Assembly (NCBI GenBank): GCA_020721645.1
Contig: DYMH01000013.1
Coordinates: 1 to 45,476, forward strand
Source: Draconibacterium orientale
GTDB lineage: Bacteria > Bacteroidota > Bacteroidia > Bacteroidales > JAADGE01
Reading direction: 5' to 3'
DNA length: 45,476 nt
The position numbers and the translations under genes are program-made. Positions within the stretch are counted from its first letter, which is position 1. Every line of letters begins with the position of its first letter. Positions 1-45,476 of the stretch are shown here, in pieces. The notes beneath the pieces were generated by a model. It was not told where the DNA came from. It made no database searches and worked only from the letters and a program-made list of their open reading frames with translations.

Positions 1-58
1 TAATGGCTGAAAAGGTTTTTAGGTTCATTGTTTTAAATTTTTAAAATAAATTTTTTAC

Positions 59-258
59 GCTTATCCCGGATAATACCTAAAATGATATTTTGAAACAATT
101 TTTTTTTTTTGAGACGACCGCAAGTCGTCTCTACACAGCATGCAGGAGTTTTGCACGTAGAGACGTGTGGCACACGTCTCAAAAAATAATTTCTTTTTTC
201 ACTGTTTTACAATAAGATACAAATTTTACAAACTATATAGGTAATAATCGGGATAAGC
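59..258. repeat. MITE-like element: terminal inverted repeats enclosing two palindromes
   Basis: A 200-bp non-coding unit. Its ends, 59-79 and 238-258, are 21-bp inverted repeats matching at 18 positions, both beginning GCTTATCCCG. Inside lie two perfect hairpins: GAGACGAC/GTCGTCTC (111-118 with 124-131, 5-base loop) and GAGACGTGTG/CACACGTCTC (160-169 with 171-180, 1-base loop). Both hairpin arms share the GAGACG core. There is no ORF inside, so any mobility would have to be in trans. The layout resembles a miniature inverted-repeat element or a composite REP-like unit; that class is inferred from structure alone. Confidence 0.55.
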
Positions 259-287
259 ATTAAATTTTTAACTGATTGTATGTTATT

Positions 288-488
288 TCAAATTGTATTT
301 TCTGACATTTTGCGTGCAGAATCAATTGCTAATTTAACTTCCTCATTCGTAACAACTTTACCGTTTTCAGATTGTTGATAACCTTCTTCAATTTTTTCGA
401 TAAAAATCAATTTCTCAACCAATTCATCAAGCGAAAATGAATCGGGCAAATTACGAATTGTTTTGTCAACTTTTTCTTTTGTAAGCAT
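288..488 (-). CDS. Small antitoxin-like protein, orphan
   Basis: A 66-residue, acidic, helical protein starting at an ATG. The pattern (K-E-x-V at the start, then LPDSFSLDELVEKL, IEKIEEG and a C-terminal half with V-x-x-E-E-V) resembles small Bacteroidota proteins that usually precede a RelE/ParE-type toxin gene and are annotated as antitoxin-like. Here no toxin ORF follows: downstream on the minus strand lies the MITE-like element and the window edge. It is read divergently from nothing and sits about 60 bases beyond the mutS stop codon, so it could be co-transcribed with mutS. The function is inferred from overall resemblance only; the gene may be an orphan or may have lost its partner. Confidence 0.5.
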   Translation of the reverse strand: MLTKEKVDKTIRNLPDSFSLDELVEKLIFIEKIEEGYQQSENGKVVTNEEVKLAIDSARKMSENTI

Positions 489-547
489 AATGATTTTTGA
501 ATGTATTTACACAATAATACAAAATTTCCGCTTGAAAATCAAATTTA

Positions 548-3163
548 TTACTTCAAATTCAGATGTTTTTTGATGTCGCTCAATTTATTTAACGCTTCAA
601 TCGGCGTTAAATTATTAATGTCGATATTTTTAATTTCGTCTCTGATTTGTTTCAGAACCGGGTCGTCCAACTGAAAGAAACTCAATTGATAACCTTCCCG
701 CGTTGATGCCAATTGATCTACTTTTTCAATTAAATCTTCTTTGCGATGCGTTTTTTCCAATTCTTTCAATATTTCATGTGCCCGTTTGACAACACTTTGC
801 GGCATTCCTGCGAGTTTTGCCACATGAATCCCGAAACTGTGTTCGCTCCCGCCGGCAACCAATTTTCGCAAAAAAATCACTTTTTGGTTGATTTCTTTTA
901 CCGAAACATTGAAATTTTTAATTCGATTGAACGATTTTTCCATTTCGTTCAATTCGTGATAATGCGTGGCAAAAAGCGTTTTGGCTCTGGCTTTCGGATG
1001 CTCGTGAATAAATTCGGCAATCGACCATGCAATCGAAATTCCATCGTAAGTACTTGTTCCTCTGCCGAGTTCGTCGAAAAGAATCAAACTTCGGTCCGAA
1101 ATATTGTTCAAAATTCCGGCGGCTTCGTTCATTTCAACCATAAATGTGGATTCGCCGGAAGAAATATTGTCGGACGCACCAACGCGAGTGAAAATTTTAT
1201 CAACATATCCAAATTCTGCGTTTTCTGCCGGCACAAAACTTCCGATTTGAGCCATCAGCACAATCAAAGCCGTTTGGCGAAGCAATGCCGATTTTCCTGC
1301 CATATTCGGTCCGGTGATGATGATAATTTGTTGCGATTCATCGTCCAAAAAAATATCGTTGGCAATATACGGCTCATCAACCGACAGTTGTTTTTCAATT
1401 ACCGGATGCCGCCCTTGTTTGATGTTCAGAACATTCGTTTTGTTTAAAATCGGTCGTGAATACGTGTTTTCTTCCGCCGCCAAAGCAAAAGAAATCAAGC
1501 AATCCAAACGAGCCAAAATCGCAGCATTTACCTGAATTACAGGCATATATTCTGCCAAACTTATAACTAAATCATCAAAAATTCGAGTTTCTATGGCTAA
1601 TATTTTTTCTTCGGCACCCAGAATTTTTTCTTCGTAGGTTTTCAATTCTTCGTTGATATAACGCTCTGCACCTGTCAAAGTTTGTTTTCTGTTCCACGAT
1701 TCCGGAACACGGTCTTTGTGGGTGTTTCGCACTTCAAAATAATATCCGAAAACATTATTAAAACCGATTTTAAGCGACGATATTCCGGTTTCTTCCGCCA
1801 AACGATTTTGCATATCAGCCAAATAATCTTTTCCCGAATAGGCAATGTTACGTAAATCGTCCAAATCCGCCGAAACGCCATCGGCAATGACTTTTCCTTT
1901 TTGAATTTGCGTTGGCGGATCGTCGCGAATTTCTTTGGCAATGCGTTCGGCAATGGCTTCGCACGGATTCAGTCGGTCGCCCGTGAATTTCAATTGTTTG
2001 TTTGGCGAAATCAAGCAATTTTTTTTCAATTCGCCCACAGCTTCCAAAGCCAGCCGCAACTGATTGACATCTCGCGGATTGATTCGCATCGAGGAAATTT
2101 TGGAATTCATGCGTTCCAAATCGCCGGTGCGTTTTATCAAAGTTCTGAATTCTTGACGTTGCTCCGGATTTTTGAGAAAATATTCGGTCAAATCCAAACG
2201 TTCGTCGATTGCGTTAATATCTTTCAAAGGCAATGCCAGCCAGCGTTTCAACAATCTGGAACCGGGCGGCGAAACCGTTTTATCAATCACATCAATGAGC
2301 GATTTTGAGCCTTCGCCGGGCGAATGAAAAAGTTCGAGGTTGCGAATCGTAAATTTATCGAGCCAAACGTATTTCTCTTCTTCGACACGGGAAATGGAAG
2401 TGATATGTTTTAATTCCCGATGTTCGGTGAGGTCCAAATATTGCAGAATTGCTCCTGCCGCCGTAATTCCGTAACTCATTTCATCGACACCGAAACCTTT
2501 CAACGAAACAGTATCGAATTGTCGCAGAAGTCGTTCGCGTGCAGTTTCTTCGGCAAAAATCCAATTTTCGAGTTTGTAGGTATAATATTTTGAACCGAAA
2601 AGTTCAGTAAAATTATCGTGCTGACTGCGTTCGTAGAGTACTTCTTTGGGTGAAAATCCGTTGAGAACTTTGTCGATATAATCGGTATTTCCTTGTGCCA
2701 AATAAAATTCGCCGGTCGATAAATCCAGAAAAGCTGCTCCTGCCATTTGTTTGCTGATATGCACGCAAGCCAAAAAGTTGTTTTCTTTGTTTTCGAGCGA
2801 ATTTTCGTTCAAAATCACACCCGGTGTAATGAGTTCGGTAACACCTCGTTTTACGATATTTTTTGTCAATTTCGGGTCTTCCAATTGTTCGCAAATTGCA
2901 ACCCTCTGCCCTGCCCTCACGAGTTTTGGAAGATAAGTATCGAGTGCGTGATACGGAAAACCTGCAAGTTCTATAAATTGTGCTGCTCCGTTGGCTCGTT
3001 TTGTTAATGTGATACCAAGAATTTCGGAAGTTTTTATAGCATCTTCGGCAAAAGTTTCGTAAAAATCGCCGACGCGAAACAACAAAATTGCATCGGGGTG
3101 CTTTGCTTTAATAGCATTGTGCTGCTTCATCAAGGGCGTTTCTACGATGGTTTTCTTTTCCAC
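548..3163 (-). CDS. mutS: DNA mismatch repair protein MutS
   Basis: Recognises base mismatches and small loops after replication, acting as an ATP-dependent dimer that recruits MutL. The 871-residue length is normal for bacterial MutS. Visible: the mismatch-wedge motif GDFYETF at about residues 32-38 (Phe34, Glu36), connector, lever and clamp regions, then the ATPase with Walker A GPNMAGKS near residue 618, Walker B/signature [14 protein letters not shown] near 690 and the ATHYHEL motif. The C-terminal tail [10 protein letters not shown] is typical. The start codon appears to be GTG at 3163-3161; an in-frame ATG lies 11 codons later, but related proteins also have residues before the LMKQHN segment, favouring the GTG. 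No mutL is nearby. Confidence 0.97.
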
Positions 3164-3363
3164 GGCTTTTGATATTTACAGATTAATTTGTAAAATTATA
3201 AAAAAGCCGGCGGATTTGAAATTCAACTTATCAACATTTCAACAGAAAGAGATTATTTATCACTACTGACCGACTAATTTTTTGCAATTCATCTGAAATG
3301 AGTGAAAATACAGGTATTTTAGAGAAAATTGAAAAACAGTGGGCTGTTTTTAGAAAAAAAAAT

Positions 3364-3451
3364 AGGAACACAGATTTTATAAAATTTTTTAAAATTTATG
3401 CTGATTATTAATATCTTATAAAATCATAATCATCAGTGTTATCTGCGTTCT
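3364..3451. repeat. Imperfect inverted repeat in the mutS-thioredoxin intergenic gap
   Basis: The 341-bp gap 3164-3504 contains no credible ORF. Within it, AGGAACACAGAT (from 3364) and ATCTGCGTTCT (ending 3451) are imperfect reverse complements, and inside them ATAAAAT segments also face each other. The wording (ACAGAT, ATCAGTGTTATCTGCGTTCT) looks like decayed dispersed intergenic repeats I associate with Bacteroidota-type genomes, but with only one copy here this is tentative. Confidence 0.3.
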
Positions 3452-3504
3452 ATTTTTACTCGGTTAATAGTGATTATTTATCAATAATTCCGAAAATAGT
3501 GTGC

Positions 3505-3987
3505 TTATTTGTCATTTCCTGCAACAGCCTTAGGCGACCAATTCGATAAAAAAGCCAAAACTTTTTTGGCATCATAGCCGCCTTTACCATCTTCCAAATA
3601 CCACGAATCTTGAATATGAATGAGTTTTCCCTCGGCATCGCATACGAGAAAAACGGGAAAACCAAACCGCTGCGGATGTCCCATTTTATTGAGAAATTCC
3701 TCATTTTTGTTTTCTTTGCTGTAATTTACCAAAACATAAACAAAATTGGCTCGAACAGCCGAATCTAATTGGACTTCTTCGTGCACATACTTGTGAAATT
3801 TAATACACCATTTACACCAATTTCCGCCCACTTGTATCAACACAAATTTATTTTGTGATTTTACTTGCGTCAGTGCATTTTTAAAATCTTGATTGACATC
3901 AGATTGCGGATTATATAACAGCGATTGTGAATAAACAAAAACCGAAACGAATATCAAAATATTTAAAACAATAATCTTTTTTCCCAT
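3505..3987 (-). CDS. Secreted thioredoxin-fold protein
   Basis: A 160-residue protein with an N-terminal signal peptide (MGKKIIVLNILIFVSVFVYS) followed by a thioredoxin-like fold of the Thioredoxin_7/DUF255-like group. The active site is GGNWCKWC near residues 54-61, a CxxC typical of periplasmic dithiol proteins that reduce or isomerise disulfides. The later segment FGFPVFLVCDAEGK supplies the conserved cis-proline region (GFPV). The N-terminus contains Q-S-D-V-N-Q-D-F-K-N-A-L, matching the usual helix before the first strand. It is monocistronic between mutS and the divergent Fe-S gene. The physiological partner cannot be told from context. Confidence 0.85.
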   Translation of the reverse strand: MGKKIIVLNILIFVSVFVYSQSLLYNPQSDVNQDFKNALTQVKSQNKFVLIQVGGNWCKWCIKFHKYVHEEVQLDSAVRANFVYVLVNYSKENKNEEFLNKMGHPQRFGFPVFLVCDAEGKLIHIQDSWYLEDGKGGYDAKKVLAFLSNWSPKAVAGNDK

Positions 3988-4111
3988 AATTGAAAACGAT
4001 GTTAATTTGGTGTAAATAACGGATAATTTATATCTGAAATTATATGTCGTACAACATAATTTTTAAAATTATAAACATTGATATATTTTTCAGAACACGA
4101 ATTACAATTCC

Positions 4112-4119
4112 TATTTTTG
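4112..4119 (+). promoter_or_regulatory. Bacteroidota -7 promoter element
   Basis: TATTTTTG fits the TAnnTTTG element used by the Bacteroidota primary sigma factor. It lies 57 bases before the ATG at 4177 of the Fe-S oxidoreductase gene, and argues against the upstream in-frame TTG at 4078 being the start because transcription would begin after it. No clear -33 TTTG is visible at the expected distance. Confidence 0.4.
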
Positions 4120-4176
4120 CAAAGATATACAGAATCGTTGTATTCACATTTCAAACATCACATAATTTTTAATGCC

Positions 4177-6294
4177 ATGGTTTCACATCTTTTTTTCATC
4201 GCATCAACCCTCATCGCCTTTGGTTTGCTGACATACAGTTTTTTGCGTATTTTCAAAATCATTAAATTGTTGCGAAAACCATATTCGATTTCAAATTTCG
4301 GCGAACGTGTAAAACGCCTTTTTACAATAGCCATTGCACAGGAAAAGATATTACGCTTTCCTTTGATTGGTCTGATGCACGCACTTGTTTTCTGGGGATT
4401 TTTGATGATAACATTCGGTTCGGGCGAAATGGTGCTCGACGGCATTATCGGCACACCTTTCGACAACAATCCATTGAACGACCGTTTGTTCAAATTTTTT
4501 GGTACTGTTTATAATGTGCTTATTGCCGGCGGCGATATTTTTGCTTATACAATTGTGATTTTGGTGGGAGCTTTTTTGGTTCGTCGTATTTTTATGCACA
4601 TCAAGCGATTTACGGGTGTTGAGTTGAGACATCGCGACCATAAAGATGCGGCAATTGCCTTGTCCTTAATCCTTCTGCTTATGGTCAGTTTAGCCGGAAT
4701 GAATATCGCATACAATGCCGGCAACGAAAATGTGTTCGGCGTATATCCGATAAGTTCTCAGCTTACGGGAATTTTTGAAGGAATGCAAACACATACGGTT
4801 CATACATTGGAATTGGTTTTTTGGTGGACTCATATCCTATTAATCTTCTTTTTTGCCAATTACTTGCCATATTCCAAACATTTCCACGTATTTATGTCGC
4901 TTCCAAATGTGTATTTGTCGAGAACCGAACCGCTGAGCAAAATGACAAATATGGAATCCGTAACCGGTGAAGTAAAATTGATGCTCGACCCATCGTTGCC
5001 CGAACCGCAAAGCAAGGGCGATGAACCCGAACGGTTTGGAATGAAAGATGTAGAAGACGGAACGTGGAAATATTATCTCGATTCGCTCACTTGCACACAA
5101 TGCGGACGTTGTACATCGGTTTGTCCGGCAAACCAAACAGGTAAAAAACTATCGCCCCGAAAAGTTGTATTGGATTATCGCCGACGTATGGAAGAAAAAA
5201 TGAGCGGCTTACTGAAAGAAGGCAAAAAATTTGACGATAAAAAGTCACTGCTCGGCGATTATACCACTGCCGAAGAGCTATGGGCTTGCACCACGTGTAA
5301 TGCCTGTGCACAAGAATGCCCCGTGAGTATCGACCAACCCTCGATGATACTTGAAATGCGACGATATATCTTTATGGAACAATCGGCAGCCCCTTCGTTG
5401 CTCAATTCGATGTGTACCAATATCGAAAACAACGGTGCACCGTGGCAATATTCGGCTGCCGACAGAGGAAAATGGGCTGACAATCTAACATTAAACGATG
5501 AAGCGAAAACGCCTGTTAAAGTGCCTTTAATGTCGCAAATTGCAGCAGCCGGAAAAAATATCGACATTCTGTTTTGGGTCGGTTCGGCTTCGAGCTACGA
5601 TGACCGTGCAAAGAAGATTTCGCGTGATTTTGCAAAAATTCTGCATCATGCAAAAATCAATTTTGCAATTCTGGGCAGCGAAGAGAGCGATTCGGGAGAT
5701 AATGCAAAACGTGCCGGAAACGAATTTCTCTTTCAAATGCAGGCTTTAACCAACATTGAAGTCTTAAACTCGTATGGTATTAAAAAAATAGTAACTTGCG
5801 ACCCGCACGATTTCAATACATTGAAAAATGAATATCCCGAATTGGGCGGTATTTATGAACTCATTCATCACACTCAATATATTGACGAATTAATCAATCT
5901 GGATTTAATTAAAGTAACTAACAGTACATTTAGCGGAAAAACAATTACGTATCACGACCCGTGTTATTTAGGCAGAGGAAACGGCGAATACAACGCCCCC
6001 AGAAATATTCTAAAATCAACTTCGTGTACATTGACAGAAATGCACCGAAATAAAAGCCGCGCTCTGTGTTGCGGTGCCGGCGGAACACAAATGTTTAAAG
6101 AATCCGAACCCGGAACAAAAGAAGTTTACGAATTGAGAACAGAAGATGCCTTGGAAGTTCAACCAAACATCATTGCCACAGCATGTCCACTTTGCATGAC
6201 CATGCTTACAGACGGTATCAAGATGAAAGAACTCACCGGCGAAGTACAGATTCTTGATATTGCGGAGATTACAGTTAAAGCTCTTGGCATATAA
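4177..6294 (+). CDS. Membrane-anchored Fe-S oxidoreductase, fused HdrC/HdrB-like
   Basis: A 705-residue protein with about five or six N-terminal membrane segments (residues 1-260, NarI/HdrE-like), two ferredoxin-type motifs CTQCGRCTSVCP (about 305) and CTTCNACAQECP (about 370), and a C-terminal cysteine-rich CCG domain: DPCYLGRGNG (about 594), CCGAGGTQMF (about 629) and ACPLCMTM (about 668). The family transfers electrons between a quinone pool and a soluble donor, as in heterodisulfide-reductase-like or glycerol/lactate oxidase subunits; the substrate here is unknown. In flavobacteria, as I recall, the membrane/ferredoxin half and the CCG half are often two adjacent genes, so this looks like a fusion. 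The ATG at 4177 is chosen over an in-frame TTG at 4078. No electron-transfer flavoprotein gene is adjacent. Confidence 0.85.
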   Translation: MVSHLFFIASTLIAFGLLTYSFLRIFKIIKLLRKPYSISNFGERVKRLFTIAIAQEKILRFPLIGLMHALVFWGFLMITFGSGEMVLDGIIGTPFDNNPLNDRLFKFFGTVYNVLIAGGDIFAYTIVILVGAFLVRRIFMHIKRFTGVELRHRDHKDAAIALSLILLLMVSLAGMNIAYNAGNENVFGVYPISSQLTGIFEGMQTHTVHTLELVFWWTHILLIFFFANYLPYSKHFHVFMSLPNVYLSRTEPLSKMTNMESVTGEVKLMLDPSLPEPQSKGDEPERFGMKDVEDGTWKYYLDSLTCTQCGRCTSVCPANQTGKKLSPRKVVLDYRRRMEEKMSGLLKEGKKFDDKKSLLGDYTTAEELWACTTCNACAQECPVSIDQPSMILEMRRYIFMEQSAAPSLLNSMCTNIENNGAPWQYSAADRGKWADNLTLNDEAKTPVKVPLMSQIAAAGKNIDILFWVGSASSYDDRAKKISRDFAKILHHAKINFAILGSEESDSGDNAKRAGNEFLFQMQALTNIEVLNSYGIKKIVTCDPHDFNTLKNEYPELGGIYELIHHTQYIDELINLDLIKVTNSTFSGKTITYHDPCYLGRGNGEYNAPRNILKSTSCTLTEMHRNKSRALCCGAGGTQMFKESEPGTKEVYELRTEDALEVQPNIIATACPLCMTMLTDGIKMKELTGEVQILDIAEITVKALGI

Positions 6295-6319
6295 TAAATA
6301 ATTTACAAAAACAATAAAA

Positions 6320-6346
6320 AACTTAGCTTCATGCTAAGTTTTTTTT
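6320..6346 (+). terminator. Rho-independent terminator after the Fe-S gene
   Basis: AACTTAGC (6320-6327) pairs perfectly with GCTAAGTT (6333-6340) around a 5-base loop, followed by six more T residues. An A-run upstream extends the stem and could let it work in both directions. It is 26 bases past the stop codon at 6294. Confidence 0.8.
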
Positions 6347-6710
6347 ACGAAAAATGTTTATCTTTTGACACAGACTTATATTTATTTATAAGATAAAATA
6401 ATATTAGTTTTACAATATCATTAACTGAATCTAATTTTTACATTTTATATAGTATGTTATACACACAAAAAATGAGATTCAATTGCTTAATAAACAAGTT
6501 ACTAACAATATCTTCGTCCTATATATCTGAATAATAATTAATTAAAAAAAATATAAAAATTTTGTTACGGTAAAATGCTGAAAATAATAAGCATAAAATT
6601 ATTTTGTAAAAATCAATAGAAAAAACATTTTTTTTTACGAAAAATATTGCTTTAATTTACATTCGGAAACACGCCCCTAATAAAAATTTATTTCAGACAA
6701 TTTACCCACA
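6347..6710. other. Long AT-rich region upstream of dnaA, possible origin region
   Basis: This 364-bp gap has no ORF and is extremely AT-rich with long A and T runs. It contains one sequence fitting the DnaA-box consensus TTWTNCACA (TTATACACA, 6457-6465) and one with a single mismatch to TTATCCACA, TTACCCACA at 6702-6710, directly before the dnaA ATG. The segment TTTTTTTTACGAAAAAT occurs twice, near 6339 and near 6629. Only two box-like sites make an origin call weak; an autoregulatory dnaA promoter region explains the same data. Confidence 0.3.
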
Positions 6711-8135
6711 ATGAAACACAAACACGAAGATGTTTGGTATAATTGTTTACAAATTATCAAGGACAATATACCAACGACCAGTTTTGAGACTTGGTTTCAG
6801 CGAATAGTACCCCTACGCTTGGAACAAAACGTACTGACGATTCAAGTACCAACAGCTTTCTATTACGAGTATTTGGAAGAACACTACATTGATTTGTTAA
6901 AAAGTGTTCTTCGCAAAGAACTCGGGAAAGACGCCAAACTTGAATATCAAGTAGTTATAGACAACAGCTCGTCCGATTCCGGACCGCTTACCGTCAAGTA
7001 CCCCTTGGGACAAGGCAGCAACTTACAAAACAGAGCTTTACAAATGCCCTTAAAAGACCCATCGGTCTTGAAAAATCCCTTTGTGATTCCCGGAATTCAG
7101 AAATTGCAAATCAATCCACAGTTAGACAGTACCAAAAATTTTGATAATTTTATCGAAGGTGATTGCAATCGCTTAGCTCGCAGTGCAGGAATGGCAATAT
7201 CGGCATCTCCGGGGCGTTCTTCGTTCAATCCTCTTTTAATTTACGGTGTTCCGGGAGTTGGTAAAACTCACTTGGCACAAGCCATCGGAATCGGCGTAAA
7301 AGAGAATTTTCCTGACAAAATTGTATTGTATGTTACCGCAAATACATTTCAAACACAATATACCGACGCATCGAAAAATAACAGTAGGAATGATTTTACT
7401 CATTTTTACCAAATGATAGATGTTTTAATTATTGACGACGTTCATGAGTTTTCCGGGAAAACAGGGACACAGGAAAGTTTTTTCCATATTTTTAATTCTT
7501 TGCATCAAACGGGGAAACAACTTATTTTAACATCCGACCGCCCGCCTATTGAATTAAAGGGATTTTCAGAGAGGCTTCTTTCCCGCTTTAAATGGGGTTT
7601 ATCGGTAGAAATTGAAATGCCCGATGAAGAAACCCGAAAAGAAATCTTCCGCCGAAAGGCATATAATCAAGGAATTGAGCTTCCGGAAGAAGTTCTGGAA
7701 CATTTGTCGCGAAATATCAGCGGAAATCCGCGGGAAATCGAAAGTGCTATAATTCATTTGCTTGCCAACAGCACTTTTTTACAAAAAAAAATAGACCTTG
7801 ATTCAGCAATTCAGGTAGCTCAAAAACAATTTCAACATAAAACAGTAGAAATATCGATTCCGTATATCATTCAAGTGGTAAGTAACTATTTCGATTTAGA
7901 TAAAATTGATTTGCAAACCAAATCCAGAAAACGAGAAATTGTTCAGGCAAGACAATTGGCAATGTATTTTTCAAAGAAATTAACCAAATCTTCTTTATCA
8001 ACAATCGGTGCCGAAATCGGAGGTAAAAACCACTCAACCGTAGTGCATTCGTGCAAAACTGTTGATGACCTCTATCAACACGACAAAATTTTTAAAGGCT
8101 ATATCGAAGACATCATGAAAAAACTAAAATCCTAA
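6711..8135 (+). CDS. dnaA: Chromosomal replication initiator DnaA
   Basis: Binds DnaA boxes as an ATP-bound multimer and melts the origin. The 474 residues show domain I (W-x-x-C-L-x-I-I near the N-terminus, with SFETWFQ), a short linker, the AAA+ domain with Walker A GVPGVGKT near residue 177 and Walker B LIIDDVHEF near 238, the box VII arginine segment (ISGNPREIESAI), and domain IV with the DNA-recognition signature GGKNHSTVVHSCKTV near 440-455. The ATG directly follows a DnaA-box-like sequence. No dnaN or gyrase genes adjoin, as is common in Bacteroidota. The stop codon lies inside a degenerate 7-bp tandem array, and a strong hairpin follows. Confidence 0.97.
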   Translation: MKHKHEDVWYNCLQIIKDNIPTTSFETWFQRIVPLRLEQNVLTIQVPTAFYYEYLEEHYIDLLKSVLRKELGKDAKLEYQVVIDNSSSDSGPLTVKYPLGQGSNLQNRALQMPLKDPSVLKNPFVIPGIQKLQINPQLDSTKNFDNFIEGDCNRLARSAGMAISASPGRSSFNPLLIYGVPGVGKTHLAQAIGIGVKENFPDKIVLYVTANTFQTQYTDASKNNSRNDFTHFYQMIDVLIIDDVHEFSGKTGTQESFFHIFNSLHQTGKQLILTSDRPPIELKGFSERLLSRFKWGLSVEIEMPDEETRKEIFRRKAYNQGIELPEEVLEHLSRNISGNPREIESAIIHLLANSTFLQKKIDLDSAIQVAQKQFQHKTVEISIPYIIQVVSNYFDLDKIDLQTKSRKREIVQARQLAMYFSKKLTKSSLSTIGAEIGGKNHSTVVHSCKTVDDLYQHDKIFKGYIEDIMKKLKS

Positions 8136-8168
8136 GATCTGAAATCCTAAAAACTTAAAACTTAAAAA
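8127..8168 (+). repeat. Degenerate 7-bp array across the dnaA stop codon
   Basis: Six successive heptamers can be read: AAAATCC, TAAGATC, TGAAATC, CTAAAAA, CTTAAAA, CTTAAAA. The dnaA stop TAA is the start of the second unit. Sense-strand TAA or TGA triplets recur in more than one frame. The last two units are identical; the first four are diverged, so the 7-bp reading is moderately supported. Confidence 0.45.
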
Positions 8169-8178
8169 ATATTAGTTT

Positions 8179-8214
8179 AAACAAGGCAGAAAATAATTTC
8201 TGCCTTGTTTAATT
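8179..8214 (+). terminator. Hairpin terminator downstream of dnaA
   Basis: AAACAAGGCAGAAA (8179-8192) and TTTCTGCCTTGTTT (8197-8210) form a perfect 14-bp stem with the 4-base loop ATAA. The T tract after it is short (GTTTAATT), so it may act weakly as an intrinsic terminator or as a 3'-end stabiliser for the dnaA transcript; it also lies between convergent genes and could serve pabB. Confidence 0.7.
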
Positions 8215-8275
8215 ATACTAAGCACGCTCATAAATTGCGTTTTACAAATTGTTTAACTTTTTGATATTAAAAGTA

Positions 8276-8315
8276 ATCAGCATATCAGCACATCAAAAAA
8301 TCAACCAATCAAAGT
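8276..8315 (-). repeat. Short octamer array (5 units of ATCANNNN)
   Basis: Five exact-register 8-bp units on the plus strand: ATCAGCAT, ATCAGCAC, ATCAAAAA, ATCAACCA, ATCAAAGT. On the minus strand, the sense strand of pabB which ends 35 bases away, each reads NNNNTGAT. ATCAAAAA and ATCAACCA also occur as words in the large array at 12655-12918, linking the loci. Confidence 0.75.
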
Positions 8316-8350
8316 ATATATTGTAAACCCAAGCAAACTGCAAAAAAAAA

Positions 8351-9667
8351 TTATAAACGCAAAGCTTCAAAAATAGCTTTTGCTTTAAGTAAACTTTCCT
8401 GATATTCATTTTCGGCAATCGAATTTGCTGTTATAGCTCCGCCTGTAATAAACGACAAATATTGTGTTTTTTTATTGTATAAGATACTGCGAATGATAAC
8501 ATTAAAATCAAAATCGCCTTCGGGAGATAGATACCCGAGCGAGCCTGAAAACGTCCCGCGTTTAGTCGACTCTAGGTCTTCGATTATCTCCATTGCACGT
8601 ATTTTTGGAGCACCTGTCATAGACCCCGGCGGAAAAGCATTTTTTAGAGCATCGATAAAATGAAATCCGGTATCGAGCTGCGATTTTACTGTTGAAACCA
8701 TCTGAAAAACACCCGGAAACTCGTAAACACCGTATAATTCGCTCACTTCTACCGAACCCGAAGCCGCAGAATGCGACAAATCATTGCGAACTAAATCGAC
8801 TATCATCACATTTTCCGAACGCTCTTTTGGGTCGATACTCAATTTGTGCTTAATTAAGGCATCTTCATCTGAATTTTTTCCGCGCTGGGCAGTTCCTTTC
8901 ATTGGTTGACTCAACAGAACGTTTTTTGTTTTCAGTAAAAATCTTTCGGGTGAAGCCGAAATCAAATACTTGTCCCCGATTTTTAAAAATGCTGAAAAAG
9001 GCATCGGCGATAATGAATTTAATTTTAAATACATTTGTTGCGGCTCAATATCAACATTTTCGGAATAAAATTCCTGACAAAATGTAGCTTCGTAAATATC
9101 GCCTCGATGAATATATTTTTGTATCATTTCTATTTTTTCGAGATATTGTTCTTTTGAAATTCTTGTTTTAACATCAATTTGTTGTAATTGAACTTTTTCC
9201 CTTTTATTTTCGCCGGCAGCCAGCCGTTTGAGTATATTTTCTATTCGGCTTTCCAAAGTGTAATATGGAAAATATTCGAGTGTTACAATATTATTTACCG
9301 AATGAATGACAATTTCGGGCTGAAAAAAATAGAGTTCGGGCATTCCGATTCCATCGAAATTTTTGGATCTCATTTTTTCAATTTCGTTTTTCAAATCGTA
9401 GGAAAAATATCCAAACAGCCAATCCTTTAAATCGTTGTAAAATAATTTCAGATGTTGAAAATTATTTTGTTGAACAGCTTGACAGGTATTAATTTCACCA
9501 AATCCAAAGATAAAATCGTAATGAGAATAAAAATTTCCCTGCACTTCATTTTTTCCATAAAAATTAGAGTTTAACAAAACAATATGATCGAAATCCTGAA
9601 AAGAAAGAAACATATCGGTTAAAGAGATATTTTGAATTAATTCGGATAGAATAATTTTTTTTCTCAT
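8351..9667 (-). CDS. pabB: Aminodeoxychorismate synthase component I (PabB-like)
   Basis: Converts chorismate to 4-amino-4-deoxychorismate with ammonia from a glutaminase partner, the first committed step to p-aminobenzoate and folate. At 438 residues it is the usual PabB length. The chorismate-binding domain runs from about residue 175 to the end: RGDIYEATFCQEF, the nucleophile region QPMKGTAQRG near 254 (Lys in PMKGT marks PabB rather than TrpE, which lacks it), VDLVRND, and PPGSMTGAPK near 345. The weakly conserved N-terminal 170 residues are normal. No pabA or pabC is adjacent, so subunits are encoded elsewhere. The first ATG is used. Confidence 0.9.
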   Translation of the reverse strand: MRKKIILSELIQNISLTDMFLSFQDFDHIVLLNSNFYGKNEVQGNFYSHYDFIFGFGEINTCQAVQQNNFQHLKLFYNDLKDWLFGYFSYDLKNEIEKMRSKNFDGIGMPELYFFQPEIVIHSVNNIVTLEYFPYYTLESRIENILKRLAAGENKREKVQLQQIDVKTRISKEQYLEKIEMIQKYIHRGDIYEATFCQEFYSENVDIEPQQMYLKLNSLSPMPFSAFLKIGDKYLISASPERFLLKTKNVLLSQPMKGTAQRGKNSDEDALIKHKLSIDPKERSENVMIVDLVRNDLSHSAASGSVEVSELYGVYEFPGVFQMVSTVKSQLDTGFHFIDALKNAFPPGSMTGAPKIRAMEIIEDLESTKRGTFSGSLGYLSPEGDFDFNVIIRSILYNKKTQYLSFITGGAITANSIAENEYQESLLKAKAIFEALRL

Positions 9668-9729
9668 TTTTTTACTTTAAGTGCAACTTATATGCAAATT
9701 TGTGTATCTTTATTTCAATATCAAAAATA

Positions 9730-10278
9730 ATGAAACAAAAAGTCTATATTTCATTTTTACGAACAATCCTCATTGCTATTTCGGCATTTTTTTTCTCATG
9801 CAACCATGAATTAAGTGATATACGAATAAAAAACATTGGACCTTATACATTTGCAGGTATAGAATTGAAAATAGATTATCGGCGTACACAATTCAAATTA
9901 GATAGCTTGAAACAATTTTTTGATTTTCATCAAATCAGCAGCGGCGATGCTTTCGGTGTTTTTAGAGATTCATTAAATTCCATATCTTCATCAAACAGTT
10001 GCATGCTGGGTTTTATTATCGACTCGCCGGACAGTATCAGTACCGCAAAATTGAAGCAACTTGGATTTGTGATTCAGGAAATGGGCTGTACACAAAGTTT
10101 GTATCTCGAATATGAAGTCGGGAATTTTCTAAATTTTTCAAACGCAGGGAAAGAAGTTTCTCAAAAATTGAATCACTATTTAAAAAGCAATACATTAAAT
10201 TCTCAGCCCATTCTATGTATTTTCGGCGATGACTGTCTTCAATTTTCTATGGAAATACGCAATGCCCCTAAAAAGTGA
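9730..10278 (+). CDS. Lipoprotein of unknown function
   Basis: A 182-residue protein starting at the ATG at 9730 (an in-frame TTG at 9700 would put charged residues before the signal sequence and is less likely). The N-terminus MKQKVYISFLRTILIAISAF followed by FFSC is a lipoprotein signal with Cys near residue 25. The mature part has no Cys-rich or catalytic motif that I recognise; it alternates short beta-like and helical stretches. It is divergent from pabB and is followed by a hairpin-T-run about 170 bases on. I cannot assign a function. Confidence 0.65.
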   Translation: MKQKVYISFLRTILIAISAFFFSCNHELSDIRIKNIGPYTFAGIELKIDYRRTQFKLDSLKQFFDFHQISSGDAFGVFRDSLNSISSSNSCMLGFIIDSPDSISTAKLKQLGFVIQEMGCTQSLYLEYEVGNFLNFSNAGKEVSQKLNHYLKSNTLNSQPILCIFGDDCLQFSMEIRNAPKK

Positions 10279-10445
10279 TAAAGTTGAAAGTTTATAAAGT
10301 TATCGTACTGAATATAAAGACTTTAACATAAATTTATTTATTACCTAAATTATTGATTATAAACGATATACATTTTTCACATTATAAACTTTATACTTTT
10401 TATACTTGTCTCAAAAATATTTCAAAAAAAAATTTTTCTCTTTTC

Positions 10446-10468
10446 GATTCGATATCGAATCTTGTTTT
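10446..10468 (+). terminator. Palindromic hairpin with T-run
   Basis: GATTCGATATCGAATC (10446-10461) is a perfect 16-bp palindrome that folds as a 6-bp stem with ATAT loop and is followed by TTGTTTTTTT. It lies in the 293-bp gap 10279-10571, about 170 bases after the lipoprotein stop and 110 before the vWA gene. Terminator is the simplest reading; a dimeric repressor site for the vWA gene is an alternative. Nothing else definite is visible in this gap apart from AAAGTT-rich degenerate repeats just after the stop at 10278. Confidence 0.45.
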
Positions 10469-10571
10469 TTTAAAATTATTGTGGAAATTTTCACAAGCTA
10501 ACATCTTATATGAAATTTTTAAATAAAAATTTCGTAAATTTCACTAATCGTAATCTTTAAAAAACAAAACT

Positions 10572-12191
10572 ATGAAAAATCTGAAATTTCTTGTCGCATT
10601 TGCGTTCATTTTCATTATGTTGGGCGATTCGTGCAACAGCCTAAAAAAAGACAGAAGTAAAGGTGCCGTAAACGAAATGCCTGTAGATGAGCCGTATATG
10701 TTGAAAGAAGAAAAAACTAAAACCGATGAACTTGCAGATGTTACGATTCCGAACGAAAATCCGGAAACGATGAACACCGAAGAATATGACCACATTACCG
10801 AAAATGCATTTAAAAATGTGATACAAAATCCACTTTCTACTTTTTCGATTGATGTTGATAATGCTTCCTACTCCAATATCCGCAGATTTTTAAACAGCAA
10901 CCAACTGCCGGACAGAAACGCAGTTAGAATCGAAGAAATGATAAATTATTTCGATTACGATTATCCAAATCCTACGGGCTCGACACCGTTTTCATTTATC
11001 ACCGAAGTTTCCGATTGTCCGTGGAATCAGGCACACAAATTAATTCATATCGGCATTCACGGCAAAGAATTGGATTTGAAAGATATACGTCCTTCGAATT
11101 TGGTTTTCTTGCTTGATGTTTCGGGTTCTATGGACGATGCTGGCAAACTTCCGTTGTTAAAAAAAGCATTTTCTATGTTGGTTGATCAATTGGACGACCG
11201 CGACCGAATTTCGATTGTCGTATATGCCGGTGCGGCAGGTGTTATTCTTCCGCCCACTTCGGCATCGAAAAAAGATGTAATCAAAGAAGCTTTGAACAAA
11301 TTGCAAGCCGGGGGGGCAACAGCAGGCGGTCAAGGAATTGAACTGGCATACAAACAAGCAAAAGAGGCGTTTATTGCCGACGGAAATAATCGAGTGATTT
11401 TGGCTACCGACGGCGATTTCAATGTCGGTGTTTCTTCAACCGGTTCGTTGGTGGATTTGATTCAACAAAAACGCGATGATGGCATTTTCCTCACAATTCT
11501 GGGTTTCGGAATGGGCAATTACAAAGACGGTCGCATGGAACAAATCAGCAACGCCGGAAACGGAAATTATTTTTATATCGACAACATTCAGGAAGCAGAA
11601 AAAGTTTTCGTTAAAAACATGCGTGCCAACATGTTTACAATTGCCAAAGATGTAAAAATTCAAATCGAATTTAATCCTGCAAAAGTTAAAGAATATCGGT
11701 TGATTGGTTATGAAAACAGAATGTTGAATACCGAAGATTTTGAAGACGATAAAAAAGATGCCGGCGAACTCGGTCCGGGGCACACTGTTACGGCTTTATA
11801 CGAAATTGTTCCTGCGGGTGCTGCCGAAATTAATTCGAATCAGAGCAAATTGAAATATCAGGAATATAAAACCAACAATGCCGCCCAAACCGGAAACGAG
11901 TTGATGACTCTGAAATTCAGATACAAAAATCCGAAAGAAGACAAGAGTATTTTGGTTGAAACTCCTGTTATCGATGAAAAAATATCCCTTGACAAAACTT
12001 CCGATAATTTCAGATTTGCCGCTGCAGTTGCAGGTTTTGGAATGATTCTGAGAAAATCAGAATATAAGGGCAAAGCCGATTTCGAAATGATTTCAAATTT
12101 GGCTTCCGGAGCAAAAGGAAAAGATACAGACGGTTATCGGGCTGAATTTATAAAACTTGTGAAAACGGCTGAATTGTTGAGTAAAAATTAA
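10572..12191 (+). CDS. vWA-domain lipoprotein with DUF3520 C-terminus (YfbK-like)
   Basis: A 539-residue predicted lipoprotein (MKNLKFLVAFAFIFIML then GDSC, Cys near residue 21). After a low-complexity linker comes the vWF_A N-terminal family domain (NPLSTFSIDVDNASYSNIRRF, about 85-110), then a von Willebrand A domain with the MIDAS DVSGS near residues 182-186 and ATDGDFNVG near 278, which should bind a divalent metal, and a DUF3520-type C-terminal region ending KLVKTAELL. The family is sometimes annotated as a Ca-activated channel-like protein, but binding or scaffolding at the cell surface is the safer view. It is a single gene; its TAA overlaps the first unit of an octamer array. Confidence 0.9.
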   Translation: MKNLKFLVAFAFIFIMLGDSCNSLKKDRSKGAVNEMPVDEPYMLKEEKTKTDELADVTIPNENPETMNTEEYDHITENAFKNVIQNPLSTFSIDVDNASYSNIRRFLNSNQLPDRNAVRIEEMINYFDYDYPNPTGSTPFSFITEVSDCPWNQAHKLIHIGIHGKELDLKDIRPSNLVFLLDVSGSMDDAGKLPLLKKAFSMLVDQLDDRDRISIVVYAGAAGVILPPTSASKKDVIKEALNKLQAGGATAGGQGIELAYKQAKEAFIADGNNRVILATDGDFNVGVSSTGSLVDLIQQKRDDGIFLTILGFGMGNYKDGRMEQISNAGNGNYFYIDNIQEAEKVFVKNMRANMFTIAKDVKIQIEFNPAKVKEYRLIGYENRMLNTEDFEDDKKDAGELGPGHTVTALYEIVPAGAAEINSNQSKLKYQEYKTNNAAQTGNELMTLKFRYKNPKEDKSILVETPVIDEKISLDKTSDNFRFAAAVAGFGMILRKSEYKGKADFEMISNLASGAKGKDTDGYRAEFIKLVKTAELLSKN

Positions 12192-12253
12192 ATTGATGTG
12201 TTGATGTGATGATTTGCTGATTGGTTGATGTGTTGATTTGGTGATGTGTTGAT
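12190..12253 (+). repeat. Octamer array, 8 units reading NNNNTGAT
   Basis: Eight perfectly phased units on the plus strand: AAATTGAT, GTGTTGAT, GTGATGAT, TTGCTGAT, TGGTTGAT, GTGTTGAT, TTGGTGAT, GTGTTGAT; a ninth, TAATTGGT, is decayed. The first unit overlaps the vWA stop codon (TAA 12189-12191) and the last touches the stop of the convergent four-helix-bundle gene. The orientation is opposite to the array at 12655-12918. Confidence 0.85.
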
Positions 12254-12609
12254 TAATTGGTTTTTGTGATTTTTGAAGAGGAAATGATTTTTGATAATAA
12301 TTTCTTAATACTGAGTAACTTATTTTGTAATTCGAGTGTCTCAGGATAATTTTTGGAATGTTGACATAACAATAACCAATATTCAGTTTCATCTGCTTCT
12401 TTTGCTGATATTTTTAATTTGTGAATAAAATCCAACTTACTTTCGGCATTTTGTGCTTCTCGTATATTTGCACCGATTGATGTTCCTGATTTTAGTATTT
12501 GGCGACTGATTACATATTTTTTATTGTCATCAAGTTTTTCCGAAAATTCAATAATCGCAAGAGCAAAGTCAAAACTAACATCAACTATCTCATTGCCTGT
12601 TTTTATCAT
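12253..12609 (-). CDS. Four-helix-bundle protein (23S rRNA IVP / Avd-like family)
   Basis: A 118-residue protein of the TIGR02436/PF05635 type: V-x-F-A-L-x-I-I-E-F-S-E-K in helix 1, then the signature ISRQILKSGTSIGANIREA and a third helix with EADETEYWLLLC. Relatives occur as ORFs in 23S rRNA intervening sequences and, more distantly, as the Avd accessory protein of diversity-generating retroelements, where the bundle forms pentamers and binds RNA. No reverse transcriptase or template repeat is visible here. It sits alone between two inverted octamer arrays (12190-12253 and 12655-12918), which is the oddest thing about it. It may be a remnant or cargo of a small mobile unit; that is inference. 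Confidence 0.85.
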   Translation of the reverse strand: MIKTGNEIVDVSFDFALAIIEFSEKLDDNKKYVISRQILKSGTSIGANIREAQNAESKLDFIHKLKISAKEADETEYWLLLCQHSKNYPETLELQNKLLSIKKLLSKIISSSKITKTN

Positions 12610-12654
12610 TTTCTTATCTTTTATTTTTACATAATTTTCGCAAAATTATCACAT

Positions 12655-12918
12655 ATCAACCAATCACCAAATCATCACATCACCCCATCAACCAATCATC
12701 ACATCATCACATCACCAAATCAACCAATCACCAAATCATCACATCACCAAATCATCACATCACCAAATCATCACATCACCCCATCAACCAATCATCACAT
12801 CACCCCATCAACCAATCATCACATCATCACATCACCAAATCATCACATCACCCAATCAACCAATCATCACATCATCACATCACCAAATCATCACATCAAC
12901 ACATCATCACATCAAAAA
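12655..12918 (-). repeat. Large octamer array, 33 units of ATCANNNN
   Basis: 33 consecutive 8-bp units without one insertion or deletion. ATCA is invariant; the second half is drawn from seven words: TCAC (14 times), CCAA (7), ACCA (6), CCCC (3), CCCA, ACAC and AAAA (once each). CCCC and CCCA are always followed by an ACCA unit, so there is higher-order structure. The minus strand, sense for the saccharopine-dehydrogenase-family gene, reads NNNNTGAT, and the last units supply that gene's final codons and TGA stop (12907-12909). The plus strand is open in frame but gives only a low-complexity His/Thr/Ser/Asn string. Confidence 0.95.
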
Positions 12919-14244
12919 CTCTTCTTCCACAAACCGAATTCCGTATTCTTTCAATTCTTCCAAAACCGGCAAATAGAAATTTTTCGTTACCGGAATGTGA
13001 ACGCCTTTTTCTTTGAAAACGCCCGTTAGAATCATTTTCACCGCAATTGCAACAGGCACACCGACTGTTATCGACATGGCAGTGTGAACCGTATCTCTGC
13101 CTTCAACAACGAGCGATGATTTTATGCGGTGCTTTTTACCGTCTTTTTCGTAATCAAAAATATGTTGCATGGCAATCAAATCCTTGTCTTCCGGGGCAAG
13201 TTGCCATTTTTCTTCGAGGATTTTTTGAAGAACCTGAGCCGGTGTCGCATGTTTCAACCCAATTTTTGTATCTTTGAAAATGCCCAGCCAGCGCAGTTTG
13301 TACATGATTTCGGAATCCAAATCTACTTTCAGAAATTTTGCCAGACTTTTTTCTGTTTTATCAAGACACTCATTATTCAAAAATGTGTTGATAAACTCCC
13401 GATACGTCATGTTTTCCGAATTTTCGATTGCAAACGAATCGTCGGTTGCACCGAGTTGCACAAACGTATCCCAAGCCTTTGCAAACCCCGGACGGCGCAT
13501 TGTTCCGCGAATCATGGTCGGGATATTTTCGATATTGTACGGTTTGCGATATTTCAGCGAATCGCGATTGCAATATACTTCAAACTCGCCGTAATTCAGC
13601 ACTTCGATTCGCGATGTTCGCTTGAACAATTGATGATACGGAATGAATTTATATCGCCCGTTTTCGATAATTTGTGCCGAACCGCCGGCTCCCGCCAACA
13701 CAACGTTTCGCGGATTCCACGTAAATTTATAATTCCATGGATTGTTGTCATATTTCGGTGCAACGAGTCCGCCGGTGTACGATTGAAAAGAAGTCAGTTT
13801 TCCGCCCTGCTCCTTTATTCTGTCTATTATTAGCATCGCCGACATGTGGTCGATTCCCGGGTCCACGCCGATTTCGTTCATCATCATAATTCCTGCTTTT
13901 TCGGCTTCTTCCGACAATGCCTTCATTTCGGGCGAAACATAAGACGCCGTAACCATATCTTTTTTAAATTTCACGCAACATTCCGCCGCCAAATAGTGAA
14001 AACGTGCGGGGAGCATCGAAACCGTCAAATCCGATTCCGAGATTTCTTTTTCGCGTTGCGATTCGTTAAAAATGTCAAATTCTATGGCTTCGCCGTTTTT
14101 GTGCCCACCGATTTTGCGTTGTGCCGTTTCCAAAGAAACATCACCCACCTTGATTTTCCAATCCAATTTTTCGGACTGATCAAGAAGATACTGAATTAAT
14201 GTAGAAGACGATAAACCAGCTCCGATGACAAATATTGTTTTCAT
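12907..14244 (-). CDS. Saccharopine dehydrogenase-family oxidoreductase
   Basis: A 445-residue protein with an N-terminal Rossmann fold (VIGAGLSSSTLIQYLL, residues 5-20, a variant of GxGxxG) and the family segment NEIGVDPGIDHMSAM near 130-145, followed by the catalytic-domain phrases SYTGGLVAP and NPWNYKFTWNPRNVV. Proteins like this are annotated as saccharopine dehydrogenase or reductase, interconverting saccharopine with lysine/2-oxoglutarate or glutamate/aminoadipate semialdehyde using NAD(P). Ornithine aminotransferase lies just upstream on the same strand, consistent with amino-acid catabolism, but a terminator separates them. The last residues before the stop are encoded by octamer-array DNA. 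The exact substrate is not provable. Confidence 0.88.
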   Translation of the reverse strand: MKTIFVIGAGLSSSTLIQYLLDQSEKLDWKIKVGDVSLETAQRKIGGHKNGEAIEFDIFNESQREKEISESDLTVSMLPARFHYLAAECCVKFKKDMVTASYVSPEMKALSEEAEKAGIMMMNEIGVDPGIDHMSAMLIIDRIKEQGGKLTSFQSYTGGLVAPKYDNNPWNYKFTWNPRNVVLAGAGGSAQIIENGRYKFIPYHQLFKRTSRIEVLNYGEFEVYCNRDSLKYRKPYNIENIPTMIRGTMRRPGFAKAWDTFVQLGATDDSFAIENSENMTYREFINTFLNNECLDKTEKSLAKFLKVDLDSEIMYKLRWLGIFKDTKIGLKHATPAQVLQKILEEKWQLAPEDKDLIAMQHIFDYEKDGKKHRIKSSLVVEGRDTVHTAMSITVGVPVAIAVKMILTGVFKEKGVHIPVTKNFYLPVLEELKEYGIRFVEEEFLM

Positions 14245-14245
14245 A

Positions 14246-14280
14246 TTAGTATTTAGTAATTAGTAGTGAGTATTTAGAAA
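14246..14280. repeat. Five-unit 7-bp array upstream of the saccharopine-dehydrogenase gene
   Basis: Units on the plus strand: TTAGTAT, TTAGTAA, TTAGTAG, TGAGTAT, TTAGAAA. It abuts the start codon of the downstream minus-strand gene (ATG at 14244), which differs from the other arrays, most of which lie at stop codons. On the minus strand four units contain TAA. Confidence 0.6.
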
Positions 14281-14390
14281 AGTATCAGCAAAATTATGAC
14301 TTATTTTTTCCTTTCTGAAATTGAATGATAAGTTTAGAAACATGTTTTTTATTATGATTTTTTGAAAGACGAAAACTGTTTTCGATAAAT

Positions 14391-14425
14391 TAAAAAAAAA
14401 GCATAGAAAATATCTATGCTTTTTT
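14391..14425 (-). terminator. Intrinsic terminator after rocD
   Basis: GCATAGA (14401-14407) pairs with TCTATGC (14413-14419) around a 5-base loop, with a run of at least nine A before and T residues after, so on the minus strand the stem is followed by a long U-run. It lies 24 bases past the rocD stop codon. The symmetric A/T flanks would also allow plus-strand activity. Confidence 0.8.
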
Positions 14426-14448
14426 ATATTTTATCAACAAACAATTGT

Positions 14449-15657
14449 TTAAAACTGTGCCAATGTTTTTGCAATAATGGCAACGGCTTCGTGAATTTGC
14501 GTTTCGTTAATTGTTAAAGGCGGAGCAAATCGAATAATATGCCCGTGTGTGGGTTTTGCAAGCAAACCGTTGTCTTTCATTGCCACGCATACGTCCCAAG
14601 CTTCTTTACCGTTTTTCGGTTTGATAATTACGGCATTTAAAAGTCCTTTGCCGCGAACCAATTCGATCATATCCGATTTTATTTTACGCAATTCGCTGCG
14701 GAAAATTTCGCCCATTTTAGCAGCATTTTCGGCTAATTTTTCGTCTTTTATTACTTGAAGAGCGGCAATAGCAACCCGTCCGGCTAAAGGATTTCCGCCA
14801 AAGGTTGAACCATGTTCGCCGGGTTTGATAACCAACATGATATCATCGTCGGCAAGAACAGCAGAAATAGGCATTGTTCCACCCGAAAGAGCTTTGCCCA
14901 GAATCAATACATCGGGGCGAACACCTTCATGGTCGCAGGCAAGTAATTTTCCGGTTCGAGCAAGTCCGGTTTGTACTTCATCGGCAACGAACAATACGTT
15001 TTTGGCTTTGCACAAGTCGAATGCTTTTTTCAAATAGCCGTCTTCGGGAACAAAAACACCGGCTTCGCCTTGGATTGGTTCTACGAGGAAAGCTGCAACA
15101 TTCGGGTCTTGCAACGCTATTTCCAAAGCAGGAATATCATTGTAAGGAATTTTTTCAAAACCGGGTGTAAACGGACCGAAACCGCTGTAAGAATCCGGGT
15201 CGGTGGACATCGAAATAATGGAGATTGTGCGACCGTGAAAATTATCGTTGCAAACTATAATTTTTGCCATATTTTCGGGAACGCCTTTTTTTACATAAGC
15301 CCATCGACGAACTAATTTTAAAGCTGTTTCGTCGGCTTCGGCACCCGAGTTCATCGGCAAAAGCTTTTGATAACCAAAATATTCGGTTGCATATTTTTCG
15401 TATTCGCCCAAAACATTGTTAAAAAATGCTCTTGAAGTGAGAGTTAAAACTTTTGCTTGCTCAACCATGGCATTGACAATTTTTGGATGACAATGTCCTT
15501 GATTTACAGCAGAATATGCCGATAAAAAATCGAAATATTTTTTGCCTTCAACATCCCAAACGAAAACGCCTTCTCCTTTTGCCAAAACTACCGGCAAAGG
15601 GTGATAATTGTGTGCACCGTATTTTTCTTCGAGTTCGATGTAATAATTTGAGTTCAT
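14449..15657 (-). CDS. rocD: Ornithine--oxo-acid aminotransferase
   Basis: PLP-dependent class III aminotransferase converting ornithine and 2-oxoglutarate to glutamate-5-semialdehyde and glutamate, linking arginine, ornithine and proline metabolism. The 402-residue length fits RocD. Visible: the N-terminal [13 protein letters not shown] phrase characteristic of ornithine aminotransferases, [13 protein letters not shown] for phosphate binding, FHGRTI, the [13 protein letters not shown] Asp motif, the Schiff-base lysine in [10 protein letters not shown] near residue 255, and [11 protein letters not shown]. It is transcribed alone with its own terminator. A 12-bp palindrome, GATTTGCAAATC at 15710-15721, about 55 bases upstream, could be an operator. 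Confidence 0.95.
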
Positions 15658-15709
15658 TTTTATACAGATTTGTGGTTTATAATTATACTTAATTTTACTG
15701 ATTTACAAT

Positions 15710-15721
15710 GATTTGCAAATC
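15710..15721. promoter_or_regulatory. 12-bp palindrome upstream of rocD
   Basis: GATTTGCAAATC is perfectly self-complementary and lies about 55 bases upstream of the rocD start codon in the 189-bp gap before the DUF2752 gene. It could be a binding site for a dimeric regulator; in AT-rich DNA a chance 12-bp palindrome is also possible. The remainder of the gap has two loosely similar 19-bp stretches beginning CACAAGATT and CACGAGATT. Confidence 0.2.
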
Positions 15722-15823
15722 GAAAAATCGTCCACAAGATTACAAAGACTTCACGAGATTTCAAAATGATTTTTAAACTGAAAAATATGTTAAGGAGCAC
15801 TATTTTGATAATAGATAATGGAT

Positions 15824-15851
15824 ACTTTCTACTTTCAACTTGTAACTCAAA
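15824..15851 (-). repeat. Four-unit 7-bp array at the DUF2752 gene stop codon
   Basis: Plus strand units: ACTTTCT, ACTTTCA, ACTTGTA, ACTCAAA. On the minus strand, sense for the DUF2752 gene, they read TTTGAGT, TACAAGT, TGAAAGT, AGAAAGT, and the gene's TGA stop (15849-15847) lies in the first. TGA and TAG therefore recur in different frames. A similar ACTTTCTAC text occurs near 18875-18882. Confidence 0.6.
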
Positions 15852-16242
15852 TATCTTTATAAATATTCCAAATCCAATTTACAATAACAAACAGGATTAT
15901 TACAACAATAAACATCGGACTTACTTTTCGATTAATAGCCGGAAAATAGGTTTCTTTTTTTCTGATTAAATCCACAACAACCCAAACAATGGAAATGCTT
16001 AAAAAAACCGACATCATTATTCCTAAGGGGTTACTCATTATGGAATGATAGACTTTGCCGTATCTCAGAAAAATTAGTGCCCGTCCGGTTCCGCAAAACT
16101 CGCACGGGTATCCTGTAACATTTTTGAAAATACAGGTTGTAATGTGATTTTCTTTTGTCGGCAATTCCGACCAAATAATCAAGCCGGTTCCGATAAATAT
16201 CGAAACAAGAAAGATGTAGTATTTTTGAGGGTTAAAAGGCAT
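15847..16242 (-). CDS. DUF2752 family membrane protein
   Basis: A 131-residue membrane protein. Three hydrophobic segments are visible (about residues 8-25, 70-90 and 105-125). The family signature is present between the first two: GYPCEFCGTGRALIFLRYG followed by HSIMSNPLG, corresponding to the usual C-x-x-C-G-x-T/G-R-A and NPL pattern. The biochemical role of DUF2752 is not known. The ATG at 16242 is preferred to an in-frame TTG at 16263, because the TTG lies inside a heptamer array. It follows the TonB-dependent receptor gene on the same strand with only 45 bases between, so the two may be co-transcribed. Confidence 0.8.
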   Translation of the reverse strand: MPFNPQKYYIFLVSIFIGTGLIIWSELPTKENHITTCIFKNVTGYPCEFCGTGRALIFLRYGKVYHSIMSNPLGIMMSVFLSISIVWVVVDLIRKKETYFPAINRKVSPMFIVVIILFVIVNWIWNIYKDI

Positions 16243-16244
16243 TA

Positions 16245-16279
16245 AATAATTGATAATTGTCAATTGTTAATTGATAATT
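16245..16279 (-). repeat. Five-unit 7-bp array filling the receptor-DUF2752 gap
   Basis: Plus strand units: AATAATT, GATAATT, GTCAATT, GTTAATT, GATAATT, giving an NNNAATT period of 7. It occupies nearly the whole gap between the receptor's stop codon (16288) and the ATG at 16242 of the next gene. On the sense (minus) strand TAA and TGA each occur once in the array. AATT-centred units make it partly self-complementary. Confidence 0.65.
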
Positions 16280-16287
16280 TGTGTTTA

Positions 16288-18726
16288 TCAGAACGAAAGC
16301 GATAATTTCAGATTCAAACGCCTTCCGGTTAGGTGATTGGGAACTGCATATTGTTCGTAATTAGAATTAAATGCAATAGCAGAATTAGGAACAACACGCA
16401 CCCAATTATACGAAATTGTATTATCGATATCCAACAAATTAAAGACTTCAATGGTCAGCCAAGCACTTTTCACTTTTTTAAATTTCGACGAAGGTTTTCC
16501 GGCTTCCGAATCGACGAGGACTGCCGAAAATCCAATATCCACACGTTTGTAATCGGGCATTCGCAACTGTGCATCATACGGCTGCGTATTTGGCGGACCG
16601 TAGGGCAAAGCCGTACCGTACAGCAAATTCAGGTGTGCCCTGAAATTTTTATGTCCCGGAATGTAATCCTGAAAAAAAATTCCGGCAGTTGCTCGTTGGT
16701 CGGTTGGACGAGGATAATATCCAAATCCATCGTCGGTCCCCGTGCCGTTGTCATAAACATTTTCCCGAGTTTGCATTATCGACAAACTAAACCACGAATC
16801 AACATCGGGCACAAATTCGCCGCCTATTTTCATATCAATACCCGTGGCATAGCCCGAAGCTCGTTGGTTTGCATAATATCTTACACGCACATTATCAACT
16901 TGATACGGAATAATATCATCAAGAATTTTATAATAAATTTCGGTGTACATTTTAAACTGTCGCCCAAACGATTTGAATACGAACTCGTTACCTGCCACAA
17001 AGTGAATGGATTTTTGTGCCCGGCTATTGTCTAACAACGTTCCGTCTTTCATGCGGATTTCTTTGTAAAAAGGCGGCTGATAATACAATCCGCCCGAAAG
17101 TCTGAAAATATGTTTATGTTCGGTTTCAGGTTGATATGCAGCCGAAAGTCGCGGACTGACAAGCAATTGAGAATTGTACGTGTTGTAATTTCCACGCAAT
17201 CCGCCATTGATTTCAAATTTTGCTGAAGACGTTTCAAAGTTGTAAGTATCTTGTAAATAGCTGATAATATTCTGATTCGTTAATTTATTTTTTGCTTTGA
17301 TATTTTCGTAAACATTCAGATATTCAGTATTATACGGAATTGAATATCCGGCAGAATCAATCATTTGCCATTCATCGAGCTTGTTATCAATTTGATATTC
17401 ACGAACTTCGGCACCCCAACGGACAGTATTCTCATCGGTGCTGTAAATTCCGGAATGCGATAAACTTAATTGATTGATGTTTAAATAATTTCTTGCATGA
17501 TTTAAAAACGCTCCGACTCCCAGATTTAAGATGCTGTCGCCTGCGTTACCCGATCCAATATCTCGGTCCAATTCATTGAGTTGATAGGCTCCCAGTATAT
17601 CAAATGTTTCGGCTTCATAAGTTGTGAAGCCCGATAGGGTTAAAAACAATTGTAAGGCAGTGGAAGGGTGAAAATCGGCAGTTAACGCACCGGTAGTAGA
17701 GAAAAAACGATCGGCTTCTTTGCCTTCAAAATAAATATCTAAACCATAACTGCTCGAAATTGTTCCGAAAGAAGTATGGCTGGATTGTGGAACAAAATTG
17801 AATTTATTGTCGGCAACATTAAAAAGCAAATTGAAATCGAACTTAGAATTTACAGAATAAGTTATATAAGCCTGATAATCAATGAATGAAGGGCGATATG
17901 CACCGGTGGTTTCTAAGCTGTTAAGAATGTAACGATTTGTTTTATAGCGTAATCCGGAAAGAAATTTCAGTTTTTTGGAAAAAGCTGTTCCTTCAACAAA
18001 TAAATCGGCACCAAGCAAACCTGCCGAAGCCGACATGCCGAATTTCGTGGGTTTTCGATATTTAACATCGAGTACCGATGCCATTTTATCGCCGTATTGA
18101 GCTTCAAAACCACCTGCCGAAAAATGTACTGCCGACACCATTTGCGGATTTACGAAACTCAATCCTTCTTGCTGCCCCGAACGTACGAGTTGTGGGCGAT
18201 AGATTTCGATTCCGTTTACATACACCAGATTTTCGTCGAAATTTCCGCCGCGAACATTGTATTGCGAACTCAGCTCGTTGTGCGAACTGACACCCAACTG
18301 AGTCATCAACAAACTTTCGATGCCGCCCGAAACCGAGGGTATCACCCGAATCACTTTGGGGTCGATACGCATGGTGCCCGAAGAATTGAGTTTGGTATCG
18401 GAAACCGTCACTTCGTCCAAAAGATTATCTTTCGATTCGAGTATAATATCAAATTGTAAGTCTTGCCCCGTATGCTTAAATTGCCAAAACAATTGAACGA
18501 AATTTTGATGCCTGAAAACCAAAGTAGAAACCGAAATCGGAATTTGAATTGAGAAAAGCCCGTTGGCATCGGATTGTGTATAAAAACGGTCGTCGGTCGA
18601 AAAAATATCAACATAATCGACAGATTTGCCGTTTTCGTTAATGATACGACCTGAAACTGTTACATTTTGCGAAAAACATAATTCGCTCGAAAAAAATAAA
18701 AGAATACTAAGGATTGTTATTTTCAT
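16288..18726 (-). CDS. TonB-dependent outer-membrane receptor
   Basis: An 812-residue protein with a signal peptide (MKITILSILLFFSSELCFS), a carboxypeptidase-regulatory-like beta-sandwich domain (residues about 22-105, VSGRIINENGKSVDYV), a plug domain (SVSGGIESLLMTQLGVSSHNELSSQYNVRGGNFDENLVYVNG, split here by function: plug then NVRGG and VYVNG) and a beta-barrel ending in aromatic LNLKLSLSF, as outer-membrane assembly requires. Such proteins take up siderophores, vitamins or glycans with TonB energy; no SusD gene is adjacent, so a SusCD pair is unlikely and the substrate is unknown. The start at 18726 follows the signal peptide better than the longer ATG 13 codons upstream. Confidence 0.9.
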   Translation of the reverse strand: MKITILSILLFFSSELCFSQNVTVSGRIINENGKSVDYVDIFSTDDRFYTQSDANGLFSIQIPISVSTLVFRHQNFVQLFWQFKHTGQDLQFDIILESKDNLLDEVTVSDTKLNSSGTMRIDPKVIRVIPSVSGGIESLLMTQLGVSSHNELSSQYNVRGGNFDENLVYVNGIEIYRPQLVRSGQQEGLSFVNPQMVSAVHFSAGGFEAQYGDKMASVLDVKYRKPTKFGMSASAGLLGADLFVEGTAFSKKLKFLSGLRYKTNRYILNSLETTGAYRPSFIDYQAYITYSVNSKFDFNLLFNVADNKFNFVPQSSHTSFGTISSSYGLDIYFEGKEADRFFSTTGALTADFHPSTALQLFLTLSGFTTYEAETFDILGAYQLNELDRDIGSGNAGDSILNLGVGAFLNHARNYLNINQLSLSHSGIYSTDENTVRWGAEVREYQIDNKLDEWQMIDSAGYSIPYNTEYLNVYENIKAKNKLTNQNIISYLQDTYNFETSSAKFEINGGLRGNYNTYNSQLLVSPRLSAAYQPETEHKHIFRLSGGLYYQPPFYKEIRMKDGTLLDNSRAQKSIHFVAGNEFVFKSFGRQFKMYTEIYYKILDDIIPYQVDNVRVRYYANQRASGYATGIDMKIGGEFVPDVDSWFSLSIMQTRENVYDNGTGTDDGFGYYPRPTDQRATAGIFFQDYIPGHKNFRAHLNLLYGTALPYGPPNTQPYDAQLRMPDYKRVDIGFSAVLVDSEAGKPSSKFKKVKSAWLTIEVFNLLDIDNTISYNWVRVVPNSAIAFNSNYEQYAVPNHLTGRRLNLKLSLSF

Positions 18727-18746
18727 AAACCGGGAAAAAAGAATTG

Positions 18747-18754
18747 CAAATATA
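18747..18754 (-). promoter_or_regulatory. -7 promoter element of the TonB receptor gene
   Basis: CAAATATA on the plus strand is TATATTTG on the minus strand, a perfect TAnnTTTG match 20 bases before the chosen ATG at 18726. Its position supports that start, since the longer ATG at 18765 would lie upstream of the transcription start. A GTTTT stretch lies about 20 bases further upstream as a weak -33 element. Confidence 0.55.
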
Positions 18755-18888
18755 ATTAAACACACGCTGTATAAAACTTTTTTTTATGCAAAGTATTGTA
18801 CGAAATTTGTAAATTACAGAAAATTTGAGAATGTGAAAATGAAAGAAATTTCACTCCTGCTTTCTACTTTTAAACTTTCTACTCAATT

Positions 18889-19299
18889 ATGATAAGACAA
18901 AAAGAAATCGTTTTACCTTCTTTCAATAGAGGTTATCATCTGATAACCAGACTTATTGAACGAGAATTTTCGGATTTACCTGCTGTGGGAATGATGCACA
19001 TTTTTCTCAAACACACATCAGCCGGATTGACTGTAAATGAAAACGCAGACCCATCGGTTCGTATTGATTTTGAGAATATTATGAATCTCATGATACCCGA
19101 AAATCAAACATACTACACCCACACCGATGAAGGATCGGACGATATGCCGTCGCACATTAAAACAACTCTTATCGGTTCATCGCTCATGCTTCCGATTACT
19201 TCGGGACAGCTTAATTTAGGCACGTGGCAAGGTATTTACTTATGTGAATTTCGAAATAATGCCGGAAAACGAAAATTGATATTGACACTGTTTGAATAA
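18889..19299 (+). CDS. yjbQ: YjbQ family protein (UPF0047)
   Basis: A 136-residue single-domain protein of the YjbQ/UPF0047 family, the whole length matching the family. Conserved segments are HTSAGLTVNENADPSVRIDF (residues about 45-64), HTDEGSDDMPSHIKT and the closing GTWQGIYLCEFRNN with its acidic and histidine residues in the trimeric active-site pocket. Escherichia coli YjbQ shows weak thiamine-phosphate synthase activity in vitro; the physiological reaction is unsettled. It stands between a divergent TonB receptor and the Usp gene, with no thi genes nearby. Confidence 0.9.
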   Translation: MIRQKEIVLPSFNRGYHLITRLIEREFSDLPAVGMMHIFLKHTSAGLTVNENADPSVRIDFENIMNLMIPENQTYYTHTDEGSDDMPSHIKTTLIGSSLMLPITSGQLNLGTWQGIYLCEFRNNAGKRKLILTLFE

Positions 19300-19381
19300 A
19301 GTAAATATCTGTCAGTTGGATTGTTGAGAACTTTTAACGCTAAGAACAAAAAATATATTTCATATAAAAATGTATGAAAAT

Positions 19382-19413
19382 TTTGTTTTATTTACAAATT
19401 TTCAGTAAATTAG
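19382..19413 (+). promoter_or_regulatory. Promoter of the universal stress protein gene
   Basis: TTTG at 19382-19385 and TAAATTAG at 19406-19413 are separated by 20 bases, the spacing of Bacteroidota -33 and -7 elements (TTTG and TAnnTTTG, the second with one mismatch). The start codon is about 53 bases downstream. Confidence 0.45.
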
Positions 19414-19466
19414 CAAAGAACAAATGGCATTAATTTTGATAAATTATAAAACAAAAATTAAGAAAT

Positions 19467-20315
19467 ATGAAAAAGACGTTAAACGATATTATTTTGGTAC
19501 CTACCGATTTTTCGGAAGTGTGCGACAATGCATTGGAACACGCAATTGTTCTTGCTAAGAACATGAAATATCGTGTATTTTTACTTCATGTCATTAACCG
19601 AGACACCCAAAAATACCTTGAAGAAGAAAAATTAACACGAGATACCATCGTCGATAAAATGGAAAAAACGGTTTCCAAATATTCAAAAGAGCACGATTTA
19701 CAAGTTGAATATTTGATAAAAAGCGGGAATTTTCTAAAAAAAGTTGAAAAAGTAGCCGAAAAATTATCGGTAAAACTTATCATTTTGGGAACTCACGGAA
19801 AAGTCGGATTTCAAAAAATTACCGGAAGCTTTGCTTTGAAAGTTATTACGGCAACCAGCGTGCCCACCATTGTGGTTCAAAAACGAATTTTTTCGGGCGG
19901 CTACAAAAATATCATTTTCCCCATTACTGCTTACACCCAAGACCGACAAAAAGTTGTTTGGGCTGTAAACATTGCCAAAACCTTTGGTTCAATAGTTCAT
20001 TTGTTCCCGAAATTTGAATCGGAAAGTTATTACAAAGGCAAAATTATGAGTATAACGAAGCAAATTAAAACTTTATTCGATAAATACGGCGTAGAATATG
20101 TGGATAAAGTTTCTTCGCCCACTGCCGGAAATTTTGCCAAACAGGTTATCGATTATGCGGTAGAAAATGAATCGGAATTAATTATGACTTTGATTGACCA
20201 AGATAAAATGTTGCCGATTTTTTCTTCTATCGATGAACAAATTATTTTCAACAGCTCACAAATTCCGGTAATTTGTATCAATCCGATTAATACAAAAAAA
20301 ACATCGTGGCACTAA
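19467..20315 (+). CDS. Universal stress protein, tandem UspA domains
   Basis: A 282-residue cytoplasmic protein of two Usp domains. The first (about 1-148) begins NDIILVPTDFSEVCDNALEH and has the nucleotide-binding loop LGTHGKVGFQKITGS near 108-122, resembling G-x2-G-x9-G-S/T though one residue shorter in the middle, so ATP binding is plausible. The second (about 155-280) begins YKNIIFPITAY and lacks a clear loop, suggesting a structural role. Such proteins are induced under starvation or energy stress. The stop codon TAA overlaps the first unit of a 14-unit heptamer array. The neighbouring convergent gene is a RelA/SpoT homologue, a thematic but not operonic link. Confidence 0.92.
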   Translation: MKKTLNDIILVPTDFSEVCDNALEHAIVLAKNMKYRVFLLHVINRDTQKYLEEEKLTRDTIVDKMEKTVSKYSKEHDLQVEYLIKSGNFLKKVEKVAEKLSVKLIILGTHGKVGFQKITGSFALKVITATSVPTIVVQKRIFSGGYKNIIFPITAYTQDRQKVVWAVNIAKTFGSIVHLFPKFESESYYKGKIMSITKQIKTLFDKYGVEYVDKVSSPTAGNFAKQVIDYAVENESELIMTLIDQDKMLPIFSSIDEQIIFNSSQIPVICINPINTKKTSWH

Positions 20316-20411
20316 AAAGTGAAAAGTGAATAGTGAAAAGTGAATAGTGAATAGTGAATAGTGAATAGTGAATAGTGAATAGTGAATAGTGAAAAGTGAA
20401 AAGTGAAAAGT
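20314..20411 (+). repeat. Fourteen-unit 7-bp array at the usp stop codon
   Basis: Exact-register units running AAAAAGT, GAAAAGT, GAATAGT, GAAAAGT, then seven GAATAGT, then three GAAAAGT. It begins inside the usp stop codon. In unit-spanning phase every unit gives AGTGA, so TGA recurs every 7 bases and falls in all three frames on the sense strand; GAATAGT adds TAG. No indels. The last units form the 5' arm of a terminator hairpin. Confidence 0.95.
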
Positions 20412-20439
20412 GAAATTAAATCATTTTTCACTTTTTTTT
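20406..20439 (+). terminator. AT-rich terminator built partly from the heptamer array
   Basis: AAAAGTGAAA (20406-20415) pairs with TTTCACTTTT (20426-20435) around a 10-base loop and runs into further T residues. The left arm is the final array heptamer; the right arm is unique. It would terminate the usp transcript after the array. Confidence 0.55.
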
Positions 20440-20447
20440 ATTTCTGC

Positions 20448-20679
20448 ATCAACACATCATCACATCAAAAAATCATCACATCATCACATCAAAAAATCAT
20501 CACATCATCACATCATCACATCAAAAAATCATCACATCATCACATCATCACATCAAAAAATCATCACATCAAAAAATCATCACATCAAAAAATCATCACA
20601 TTAAAAAATCATCACATCATCACATCATCACATCAAAAAATCATCACATCAAAAAATCATCACATCAAACTATCAAACC
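20448..20679 (-). repeat. Octamer array of 29 units, mostly two words
   Basis: 29 phased 8-bp units, ATCA (ATTA once) plus TCAC (16 times), AAAA (10, counting the ATTA unit), ACAC (1), AACT (1) or AACC (1). No indels. It ends inside the RelA/SpoT gene: the last unit (20672-20679) contains that gene's stop TGA on the minus strand and part of the final valine codon region. Sense-strand reading is NNNNTGAT. It starts 9 bases after the usp terminator. The plus-strand reading is a low-complexity His/Ile/Thr/Ser/Lys string, not a protein. Confidence 0.95.
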
Positions 20680-22856
20680 CTATAAACTTTTCGAATATTT
20701 TTTATCGAAGCGACTTCGTGCAACAATTTTTGCACAACGTCTTTGTTCGGAGCTTTAAAAGTAATGCTTCCTGAAAAATAATTGAGTTTGGATTCGATAT
20801 TCAATGAGGTCATATTCAAATGCAAATGTCCTGAAATAACATTGATAACATCAATCAGAACTGAATGCCTATCGCTTCCTTCAAAATAAATATTTGCCGG
20901 AAAAACATCTGCGATTTTCATTTGCCAATGAACGGCTGCCGTATTTTTACCTTCGGAAGTATTCAGTGCAATGGCTTCTTTGCATTCTCGTTTGTGTACA
21001 ATAACCGTACTATCGGGTTGTTTGTATGCTATACACTCATCGCCGGGCAAGGCGTTGCAACAGCTCGAAAATTCAAATTGGTCGGCACTGTTGATTATAA
21101 AATTTTTTTTATTGAACTCAACCAAATCCGTATCCGAAATATCAATTAAATCATCGTCCTCCGATTTACCAAAAATACCTCCAATCAAACGCCCCATGAG
21201 CGAAGCTTTGCGTTTTTTTAAATAATTTAAAACAGTATTTTCCGAAATCTCAGCGGCAGCCATTTTCTTAAAGAAATCATCGGTATCCTTGCAATTGAAG
21301 CGGATTCGCAGGCGTTTTAAAATATTATCTTCGAGCGGAAAATCGGCAGCCAAATTATTAAACAATTGTTTGCCTTGTGTAACCAATTGTTTCTGAATTT
21401 TGTTAAAATGCCGTCTGATTGTTGTTTTTGCTTTTGCCGTAACGGCGTATGCTATCCAATTTTTCTCAACTGTAATATCTTCGGCTGTAAATACTTTCAC
21501 ACGGTCGCCTTCGTGCAGCACATAATCAATACGCACGGCTTTGTTTCCTACTTCGGCATATTTAAATTTCATGCCAAGGTCTTTATGGATATAGAAAGCA
21601 AAATCGAGCACTGTCGAATTTTTTTTCAGCGAGATAATATCTCCTGTTTCCGAAAAAACATCTATTTCTTTGTCTTCCGGATGAAGAATTTCCATGATTT
21701 CTTCATTGGTCAAACTGTCGTTATTAATTTTCTTTCCCGTTGAACGCAACCAGCGGTCGAAATTCTTTTGATGTAGGTTTTCGTGGTCGGCAGCATAACC
21801 TGTTTGTGCTATTTCGCCCATTCGTTGGGACATGATTTGCACTTCAACCCAGCTCCCGAGCATCACATCGGTAATCAGGGCTTCAAATCCGTTGCTTCGA
21901 GGTTCTGTTATCCAATCTTTAAGCCCGCGAACATTAAACAGTTCGGAAATGGAGGCATAAATCATAAATGCCTGCACTTTTTCAGAATAATAGACAACAT
22001 TTTTAAATATCAAACGTACCGACATGAAATTATGAATATCGGCAAAAGTGATTTTATTGTTTTTTATTATTTGCCATGTTTGGTAGAGCGATTTGGTTAC
22101 CGGAATGATTTCAAATTCGTAGCCGTTGTTTTTCAGCATTTCGGAAAGCGGTGCCGACATTACTTTAAAAATTTCGTTCCGTTGTTCGCTGTTGTTATCT
22201 GCCAAATCTTTTAGCTCTTGATATTCAGTAGGTTGTCTGTATTTAAAACTGAGGTCTTCTATTTCTTTTTTAATATTGAAAAGCCCGAGTTTGTAGGCTA
22301 AGGGTGCATACACATCGAGAGATTCGCCGGATTTAATCATCAGGCTGTTTTCGCGAATCCCTACCATGGTTCGTAGATTGTGTAAGCGGTCGGCAATTTT
22401 TACGAAAGCAATGCGTCTGTCTTTCGACATTTTGAGTATCATATCGCGAAAGGTTTCGATTTGGTCGCTTCGATGGGGATTAAAAACATTGGTGATTTTC
22501 GTTACACCGTCCACTATCACTGCAATATCTTTTCCAAATTCACGTTCAATTTCTTCTAAGGTAGAATCTGTGTCTTCAACAGTATCGTGCAAAAGTGCGG
22601 CTGCAATGGTAACAGAGCCGAATCCCATTTCTTTGGCAACTATTGTGGCAACTTCAATCGGGTGTATGATATAAGGAATTTCATCGCCGGTTTTCCGCAA
22701 TATGCCGTAATGTGCATTATCGGCATAACGAAAAGCCCTAATAACACGTTCGTGAGAAGCATCGGCAGTCAATCGCTTAGTACACATCAACAATTCTTTC
22801 ATTTTCGAATCGATGAGTTGTCGCTGTTCTTTTGAATAGGCGTAGTGAACTCGCAT
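20673..22856 (-). CDS. RelA/SpoT homologue, hydrolase intact, synthetase degenerate
   Basis: A 727-residue RSH protein controlling (p)ppGpp. The HD hydrolase (about 45-200) keeps its key residues: HPIEVA, LLHDTVEDT and IADRLHNLRTM. The synthetase region (about 235-375) is eroded: RxKS becomes VTKSLYQTW, the D-L-x-A-I-R element becomes N-F-M-S-V-R (catalytic Asp to Asn), and NGYQSLHT becomes NGFEALIT, while EVQI is retained. TGS (about 415-475) and C-terminal ACT (about 655-727) domains are present. I infer a SpoT-like, mostly hydrolytic enzyme, with a separate synthetase elsewhere. Length is normal. The stop lies in an octamer array. Confidence 0.88.
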   Translation of the reverse strand: MRVHYAYSKEQRQLIDSKMKELLMCTKRLTADASHERVIRAFRYADNAHYGILRKTGDEIPYIIHPIEVATIVAKEMGFGSVTIAAALLHDTVEDTDSTLEEIEREFGKDIAVIVDGVTKITNVFNPHRSDQIETFRDMILKMSKDRRIAFVKIADRLHNLRTMVGIRENSLMIKSGESLDVYAPLAYKLGLFNIKKEIEDLSFKYRQPTEYQELKDLADNNSEQRNEIFKVMSAPLSEMLKNNGYEFEIIPVTKSLYQTWQIIKNNKITFADIHNFMSVRLIFKNVVYYSEKVQAFMIYASISELFNVRGLKDWITEPRSNGFEALITDVMLGSWVEVQIMSQRMGEIAQTGYAADHENLHQKNFDRWLRSTGKKINNDSLTNEEIMEILHPEDKEIDVFSETGDIISLKKNSTVLDFAFYIHKDLGMKFKYAEVGNKAVRIDYVLHEGDRVKVFTAEDITVEKNWIAYAVTAKAKTTIRRHFNKIQKQLVTQGKQLFNNLAADFPLEDNILKRLRIRFNCKDTDDFFKKMAAAEISENTVLNYLKKRKASLMGRLIGGIFGKSEDDDLIDISDTDLVEFNKKNFIINSADQFEFSSCCNALPGDECIAYKQPDSTVIVHKRECKEAIALNTSEGKNTAAVHWQMKIADVFPANIYFEGSDRHSVLIDVINVISGHLHLNMTSLNIESKLNYFSGSITFKAPNKDVVQKLLHEVASIKNIRKVYRV

Positions 22857-22900
22857 AAACTTATTTTTTAAAACTATTTTTTCTCAATTTTTTTTCCAAC

Positions 22901-22928
22901 AAAAAACCTGAAACAGGATAATTTCAGG
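22901..22928 (-). terminator. Hairpin terminator between the CHU_C gene and the RSH gene
   Basis: CCTGAAA (22907-22913) pairs with TTTCAGG (22922-22928); on the minus strand the stem is followed by six T. It lies about 140 bases past the CHU_C gene stop at 23069 and 45 bases before the RSH start. The rest of this 212-bp gap is AT-rich with no other clear feature. Confidence 0.6.
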
Positions 22929-23068
22929 ATACGTTTTTTTATACTACGTATTTAACTCTAATTTATAAATGCAAAATATATTTTTGGGTTAATCCTTTTT
23001 TACAAATTTAACATAATTTTTTTAAAATTAATCTTAAAATACGATATTTTATTTTGATATTTTGTGTA

Positions 23069-24571
23069 TTATTTTATTTCATTTAAAAGTGTAATATAAC
23101 TTGTTTTTACAATTTTTTTTCCATTATTATTTTTATACGAGATATAATAGATATATGTTGCCTGTGGATATGGCGACCCGCTTGCATCGAAGCCTGTCCA
23201 ACCTTGGTTTGGGTCGTTTGTTTCAAAAACCAAACTTCCGTTTCGGCTGTATATTGACATCCGGTATTCGGCAGCGAAAGCAATTTTTGGTTTAAACGTG
23301 CGATTGTCTTCGTGTGTGTCGTTCGGATTAAAGGCATTGGGAACAAAAATAATTTCCTCCGGCTTCAAACAAGTAGTGTTTGATATTGATTTACATATAT
23401 TTGAATCAATTTTTGAAGAAATTGTATAACAAAATGTTGCGGACGAATTTCCGCTTGCAAATTGTTCGGCGTAAAACGATGAAATATCATCGGAATAAGT
23501 TGTATTTGAAGTAGATGCAATAATTTGAAAATCTTCGCTCGGAATTTGTCGAGATAGTTGATAATCATTTGATTTAGTAATTGTGTTCCAAGTGAGAATG
23601 TTTGTTTTATCTCGATATTCAGAATTTAAGACTATATTGGACAAGGTATCTGAGCGTTGGGTCTCGAATTTGCAATAATTTCGGGCAATGAGCACATAAA
23701 AATAGTGATTTTCGCCCGATATTTGGAAATCGGAAAAATGAATTTCATCGCTCCTCAAAAAAGGAATCACAGCCAGAGTATCGAAATTTTCGGGTATTCT
23801 TTGTGATTTTAACAAAACAAAATCAGTAATTTGAGCTGTTGTATCGCAACGAAACACAAGATTGAATGTGTCTGACTTGACTTGCAGGCATTGAGAATTA
23901 ATAAAATCCGGGACTTTTAAGGTATTTGTGAACAGGGTATCGTTGCCGGATTGGGAAAGAAAACCATCGATAGTTTGTGTAATTCGATACGTGTAGTGGG
24001 TTTCGGTTTGGATGTCGAAATCGTAAAATACGGTATCCGTTGTACTCACAATAATCTGAAAAGGGCTTCCGTTGCTTGATTTGTGAAGTGAAAAAGTTTC
24101 GATATTTTGAGTTTGATGATTCCAACGCAGAACATTCCTTTTTTTGCATAAATCGAAAGTCGATTGCAGGAAAACGGTTTTAAAAGGTTCGCTCATGGGG
24201 CTGAGCAAAATTTGCCCATTTTCTGTTTTGTACGCCGCAATACGATATGTTTCGATTCTTTCTTCGGGCTTTGCAGGTCCCAGATTGGTTGTGGTGTCGA
24301 GAAATGAAAAAATATTTGGGTCGTCAATTTGAGCTATGGTGTTATAAGAATAATCGACAACGCCCGGAAAATTGTAAATCAGGCGTTTGACGATGTAGCC
24401 GTCAATCTTTTCGGGCTGTTGCATCGACCAAGTGATGATTGGTTTGAGATTTATGGGCTTGATATTGACCGATGTAATTTTAGGTATTTCAACGTTTTGC
24501 CCCCAAACGGTGCTTGCAAAAAAAAGCTGAACTGTAAACAAAAAAAAAGATTTTAGATGGCTTAAAATCAT
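23069..24571 (-). CDS. Secreted protein with gliding-type C-terminal domain (T9SS type B)
   Basis: A 500-residue protein with a signal peptide (MILSHLKSFFLFTVQLFFAS, cleavage after VWGQ), fibronectin-III-like modules with phrases such as LRWNHQ, NILTWNT, YRIAAYKT and YTYRITQ, and a C-terminal domain (residues about 405-500) starting FVPNAFNPNDTHEDNRTFKP and ending YIYYISYKNNNGKKIVKTSYITLL. The latter is the CHU_C/gliding-motility C-terminal domain recognised by the type IX secretion system. The protein is therefore exported and probably held at the surface. Several N-terminal modules use paired cysteines. It is a single gene; the ligand is unknown. Confidence 0.88.
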   Translation of the reverse strand: MILSHLKSFFLFTVQLFFASTVWGQNVEIPKITSVNIKPINLKPIITWSMQQPEKIDGYIVKRLIYNFPGVVDYSYNTIAQIDDPNIFSFLDTTTNLGPAKPEERIETYRIAAYKTENGQILLSPMSEPFKTVFLQSTFDLCKKRNVLRWNHQTQNIETFSLHKSSNGSPFQIIVSTTDTVFYDFDIQTETHYTYRITQTIDGFLSQSGNDTLFTNTLKVPDFINSQCLQVKSDTFNLVFRCDTTAQITDFVLLKSQRIPENFDTLAVIPFLRSDEIHFSDFQISGENHYFYVLIARNYCKFETQRSDTLSNIVLNSEYRDKTNILTWNTITKSNDYQLSRQIPSEDFQIIASTSNTTYSDDISSFYAEQFASGNSSATFCYTISSKIDSNICKSISNTTCLKPEEIIFVPNAFNPNDTHEDNRTFKPKIAFAAEYRMSIYSRNGSLVFETNDPNQGWTGFDASGSPYPQATYIYYISYKNNNGKKIVKTSYITLLNEIK

Positions 24572-24620
24572 GGTGATTTTTTTCGGATAATTGTGTTAAC
24601 GATATTCTAATCTTAGGATA

Positions 24621-24654
24621 AAAACGAAAAAAACGCGAGTTTATGCTCGCGTTT
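24621..24654 (-). terminator. Intrinsic terminator of the siaC-like gene
   Basis: AAACGCGAG (24631-24639) pairs perfectly with CTCGCGTTT (24646-24654) around a 6-base loop. On the minus strand the stem is followed by TTTTTTTCG and more T, about 40 bases after the siaC-like stop codon. It is one of the most GC-rich stems in the window. Confidence 0.85.
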
Positions 24655-24692
24655 GGAATCTTTTTCAGATTTATCGGGGTAAAAAATTTTCA

Positions 24693-25076
24693 TTATTCTT
24701 CTTCGTAAGGCACCATTTCAAATTTCACTTCGACCATTTCGGAATAATCTTCGCCTGCCTCCTGCATATCTTCATCGTCTGTCGGATAATGCCAGCGAAT
24801 GAGAACATCGTGCCCATCGCCCGCCAATTCTTCCATTCGTTGAAGAAGCATCATCAAAATTTTTGAAGTAGCCGTGTTGTAATAAGACAATTTAAAATCG
24901 AAAATCGTTTTATCTTTTGGGCTGTTTGCATATTCATCAATCCAATCGAAAATTGGTTTATAAAATTCTGTTGGGTCTTCGGGGCAAGCTCTGCCTGTAA
25001 TCATAAGCTTCCCTGCATCGGAATCGAGTGTAATTCCGGGCAAAAAACCATCTTCTTCATATTTAAGGACTTTCAT
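24693..25076 (-). CDS. SiaC-family regulatory phosphoprotein (DUF1987)
   Basis: A 127-residue protein of the DUF1987/SiaC type: ITGRACPEDPTEFYKPIFDWI (residues about 30-50), the phosphorylation-region motif YYNTATSKILMMLL near 65-79 and the acidic WHYPTDDEDMQEAGEDYSEM near the end. In Pseudomonas, SiaC is phosphorylated by the kinase SiaB, dephosphorylated by SiaA and binds the diguanylate cyclase SiaD. In this window no siaA, siaB or siaD gene is adjacent, so the partners are elsewhere or different. The Thr/Ser motif is kept, which supports phosphorylation. It has its own terminator and is transcribed divergently from the transporter gene. Confidence 0.88.
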   Translation of the reverse strand: MKVLKYEEDGFLPGITLDSDAGKLMITGRACPEDPTEFYKPIFDWIDEYANSPKDKTIFDFKLSYYNTATSKILMMLLQRMEELAGDGHDVLIRWHYPTDDEDMQEAGEDYSEMVEVKFEMVPYEEE

Positions 25077-25170
25077 CTAAAAGTGAGCTATTAATGAGAG
25101 TGTGAAAAATTCTTACAAAACTAAAAAACAAATTTAATATTTTAAACGAAAATTTTGCATTATTTATACA

Positions 25171-25178
25171 TAGTTTTG
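25171..25178 (+). promoter_or_regulatory. -7 promoter element of the transporter gene
   Basis: TAGTTTTG matches TAnnTTTG and ends 17 bases before the ATG at 25195, giving a very short leader. An ATTTTG lies about 12 bases upstream, too close to be a normal -33 element. Confidence 0.45.
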
Positions 25179-25194
25179 CAATAAATTTTCTAAA

Positions 25195-26547
25195 ATGAAG
25201 AAGAAAAAGGCTTTTGAAAGTCTTAAAACAAGATATATCATACGGTTGATTCGCCGAAAAATAGGACGCGACAAAGTAAAAAAAACCTTTTTACTTCACG
25301 GAATTTTTTCCATTTTCGATGGATTTATTTTCGGAATCATAGCCTTGTCGGAGTTTATTTTGTTGAAAAGTTTGAATGGAACCAATGTTCAGGTGGGAAT
25401 CCTTTTTCAATTCGGAGGAATCTTATTATTATTTTCCTTTATCTTTAATTATTATTTTCAGCAAACAGTTCGCAAAAAACGCATGATACGGATTTTTGCA
25501 TTTATTTCGGGAGTTCCGTTTTTTTTCACACTTATTTTTCCAAATCACTCTATTACAGGGCAAAATGCTTTTATTTTTCAGTTGATTTTTCTGAGTATTT
25601 TTTTCTTTTACTACCTTTCAACGCCCATTATTCTGCCTGCAATTAATATCTTGCTGAAAAACAATTATAATCATTACGATTTTGGAAAGTATTTTGGATA
25701 TTCGGCTACAATAAATAAAATCGTGATGCTTGTTGTTACTTTTGTTTTTGGTATTTTATTAGATTTTTCGCCATACATTTATATTTATATATTCCCAATA
25801 TTGGGGGTGATGCGTATTGTGTCGATATACATTTTAACCGGCATCGACTATTTACCGCCTGAAGCTTTGCCCGAAAAGGAAAAATTGTACATTTCGTTGA
25901 AAAAAGCAATGAAAAGTATGTTTTCCATATTACGTTTGGATAAGCCGTTTCGCGATTTTGAAATCGGTTTTATGCTCTACGGATTTGCATGGATGATAAC
26001 AACGCCTGTGATTTCGATTTTTTTGAGTAAAAAGCTGAACATGGATTATACCGAAATTGCTTTTTATAAAAATGCCTACAATATTGTTTCAATATTTTTA
26101 CTGCCGATGTTCGGAAAATTGATGAGCCGTATCGACCCGCGAAAATTTGGAATTTATACTTTTTCAATGCTCCTGTTGCAATTGGTGTTTATTGCATTAA
26201 CAGAATTTTTTCCGGGATACACAACCGTTTTTCATATCAAAATATATTATTTATTGGGAATAGCATACATTTTTTACGGAATATTCGGAGCTTTAATGGC
26301 TTTGTTGTGGTATATCGGTTCGGCATATTTTTGCCGGAAAAGCGATATTGCCGAATATCAATCCATACATTTAACGCTCACAGGTGTCAGAGGTGGTATA
26401 GCCCCACTTTTGGGTGTTTTATTCTTTGAATTGATAGATTTTTCGGGTGTTTTCTTGATAGGTATCCTATTGTTGGGAATTTCTTGCATTGTATTGGCGA
26501 TATCTCTGAAAAAATCACAAATTAAAAAATTTGCACATCAATTGTAA
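25195..26547 (+). CDS. MFS-type membrane transporter
   Basis: A 450-residue, strongly hydrophobic protein with about 12 predicted membrane segments in two halves separated by a charged central loop (residues about 220-250, PEALPEKEKLYISLKKAMK), the layout of the major facilitator superfamily. The loop after segment 2 contains RKKRMIR, like the basic A-motif turn. The second half has a repeated-like LLPMFGKLMSRIDPRKFGIY. Substrate specificity cannot be read from the sequence. The start is a clear ATG with a nearby -7 element. It converges with the lipid-locus lipoprotein gene but shows no common regulation. Confidence 0.75.
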   Translation: MKKKKAFESLKTRYIIRLIRRKIGRDKVKKTFLLHGIFSIFDGFIFGIIALSEFILLKSLNGTNVQVGILFQFGGILLLFSFIFNYYFQQTVRKKRMIRIFAFISGVPFFFTLIFPNHSITGQNAFIFQLIFLSIFFFYYLSTPIILPAINILLKNNYNHYDFGKYFGYSATINKIVMLVVTFVFGILLDFSPYIYIYIFPILGVMRIVSIYILTGIDYLPPEALPEKEKLYISLKKAMKSMFSILRLDKPFRDFEIGFMLYGFAWMITTPVISIFLSKKLNMDYTEIAFYKNAYNIVSIFLLPMFGKLMSRIDPRKFGIYTFSMLLLQLVFIALTEFFPGYTTVFHIKIYYLLGIAYIFYGIFGALMALLWYIGSAYFCRKSDIAEYQSIHLTLTGVRGGIAPLLGVLFFELIDFSGVFLIGILLLGISCIVLAISLKKSQIKKFAHQL

Positions 26548-26564
26548 TTCTGATAACGGATTTA

Positions 26565-27197
26565 TTAATGTTTTAAAATTTTTTCAAAATTCATAGTAAA
26601 TCGAATGTTTCGATGATGAACATTAAATTTATTGATTTGCCCGATACTGTCGTAGCTAAAATTATATTCGGTTAATTTTCTATATTTCGAAAATCTATCA
26701 ATTCGCAGCACATGCGTACTGTCCGAAGCAAGAATATAATAAAGCTGCGGGTCTTCGGGTCTGATAGCATGGCATTTATCGGCTTTCGACCACAATAATT
26801 TCGTCTCGCCCAAATCGTGTGTATTCATCAGAACTGTACCAAAATCTGATATAAGTATATTTGTCAAAGCTTTTTTATCCAGTGCAGAAAATATTTGAAG
26901 AATTTCGGAAGTGTCTCGCCCAATGCGAAAATCGAAAAATTTCATTCCCATTTCATTCAAAAAAACAACTCGGTATGTTTCGTTTCCTTCATATTTTATG
27001 ATTGAAATGCCCGAAAAATGATTTTTATATAAATCGATGGTTGTTGTATAAACATTCGACTGCACTGTATCATCGAAAGCTCGGTAAACACGGTCGGAAC
27101 ACACAAAATAATCTTGTTTCACAAAGCGATGTGATATGCAGGAATTAAAAAAAATAGAAATGGTAGCGAAAAAGATTAAGAATTTTATTTTGGACAT
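26565..27197 (-). CDS. Lipoprotein, last gene of the lipid/polyene locus
   Basis: A 210-residue predicted lipoprotein (MSKIKFLIFFATISIFFNSC, Cys20). The body is beta-rich, with phrases ETYRVVFLNEMGMKFFDFRI and YLLS-type strands that recall the DUF3261 lipoproteins found in aryl-polyene clusters, but the match is by eye and weak. It follows the LolA-like gene on the same strand with a 29-base gap, consistent with a shared job in outer-membrane delivery of a lipid product. A LolB-like acceptor is a possible alternative. No enzymatic motif is visible. Confidence 0.6.
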   Translation of the reverse strand: MSKIKFLIFFATISIFFNSCISHRFVKQDYFVCSDRVYRAFDDTVQSNVYTTTIDLYKNHFSGISIIKYEGNETYRVVFLNEMGMKFFDFRIGRDTSEILQIFSALDKKALTNILISDFGTVLMNTHDLGETKLLWSKADKCHAIRPEDPQLYYILASDSTHVLRIDRFSKYRKLTEYNFSYDSIGQINKFNVHHRNIRFTMNFEKILKH

Positions 27198-27226
27198 TGA
27201 TTAAGAATATTTAAAAATTACCTTTT

Positions 27227-27862
27227 TTATTTAATATTAAAATAAGAATCAGCTATTGGTTGATTGTCTTTTTTATTTAAAAATTCAATTAAGGTGTAGT
27301 CTCCGGATTTTTCAAGCATTTTCACTTTCGAAACCGAAAAGTCTTTGGAATCGAAATATATTTGAATTTTTGAGAGAAATTCCTTCATGGACGAACTTTG
27401 CGGCGACAATTCAGCCAAAGTCGTTTGTTTATTTTGATAAAACTGTACGGTAAAATTTTTACTTTCCAAAATATTTCCCTGCAACAAACCAAGCATTAAA
27501 TCGTTGATTTCTCCAAACATTTTGTTGGATTTTGTATCAAATTTCTGTACTTTTTTGCCATCGTCTATCCACAAGTTTTTTCCGTTCATCACAATTTTAT
27601 ATTTATACGGAACAGTGTATTCCCAGCGTAAAAGATTGGTTTTTTTGAACGAAAAATGCCCTTTGCTTTCAATATCATTTGCTAAAATACTTAAATGTTT
27701 CAACTGCCTGAAATCACTTTCTTGGGTTATAATTTTATCGGAAACGATTTTAATTTTGTCGGCAGTTTCTTTCGGATTTGTAATTTTTTGAAATCCTGAA
27801 GGAATTTGAGAATATATTGTAAAAGAATATAACACTAATAATAAAACAAGATATTTTTTCAT
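27227..27862 (-). CDS. LolA-like outer-membrane lipoprotein carrier
   Basis: A 211-residue periplasmic protein (signal MKKYLVLLLVLYSFTIYSQ). The mature part is a LolA fold: SHFSFKKTNLLRWEYTVPYKYKIVMNGKNLWIDDGK (residues about 75-110, described here in two pieces as LLRWEYTVPYKYKIVMNG and LWIDDGKKVQKFD), then MLGLLQGN and a C-terminal strand pair. LolA carries lipoproteins from inner to outer membrane; variants in aryl-polyene/flexirubin loci are thought to move the polyene lipid. The ATG at 27862 is chosen over an upstream ATG (27889) because it begins the signal peptide. It lies 10 bases after the deacetylase stop codon, so translation is probably coupled. Confidence 0.8.
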   Translation of the reverse strand: MKKYLVLLLVLYSFTIYSQIPSGFQKITNPKETADKIKIVSDKIITQESDFRQLKHLSILANDIESKGHFSFKKTNLLRWEYTVPYKYKIVMNGKNLWIDDGKKVQKFDTKSNKMFGEINDLMLGLLQGNILESKNFTVQFYQNKQTTLAELSPQSSSMKEFLSKIQIYFDSKDFSVSKVKMLEKSGDYTLIEFLNKKDNQPIADSYFNIK

Positions 27863-27872
27863 AATTTTCAAA

Positions 27873-28631
27873 CTAATTAACAATTTCATTAAAATCTGTA
27901 CATTTCAATTTAATTTCTGCAATTATTCCTATAAATTTTTCCAATATTTCGGGAGTACTTTGTCGGTTGTCGTGCAACAAAACAACGTCGCCGGCTTTAA
28001 CCTTGCTTAAACGCATTAAAACTTTTGATTTTGATTTTACGGTATCCAAAGAACGCAAATTCCAGCCAATTATTTTAAGATTCATATTTTTACACACTTT
28101 TGCGATTATTGGATTCAAAATTCCTACCGGCGGACGAAATAGTATGGTTGATTTGTTGGTGTATTTGTAAATATAGGCATTTGTTTTAACAATTTCTTGT
28201 AAAACTTTTTTGTATGATAAAAAAGCAAAGAAATTGTGATGACTCCAAGTGTGATTCCCAATTGTATGTTTTTCATTTACAATCCGTTGAAATATTTCCG
28301 GATATTTTTCTATTTGCGTTCCGATACAAAAAAAGCTGGCTTTAATTTGATGATATTTGAGAATATCCAATATTTTTTCGGTCGTTTCCGGATTCGGACC
28401 GTCATCGAAAGTTAATGCGATTTCATTTTCTGTATCAAAATTGCAAATCACGTGTGTATAAAATTGTGAATCAATGGAAAATACACCCCATATAGTAAAA
28501 CTTGTATAGAAAAAAAAAGGTATTAACATATAGAAAATAGAAAACTTGTACACTAAAATTAGAAACAAAACAGTTACAATAATAATTATTGTTACCCTGT
28601 AAATATTTTTATAATTAATTATTTTGTTCAT
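27873..28631 (-). CDS. Polysaccharide deacetylase (NodB-type), membrane-anchored
   Basis: A 252-residue protein with two N-terminal hydrophobic segments (about 12-50) and a NodB homology domain: LTFDDGPNPET near 71-81 (metal and catalytic Asp), NHTWSHHNF with the H-x3-H metal pair, FRPPVG, and VLLHDN near 215. All five NodB motifs are visible, so the enzyme should be a metal-dependent N- or O-deacetylase acting in the periplasm or at the outer face of the inner membrane. Its link to the LolA-like gene suggests that it modifies a lipid- or glycan-linked product; the substrate is inferred only from context. Confidence 0.88.
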   Translation of the reverse strand: MNKIINYKNIYRVTIIIIVTVLFLILVYKFSIFYMLIPFFFYTSFTIWGVFSIDSQFYTHVICNFDTENEIALTFDDGPNPETTEKILDILKYHQIKASFFCIGTQIEKYPEIFQRIVNEKHTIGNHTWSHHNFFAFLSYKKVLQEIVKTNAYIYKYTNKSTILFRPPVGILNPIIAKVCKNMNLKIIGWNLRSLDTVKSKSKVLMRLSKVKAGDVVLLHDNRQSTPEILEKFIGIIAEIKLKCTDFNEIVN

Positions 28632-28641
28632 AAAAGTGTCG

Positions 28642-28649
28642 CAAAAATA
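28642..28649 (-). promoter_or_regulatory. -7 promoter element of the deacetylase-LolA-lipoprotein operon
   Basis: The plus-strand CAAAAATA is TATTTTTG on the minus strand, a TAnnTTTG match 11 bases before the deacetylase ATG at 28631. It suggests that the three distal genes have their own promoter and are not dependent on transcription through the helicase gene. Confidence 0.4.
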
Positions 28650-28716
28650 TCTGCAAAATTAAACATTTGTTTTTAATTTTGAGTTTTGAGTTTCTCAAAT
28701 ATTAAGACCAAAAGAA

Positions 28717-31188
28717 ATGCAACAAAACCCACAACTCGAACTCGCTTACAATTTCGTCCAATTTACCAATAAAAATATCTTCCTCACCGGTAAAGCCGGA
28801 ACGGGAAAAACGACCTTTCTTCACAGTTTGAAAACCCGTACACCTAAACGCATGGTTGTTGTTGCACCAACAGGCGTTGCAGCAATAAATGCAGGCGGAG
28901 TTACCATTCACTCGTTTTTCCAATTGCCATTCGGACCGTTTATTCCCGAAAAACAATCGGGCAACGATGATGATTCGCGTATTAATTATTTCAAATTTCG
29001 GAAAGACAAAATCCGAATTATTCAGGGAATGGATTTATTGGTTATCGATGAAATAAGCATGGTACGCGCCGATTTGCTCGACGGCATCGATACAGTTCTG
29101 CGAAAATACCGAGACCGCACAAAACCCTTCGGCGGAGTACAATTACTGATGATTGGCGATTTGCATCAACTTTCGCCCATTGTAAAAGATGACGAATGGA
29201 GACTGTTATGCGAATATTACGATACCGCATATTTTTTCAGCAGTAAGGCTTTGAAACTTACCCAACCCGTGAATATCGAATTGACTAAAATATATCGCCA
29301 ATCGGACAAAATGTTTATTGATATTTTGAACGAAGTGCGACAAAATAAAATTTCGCCAAACACCATTATTAAATTAAACGAAAGATACTTACCTGATTTT
29401 AAACCCAAAGAAGAAGACGGTTACATCACTCTTACAACACACAACGCGACTGCACAAAATATCAACGCAGCCAAACTTACGGAATTAAAACAAAAATCGC
29501 ACTATTTCAATGCAACAATCAAAGACGATTTCCCAAGCTATATGCTGCCTACGGAAGAAAAATTAGAATTAAAAGTTGGCGCACAGGTGATGTTTATTAA
29601 AAACGATTTAAATCCCGAAAAACAATATTTCAACGGAAAAATCGGGCAAATTTCGGACATCAACAGCGAAAATATTTATGTTCAGTGCCCGGGCGAAAAC
29701 TCTAAAATTCTTGTTCAAAAAACCGAATGGAACAATGTGAAATACGAACTCGATGAGCTCAGCAAACAAATCAAAGAGGTTGTTGTCGGTACTTTTACTC
29801 AATATCCGCTCAAATTGGCTTGGGCTATCACAATTCATAAAAGTCAGGGATTAACGTTTGAGCGTGCCATTGTCGATGCCAATTTGTCGTTTGCCCACGG
29901 GCAGGTGTATGTGGCTCTGAGCCGTTGCAAGACTTTTGAAGGTTTGGTACTCTCAACGCCCATTGGCAATTACAGCGTTAAAACCGATGGTACGATTTCC
30001 GATTTTACGGAAAATATCAGCAAAAATATTCCGAGTGAAGACCAATTAAACAGCTCAAAAATTGATTTTCAAAAATCTATGATTTCAGAGCTTTTCGATT
30101 TTAACAAATTTCGTTCACGCATGTTTTATTTGCAAAAATTATGCTCCGAAAATCCTATCGGAGGTGAGAGTTTTCCTAAAAATTTGAAACTAAGCATCGA
30201 AAAATCGGAAACAGAAATTTTCAAAGTCGCCGAAAAATTTAAAATTCAATTAAATACATTGAGTAATGCTGATGTTTTACCTGAAAACAACCCGGAGTTA
30301 CAAGAAAGGATACAAAAAGCATCGACTTATTTTTTAGAAAAAATTGAAGAAAACATCAGTAAGTTTCTTCAAACGAACACTTTTGATACTGATAACAAAA
30401 CTGTTGCTAAAACATTTGACGATACTATTGACTACATTAGAAAAGACGTTTTTATAAAAAAGACCTGCCTCAAAAACGCACTCAAAGGATTTTCGACACT
30501 TTCCTACATTCAAACCAAAGCAAATGCCGAAATTGATTACACAAAACCTGCAATTGCACGGACTTTGCCGAAAACCGAAATTAGCGAAGACGTGGAAAAT
30601 CCAATTCTGTACGCCGAACTAAAAAAATGGCGAGATGCTTTGGCAGACGAAAATGATGTATCGACATACATGGTTGTGCCTTTCAAAGTTTTAAAACTGC
30701 TGTGCCACCTTTTACCAACAGCAACCTCCGAATTGGCGAAAGTAAAAGGGTTCGGAAAAATAAAAGTAAAACAATACGGAAAAGAAATCGTTGAAATCAT
30801 TTCGGCTTATGTTGAAAAAACGGGGATTCAAAAACAACAAATTGAATTGAATATTTCAGAAAAAAAAGAAAATAAACAACTTGCAGGAACAAGTAACAAA
30901 GCAAGTTTCGACTTGTTTTTATCCGGAAAAAGTGTTGCAGAAATCGCTGCCGAGCGAAAATTGGCTGTTTCAACAATTGAAGGTCATCTGGCTTATTTTG
31001 TCGGAACAGGCGAATTAGATGTAAATCAATTAGTAAGCGAGGAAAAGATTAACAAATTGATTGAATATTTTACTTCTCAACCGGATTCCTTATTTGGTAA
31101 GGCTAAAACGCATTTCGGCGATGAAATTTCATATTCCGAAATGCGTTTTGTGAAAAATTATATCGATTTTAATAAAAACAACGAATGA
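28717..31188 (+). CDS. PIF1/RecD-like DNA helicase with HRDC and HTH domains
   Basis: An 823-residue SF1B helicase. Visible: Walker A GKAGTGKTTF (residues 25-34), motif Ia VVVAPTGVAAINAGG, Walker B VIDEISM near 109, motif III LLMIGDLHQLSP, motif V/VI in the C-terminal RecA fold (TIHKSQGLTFERAIVDANLSF near 373 and VYVALSRCK). An HRDC domain follows (about 640-700, LYAELKKWRDALADE) and a C-terminal helix-turn-helix (VAEIAAERKLAVSTIEGHL, near 750). This architecture is common in Bacteroidota and probably unwinds G-quadruplex or stalled-fork DNA. It interrupts the minus-strand lipid locus; its last 31 bases overlap the 3' end of the convergent chain-length-factor-like gene. Confidence 0.92.
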   Translation: MQQNPQLELAYNFVQFTNKNIFLTGKAGTGKTTFLHSLKTRTPKRMVVVAPTGVAAINAGGVTIHSFFQLPFGPFIPEKQSGNDDDSRINYFKFRKDKIRIIQGMDLLVIDEISMVRADLLDGIDTVLRKYRDRTKPFGGVQLLMIGDLHQLSPIVKDDEWRLLCEYYDTAYFFSSKALKLTQPVNIELTKIYRQSDKMFIDILNEVRQNKISPNTIIKLNERYLPDFKPKEEDGYITLTTHNATAQNINAAKLTELKQKSHYFNATIKDDFPSYMLPTEEKLELKVGAQVMFIKNDLNPEKQYFNGKIGQISDINSENIYVQCPGENSKILVQKTEWNNVKYELDELSKQIKEVVVGTFTQYPLKLAWAITIHKSQGLTFERAIVDANLSFAHGQVYVALSRCKTFEGLVLSTPIGNYSVKTDGTISDFTENISKNIPSEDQLNSSKIDFQKSMISELFDFNKFRSRMFYLQKLCSENPIGGESFPKNLKLSIEKSETEIFKVAEKFKIQLNTLSNADVLPENNPELQERIQKASTYFLEKIEENISKFLQTNTFDTDNKTVAKTFDDTIDYIRKDVFIKKTCLKNALKGFSTLSYIQTKANAEIDYTKPAIARTLPKTEISEDVENPILYAELKKWRDALADENDVSTYMVVPFKVLKLLCHLLPTATSELAKVKGFGKIKVKQYGKEIVEIISAYVEKTGIQKQQIELNISEKKENKQLAGTSNKASFDLFLSGKSVAEIAAERKLAVSTIEGHLAYFVGTGELDVNQLVSEEKINKLIEYFTSQPDSLFGKAKTHFGDEISYSEMRFVKNYIDFNKNNE

Positions 31189-32219
31189 TTGATATTTGAA
31201 TAATGATTGTAAATTAATACAGTATTTATTTTATCCGTTTTCATTTCATTTGCTTTAATAAATTCGGGATATTTTTTGTGAGATACAATTTGTGAAGCCA
31301 ACCAAAGTGCAAAAGCTCCGCATGTATGATATTCGCCGCTTAAATGCTTGAAATAGGCTTGCGGAACTTCTTCAAAAATGGTTTCCTGCAATGTTTTATA
31401 GATTTTATCTTGTTCCCAATCGCCGTTGTTTCCTAAAATAACGAGGTCGATATCGGAAATTTTAGTTAAATTAGCGTCAAGAAATATTTTTATGGTATCG
31501 AATATTTCTTTGATGTCGGCGGGTTTGTAGAACAATTTCAAATCGACTAATTCGGTATGTGTTGATTTTGATTTTTGGGAATCAGCAAGAAAAAAAGCAA
31601 CACCTTCGCCACATAAAGCTCCTGATGTTTTAGTACCGAACAGTTCAGTATTTTTCACTATCTCTTGCTTCCAAAAACCTGTTTTTTTGGTTACTGAAAA
31701 ATAATGAGGTGTCATTTCATCGCCTCCTCCGACCAAGATGTTTCGCTTACCTTCCCGCAACATCATAATTGAATCCAAAAGTGCACTCTCAAAAGAATGC
31801 CCACGATTCACGTAAGTAAAGTTATAATTATGACATTTCAAACGGAGGGCAATTTGAGCAGCAACCGTGTTGTGAGTCGATTGTATGAACGATGTTGGGG
31901 TTAGATATTGCTCCTTGTCATCAATCATTTTTTCGAGGAACTTTTCGGTATCGGTAATAATTCCCAATCCGGTTCCGCAAATGATTGCATCGGGCATTGT
32001 AACACCGGCTTGTTTTAATGCAGTTTCGGCAGCTACTATGCTGTCTTTTACAATTTTGCTCATTCGTCGAGCTTCAATCGGGGTCATAAAAGGTTTGTAA
32101 TCAACGGGAACAGTTTTCAGAAAATCTGTTTCATATTCAACAAGTCCTTTTTGAAATTCGTTGAAATTTAAGGTGTTTTGTGAAATGAAAGCTGCGGTAC
32201 CATTGATGTAAACTGACAT
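31158..32219 (-). CDS. Chain-length-factor-like beta-ketoacyl synthase homologue
   Basis: A 353-residue KS-fold protein of the Ketoacyl-synt_2 (PF13723)-type group. The site of the nucleophilic Cys is replaced (NFTYVNRGHSFESALL instead of the usual T-A-C-S-S), and the HGTxT His motif is also missing (ILGNNGDWEQD). A later GEYHTCGAFALWLA segment retains a histidine where KS enzymes have GH. It is thus not catalytic and best matches the CLF-like partners that set chain length with a neighbouring active KS, as in aryl-polyene loci. It directly follows the FabF-like gene on the same strand. Its 3' end overlaps the helicase gene. Confidence 0.8.
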   Translation of the reverse strand: MSVYINGTAAFISQNTLNFNEFQKGLVEYETDFLKTVPVDYKPFMTPIEARRMSKIVKDSIVAAETALKQAGVTMPDAIICGTGLGIITDTEKFLEKMIDDKEQYLTPTSFIQSTHNTVAAQIALRLKCHNYNFTYVNRGHSFESALLDSIMMLREGKRNILVGGGDEMTPHYFSVTKKTGFWKQEIVKNTELFGTKTSGALCGEGVAFFLADSQKSKSTHTELVDLKLFYKPADIKEIFDTIKIFLDANLTKISDIDLVILGNNGDWEQDKIYKTLQETIFEEVPQAYFKHLSGEYHTCGAFALWLASQIVSHKKYPEFIKANEMKTDKINTVLIYNHYSNINHSLFLLKSI

Positions 32220-32313
32220 TTGATAAAATTTGAAAATGAAAAATTTGTGAACAAGAAAAACAATGATTGATTTAAAATTAATAAAAACCGAATTTTCACA
32301 TTTTGTAATGAGC

Positions 32314-33504
32314 CTATATTTTTGAAAAAATTAAGGAAGTATCGTTTCCTCCAAAACCAAATGAATTGGACAAAACGTGTTTAATAGTATTTTTTTGCAA
32401 ATTTAAATTTGGAATTAAATCGAACTCATTCATTTTTTCGCCGAAATTCAAGTTCGGAAACAACAAACTGCTTTGTAAAGCTAAAACCGAAAAAACAGCT
32501 TCAATGCCTCCGGCAGCAGCCAAAGTATGACCGGTATTGGCTTTTGTAGAACTGAACGGCGGAACATTTCCGTTGAATAATCTGAGCAGAGCATAACCTT
32601 CCGATAAATCGTTGTTTGGGGTTCCGGTTCCGTGAACATTCACATAATCAATATCTTTAGCATTTAACCCGGATAGCTCCAAAGCCGCCTTCATTGCCAA
32701 ATAGGGTCCGTAACCATCGGGCGATGAAGCTGTTTGGTGATGGGCATCGTTGGCATTTCCGTAACCTGCAAGTTCGGCAAGAACATGCAAATTTTCTGTT
32801 TTCACGGTTTTTTCCGAATCCAAAACCAAAAAACCCGCACCTTCGCCCATATTCAGCCCTGCCCGTGAATTATCGAAGGGGCGACACAGCTGTTTGTCCA
32901 ATATCATCAAGGTATTGAATCCGTTAAGGGTAAATTTGGAAAGAGAATCTACGCCACCCACAAGTGCCCTGTCAACGATTCCGGCTTTGATTAATCTTGC
33001 TCCAAACATCACAGCGTTTGCTGATGAAGAACAAGCAGTGCTTATTGTTGTAATAAAATCCTTTATTTTCAAAAAATCAGCAATTTTTTCAGTACTGTCT
33101 GCGGCTTCATGAGTTTTAATATATTCATTGGAAAAATTCTCATGCAAATATTTTCCGTAGTAGAGTTCACTTTTTCCCATACCGGCAACGGTTGTAGCCG
33201 ATATTAAAGCTGTTTTATATTTTCGTTTATCGAGATTGCCGGCTTGTAAATAGGCTTCCGATGCAGCTTTCATTCCTAACAGTGCCGTTCGGGTATATGC
33301 TCCGGGTTCTTTGATATCTAACAATTTGAAAATCGAATCATCGCTGAGTTTCACTTCTCCGATTGGAAATTCATTGCGATGAACGGTGTCTAATAGTGTT
33401 ATCTTTCCGATACCGGATTTGTTTTTCACCAGAGAATCTAAATTTTCGGCGGTATTATTTCCAATAGCAGTTATAACTCCTGTCCCAGTAACAAATATTC
33501 GCAT
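32314..33504 (-). CDS. Beta-ketoacyl-ACP synthase II-like (FabF-type) enzyme
   Basis: A 396-residue condensing enzyme with the full triad: Cys in STACSSSANA (near 158-167), His in NVHGTGTPNND (near 291), and His in KANTGHTLAAAGG (near 328), with the KxxxGH lysine. It should catalyse decarboxylative condensation of malonyl-ACP with acyl-ACP. The length is close to FabF (about 410). In this locus it pairs with the ACP gene 91 bases upstream and a CLF-like gene 94 bases downstream, so a dedicated product (aryl polyene, flexirubin-like or unusual fatty acid) is likelier than housekeeping fatty-acid synthesis. It starts at a plain ATG. Confidence 0.88.
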   Translation of the reverse strand: MRIFVTGTGVITAIGNNTAENLDSLVKNKSGIGKITLLDTVHRNEFPIGEVKLSDDSIFKLLDIKEPGAYTRTALLGMKAASEAYLQAGNLDKRKYKTALISATTVAGMGKSELYYGKYLHENFSNEYIKTHEAADSTEKIADFLKIKDFITTISTACSSSANAVMFGARLIKAGIVDRALVGGVDSLSKFTLNGFNTLMILDKQLCRPFDNSRAGLNMGEGAGFLVLDSEKTVKTENLHVLAELAGYGNANDAHHQTASSPDGYGPYLAMKAALELSGLNAKDIDYVNVHGTGTPNNDLSEGYALLRLFNGNVPPFSSTKANTGHTLAAAGGIEAVFSVLALQSSLLFPNLNFGEKMNEFDLIPNLNLQKNTIKHVLSNSFGFGGNDTSLIFSKI

Positions 33505-33594
33505 TTAGTAGTGTTAAAAAATAGAACATAAACAGTAAAAAGAAGAAAGTGGAAAGTGAAAAGTTGTGATTTTCTATCTTCTGCCCGCAGCTTT

Positions 33595-33846
33595 CTACTT
33601 CTTACTATTAATGTATTCTGCCATTGTTTTTATGGAATAAAATAATTTTTTACCGTCATTCGGATTTTCCATTTTTATTCCGTAATGTTTTTCCATGAGA
33701 ACAATCAATTCCAAAGCATCGATTGAGTCCAACCCCAAGCCTTCATTGAACAAAGGAGCTTCGGCATCAATATCTTCGGGTTTCATATCTTCCAAATTCA
33801 GTGCTTCTATTATTTGTTTTTTTAAATTGTGTATTAAATCTTCCAT
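33595..33846 (-). CDS. Acyl carrier protein
   Basis: An 83-residue ACP: MEDLIHNLKKQIIEALNL, then GLGLDSIDALELIVLM with the 4'-phosphopantetheine-accepting Ser41 in the L-D-S-I motif, and the third helix KTMAEYINSKK. The usual L/I-G-x-D-S-L is changed to L-D-S-I-D-A-L-E-L, typical of specialised ACPs in this locus type. It lies between two ketosynthase genes, so it carries their growing chain. The ATG at 33846 is chosen over an upstream ATG, which would add a basic tail coded partly by the intergenic region. The gap to the preceding ketosynthase carries a heptamer array. Confidence 0.92.
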   Translation of the reverse strand: MEDLIHNLKKQIIEALNLEDMKPEDIDAEAPLFNEGLGLDSIDALELIVLMEKHYGIKMENPNDGKKLFYSIKTMAEYINSKK

Positions 33847-33896
33847 TGAGTTATTTGTTTTAGTAATTAATAGATACTTCTTAGTTGTTAGAAAAA

Positions 33897-33931
33897 TTTC
33901 AATTGTCAATTGTCAATTGTCAATTTTCAAT
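33897..33931 (-). repeat. Five-unit 7-bp array at the ketosynthase stop codon, inside the operon
   Basis: Plus strand units: TTTCAAT, TGTCAAT, TGTCAAT, TGTCAAT, TTTCAAT. The last one contains the TGA stop (minus strand, 33929-33927) of the 603-residue ketosynthase gene. On the sense strand each unit reads ATTGACA or ATTGAAA, so TGA recurs every 7 bases and covers all frames. Each CAATTG junction is also self-complementary. Confidence 0.85.
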
Positions 33932-35738
33932 TAAAATAAATTGATTTCAAATTTTGTGTGTCAAAGATAGTTTTTTCATCAATATTTTCAAGTTTTTCGA
34001 TAAAATATAAAACCGCTTCGTGTCCTGCGTGCGGATAATCATAGTCCACTCGCCCTATTATAGCGGCTTTCGCTCGTCCCATTCGGAATAAAATTTCTGT
34101 ATAATTTTTCAAAAATTCGGGGTCAAATTTTTCGGAAATAAAGACGCAGTTTTCACCCTTAATCCCATGTCGAATAGAAATTTCACCTACCATAACATTT
34201 GCCAGTGTATATACAAAAACAGAAGGTGCCGGAAAATAATCTGCTCTATTTTTTATTGTTTCAAAATATTTGGCATCGGTATCCGACGATGAACTGCCGT
34301 TAGAAAGGATTATTGCAATATCTTCCGGATTATATTTTTGCTTGAAATTTGTTTCGTTCAGTAGAATTTCACTTGCCAAAAATGCTATTTTACTCAAATT
34401 ATCCATTTTATAGAATTTTGGATAGCTGATATTGAGATATTTGTAAAGACTTTTAGAGAAATCGGCAAAATCTGAATAGTTATCATGCAAAAAAATATTT
34501 TTTCCATTTACGGATGCGTGCGAAGCACGAATGATTACATTTTTTGTGATATTTAATTTCGGTTTATGAATCTCGAATTTTTCTTTATATTCTTGTGATT
34601 TTGATAGAATTAAAGCTGCATTTACGCCGCCGAAACCCGATGCTGTTTTCACAACTGTTTTAAGAGGTATCAATCTTTTTTCTTTTCGAATATTGATATT
34701 ATTGGGAATACCATGATTTTCGTATCCTAAATTTGTGTAAACTTCATTTCTTTTTATTGATTCAAAGGCGACTATTGTTTCAATAATTCCTGCCGCAGCA
34801 AATGTATGTCCAATATATGATTTTATGGCACTTACCGGCACGGTTTCTAAGTTCGATAAGCAAATTGCTTTGCCTTCGCTCTCATCGTTGAACAAAGTGG
34901 CGGTGCCGTGTGCCGAAATCATATCAATATTTGCTGGGGTCATACCTGCTTCGTTCATGGCAATATTTATTGCCCACGATAATTCGGCTCCTGTTCGCGA
35001 AGGACCGGAAATGTGATTGGCATCGTTTGAATTTCCGCCGCCGATAAGAGCAATTTTTTCGACTGTCGAAAATTGTTCGAATTTAGTAAGAATCAGTGTG
35101 CCTGCCCCTTCGCCGGGCGTCATGCCATCACGGGCAGCATCGAACGGACGACAAGCTTGTGAACTTACCGCTTTGAATGCAATAAAACCCGAAAGCGTAA
35201 ATTCCGATAAAATGTCTGCTCCCACAACAACGGCGTTATCGTACATTCCCGAATCTATCAAACGCTTTGCTGTTATCAATGCCAAACCTCCTGAAATACA
35301 GGCATTTGAAATGATTAAAGGTCGATTGGGATGCATAAAAAAATCGGCTGTAATTTGAGCTGATTTCCATAAATGAAGCCGATTTTCGTGGTATTTTTCT
35401 TTCATTTTATCGTCCAACAAATCAATGTTTCCTTTGGTGGTCGATATTATAAGTATGGTTCGTGAATCGCGAATATCAATTTTAGTTTGTTTCAAAGCAT
35501 CGGAAACCGAAAGAATCACAAATTTCTCGAAACGTGTAAAATTTGTATTGTTACTTATCTCAACAAATCGTTGTTCTAATAGCTCATTATTTACTATTGA
35601 TACAGCAACTGTTTCAGGAACCATTTTTTTATCGTCAAGAATCGTAATACCGGAAATTCCCTGACTTATTTTTTCGATATTTTCCGTAGTTGTAAAACCG
35701 AGTGAAGTAACTATATTTGTTGAGCTGATGTAAACCAT
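33927..35738 (-). CDS. Beta-ketoacyl synthase with C-terminal half-KS domain
   Basis: A 603-residue protein. Residues about 1-380 are a complete FabF-like ketosynthase with Cys in SNACISGG (near 146), His in SAHGTATLFND (near 279) and His in KSYIGHTFAAAG (near 316). A second part, about 400-600, looks like the first half of a KS fold in the PF13723 style: SKIAFLASEILL, IAIILSNGSSSSDTD, and FPAPSVFVYTLANVMVGEIS, followed by RAKAAIIGRVDYD. At the nucleophile position it has E or K, so this part is not catalytic. It resembles the free-standing CLF-like gene of the same locus and may act as a built-in chain-length partner. The stop sits in a heptamer array. Confidence 0.85.
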   Translation of the reverse strand: MVYISSTNIVTSLGFTTTENIEKISQGISGITILDDKKMVPETVAVSIVNNELLEQRFVEISNNTNFTRFEKFVILSVSDALKQTKIDIRDSRTILIISTTKGNIDLLDDKMKEKYHENRLHLWKSAQITADFFMHPNRPLIISNACISGGLALITAKRLIDSGMYDNAVVVGADILSEFTLSGFIAFKAVSSQACRPFDAARDGMTPGEGAGTLILTKFEQFSTVEKIALIGGGNSNDANHISGPSRTGAELSWAINIAMNEAGMTPANIDMISAHGTATLFNDESEGKAICLSNLETVPVSAIKSYIGHTFAAAGIIETIVAFESIKRNEVYTNLGYENHGIPNNINIRKEKRLIPLKTVVKTASGFGGVNAALILSKSQEYKEKFEIHKPKLNITKNVIIRASHASVNGKNIFLHDNYSDFADFSKSLYKYLNISYPKFYKMDNLSKIAFLASEILLNETNFKQKYNPEDIAIILSNGSSSSDTDAKYFETIKNRADYFPAPSVFVYTLANVMVGEISIRHGIKGENCVFISEKFDPEFLKNYTEILFRMGRAKAAIIGRVDYDYPHAGHEAVLYFIEKLENIDEKTIFDTQNLKSIYFN

Positions 35739-35800
35739 TTTGTTTATTTTTCAATATCGAATTTCAAAAAAAATATTTTTAAATTATAGTTTAAAATTCT

Positions 35801-36259
35801 TTACTTTTCAATTGTCTTTTTTAGTTTGATATTTTTCCATTCCGAAAAAAAATCGGGAGAAAGAAGTTCTAATTCTCGTTTATTGTTCATAAAAATTTGT
35901 ATTGTTTCGGCTGTTGCAATCATTTCATTATCAGACTTTCGGCGTATTTCATAGCGAAAAATGATTTTTGCTGCGGGACTTTCGATAAATATTGTTTTTA
36001 CAACGGCAATATCACCATAAATCAGTGGTTTTTTGTAGTTGATGTCCATTTTTACCAGCGGTGTCATATAACCATGTGCATAAACGTCCATGTATCCCAA
36101 ACCGTAACGTGCACCAAAACTTTCACGCCCGTCTTCCAAATATTTCACATAACTTCCATGCCAAACAATAGCCATAGAATCAACTTCACTGAAACGAACA
36201 CTGATTTCTTTTTCATCGAAAAGTGCATTCTCAAATTGCGAATTATTTTGTTTTCTCAT
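35801..36259 (-). CDS. Hotdog-fold acyl-CoA/ACP thioesterase (YbgC-like)
   Basis: A 152-residue 4HBT/YbgC-type thioesterase. The active-site segment VRFSEVDSMAIVWHGSYVKYLE (described as VRFSEVDSMAIVWHG plus YVKYLED) has the catalytic Asp27 and the H-G-x-Y pattern, followed by MDINYKKPLIYGD and the beta strands of the hotdog fold. It should hydrolyse acyl-CoA or acyl-ACP and so release or edit chains made by the neighbouring ketosynthases. The ATG at 36259 is chosen over an upstream TTG at 36280. It lies 62 bases before the ketosynthase gene and 52 after the permease gene, consistent with one operon. Confidence 0.88.
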   Translation of the reverse strand: MRKQNNSQFENALFDEKEISVRFSEVDSMAIVWHGSYVKYLEDGRESFGARYGLGYMDVYAHGYMTPLVKMDINYKKPLIYGDIAVVKTIFIESPAAKIIFRYEIRRKSDNEMIATAETIQIFMNNKRELELLSPDFFSEWKNIKLKKTIEK

Positions 36260-36311
36260 TTTATAGTAAAAAAAAGACAAAAGTAAAAAAAATAAGCTGC
36301 GTGCAGTATCT

Positions 36312-37583
36312 TTAAAGACTTCTTTTTAGTTTTTGATAGAAAAAAGCCATTATCATGCAAAGAGCGGCAAAAGCAAACAACATAAGAGCTTGCGGAAGGA
36401 TTTCCGAAAATCCTGAATTTCGTAAAAAGATTTTATAAAATCCTGTCAGCCCCCAATTTAAAGGCGAAATAATTGCTATTTTTTGCATCATATCGGGCAT
36501 TGCATAAACGGGGTACCAAACGCCGCCGAGTGCCGCCAAAATAATTACGGAAACCGAGCCGAAAACGCCGGCTTGTTCATGCGTATGTGTCAGTGTACCA
36601 ACCAAAATTCCATAACCGACAGCAGCAACACCGCTGAGCAAGCCCATGAAAAATAATGCAAAAATGTGTGTCCCAAGTTGTAAAACCGGCAAGCCGAATG
36701 CAGGCAAAATATAAATTCCGACTAAAAGCATCAATACAAATTGAATTAAAGTAACTCCCAAATAAACAATGAGTTTGCTGCCAATCACCGTAAAATAATT
36801 TCCGGGCATCGTCATCAGTCTGAAAAAACTGCCGTCATCGCGTTCTTTTATCATGTTGCCTGCCATTGGAATTACAATAAAAAACATGGCAAACAATGCC
36901 CATGCAGGCACGTTGTGTTGTACCGAATTTGGTGTTATCGATATGTCGTTTCCTTCAAAAGCCGGAGTTTCGGTGAAATGTATTAATTCGGCGGGTTCAT
37001 TTTCTGTTTTAGGCTCTATGCCGGTAATCGCTGCAATTTCTTCACCCAAAATTTTAAAGAGTATTCGATTTTCGATTTTCGATGTATATGCGTTCAATGA
37101 AGTGATAACTGCCTGTCGGAATGTTTCTTTAAGCGAAGGGTCGGTAAATATACGAATATTGACTTTTGTTGAAGTATCGTTTTCGGGCGATTGCCCTTTC
37201 AAAACGCCCTGAACCAATGGTTTTAACTTGGCACGAAGCACCTGTGAGGCATTTTTGGGAATGATAACAGCCAATTTGTATTTTCCTGCGGCAACAGCAG
37301 ATTTTGCCGAAAGAGAATCGAATTTTTCTTGTCCCGATTTTTCGACAATATGAAAGAGTTTCGATTTTTGAAGCCCGTTGCGAACGGTTTGCCCAAGAAT
37401 ATCGTGGTCGTTATCAACAAAAAGGACTTCGATTTGCGATTCCTTTATGTTTTGCATTGTATTGTCCTGTACCAAAGTTACGACAATTATCATTGCCAAA
37501 GGCATCAAAAACAATACTGCCAATCCGGGAATATCGCGAATGAGAACTAAAAATTCTTTATGAACAGAGGCGAGAAGTCGCAT
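36312..37583 (-). CDS. ABC-2 type transporter permease
   Basis: A 423-residue membrane protein: one N-terminal membrane segment (about 18-38, LAVLFLMPLAMIIVVTLV), a large extracytoplasmic domain to about residue 220, then about five membrane helices with the ABC-2 signature FVIVPMAGNMIKERDDGS (here MAGNMIKERDDGSFFRL). Such permeases export lipids or polysaccharides with an ATPase; no ATPase gene is adjacent, so a partner must be elsewhere. It is the first gene of the minus-strand cluster with a TAnnTTTG element upstream, implying export of the product made by the downstream KS/ACP genes; this role is inferred. Confidence 0.88.
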   Translation of the reverse strand: MRLLASVHKEFLVLIRDIPGLAVLFLMPLAMIIVVTLVQDNTMQNIKESQIEVLFVDNDHDILGQTVRNGLQKSKLFHIVEKSGQEKFDSLSAKSAVAAGKYKLAVIIPKNASQVLRAKLKPLVQGVLKGQSPENDTSTKVNIRIFTDPSLKETFRQAVITSLNAYTSKIENRILFKILGEEIAAITGIEPKTENEPAELIHFTETPAFEGNDISITPNSVQHNVPAWALFAMFFIVIPMAGNMIKERDDGSFFRLMTMPGNYFTVIGSKLIVYLGVTLIQFVLMLLVGIYILPAFGLPVLQLGTHIFALFFMGLLSGVAAVGYGILVGTLTHTHEQAGVFGSVSVIILAALGGVWYPVYAMPDMMQKIAIISPLNWGLTGFYKIFLRNSGFSEILPQALMLFAFAALCMIMAFFYQKLKRSL

Positions 37584-37605
37584 ATTTTTATTTACTAATT
37601 TTGCT

Positions 37606-37613
37606 CAAAAATA
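37606..37613 (-). promoter_or_regulatory. -7 promoter element of the KS/ACP operon
   Basis: The plus strand CAAAAATA is TATTTTTG on the minus strand, a perfect TAnnTTTG match 23 bases before the permease ATG. It marks the likely head of the operon from 37583 to 31158. Confidence 0.5.
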
Positions 37614-37720
37614 TAAAACTTCATCTATTATTTTTAAAAAAATGACCAATGTTCATATTTATATTAAAGTCAATCGAATTTGAATTATAATTTCTATCCT
37701 TAAATGCAACTTTTTTTTAT

Positions 37721-37728
37721 TATATTTG
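37721..37728 (+). promoter_or_regulatory. -7 promoter element of the SprB-repeat gene
   Basis: TATATTTG matches TAnnTTTG and ends 19 bases before the GTG start at 37748. It lies back to back with the opposite-strand operon promoter about 110 bases away, so the two operons are divergent. Confidence 0.55.
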
Positions 37729-37747
37729 TCTAAAAAATAAACACGTT

Positions 37748-40700
37748 GTGAAAACTTCAAAACATAAAATACATACGTTTTGGCTGTTGATTCTGTTCAA
37801 TTTATCTGCATTTAATAGCCTTGCACAAAGTCCAAATACGAATAGTGAAAAATCGCCATTGTCATTGGTTATTTCCTCTGTTTCGGTGAGTCCTGTGAGT
37901 CCGTGTTATGGCGGCAGCAACGGCAGCATAACAGTGAACGCCTCGGGCGGGCAATTGCCTTATCTATACTCAAATAACAATGGTGCCACTTTTCAGAGTT
38001 CGAATGTTTTTTCGGGACTTACAGCCGATGGGTATTTCGTTGTTGTAAAAGATGATTTCGGAGCTGTTGCTTCACAATATGTTGAAGTAAATCAACCTGT
38101 TCGGATATTAATAACCGGACAAACTCACAGCAATGTGAGCGGTTGCTTCGGCGATACCAACGGAAGCATCACTCTTACGGCAAGCGGTGGCACCGGCACA
38201 TTGAGCTACATTATAAACAACGGAACGCCCATTTCAAATACAACAGGAAATTTTACAAATCTCGGTGGAGGTACTTACACAGTTGCTGTTCAAGATGCTG
38301 CCGCTTGTTCTGTTTCCGGAGCACCGGTTATTGTAACACAACCAGCCCTTTTGGAACTAATATCACAAACCGCCAACCCGGTAGTCGGTTGCTACGGCGA
38401 TGCCACCGGAAGTATCCATATTACGGCAAGCGGCGGAACATTGCCCTTGCGATATTCCATAACCGGCGGGGCTCCTTATCAAACCGAAGGATATTTTTCG
38501 GGATTATCGGCAGGAGGTCCGCATCAAGTTTTTGTTATTGATAATAACGGCTGTTCGGTTACAGGAAACGAGTTATATATCACCCAACCCGATTTGTTAC
38601 AAATTACATCTGAAAGCCACACTGATGTTACAACCTGCAACGGTGGCAATAACGGAACAATAACAATCACTGCAAGCGGCGGAACGGGCATTATCAACTA
38701 TTCGGCAGATGGCGGAAATTCATATTTGGAAACAGGTTTATTTTCGGATTTAATTCAAGGTACGTATCCTGTTCAGGTACGCGATGCAGCTTCGTGTCTT
38801 GCAATCGGAAGTACGATAACAATCAATCAACCGAGTCCGGTTATCATTACAAACGTTACAACAACAGACATTACCGGCTGTTTTGGAGACAATAACGGAA
38901 ACATTATTATAACAGCTTCCGGCGGAACAGGTTCGATGAATTTTTCTATCACCGGCGGCGATTCATATCAAGCCTCGAATACTTTTAATGCACTATTTGC
39001 AGGCGGATATCAAGTTACCGTACAAGATGCAAATCATTGCACAACAAACGGCAACTTTTACATTTTAAACCAACCTTCCAAAGTTGTGGCAACCAAAGCA
39101 TCGAGTACCAATGTTTTTGAATGCCACGACAGTGCCGACGGCACCATCACCGTTGTCGCTTACGGCGGTATAGCACCTTTATCGTACTGGTTGAACGGAA
39201 TAAATTACGGGACTTATTATCTTATCGAAAATTTAGCTGCCGGCACTTACAATGTTTTAGTTAAAGATGCGAACGGTTGCTCGGCTGTTCCGCCCGAAAA
39301 TGTTCTGACATTAACTGCCCCGGAACCGATAGTCATTACCGAAGTTACAAGTTCAAACCCGAATTGTTTCGGCAATACCAACGGACTTATCGAAATTACT
39401 GCCACCGGCGGAACCGGAACTCTTTATTTTTCGGTGGATAACGGAATCACTTTTATAGATAACAATACAGTAACCGGACTTTCGGCAAATATTCCTTACA
39501 CAGTTCAGGTAAAAGACGACCATCAATGCACTGTTATCGGTGGTACTTATACATTAACGCAACCTTCCGAAATTATTATCTCTCAGAGCTTTCAAGATGT
39601 TTCGTCCTGTGCCGGAGGAAACAACGGAAGTATCGAAATTTCGGCTACCGGCGGCGTTTCACCCTATTTCTATTCAATCAACGGAGGTGCAACATCAAGC
39701 ACTTCGGGAATTTTTACGGGTCTTTCTGCCGGAAATTATTGGACTTGGGTGAAAGATACAAACAATTGTACAAAAATAGGCTCAATGATTACAATTTCCG
39801 ACCCCGAAGCTTTTATTCTGTCCAATGTTTCGCACACCAACATTCAAGCCTGTAACGGAGCAAACACCGGAACCATAACAATATCCCACACAGGAGGCAC
39901 ACTGCCCATTACATATTCAATAGGCAACGGAATACCCGACCAAATAGACAACGGCAATTTCATTAATTTACCGGCAGGAACTTATACTCCGTATATTATT
40001 GACTCAAATTCGTGCGATGACTATGGTCAAATAACAACTATCACACAGCCGACTGTTATGGAAATTGCAATCGATTTTTCAAGTCCCGAAGTTACATGCT
40101 TCAACGATGAAGACGGACAAATCATTTTTCACGGAAACGGCGGTCAATTACCTTACTCCTACTCAATTAACGGAACAAATTTTTACGTTACAAATTCCTT
40201 TTCAAATTTATCGCCCGGAAGCTACTTTCCCACAATTCGAGATGCTTATAACTGCTCAATTTCGGCAGGAGAAATTATTATAAGTGAGCCGACACAAGTT
40301 ATAATAGACAGTGTTCGACCAACAAATATCACAAGCTGCAACGGGGCTTCCGATGGCTCAATTTCTATTTTTGCTCAAGGAGGAACAGGAATACTCAATT
40401 ATTCTGTCAATATGGGAGATAATTATTCAACGAACTCGTTTTTTAATAATCTTCAAGCCGGTGATTATCTGATTCGCGTTCAAGACCAAAGAAGCTGTAC
40501 GGCAATATTCCCCGAAACCATAACCCTCACAGAACCGAGTACTGTTACACTCGGTACAATTACAAGTTCCGACATCTCGTGTCACGGCGATGCAAACGGC
40601 GAAATTCATTTCACTGCAAACGGAGGCATACCACCTTATACATATTCCATAAATAATATTGATTATTTTGATAACGATGGAAATTTTCTCAATCTATCGG

Positions 40701-42292
40701 GAGGTCTTTACACAATAAAAGCCCAAGATTCAAATCATTGTAAAAGTCAGACAGACCAACAAGTTGTGAACGAACCCGATTCGCTGTATATCTTTCAAAT
40801 CAATACGGAAGATGAAAACTGTGTCAATTCAAACGATGGATTAATAACTGTCGTAATGCAAGGCGGAACACAGCCATGCACATATTCGTTAGATAATATC
40901 GTATTTCAGCCATTCAATACTTTCGGAAATTTGGCACCCGGCGACTACACCGTTTATGCCCACGATGCTCACGGCTGCACGAGTACAAGCGAACCGATTA
41001 CGATATCCTCACAACAATCAACCGCTCTTTTCACAAACGATGTAAGCGAAGGTTGCCCTCCATTGGCAGTGCAATTCACAAAAACATCTCCCGGAATAAC
41101 ATATCGGTGGAATTTTGGCGATGGACAAAGCGTTGCATTAGCCTCTCCCCTACATATTTTCGAGAATACAAGTTCCGTAGCAGTAAACTATTTAGTTACC
41201 TCATACGCCTACTCAACAACCGGCTGTTACGACACCGCAAGAACCGTCATCACAGTCTATCCACGCCCTCAAATCAATTTTACAGTAACACCCGAAGTCT
41301 TAACATATCCCGATACCATCGCTCACTTTGAAAATACAAGTGGTTCGGACCTAATCAATTTTTATTGGAATTTTGGCGACGGTACGTCTTCAACAGCCTC
41401 AAATCCCCTGTCACACAACTATCCGGAATGCGGAACTTATGTCATATCACTTGCCGGATACAACGGGCAATGCAGAGACACAAGCGAAACCGAAATTTAT
41501 GTCAATCCGAGACCGCTCGTTTCTCTTTTCAATATTAATACCCTGTCCGGTTGCACGCCCGTGATTGTTAATTTCAACAACATCACTCTAAACGATACCT
41601 ATTCAGAGTGGACTTTGGGAGACGGCAGCATATCAACATCAGACAGTATCACAAAAATTTACGATACACCCGGAATTTATCCCATCAATCTGCATTCATA
41701 TGGCGACTGCGGAACAGAAGATTCAATATCAACACAAATTGAAGTTTTTGCTTCGCCGAAAATCGCATTCAGAGCCGACCCTGATTCGATAATGCCCCCC
41801 GAACAACCCATACACTGTTATAACTACTCCGAAACAGGCTCCGATTTTTTCTGGAATTTCGGCGACGGTACCTTTTCCCACGAAACAGAACCTCTGCACT
41901 ATTACAGCGATGTGGAAGGATATTTCAATATCACACTCACCGTAACCTCCGCCAACGGCTGCGTTGATTCTTTAATACTGAGCGATTCGGTTTATGTGAT
42001 GCCAATTGGATTTGTAAAGTTTCCTGATGCATTCACACCAAACGATGATGGATTGAACGATGTTTTTCTGCCGGCTGCCTTCAAAAGTGTTAAAAAATTC
42101 AACCTGAAAATTTATAACGCATGGGGAAATCTTGTTTTCGTTTCCAACAGCCCAAACGAAGGATGGGATGGAAAATATAACAACAAACAAGCCGACACAG
42201 GTGTTTATTTCTGGATTTTAAAAGGAAATTACGAAAACGGAAAACCATTTACAGGCTCAGGAAACTTAACTCTGCTGCTTAATAAAAAATAA
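37748..42292 (+). CDS. Giant SprB-repeat/PKD surface protein with T9SS type B domain
   Basis: A 1514-residue secreted protein starting at GTG (supported by the nearby -7 element) with a signal peptide ending SLAQ. It carries 13 SprB-type repeats of about 80 residues from about residue 53 to 1110, each with the pattern C-x3-x2-G-x-I-x2-x-A-x-G-G-T-x2-x-Y-S-I. Then come four PKD domains (phrases WNFGDGQS, WNFGDGTSS, WTLGDGSIS, WNFGDGTFS; about 1115-1420) and a CHU_C domain (PDAFTPNDDGLNDVF to the end). By analogy with SprB it is a surface adhesin or gliding-type filament exported by the type IX system and attached through the CHU_C domain; ligand unknown. Confidence 0.92.
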   Translation: MKTSKHKIHTFWLLILFNLSAFNSLAQSPNTNSEKSPLSLVISSVSVSPVSPCYGGSNGSITVNASGGQLPYLYSNNNGATFQSSNVFSGLTADGYFVVVKDDFGAVASQYVEVNQPVRILITGQTHSNVSGCFGDTNGSITLTASGGTGTLSYIINNGTPISNTTGNFTNLGGGTYTVAVQDAAACSVSGAPVIVTQPALLELISQTANPVVGCYGDATGSIHITASGGTLPLRYSITGGAPYQTEGYFSGLSAGGPHQVFVIDNNGCSVTGNELYITQPDLLQITSESHTDVTTCNGGNNGTITITASGGTGIINYSADGGNSYLETGLFSDLIQGTYPVQVRDAASCLAIGSTITINQPSPVIITNVTTTDITGCFGDNNGNIIITASGGTGSMNFSITGGDSYQASNTFNALFAGGYQVTVQDANHCTTNGNFYILNQPSKVVATKASSTNVFECHDSADGTITVVAYGGIAPLSYWLNGINYGTYYLIENLAAGTYNVLVKDANGCSAVPPENVLTLTAPEPIVITEVTSSNPNCFGNTNGLIEITATGGTGTLYFSVDNGITFIDNNTVTGLSANIPYTVQVKDDHQCTVIGGTYTLTQPSEIIISQSFQDVSSCAGGNNGSIEISATGGVSPYFYSINGGATSSTSGIFTGLSAGNYWTWVKDTNNCTKIGSMITISDPEAFILSNVSHTNIQACNGANTGTITISHTGGTLPITYSIGNGIPDQIDNGNFINLPAGTYTPYIIDSNSCDDYGQITTITQPTVMEIAIDFSSPEVTCFNDEDGQIIFHGNGGQLPYSYSINGTNFYVTNSFSNLSPGSYFPTIRDAYNCSISAGEIIISEPTQVIIDSVRPTNITSCNGASDGSISIFAQGGTGILNYSVNMGDNYSTNSFFNNLQAGDYLIRVQDQRSCTAIFPETITLTEPSTVTLGTITSSDISCHGDANGEIHFTANGGIPPYTYSINNIDYFDNDGNFLNLSGGLYTIKAQDSNHCKSQTDQQVVNEPDSLYIFQINTEDENCVNSNDGLITVVMQGGTQPCTYSLDNIVFQPFNTFGNLAPGDYTVYAHDAHGCTSTSEPITISSQQSTALFTNDVSEGCPPLAVQFTKTSPGITYRWNFGDGQSVALASPLHIFENTSSVAVNYLVTSYAYSTTGCYDTARTVITVYPRPQINFTVTPEVLTYPDTIAHFENTSGSDLINFYWNFGDGTSSTASNPLSHNYPECGTYVISLAGYNGQCRDTSETEIYVNPRPLVSLFNINTLSGCTPVIVNFNNITLNDTYSEWTLGDGSISTSDSITKIYDTPGIYPINLHSYGDCGTEDSISTQIEVFASPKIAFRADPDSIMPPEQPIHCYNYSETGSDFFWNFGDGTFSHETEPLHYYSDVEGYFNITLTVTSANGCVDSLILSDSVYVMPIGFVKFPDAFTPNDDGLNDVFLPAAFKSVKKFNLKIYNAWGNLVFVSNSPNEGWDGKYNNKQADTGVYFWILKGNYENGKPFTGSGNLTLLLNKK

Positions 42293-42317
42293 TTTTTTCA
42301 GAGAATAAGAGATTTTT

Positions 42318-42325
42318 TATCTTTG
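42318..42325 (+). promoter_or_regulatory. -7 promoter element of the CoA-ligase gene
   Basis: TATCTTTG is a perfect TAnnTTTG match, 26 bases after the SprB-repeat stop codon. It overlaps an in-frame TTG at 42323, which therefore cannot be the start, and supports an ATG at 42365 or 42395. A T-rich stretch about 20 bases upstream may act as the -33 element. Confidence 0.55.
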
Positions 42326-42394
42326 ATTGATATTTCCAAAAACAACATTTCTATCAAACATCAAATGTTTTCTCTGTCAAATATCAAAAAAAAA

Positions 42395-43699
42395 ATGATA
42401 AAACTTCCCGACATAGAATATGCACAGGCTAACGAAATTAGACAATTTCAGGAAAAACAATTAAAAATATTCTTAGAATATCTTCAAAATAATTCGCCTT
42501 TTTATACAGAATTATTCAAAAAAAATCAAATTGATATTTCTGAAATCAGAACATTAAAAGACCTCGAAAAAATTCCGGTAACCACAAAAGACGATATACA
42601 ATTGCGGAACGATGATTTTTTTTGTGTGCCCAAAAGCCAAATTATCGACTATATCACAACTTCCGGAACCTTGGGCGACCCTGTTATTTTCGGATTAACC
42701 GAAAAAGATTTGGAGCGTTTGGCTTACAACGAAAGCATTTCATTTGCTTGCTCCGAACTCACCGTCGATGACATTTTGCAACAGATGGTAACTATCGACA
42801 AGCGGTTTATGGCAGGATTGGCTTATTATCTCGGTGCACGAAAACTGGGAGCCGGAATAATCCGAGTCGGCGGTGGAATTCCTGAATTACAGTGGGATAC
42901 AATTCTACGAATAAAACCGACTGCATTTATCGTTGTACCTTCGTTTTTGCTCAAATTAGCCGAATATGCCGAAACAAAAGGCATCGACTATCGAAATTCG
43001 ACTGTTAAAAAAGCAATTTGTATCGGCGAACCGATTCGTAATTCCGATTTTTCGCTCAATACTTTGGGGCAAAAAATCATGGAAAAGTGGCCCGAACTGA
43101 AACTCTATTCAACTTATGCTTCAACCGAAATGTCGGCGGCATTTGCCGAATGCGGTGAATCGTGCGGCGGACACCATCACCCCGAATTACTGATTGCCGA
43201 ATTTTTAGACGAAAACAACAAAAATGTTGAGCCCGGAATTCCCGGCGAATTGACAATTACCACCATCGGAATAGAAGGCGTTCCGTTGTTGCGATACAAA
43301 ACCGGCGACATCATGGTTCATTTTACCGAAACTTGCAAGTGCGGTCGAACAACCCTGCGTGTAGGTCCGGTTCTGGGACGAAAAAAACAAATGATAAAAT
43401 ACAAAGGAACAACACTTTATCCGCCGGCGTTGTACGATGTTTTGGACGAAATCGATGGAATTGTAAATTATGTTGTCGAAGTGTTTACCAACGAAATTGG
43501 CACCGATGAAATCCTAATTTATGCCGGAGTGAAAGACATTGCTCCGAAATTTGAAAAAATAATCAAAGACCATTTTCGAGCCAAACTCCGCGTGGCTCCA
43601 AAGGTTTTATTCCGTTCGCCTTCCGATGTTCAGAAAATGCAATTGCCCGAAACAAGCCGGAAAGCGATAAAATTTATTGATAACAGGGCGAAATATTAA
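42395..43699 (+). CDS. PaaK-family acyl/aryl-CoA ligase
   Basis: A 434-residue AMP-forming ligase of the phenylacetate-CoA ligase type. The adenylate motif TTSGTLGDP (about 87-95) differs from the usual TSGTTGxP. YSTYASTEM (about 240) and YKTGDIM (about 300) are the AMP-binding motifs. Cysteines in CGESCGG and CKCGR suit the structural zinc of this family. It would make an adenylate and CoA thioester from an aromatic or other acid; the substrate is unknown, and the nearby KS/ACP locus makes a polyketide starter a reasonable guess. The ATG at 42395 is chosen from the promoter position; 42365 is the alternative. Its 3' end is duplicated downstream. Confidence 0.82.
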   Translation: MIKLPDIEYAQANEIRQFQEKQLKIFLEYLQNNSPFYTELFKKNQIDISEIRTLKDLEKIPVTTKDDIQLRNDDFFCVPKSQIIDYITTSGTLGDPVIFGLTEKDLERLAYNESISFACSELTVDDILQQMVTIDKRFMAGLAYYLGARKLGAGIIRVGGGIPELQWDTILRIKPTAFIVVPSFLLKLAEYAETKGIDYRNSTVKKAICIGEPIRNSDFSLNTLGQKIMEKWPELKLYSTYASTEMSAAFAECGESCGGHHHPELLIAEFLDENNKNVEPGIPGELTITTIGIEGVPLLRYKTGDIMVHFTETCKCGRTTLRVGPVLGRKKQMIKYKGTTLYPPALYDVLDEIDGIVNYVVEVFTNEIGTDEILIYAGVKDIAPKFEKIIKDHFRAKLRVAPKVLFRSPSDVQKMQLPETSRKAIKFIDNRAKY

Positions 43700-43702
43700 T
43701 AA
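43625..43702 (+). repeat. 78-bp direct repeat, copy 1 (3' end of the CoA-ligase gene)
   Basis: Covers the last 25 codons of the ligase, its stop and 3 further bases. The second copy is at 45380-45457 and matches 75 of 78 bases. Two of the three differences are synonymous in the ligase frame (TTG/CTG, CCC/CCG) and one changes Met to Ile. Confidence 0.95.
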
Positions 43703-43769
43703 CAACATAAAATTACATATTTACCCCATTAGAAACAGCTAAAAAATAATAGAAATTAAATATTGGAAA

Positions 43770-45350
43770 ATGGTAAAGAATTACGTATTAATAATATTTT
43801 TCATTCTAACAGAATACTCATTTGGGTTTTCACAATCGGATTTTAAGGTAAGTACACCTTATCCATCTGTTTATGGAACTCCATATTATTTTAGCCGAGA
43901 TAATTCAATACTAGCAGTAAAAATATCCCCTTCCGAAGTAAATATCCAAAAATTTAACATACAAAGTCAGGCTCAGATATGTCAAGAGAAATATAATGAT
44001 TTTTCTGAATTTACTCAATTTGAATATGTTGTTGAATATAATAAAAGATATTTTATTATTTATTCATTGTGGGATAAGCAAAATCAATACGAGCAGCTTT
44101 TTTATAGAGAAATAGATTTTGCGAGCGGAAAATTTATAAATACAGGCACATTGATTTTTCGAATTGAAGGGAAAGTAGCCGGAAATGCACCATACCAATT
44201 CAATTGGACTTTTGGATTATATGTTACTTTTAATTCAAATTTTCAAACGACAAACAAATTTCTGTTCTCAATTTCGGCAGACAGCAAAAAATTATTGATA
44301 GGATACAAAAGACCCTCCAAAGAAAAGAGAGATAAATTGAACTACGATATTTACGGATATTGCTTATTAGATGAAAATTTAAAAATAGAATGGGATAAAG
44401 AAATCGAAATGCCCTATTCCGAGGCGGCTTTGGAAATAAGGGATAACGCAATCGATATAAACGGAAATGTTAATATATTATCAGCAGTATATGAAAACGG
44501 TGCAAAAAAAGGAAGCGACCTATTCCGAATAGAACTATTGAAATTGAAAAAAAACACCGATAATTTTGAAATTACAAAAATAGACACGAAAAGTAAGATT
44601 ATTTTCAGTATGTTTCTTACTTGCAATGAAAAAGGTCAAACTTGGTGCTTTGCTTTTTATAGAGACCATTTTAGCGACATTGGTCACAAAGGATTGCTTA
44701 CAGCTAAAATTATAGAAAATGAAATTTCGAATACTTCAATTTATGAGTTTCCGAAAGAAATTTTAAATCAATACAAAAATACTGATGAAACTGATTATAT
44801 AGAAGATGCAGAAATTAATAATATTGAATTTAATGAAGACGAAAGTATAACGTTATTCGGGGGGCAAAGCTTTTATCTTACAGAAACATACGTAACATAT
44901 GGAATGGCAAGAACTAAAAACACCTTCTATTTTAGTGATATTTTAGTTATGAAAATTAATCCTGAAAATAAATTAAAATGGATGGCAAGATTACCTAAAA
45001 GTCAAAAAGTAATATATTCAAATTCAGCGATGCCTTCATATAGAGTGATTCAAGGTGAAAATAAATATTGGGTGATTTTTATTGATCATCCAAAAAATAA
45101 AGATATTGCTTTTGATAAAGAACCAAAATCATTAAAAGGTTTGATAGGGGTATTATCTGCCTTTCGACTTGATAAAGAATCCGGTAATTATGATAAAATT
45201 CAAATTTTTGATACAAAGAATATTGACGGGATAAAAAAAGTAAAATTGAACTTTGGCAAATTAATTGAGACAAACAAAAGAGAATTTGTTACTGAAATTT
45301 TTACAAACGAAAACACACAAGCACTTCTTAAAGTAAATTTTAACAAGTAA
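43770..45350 (+). CDS. Secreted protein of unknown function
   Basis: A 526-residue protein with a signal peptide (MVKNYVLIIFFILTEYSFGF, cleavage near FSQS) and no recognised domain. The mature part is rich in alternating hydrophobic/charged strands with repeated motif-like phrases (YFIIYSLWDK, LLIGYKRPS, TWCFAFYRDH, KYWVIFIDH), which suggest a beta-propeller or beta-sandwich, but this is only an impression. It has no CHU_C domain, so any export would be by Sec, to the periplasm or outer membrane. Its codons are visibly more AT-rich than the ligase and SprB genes. It is bracketed by the 78-bp direct repeats of the ligase 3' end, which suggests insertion or a past duplication. Confidence 0.6.
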   Translation: MVKNYVLIIFFILTEYSFGFSQSDFKVSTPYPSVYGTPYYFSRDNSILAVKISPSEVNIQKFNIQSQAQICQEKYNDFSEFTQFEYVVEYNKRYFIIYSLWDKQNQYEQLFYREIDFASGKFINTGTLIFRIEGKVAGNAPYQFNWTFGLYVTFNSNFQTTNKFLFSISADSKKLLIGYKRPSKEKRDKLNYDIYGYCLLDENLKIEWDKEIEMPYSEAALEIRDNAIDINGNVNILSAVYENGAKKGSDLFRIELLKLKKNTDNFEITKIDTKSKIIFSMFLTCNEKGQTWCFAFYRDHFSDIGHKGLLTAKIIENEISNTSIYEFPKEILNQYKNTDETDYIEDAEINNIEFNEDESITLFGGQSFYLTETYVTYGMARTKNTFYFSDILVMKINPENKLKWMARLPKSQKVIYSNSAMPSYRVIQGENKYWVIFIDHPKNKDIAFDKEPKSLKGLIGVLSAFRLDKESGNYDKIQIFDTKNIDGIKKVKLNFGKLIETNKREFVTEIFTNENTQALLKVNFNK

Positions 45351-45379
45351 AAATTTTAGATTTATCAAACAGAAAAATA

Positions 45380-45457
45380 GATGTTCAGAAAATTCAACTG
45401 CCGGAAACAAGCCGGAAAGCGATAAAATTTATTGATAACAGGGCGAAATATTAATAA
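45380..45457 (+). pseudogene. 78-bp direct repeat, copy 2 (displaced 3' remnant of a CoA-ligase gene)
   Basis: Matches 43625-43702 in 75 of 78 bases and keeps the open reading frame D-V-Q-K-I-Q-L-P-E-T through A-K-Y and the stop, but has no upstream ligase sequence: homology stops abruptly before GATGTTCAG. The region 45351-45379 is AT-rich and unrelated. It is a fragment, not a gene. The last 19 bases of the window hold nothing definite. Confidence 0.9.
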
Positions 45458-45476
45458 TGTTTTTTTACTGAAAAAT

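What the first reader, a model, noticed from the sequence alone, without database searches (positions are those of the whole stretch)
12655..12918. Strict 8-bp array with a fixed ATCA half and a small-vocabulary variable half
Seen directly: 33 units, no indel, ATCA invariant in all, and only seven tetramers in the second half (TCAC 14, CCAA 7, ACCA 6, CCCC 3, three singletons). CCCC and CCCA units are always followed by ACCA, so there is higher-order order as well. Ordinary slippage arrays drift at all positions and lose register; here one half is frozen and the other is switched between words. The array could be written by a templated or recombinational process, be bound by a protein reading TGAT every 8 bp, or be constrained by stop-codon use. 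I know of no description of such a family, but I could not search.
Basis: seen in the sequence. Interest (0 to 1): 0.75.

Follow-up and report, generated by a model that had tools for sequence, protein, structure and literature searches.

The report
IVP gene cassettes with word-array arms
The odd 8-letter repeat is one arm of a small insertion built around a gene for a little ring-forming protein, and across many bacteria the spacing of such repeats (7 or 8 letters) follows which version of that protein sits between them, which links two long-unexplained features of bacterial genomes.

Summary
In detail: 33 phased ATCANNNN octamers, no indel. Alone, the array is not beyond slippage (simulation: 4 contiguous invariant columns in 2.3%). 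Its setting is the finding. It is the upstream arm of a unit whose other arm (12194-12253) is its inverted copy (54/60); between them lies a PF05635 gene (23S rRNA intervening-sequence protein, IVP). A relative has the same gene junction empty. In 153 IVP loci from Bacteroidota and cyanobacterial plasmids, flanks are inverted copies of each other (z=48.6 against swapped arms) and co-vary at an orthologous junction (z=9.3). At unrelated sites, arm words track IVP relatedness. Repeat period tracks IVP clade: 8 nt in 50/51 loci of this clade, 7 nt in 125 of 162 others (p=1e-23); 8 changes on the IVP tree against 54 for shuffled labels; it holds where words differ. I infer that the IVP oligomer reads one word per subunit, the frozen half being contact, the variable half spacer; binding is untested. 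An rRNA-IVS-like RNA stem was tested by G.U asymmetry and not supported. I found no published link between IVP genes and word arrays (open-access literature only).

The parts
12647..12918 (-). Upstream (5') arm of the IVP unit: 33 phased octamers plus one degenerate edge unit; reads (TGATGTGA)-like on the IVP sense strand
12823..12882 (-). Part of the upstream arm that is the inverted copy of the whole downstream arm (54/60 matches, no gap)
12253..12609 (-). IVP gene, 118 aa, PF05635 23S_rRNA_IVP; four-helix bundle
   Evidence: Pfam E 2.6e-23, 82.7 bits against cut-off 33.8; AlphaFold pLDDT 94, best PDB match 2RLD with TM 0.82-0.86, also 2GSC and Avd 4DWL
12194..12253 (-). Downstream (3') arm: 7 to 8 octamers ATCANNNN in inverse orientation to the upstream arm
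12907..14244 (-). Upstream neighbour, saccharopine-dehydrogenase-like; its stop codon lies inside the array
   Evidence: orthologues in the family examined, the ATCA array seen next to it only here
10572..12191 (+). Downstream neighbour (convergent), YfbK-like VWA protein; the junction with 12907-14244 is empty in L364
20447..20669 (+). Solo ATCA array (16-bp double unit ATCATCACATCAAAAA) beside the 3' end of the RelA/SpoT-like gene, no IVP
8214..8318 (+). 105-bp MITE-like repeat carrying five phased ATCA octamers; about 40 copies in the genome

Best explanation
The array is the promoter-proximal arm of a compact genetic unit: inverted word array - IVP gene - word array. SHOWN: IVP genes across Bacteroidota and in cyanobacterial plasmids are bracketed by inverted copies of short tandem words; arms co-vary; unit plus arms appears as one insertion and as homology confined to the unit; arm words follow IVP relatedness at unrelated sites; the repeat period (7 or 8 nt) follows the IVP clade even where words differ; the IVP is under purifying selection. 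INFERRED: the IVP, whose solved homologues have five chains (ring pentamer), binds the array one word per subunit, so subunit spacing fixes the period, the contacted half of the word is frozen (ATCA here, roughly CANATYNN clade-wide) and the spacer half drifts; array length changes by slippage. Arms are kept alike by copying between arms or by shared recognition, and the unit spreads as a small selfish or regulatory cassette using host functions, since it encodes no transposase.
For: Inverted flanks: 86 family loci median score 36 against 18 for swapped arms (p=3e-32) and 19 for 257 control ORFs; several of the top-ranked 'controls' are the IVP genes themselves. Replicated in 51 phylum loci (p=2e-22) and 10 cyanobacterial plasmid loci (p=2e-5). 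All 153 loci: z=48.6, 0/20000 permutations; orthologous thiolase junction, 21 loci: z=9.3; inside the window's own clade z=10.8. The four ATCA IVPs from 4 genomes at 3 sites form an exclusive clade of the 146 compared. Shared words at unrelated sites: 1.5% of pairs at low protein similarity, 64% and 85% at high similarity. Period 8 in 50/51 clade loci, period 7 in 125 of 162 others, p=1e-23. Tree: 8 changes against 54 shuffled, minimum 42. Pairs with different words at unrelated sites share period 47% to 90% as protein similarity rises. Empty site L364. Homology limited to IVP plus arms. dN/dS 0.02-0.18 in 7 of 8 pairs. Fold.
Against: No binding data. Phylogenetic non-independence weakens clade statistics, although words turn over while period stays. 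Strict TGAT/ATCA phasing is in only 8 of 47 clade loci found by protein similarity; the wider rule is the octamer period. AATTATG arrays are abundant in G003, where no IVP with that word was seen, so solo arrays do not strictly need a cognate IVP. 35 of 155 non-clade IVPs have lag 8 above lag 7; most fall in a few other clades. One clade member (L462) is 7. Control ORFs in this genome also often have 7/8-periodic flanks (32% against 80% for IVPs). Some IVP flanks are direct rather than inverted copies (e.g. L225).
Confidence: 0.6

Rival explanations
1. RNA-level intervening sequence: the arms pair in the transcript into a long stem with the IVP ORF in the loop, cut by RNase III as in 23S rRNA IVSs; compensatory selection for the stem keeps the arms complementary.
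For: Coxiella IVS has a 28-bp terminal inverted-repeat stem cut by RNase III (PMC4990558). IVPs are co-directional with both neighbours in 122/139 loci against 59% of control ORFs. Sense strand of the window unit folds at -210 kcal/mol, z -7.5. Arms co-vary at an orthologous junction.
Against: Mismatches between arms are not biased to G.U on the IVP-sense RNA (196 wobble-type, 258 mirror-type), as stem selection should give. A stem alone does not explain tandem words or a clade-specific period. In the window the unit lies between convergent genes.
Confidence: 0.2
2. Passive ordinary slippage arrays that expand wherever a seed exists; IVP genes merely sit among them.
For: 7/8-bp arrays are common in this genome; simulation gives the invariant-half pattern at 2.3-16%; block duplications are visible.
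Against: Swapped-arm and control-gene tests, word and period tracking of IVP clade, and replication in other families and a second phylum.
Confidence: 0.1
3. A plain mobile element whose arms are terminal inverted repeats inherited with the gene; period is inherited baggage with no protein contact.
For: Empty site; homology limited to the unit; words shared by close relatives at unrelated sites.
Against: Period persists after words have diverged, and arms co-change in place at a conserved operon junction, which mere inheritance does not predict. No transposase in the unit; target-site duplications were not tested.
Confidence: 0.2

Closest known systems
23S rRNA intervening sequences (IVS) with the S23/IVP ORF
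   Same: Same protein family PF05635; ORF enclosed by terminal inverted repeats; about 0.4-0.7 kb
   Different: Lies between protein genes, not in 23S rRNA; arms are 7- or 8-nt word arrays, not one unique stem; wobble test does not support an RNA stem
Cyanobacterial and Beggiatoaceae heptamer repeats (STRR, TAACTGA; PMC4679880)
   Same: Short tandem words, intergenic, several words per genome, known in Cyanobacteria and Bacteroidetes, mechanism unknown
   Different: Here the words bracket an IVP gene in inverse orientation and word period follows the IVP clade; the window's clade uses 8 nt
Avd accessory protein of diversity-generating retroelements (4DWL, 8UB7)
   Same: Same fold (TM about 0.73); link PF05635-Avd noted in PMC10053308
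   Different: No retroelement parts seen among the neighbouring genes scanned; flanks are tandem words
PF05635 genes in cas loci (PMC3936711, PMC10910872)
   Same: Same family, often inside operons; seen here between cas1 and cas2 in cyanobacterial plasmids
   Different: In the passages read, those papers do not describe flanking word arrays

Membership tests
PF05635 / S23 IVP protein family | Match above Pfam gathering score | tested here: met
   82.7 bits against 33.8
PF05635 / S23 IVP protein family | Four-helix-bundle fold of 2RLD/2GSC | tested here: met
   pLDDT 94, TM 0.82-0.86 to 2RLD
PF05635 / S23 IVP protein family | Pentameric assembly | not testable with these tools
   Inferred: 2RLD and 2GSC entries have chains A-E; Xcc0516 described as five four-helix bundles (title of a reference quoted in PMC3936711)
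23S rRNA IVS | Located inside a 23S rRNA gene | tested here: not met
   Between two protein genes; no Rfam hit in the window
23S rRNA IVS | ORF enclosed by terminal inverted repeats | tested here: met
   54/60; general
23S rRNA IVS | RNA stem maintained by base pairing and cut by RNase III | tested here: inconclusive
   Folds well, but no G.U asymmetry; cleavage not testable
STRR-type short tandem repeats | Tandem intergenic words of 7 nt | tested here: not met
   Period is 8 in this clade; many other arrays of the genome are 7. Works like one, an octamer variant
Diversity-generating retroelement | Reverse transcriptase with template/variable repeats nearby | tested here: inconclusive
   No RT among the neighbour genes scanned; whole window not scanned for RT
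Transposon with TIRs | Transposase and target-site duplication | not tested
   The only ORF of the unit is the IVP; empty site known (L364), duplications not examined

The most novel reading that the evidence does not exclude
IVP units are a phylum-spanning class of minimal selfish elements in which a small oligomeric protein reads (and perhaps shapes) its own tandem word arrays, subunit spacing setting the 7- or 8-nt period; many of the long-unexplained short tandem repeats of Bacteroidota and Cyanobacteria would be arms or solo relics of such units.
Probability: 0.4. Interest if true: 0.92.

Novelty: new variant of a known kind. Interest (0 to 1): 0.8.

Why it matters
Short tandem word arrays and IVP proteins are both old puzzles with no known job. 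A tight link between protein clade and repeat period gives a testable handle on both: which protein meets which array, and why 7 or 8 nt. It also offers a candidate model of a protein family with register-dependent sequence recognition.

Tried and rejected
Single-array argument against slippage: too weak. Dependence of solo arrays on a cognate IVP in the same genome: not supported for AATTATG (G003). Prediction that all close IVP relatives carry strict ATCA arms: failed as stated (8 of 47); the looser property they share, 8-nt period, was noticed on that same data set and then compared with all other IVPs and tested on the tree and on different-word pairs. RNA stem by wobble asymmetry: negative. 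Rfam: no hit in the window. ATCA as a general octamer of bacteria: most non-Bacteroidota hits of the pattern scan are homogeneous simple octamers. Stop-codon cassette: not general.

Full report
Observation. Positions 12655-12918 hold 33 octamers ATCANNNN without indel and with the stated words. The higher-order order is a repeated four-unit block. A slippage-plus-point-mutation simulation, conditioned on 33 units and 7 words, gives at least four invariant columns in 16% and four contiguous ones in 2.3% of runs. So this array alone does not exclude slippage; the same four positions are, however, 88-94% conserved over the own genome's ATCA arrays, against 46-81% for the other four.

Anatomy. On the other side of a 118-aa gene (12253-12609, minus strand) lies a second array, 12194-12253, which is the inverted copy of 12823-12882 at 54 of 60 positions. 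The gene is PF05635, 23S rRNA intervening-sequence protein. Its model has pLDDT 94 and matches the S23 protein 2RLD (TM 0.82-0.86), 2GSC and the retroelement protein Avd 4DWL. The same convergent gene junction is empty in relative L364 (about 100 bp with a simple hairpin), and L361 and L369 show a short array of another word there and no ATCA array. The unit is therefore best read as a discrete insertion.

Generality. The own genome has six IVP genes, flanked by short words that differ from gene to gene. I collected IVP loci from 19 genomes of the family, from across the phylum (IVP in 193 of 247 genomes) and from cyanobacterial plasmids. The upstream flank matches the reverse complement of the downstream flank far better than swapped flanks do: p=3e-32, 2e-22 and 2e-5 in the three sets. 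With flanks limited to the intergenic gap, 153 loci give z=48.6; the own downstream arm ranks first of 153 in 54 loci and in the top 5% in 110. In a blind ranking of 257 ORFs from 374 kb of the own genome, IVP genes are among the very top.

Co-variation. At the junction before thiolase in the fatty-acid operon, 21 loci across the phylum carry an IVP; the words differ between species while each pair of arms matches (z=9.3, 0/20000). Within the window's clade z=10.8.

Protein and words. The four ATCA-type IVPs of the family (4 genomes, 3 sites) form an exclusive clade. At unrelated sites the fraction of locus pairs with similar words is 1.5% at low protein similarity, 64% at 0.7-0.8 and 85% above 0.8 (permutation 0/2000).

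Protein and period. A search with the window IVP gives a clear gap between 112 and 102 bits. My prediction that members above the gap carry strict ATCA arms failed (8 of 47). Reading these flanks showed that they share an 8-nt period instead: 50 of 51 clade loci, while 125 of 162 other loci have 7 (Fisher p=1e-23). Because the period rule was noticed on these loci, the tree test and the different-word test are the more important checks. On the tree of 171 IVPs the period changes 8 times; shuffled labels need 54 (minimum 42). Among pairs at unrelated sites with different words, period agreement rises from 47% to 81% and 90% with protein similarity. The clade's words obey roughly CANATYNN, of which ATCANNNN is a local form (my reading of the word lists).

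Mechanism. Shown: the unit, inverted arms, co-variation, insertion, word and period tracking, purifying selection (dN/dS 0.02-0.18 in seven of eight pairs; the eighth, 0.64, probably compares different genes because L230 holds two IVPs). Inferred: IVP oligomer binding one word per subunit. The RNA-stem rival predicts excess G.U pairs on the sense RNA; there are 196 wobble-type and 258 mirror-type mismatches, so it is not supported, although the sense strand folds well (z -7.5) and IVPs are mostly co-directional with neighbours (122/139 against 59%).

Known work. IVS elements in 23S rRNA (PMC4990558), IVP genes in cas loci (PMC3936711), PF05635-Avd kinship (PMC10053308) and heptamer repeats of Beggiatoaceae, Cyanobacteria and Bacteroidetes (PMC4679880) are described. 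In the open-access library searched I found no paper joining IVP genes to word arrays; subscription journals are largely absent, so this is not proof of novelty.

Limits.

Noticed in passing
8214-8318; L380-L409: 105-bp MITE-like repeat, about 40 copies at 90-100% identity, ends TATACT/AGTATA (possibly TA target site), containing five phased ATCA octamers; L409 has one extra octamer.
   Followed up: partly
L348, L351, L354: In cyanobacterial plasmids an IVP gene lies between or beside cas1/cas2; in L346 and L349 beside XisI/XisH; in L353 in a DISARM-like locus.
   Followed up: no
L031, L207, L210, L294, L300, L336 and others: An IVP gene is conserved between hydroxyacyl-CoA dehydrogenase and thiolase genes (or the next junction) across the phylum.
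   Followed up: partly
20318-20414: 7-bp array (AGTGAAT)14 just before the solo ATCA array at 20447-20669.
   Followed up: no
33895-33932: Short 7-bp array AATTGTC between two minus-strand genes.
   Followed up: no
L042, L043, L044, L021: Several contigs of the draft genome end inside ATCA arrays, so array number and length are underestimated.
   Followed up: no
window IVP residues near 66 and 92: Alignment columns best separating 7-nt from 8-nt IVPs: Lys66 and a deletion of two residues after position 92 (confounded by phylogeny).
   Followed up: partly
L225, L209, L280: Some IVP loci have direct rather than inverted flanking words.
   Followed up: no
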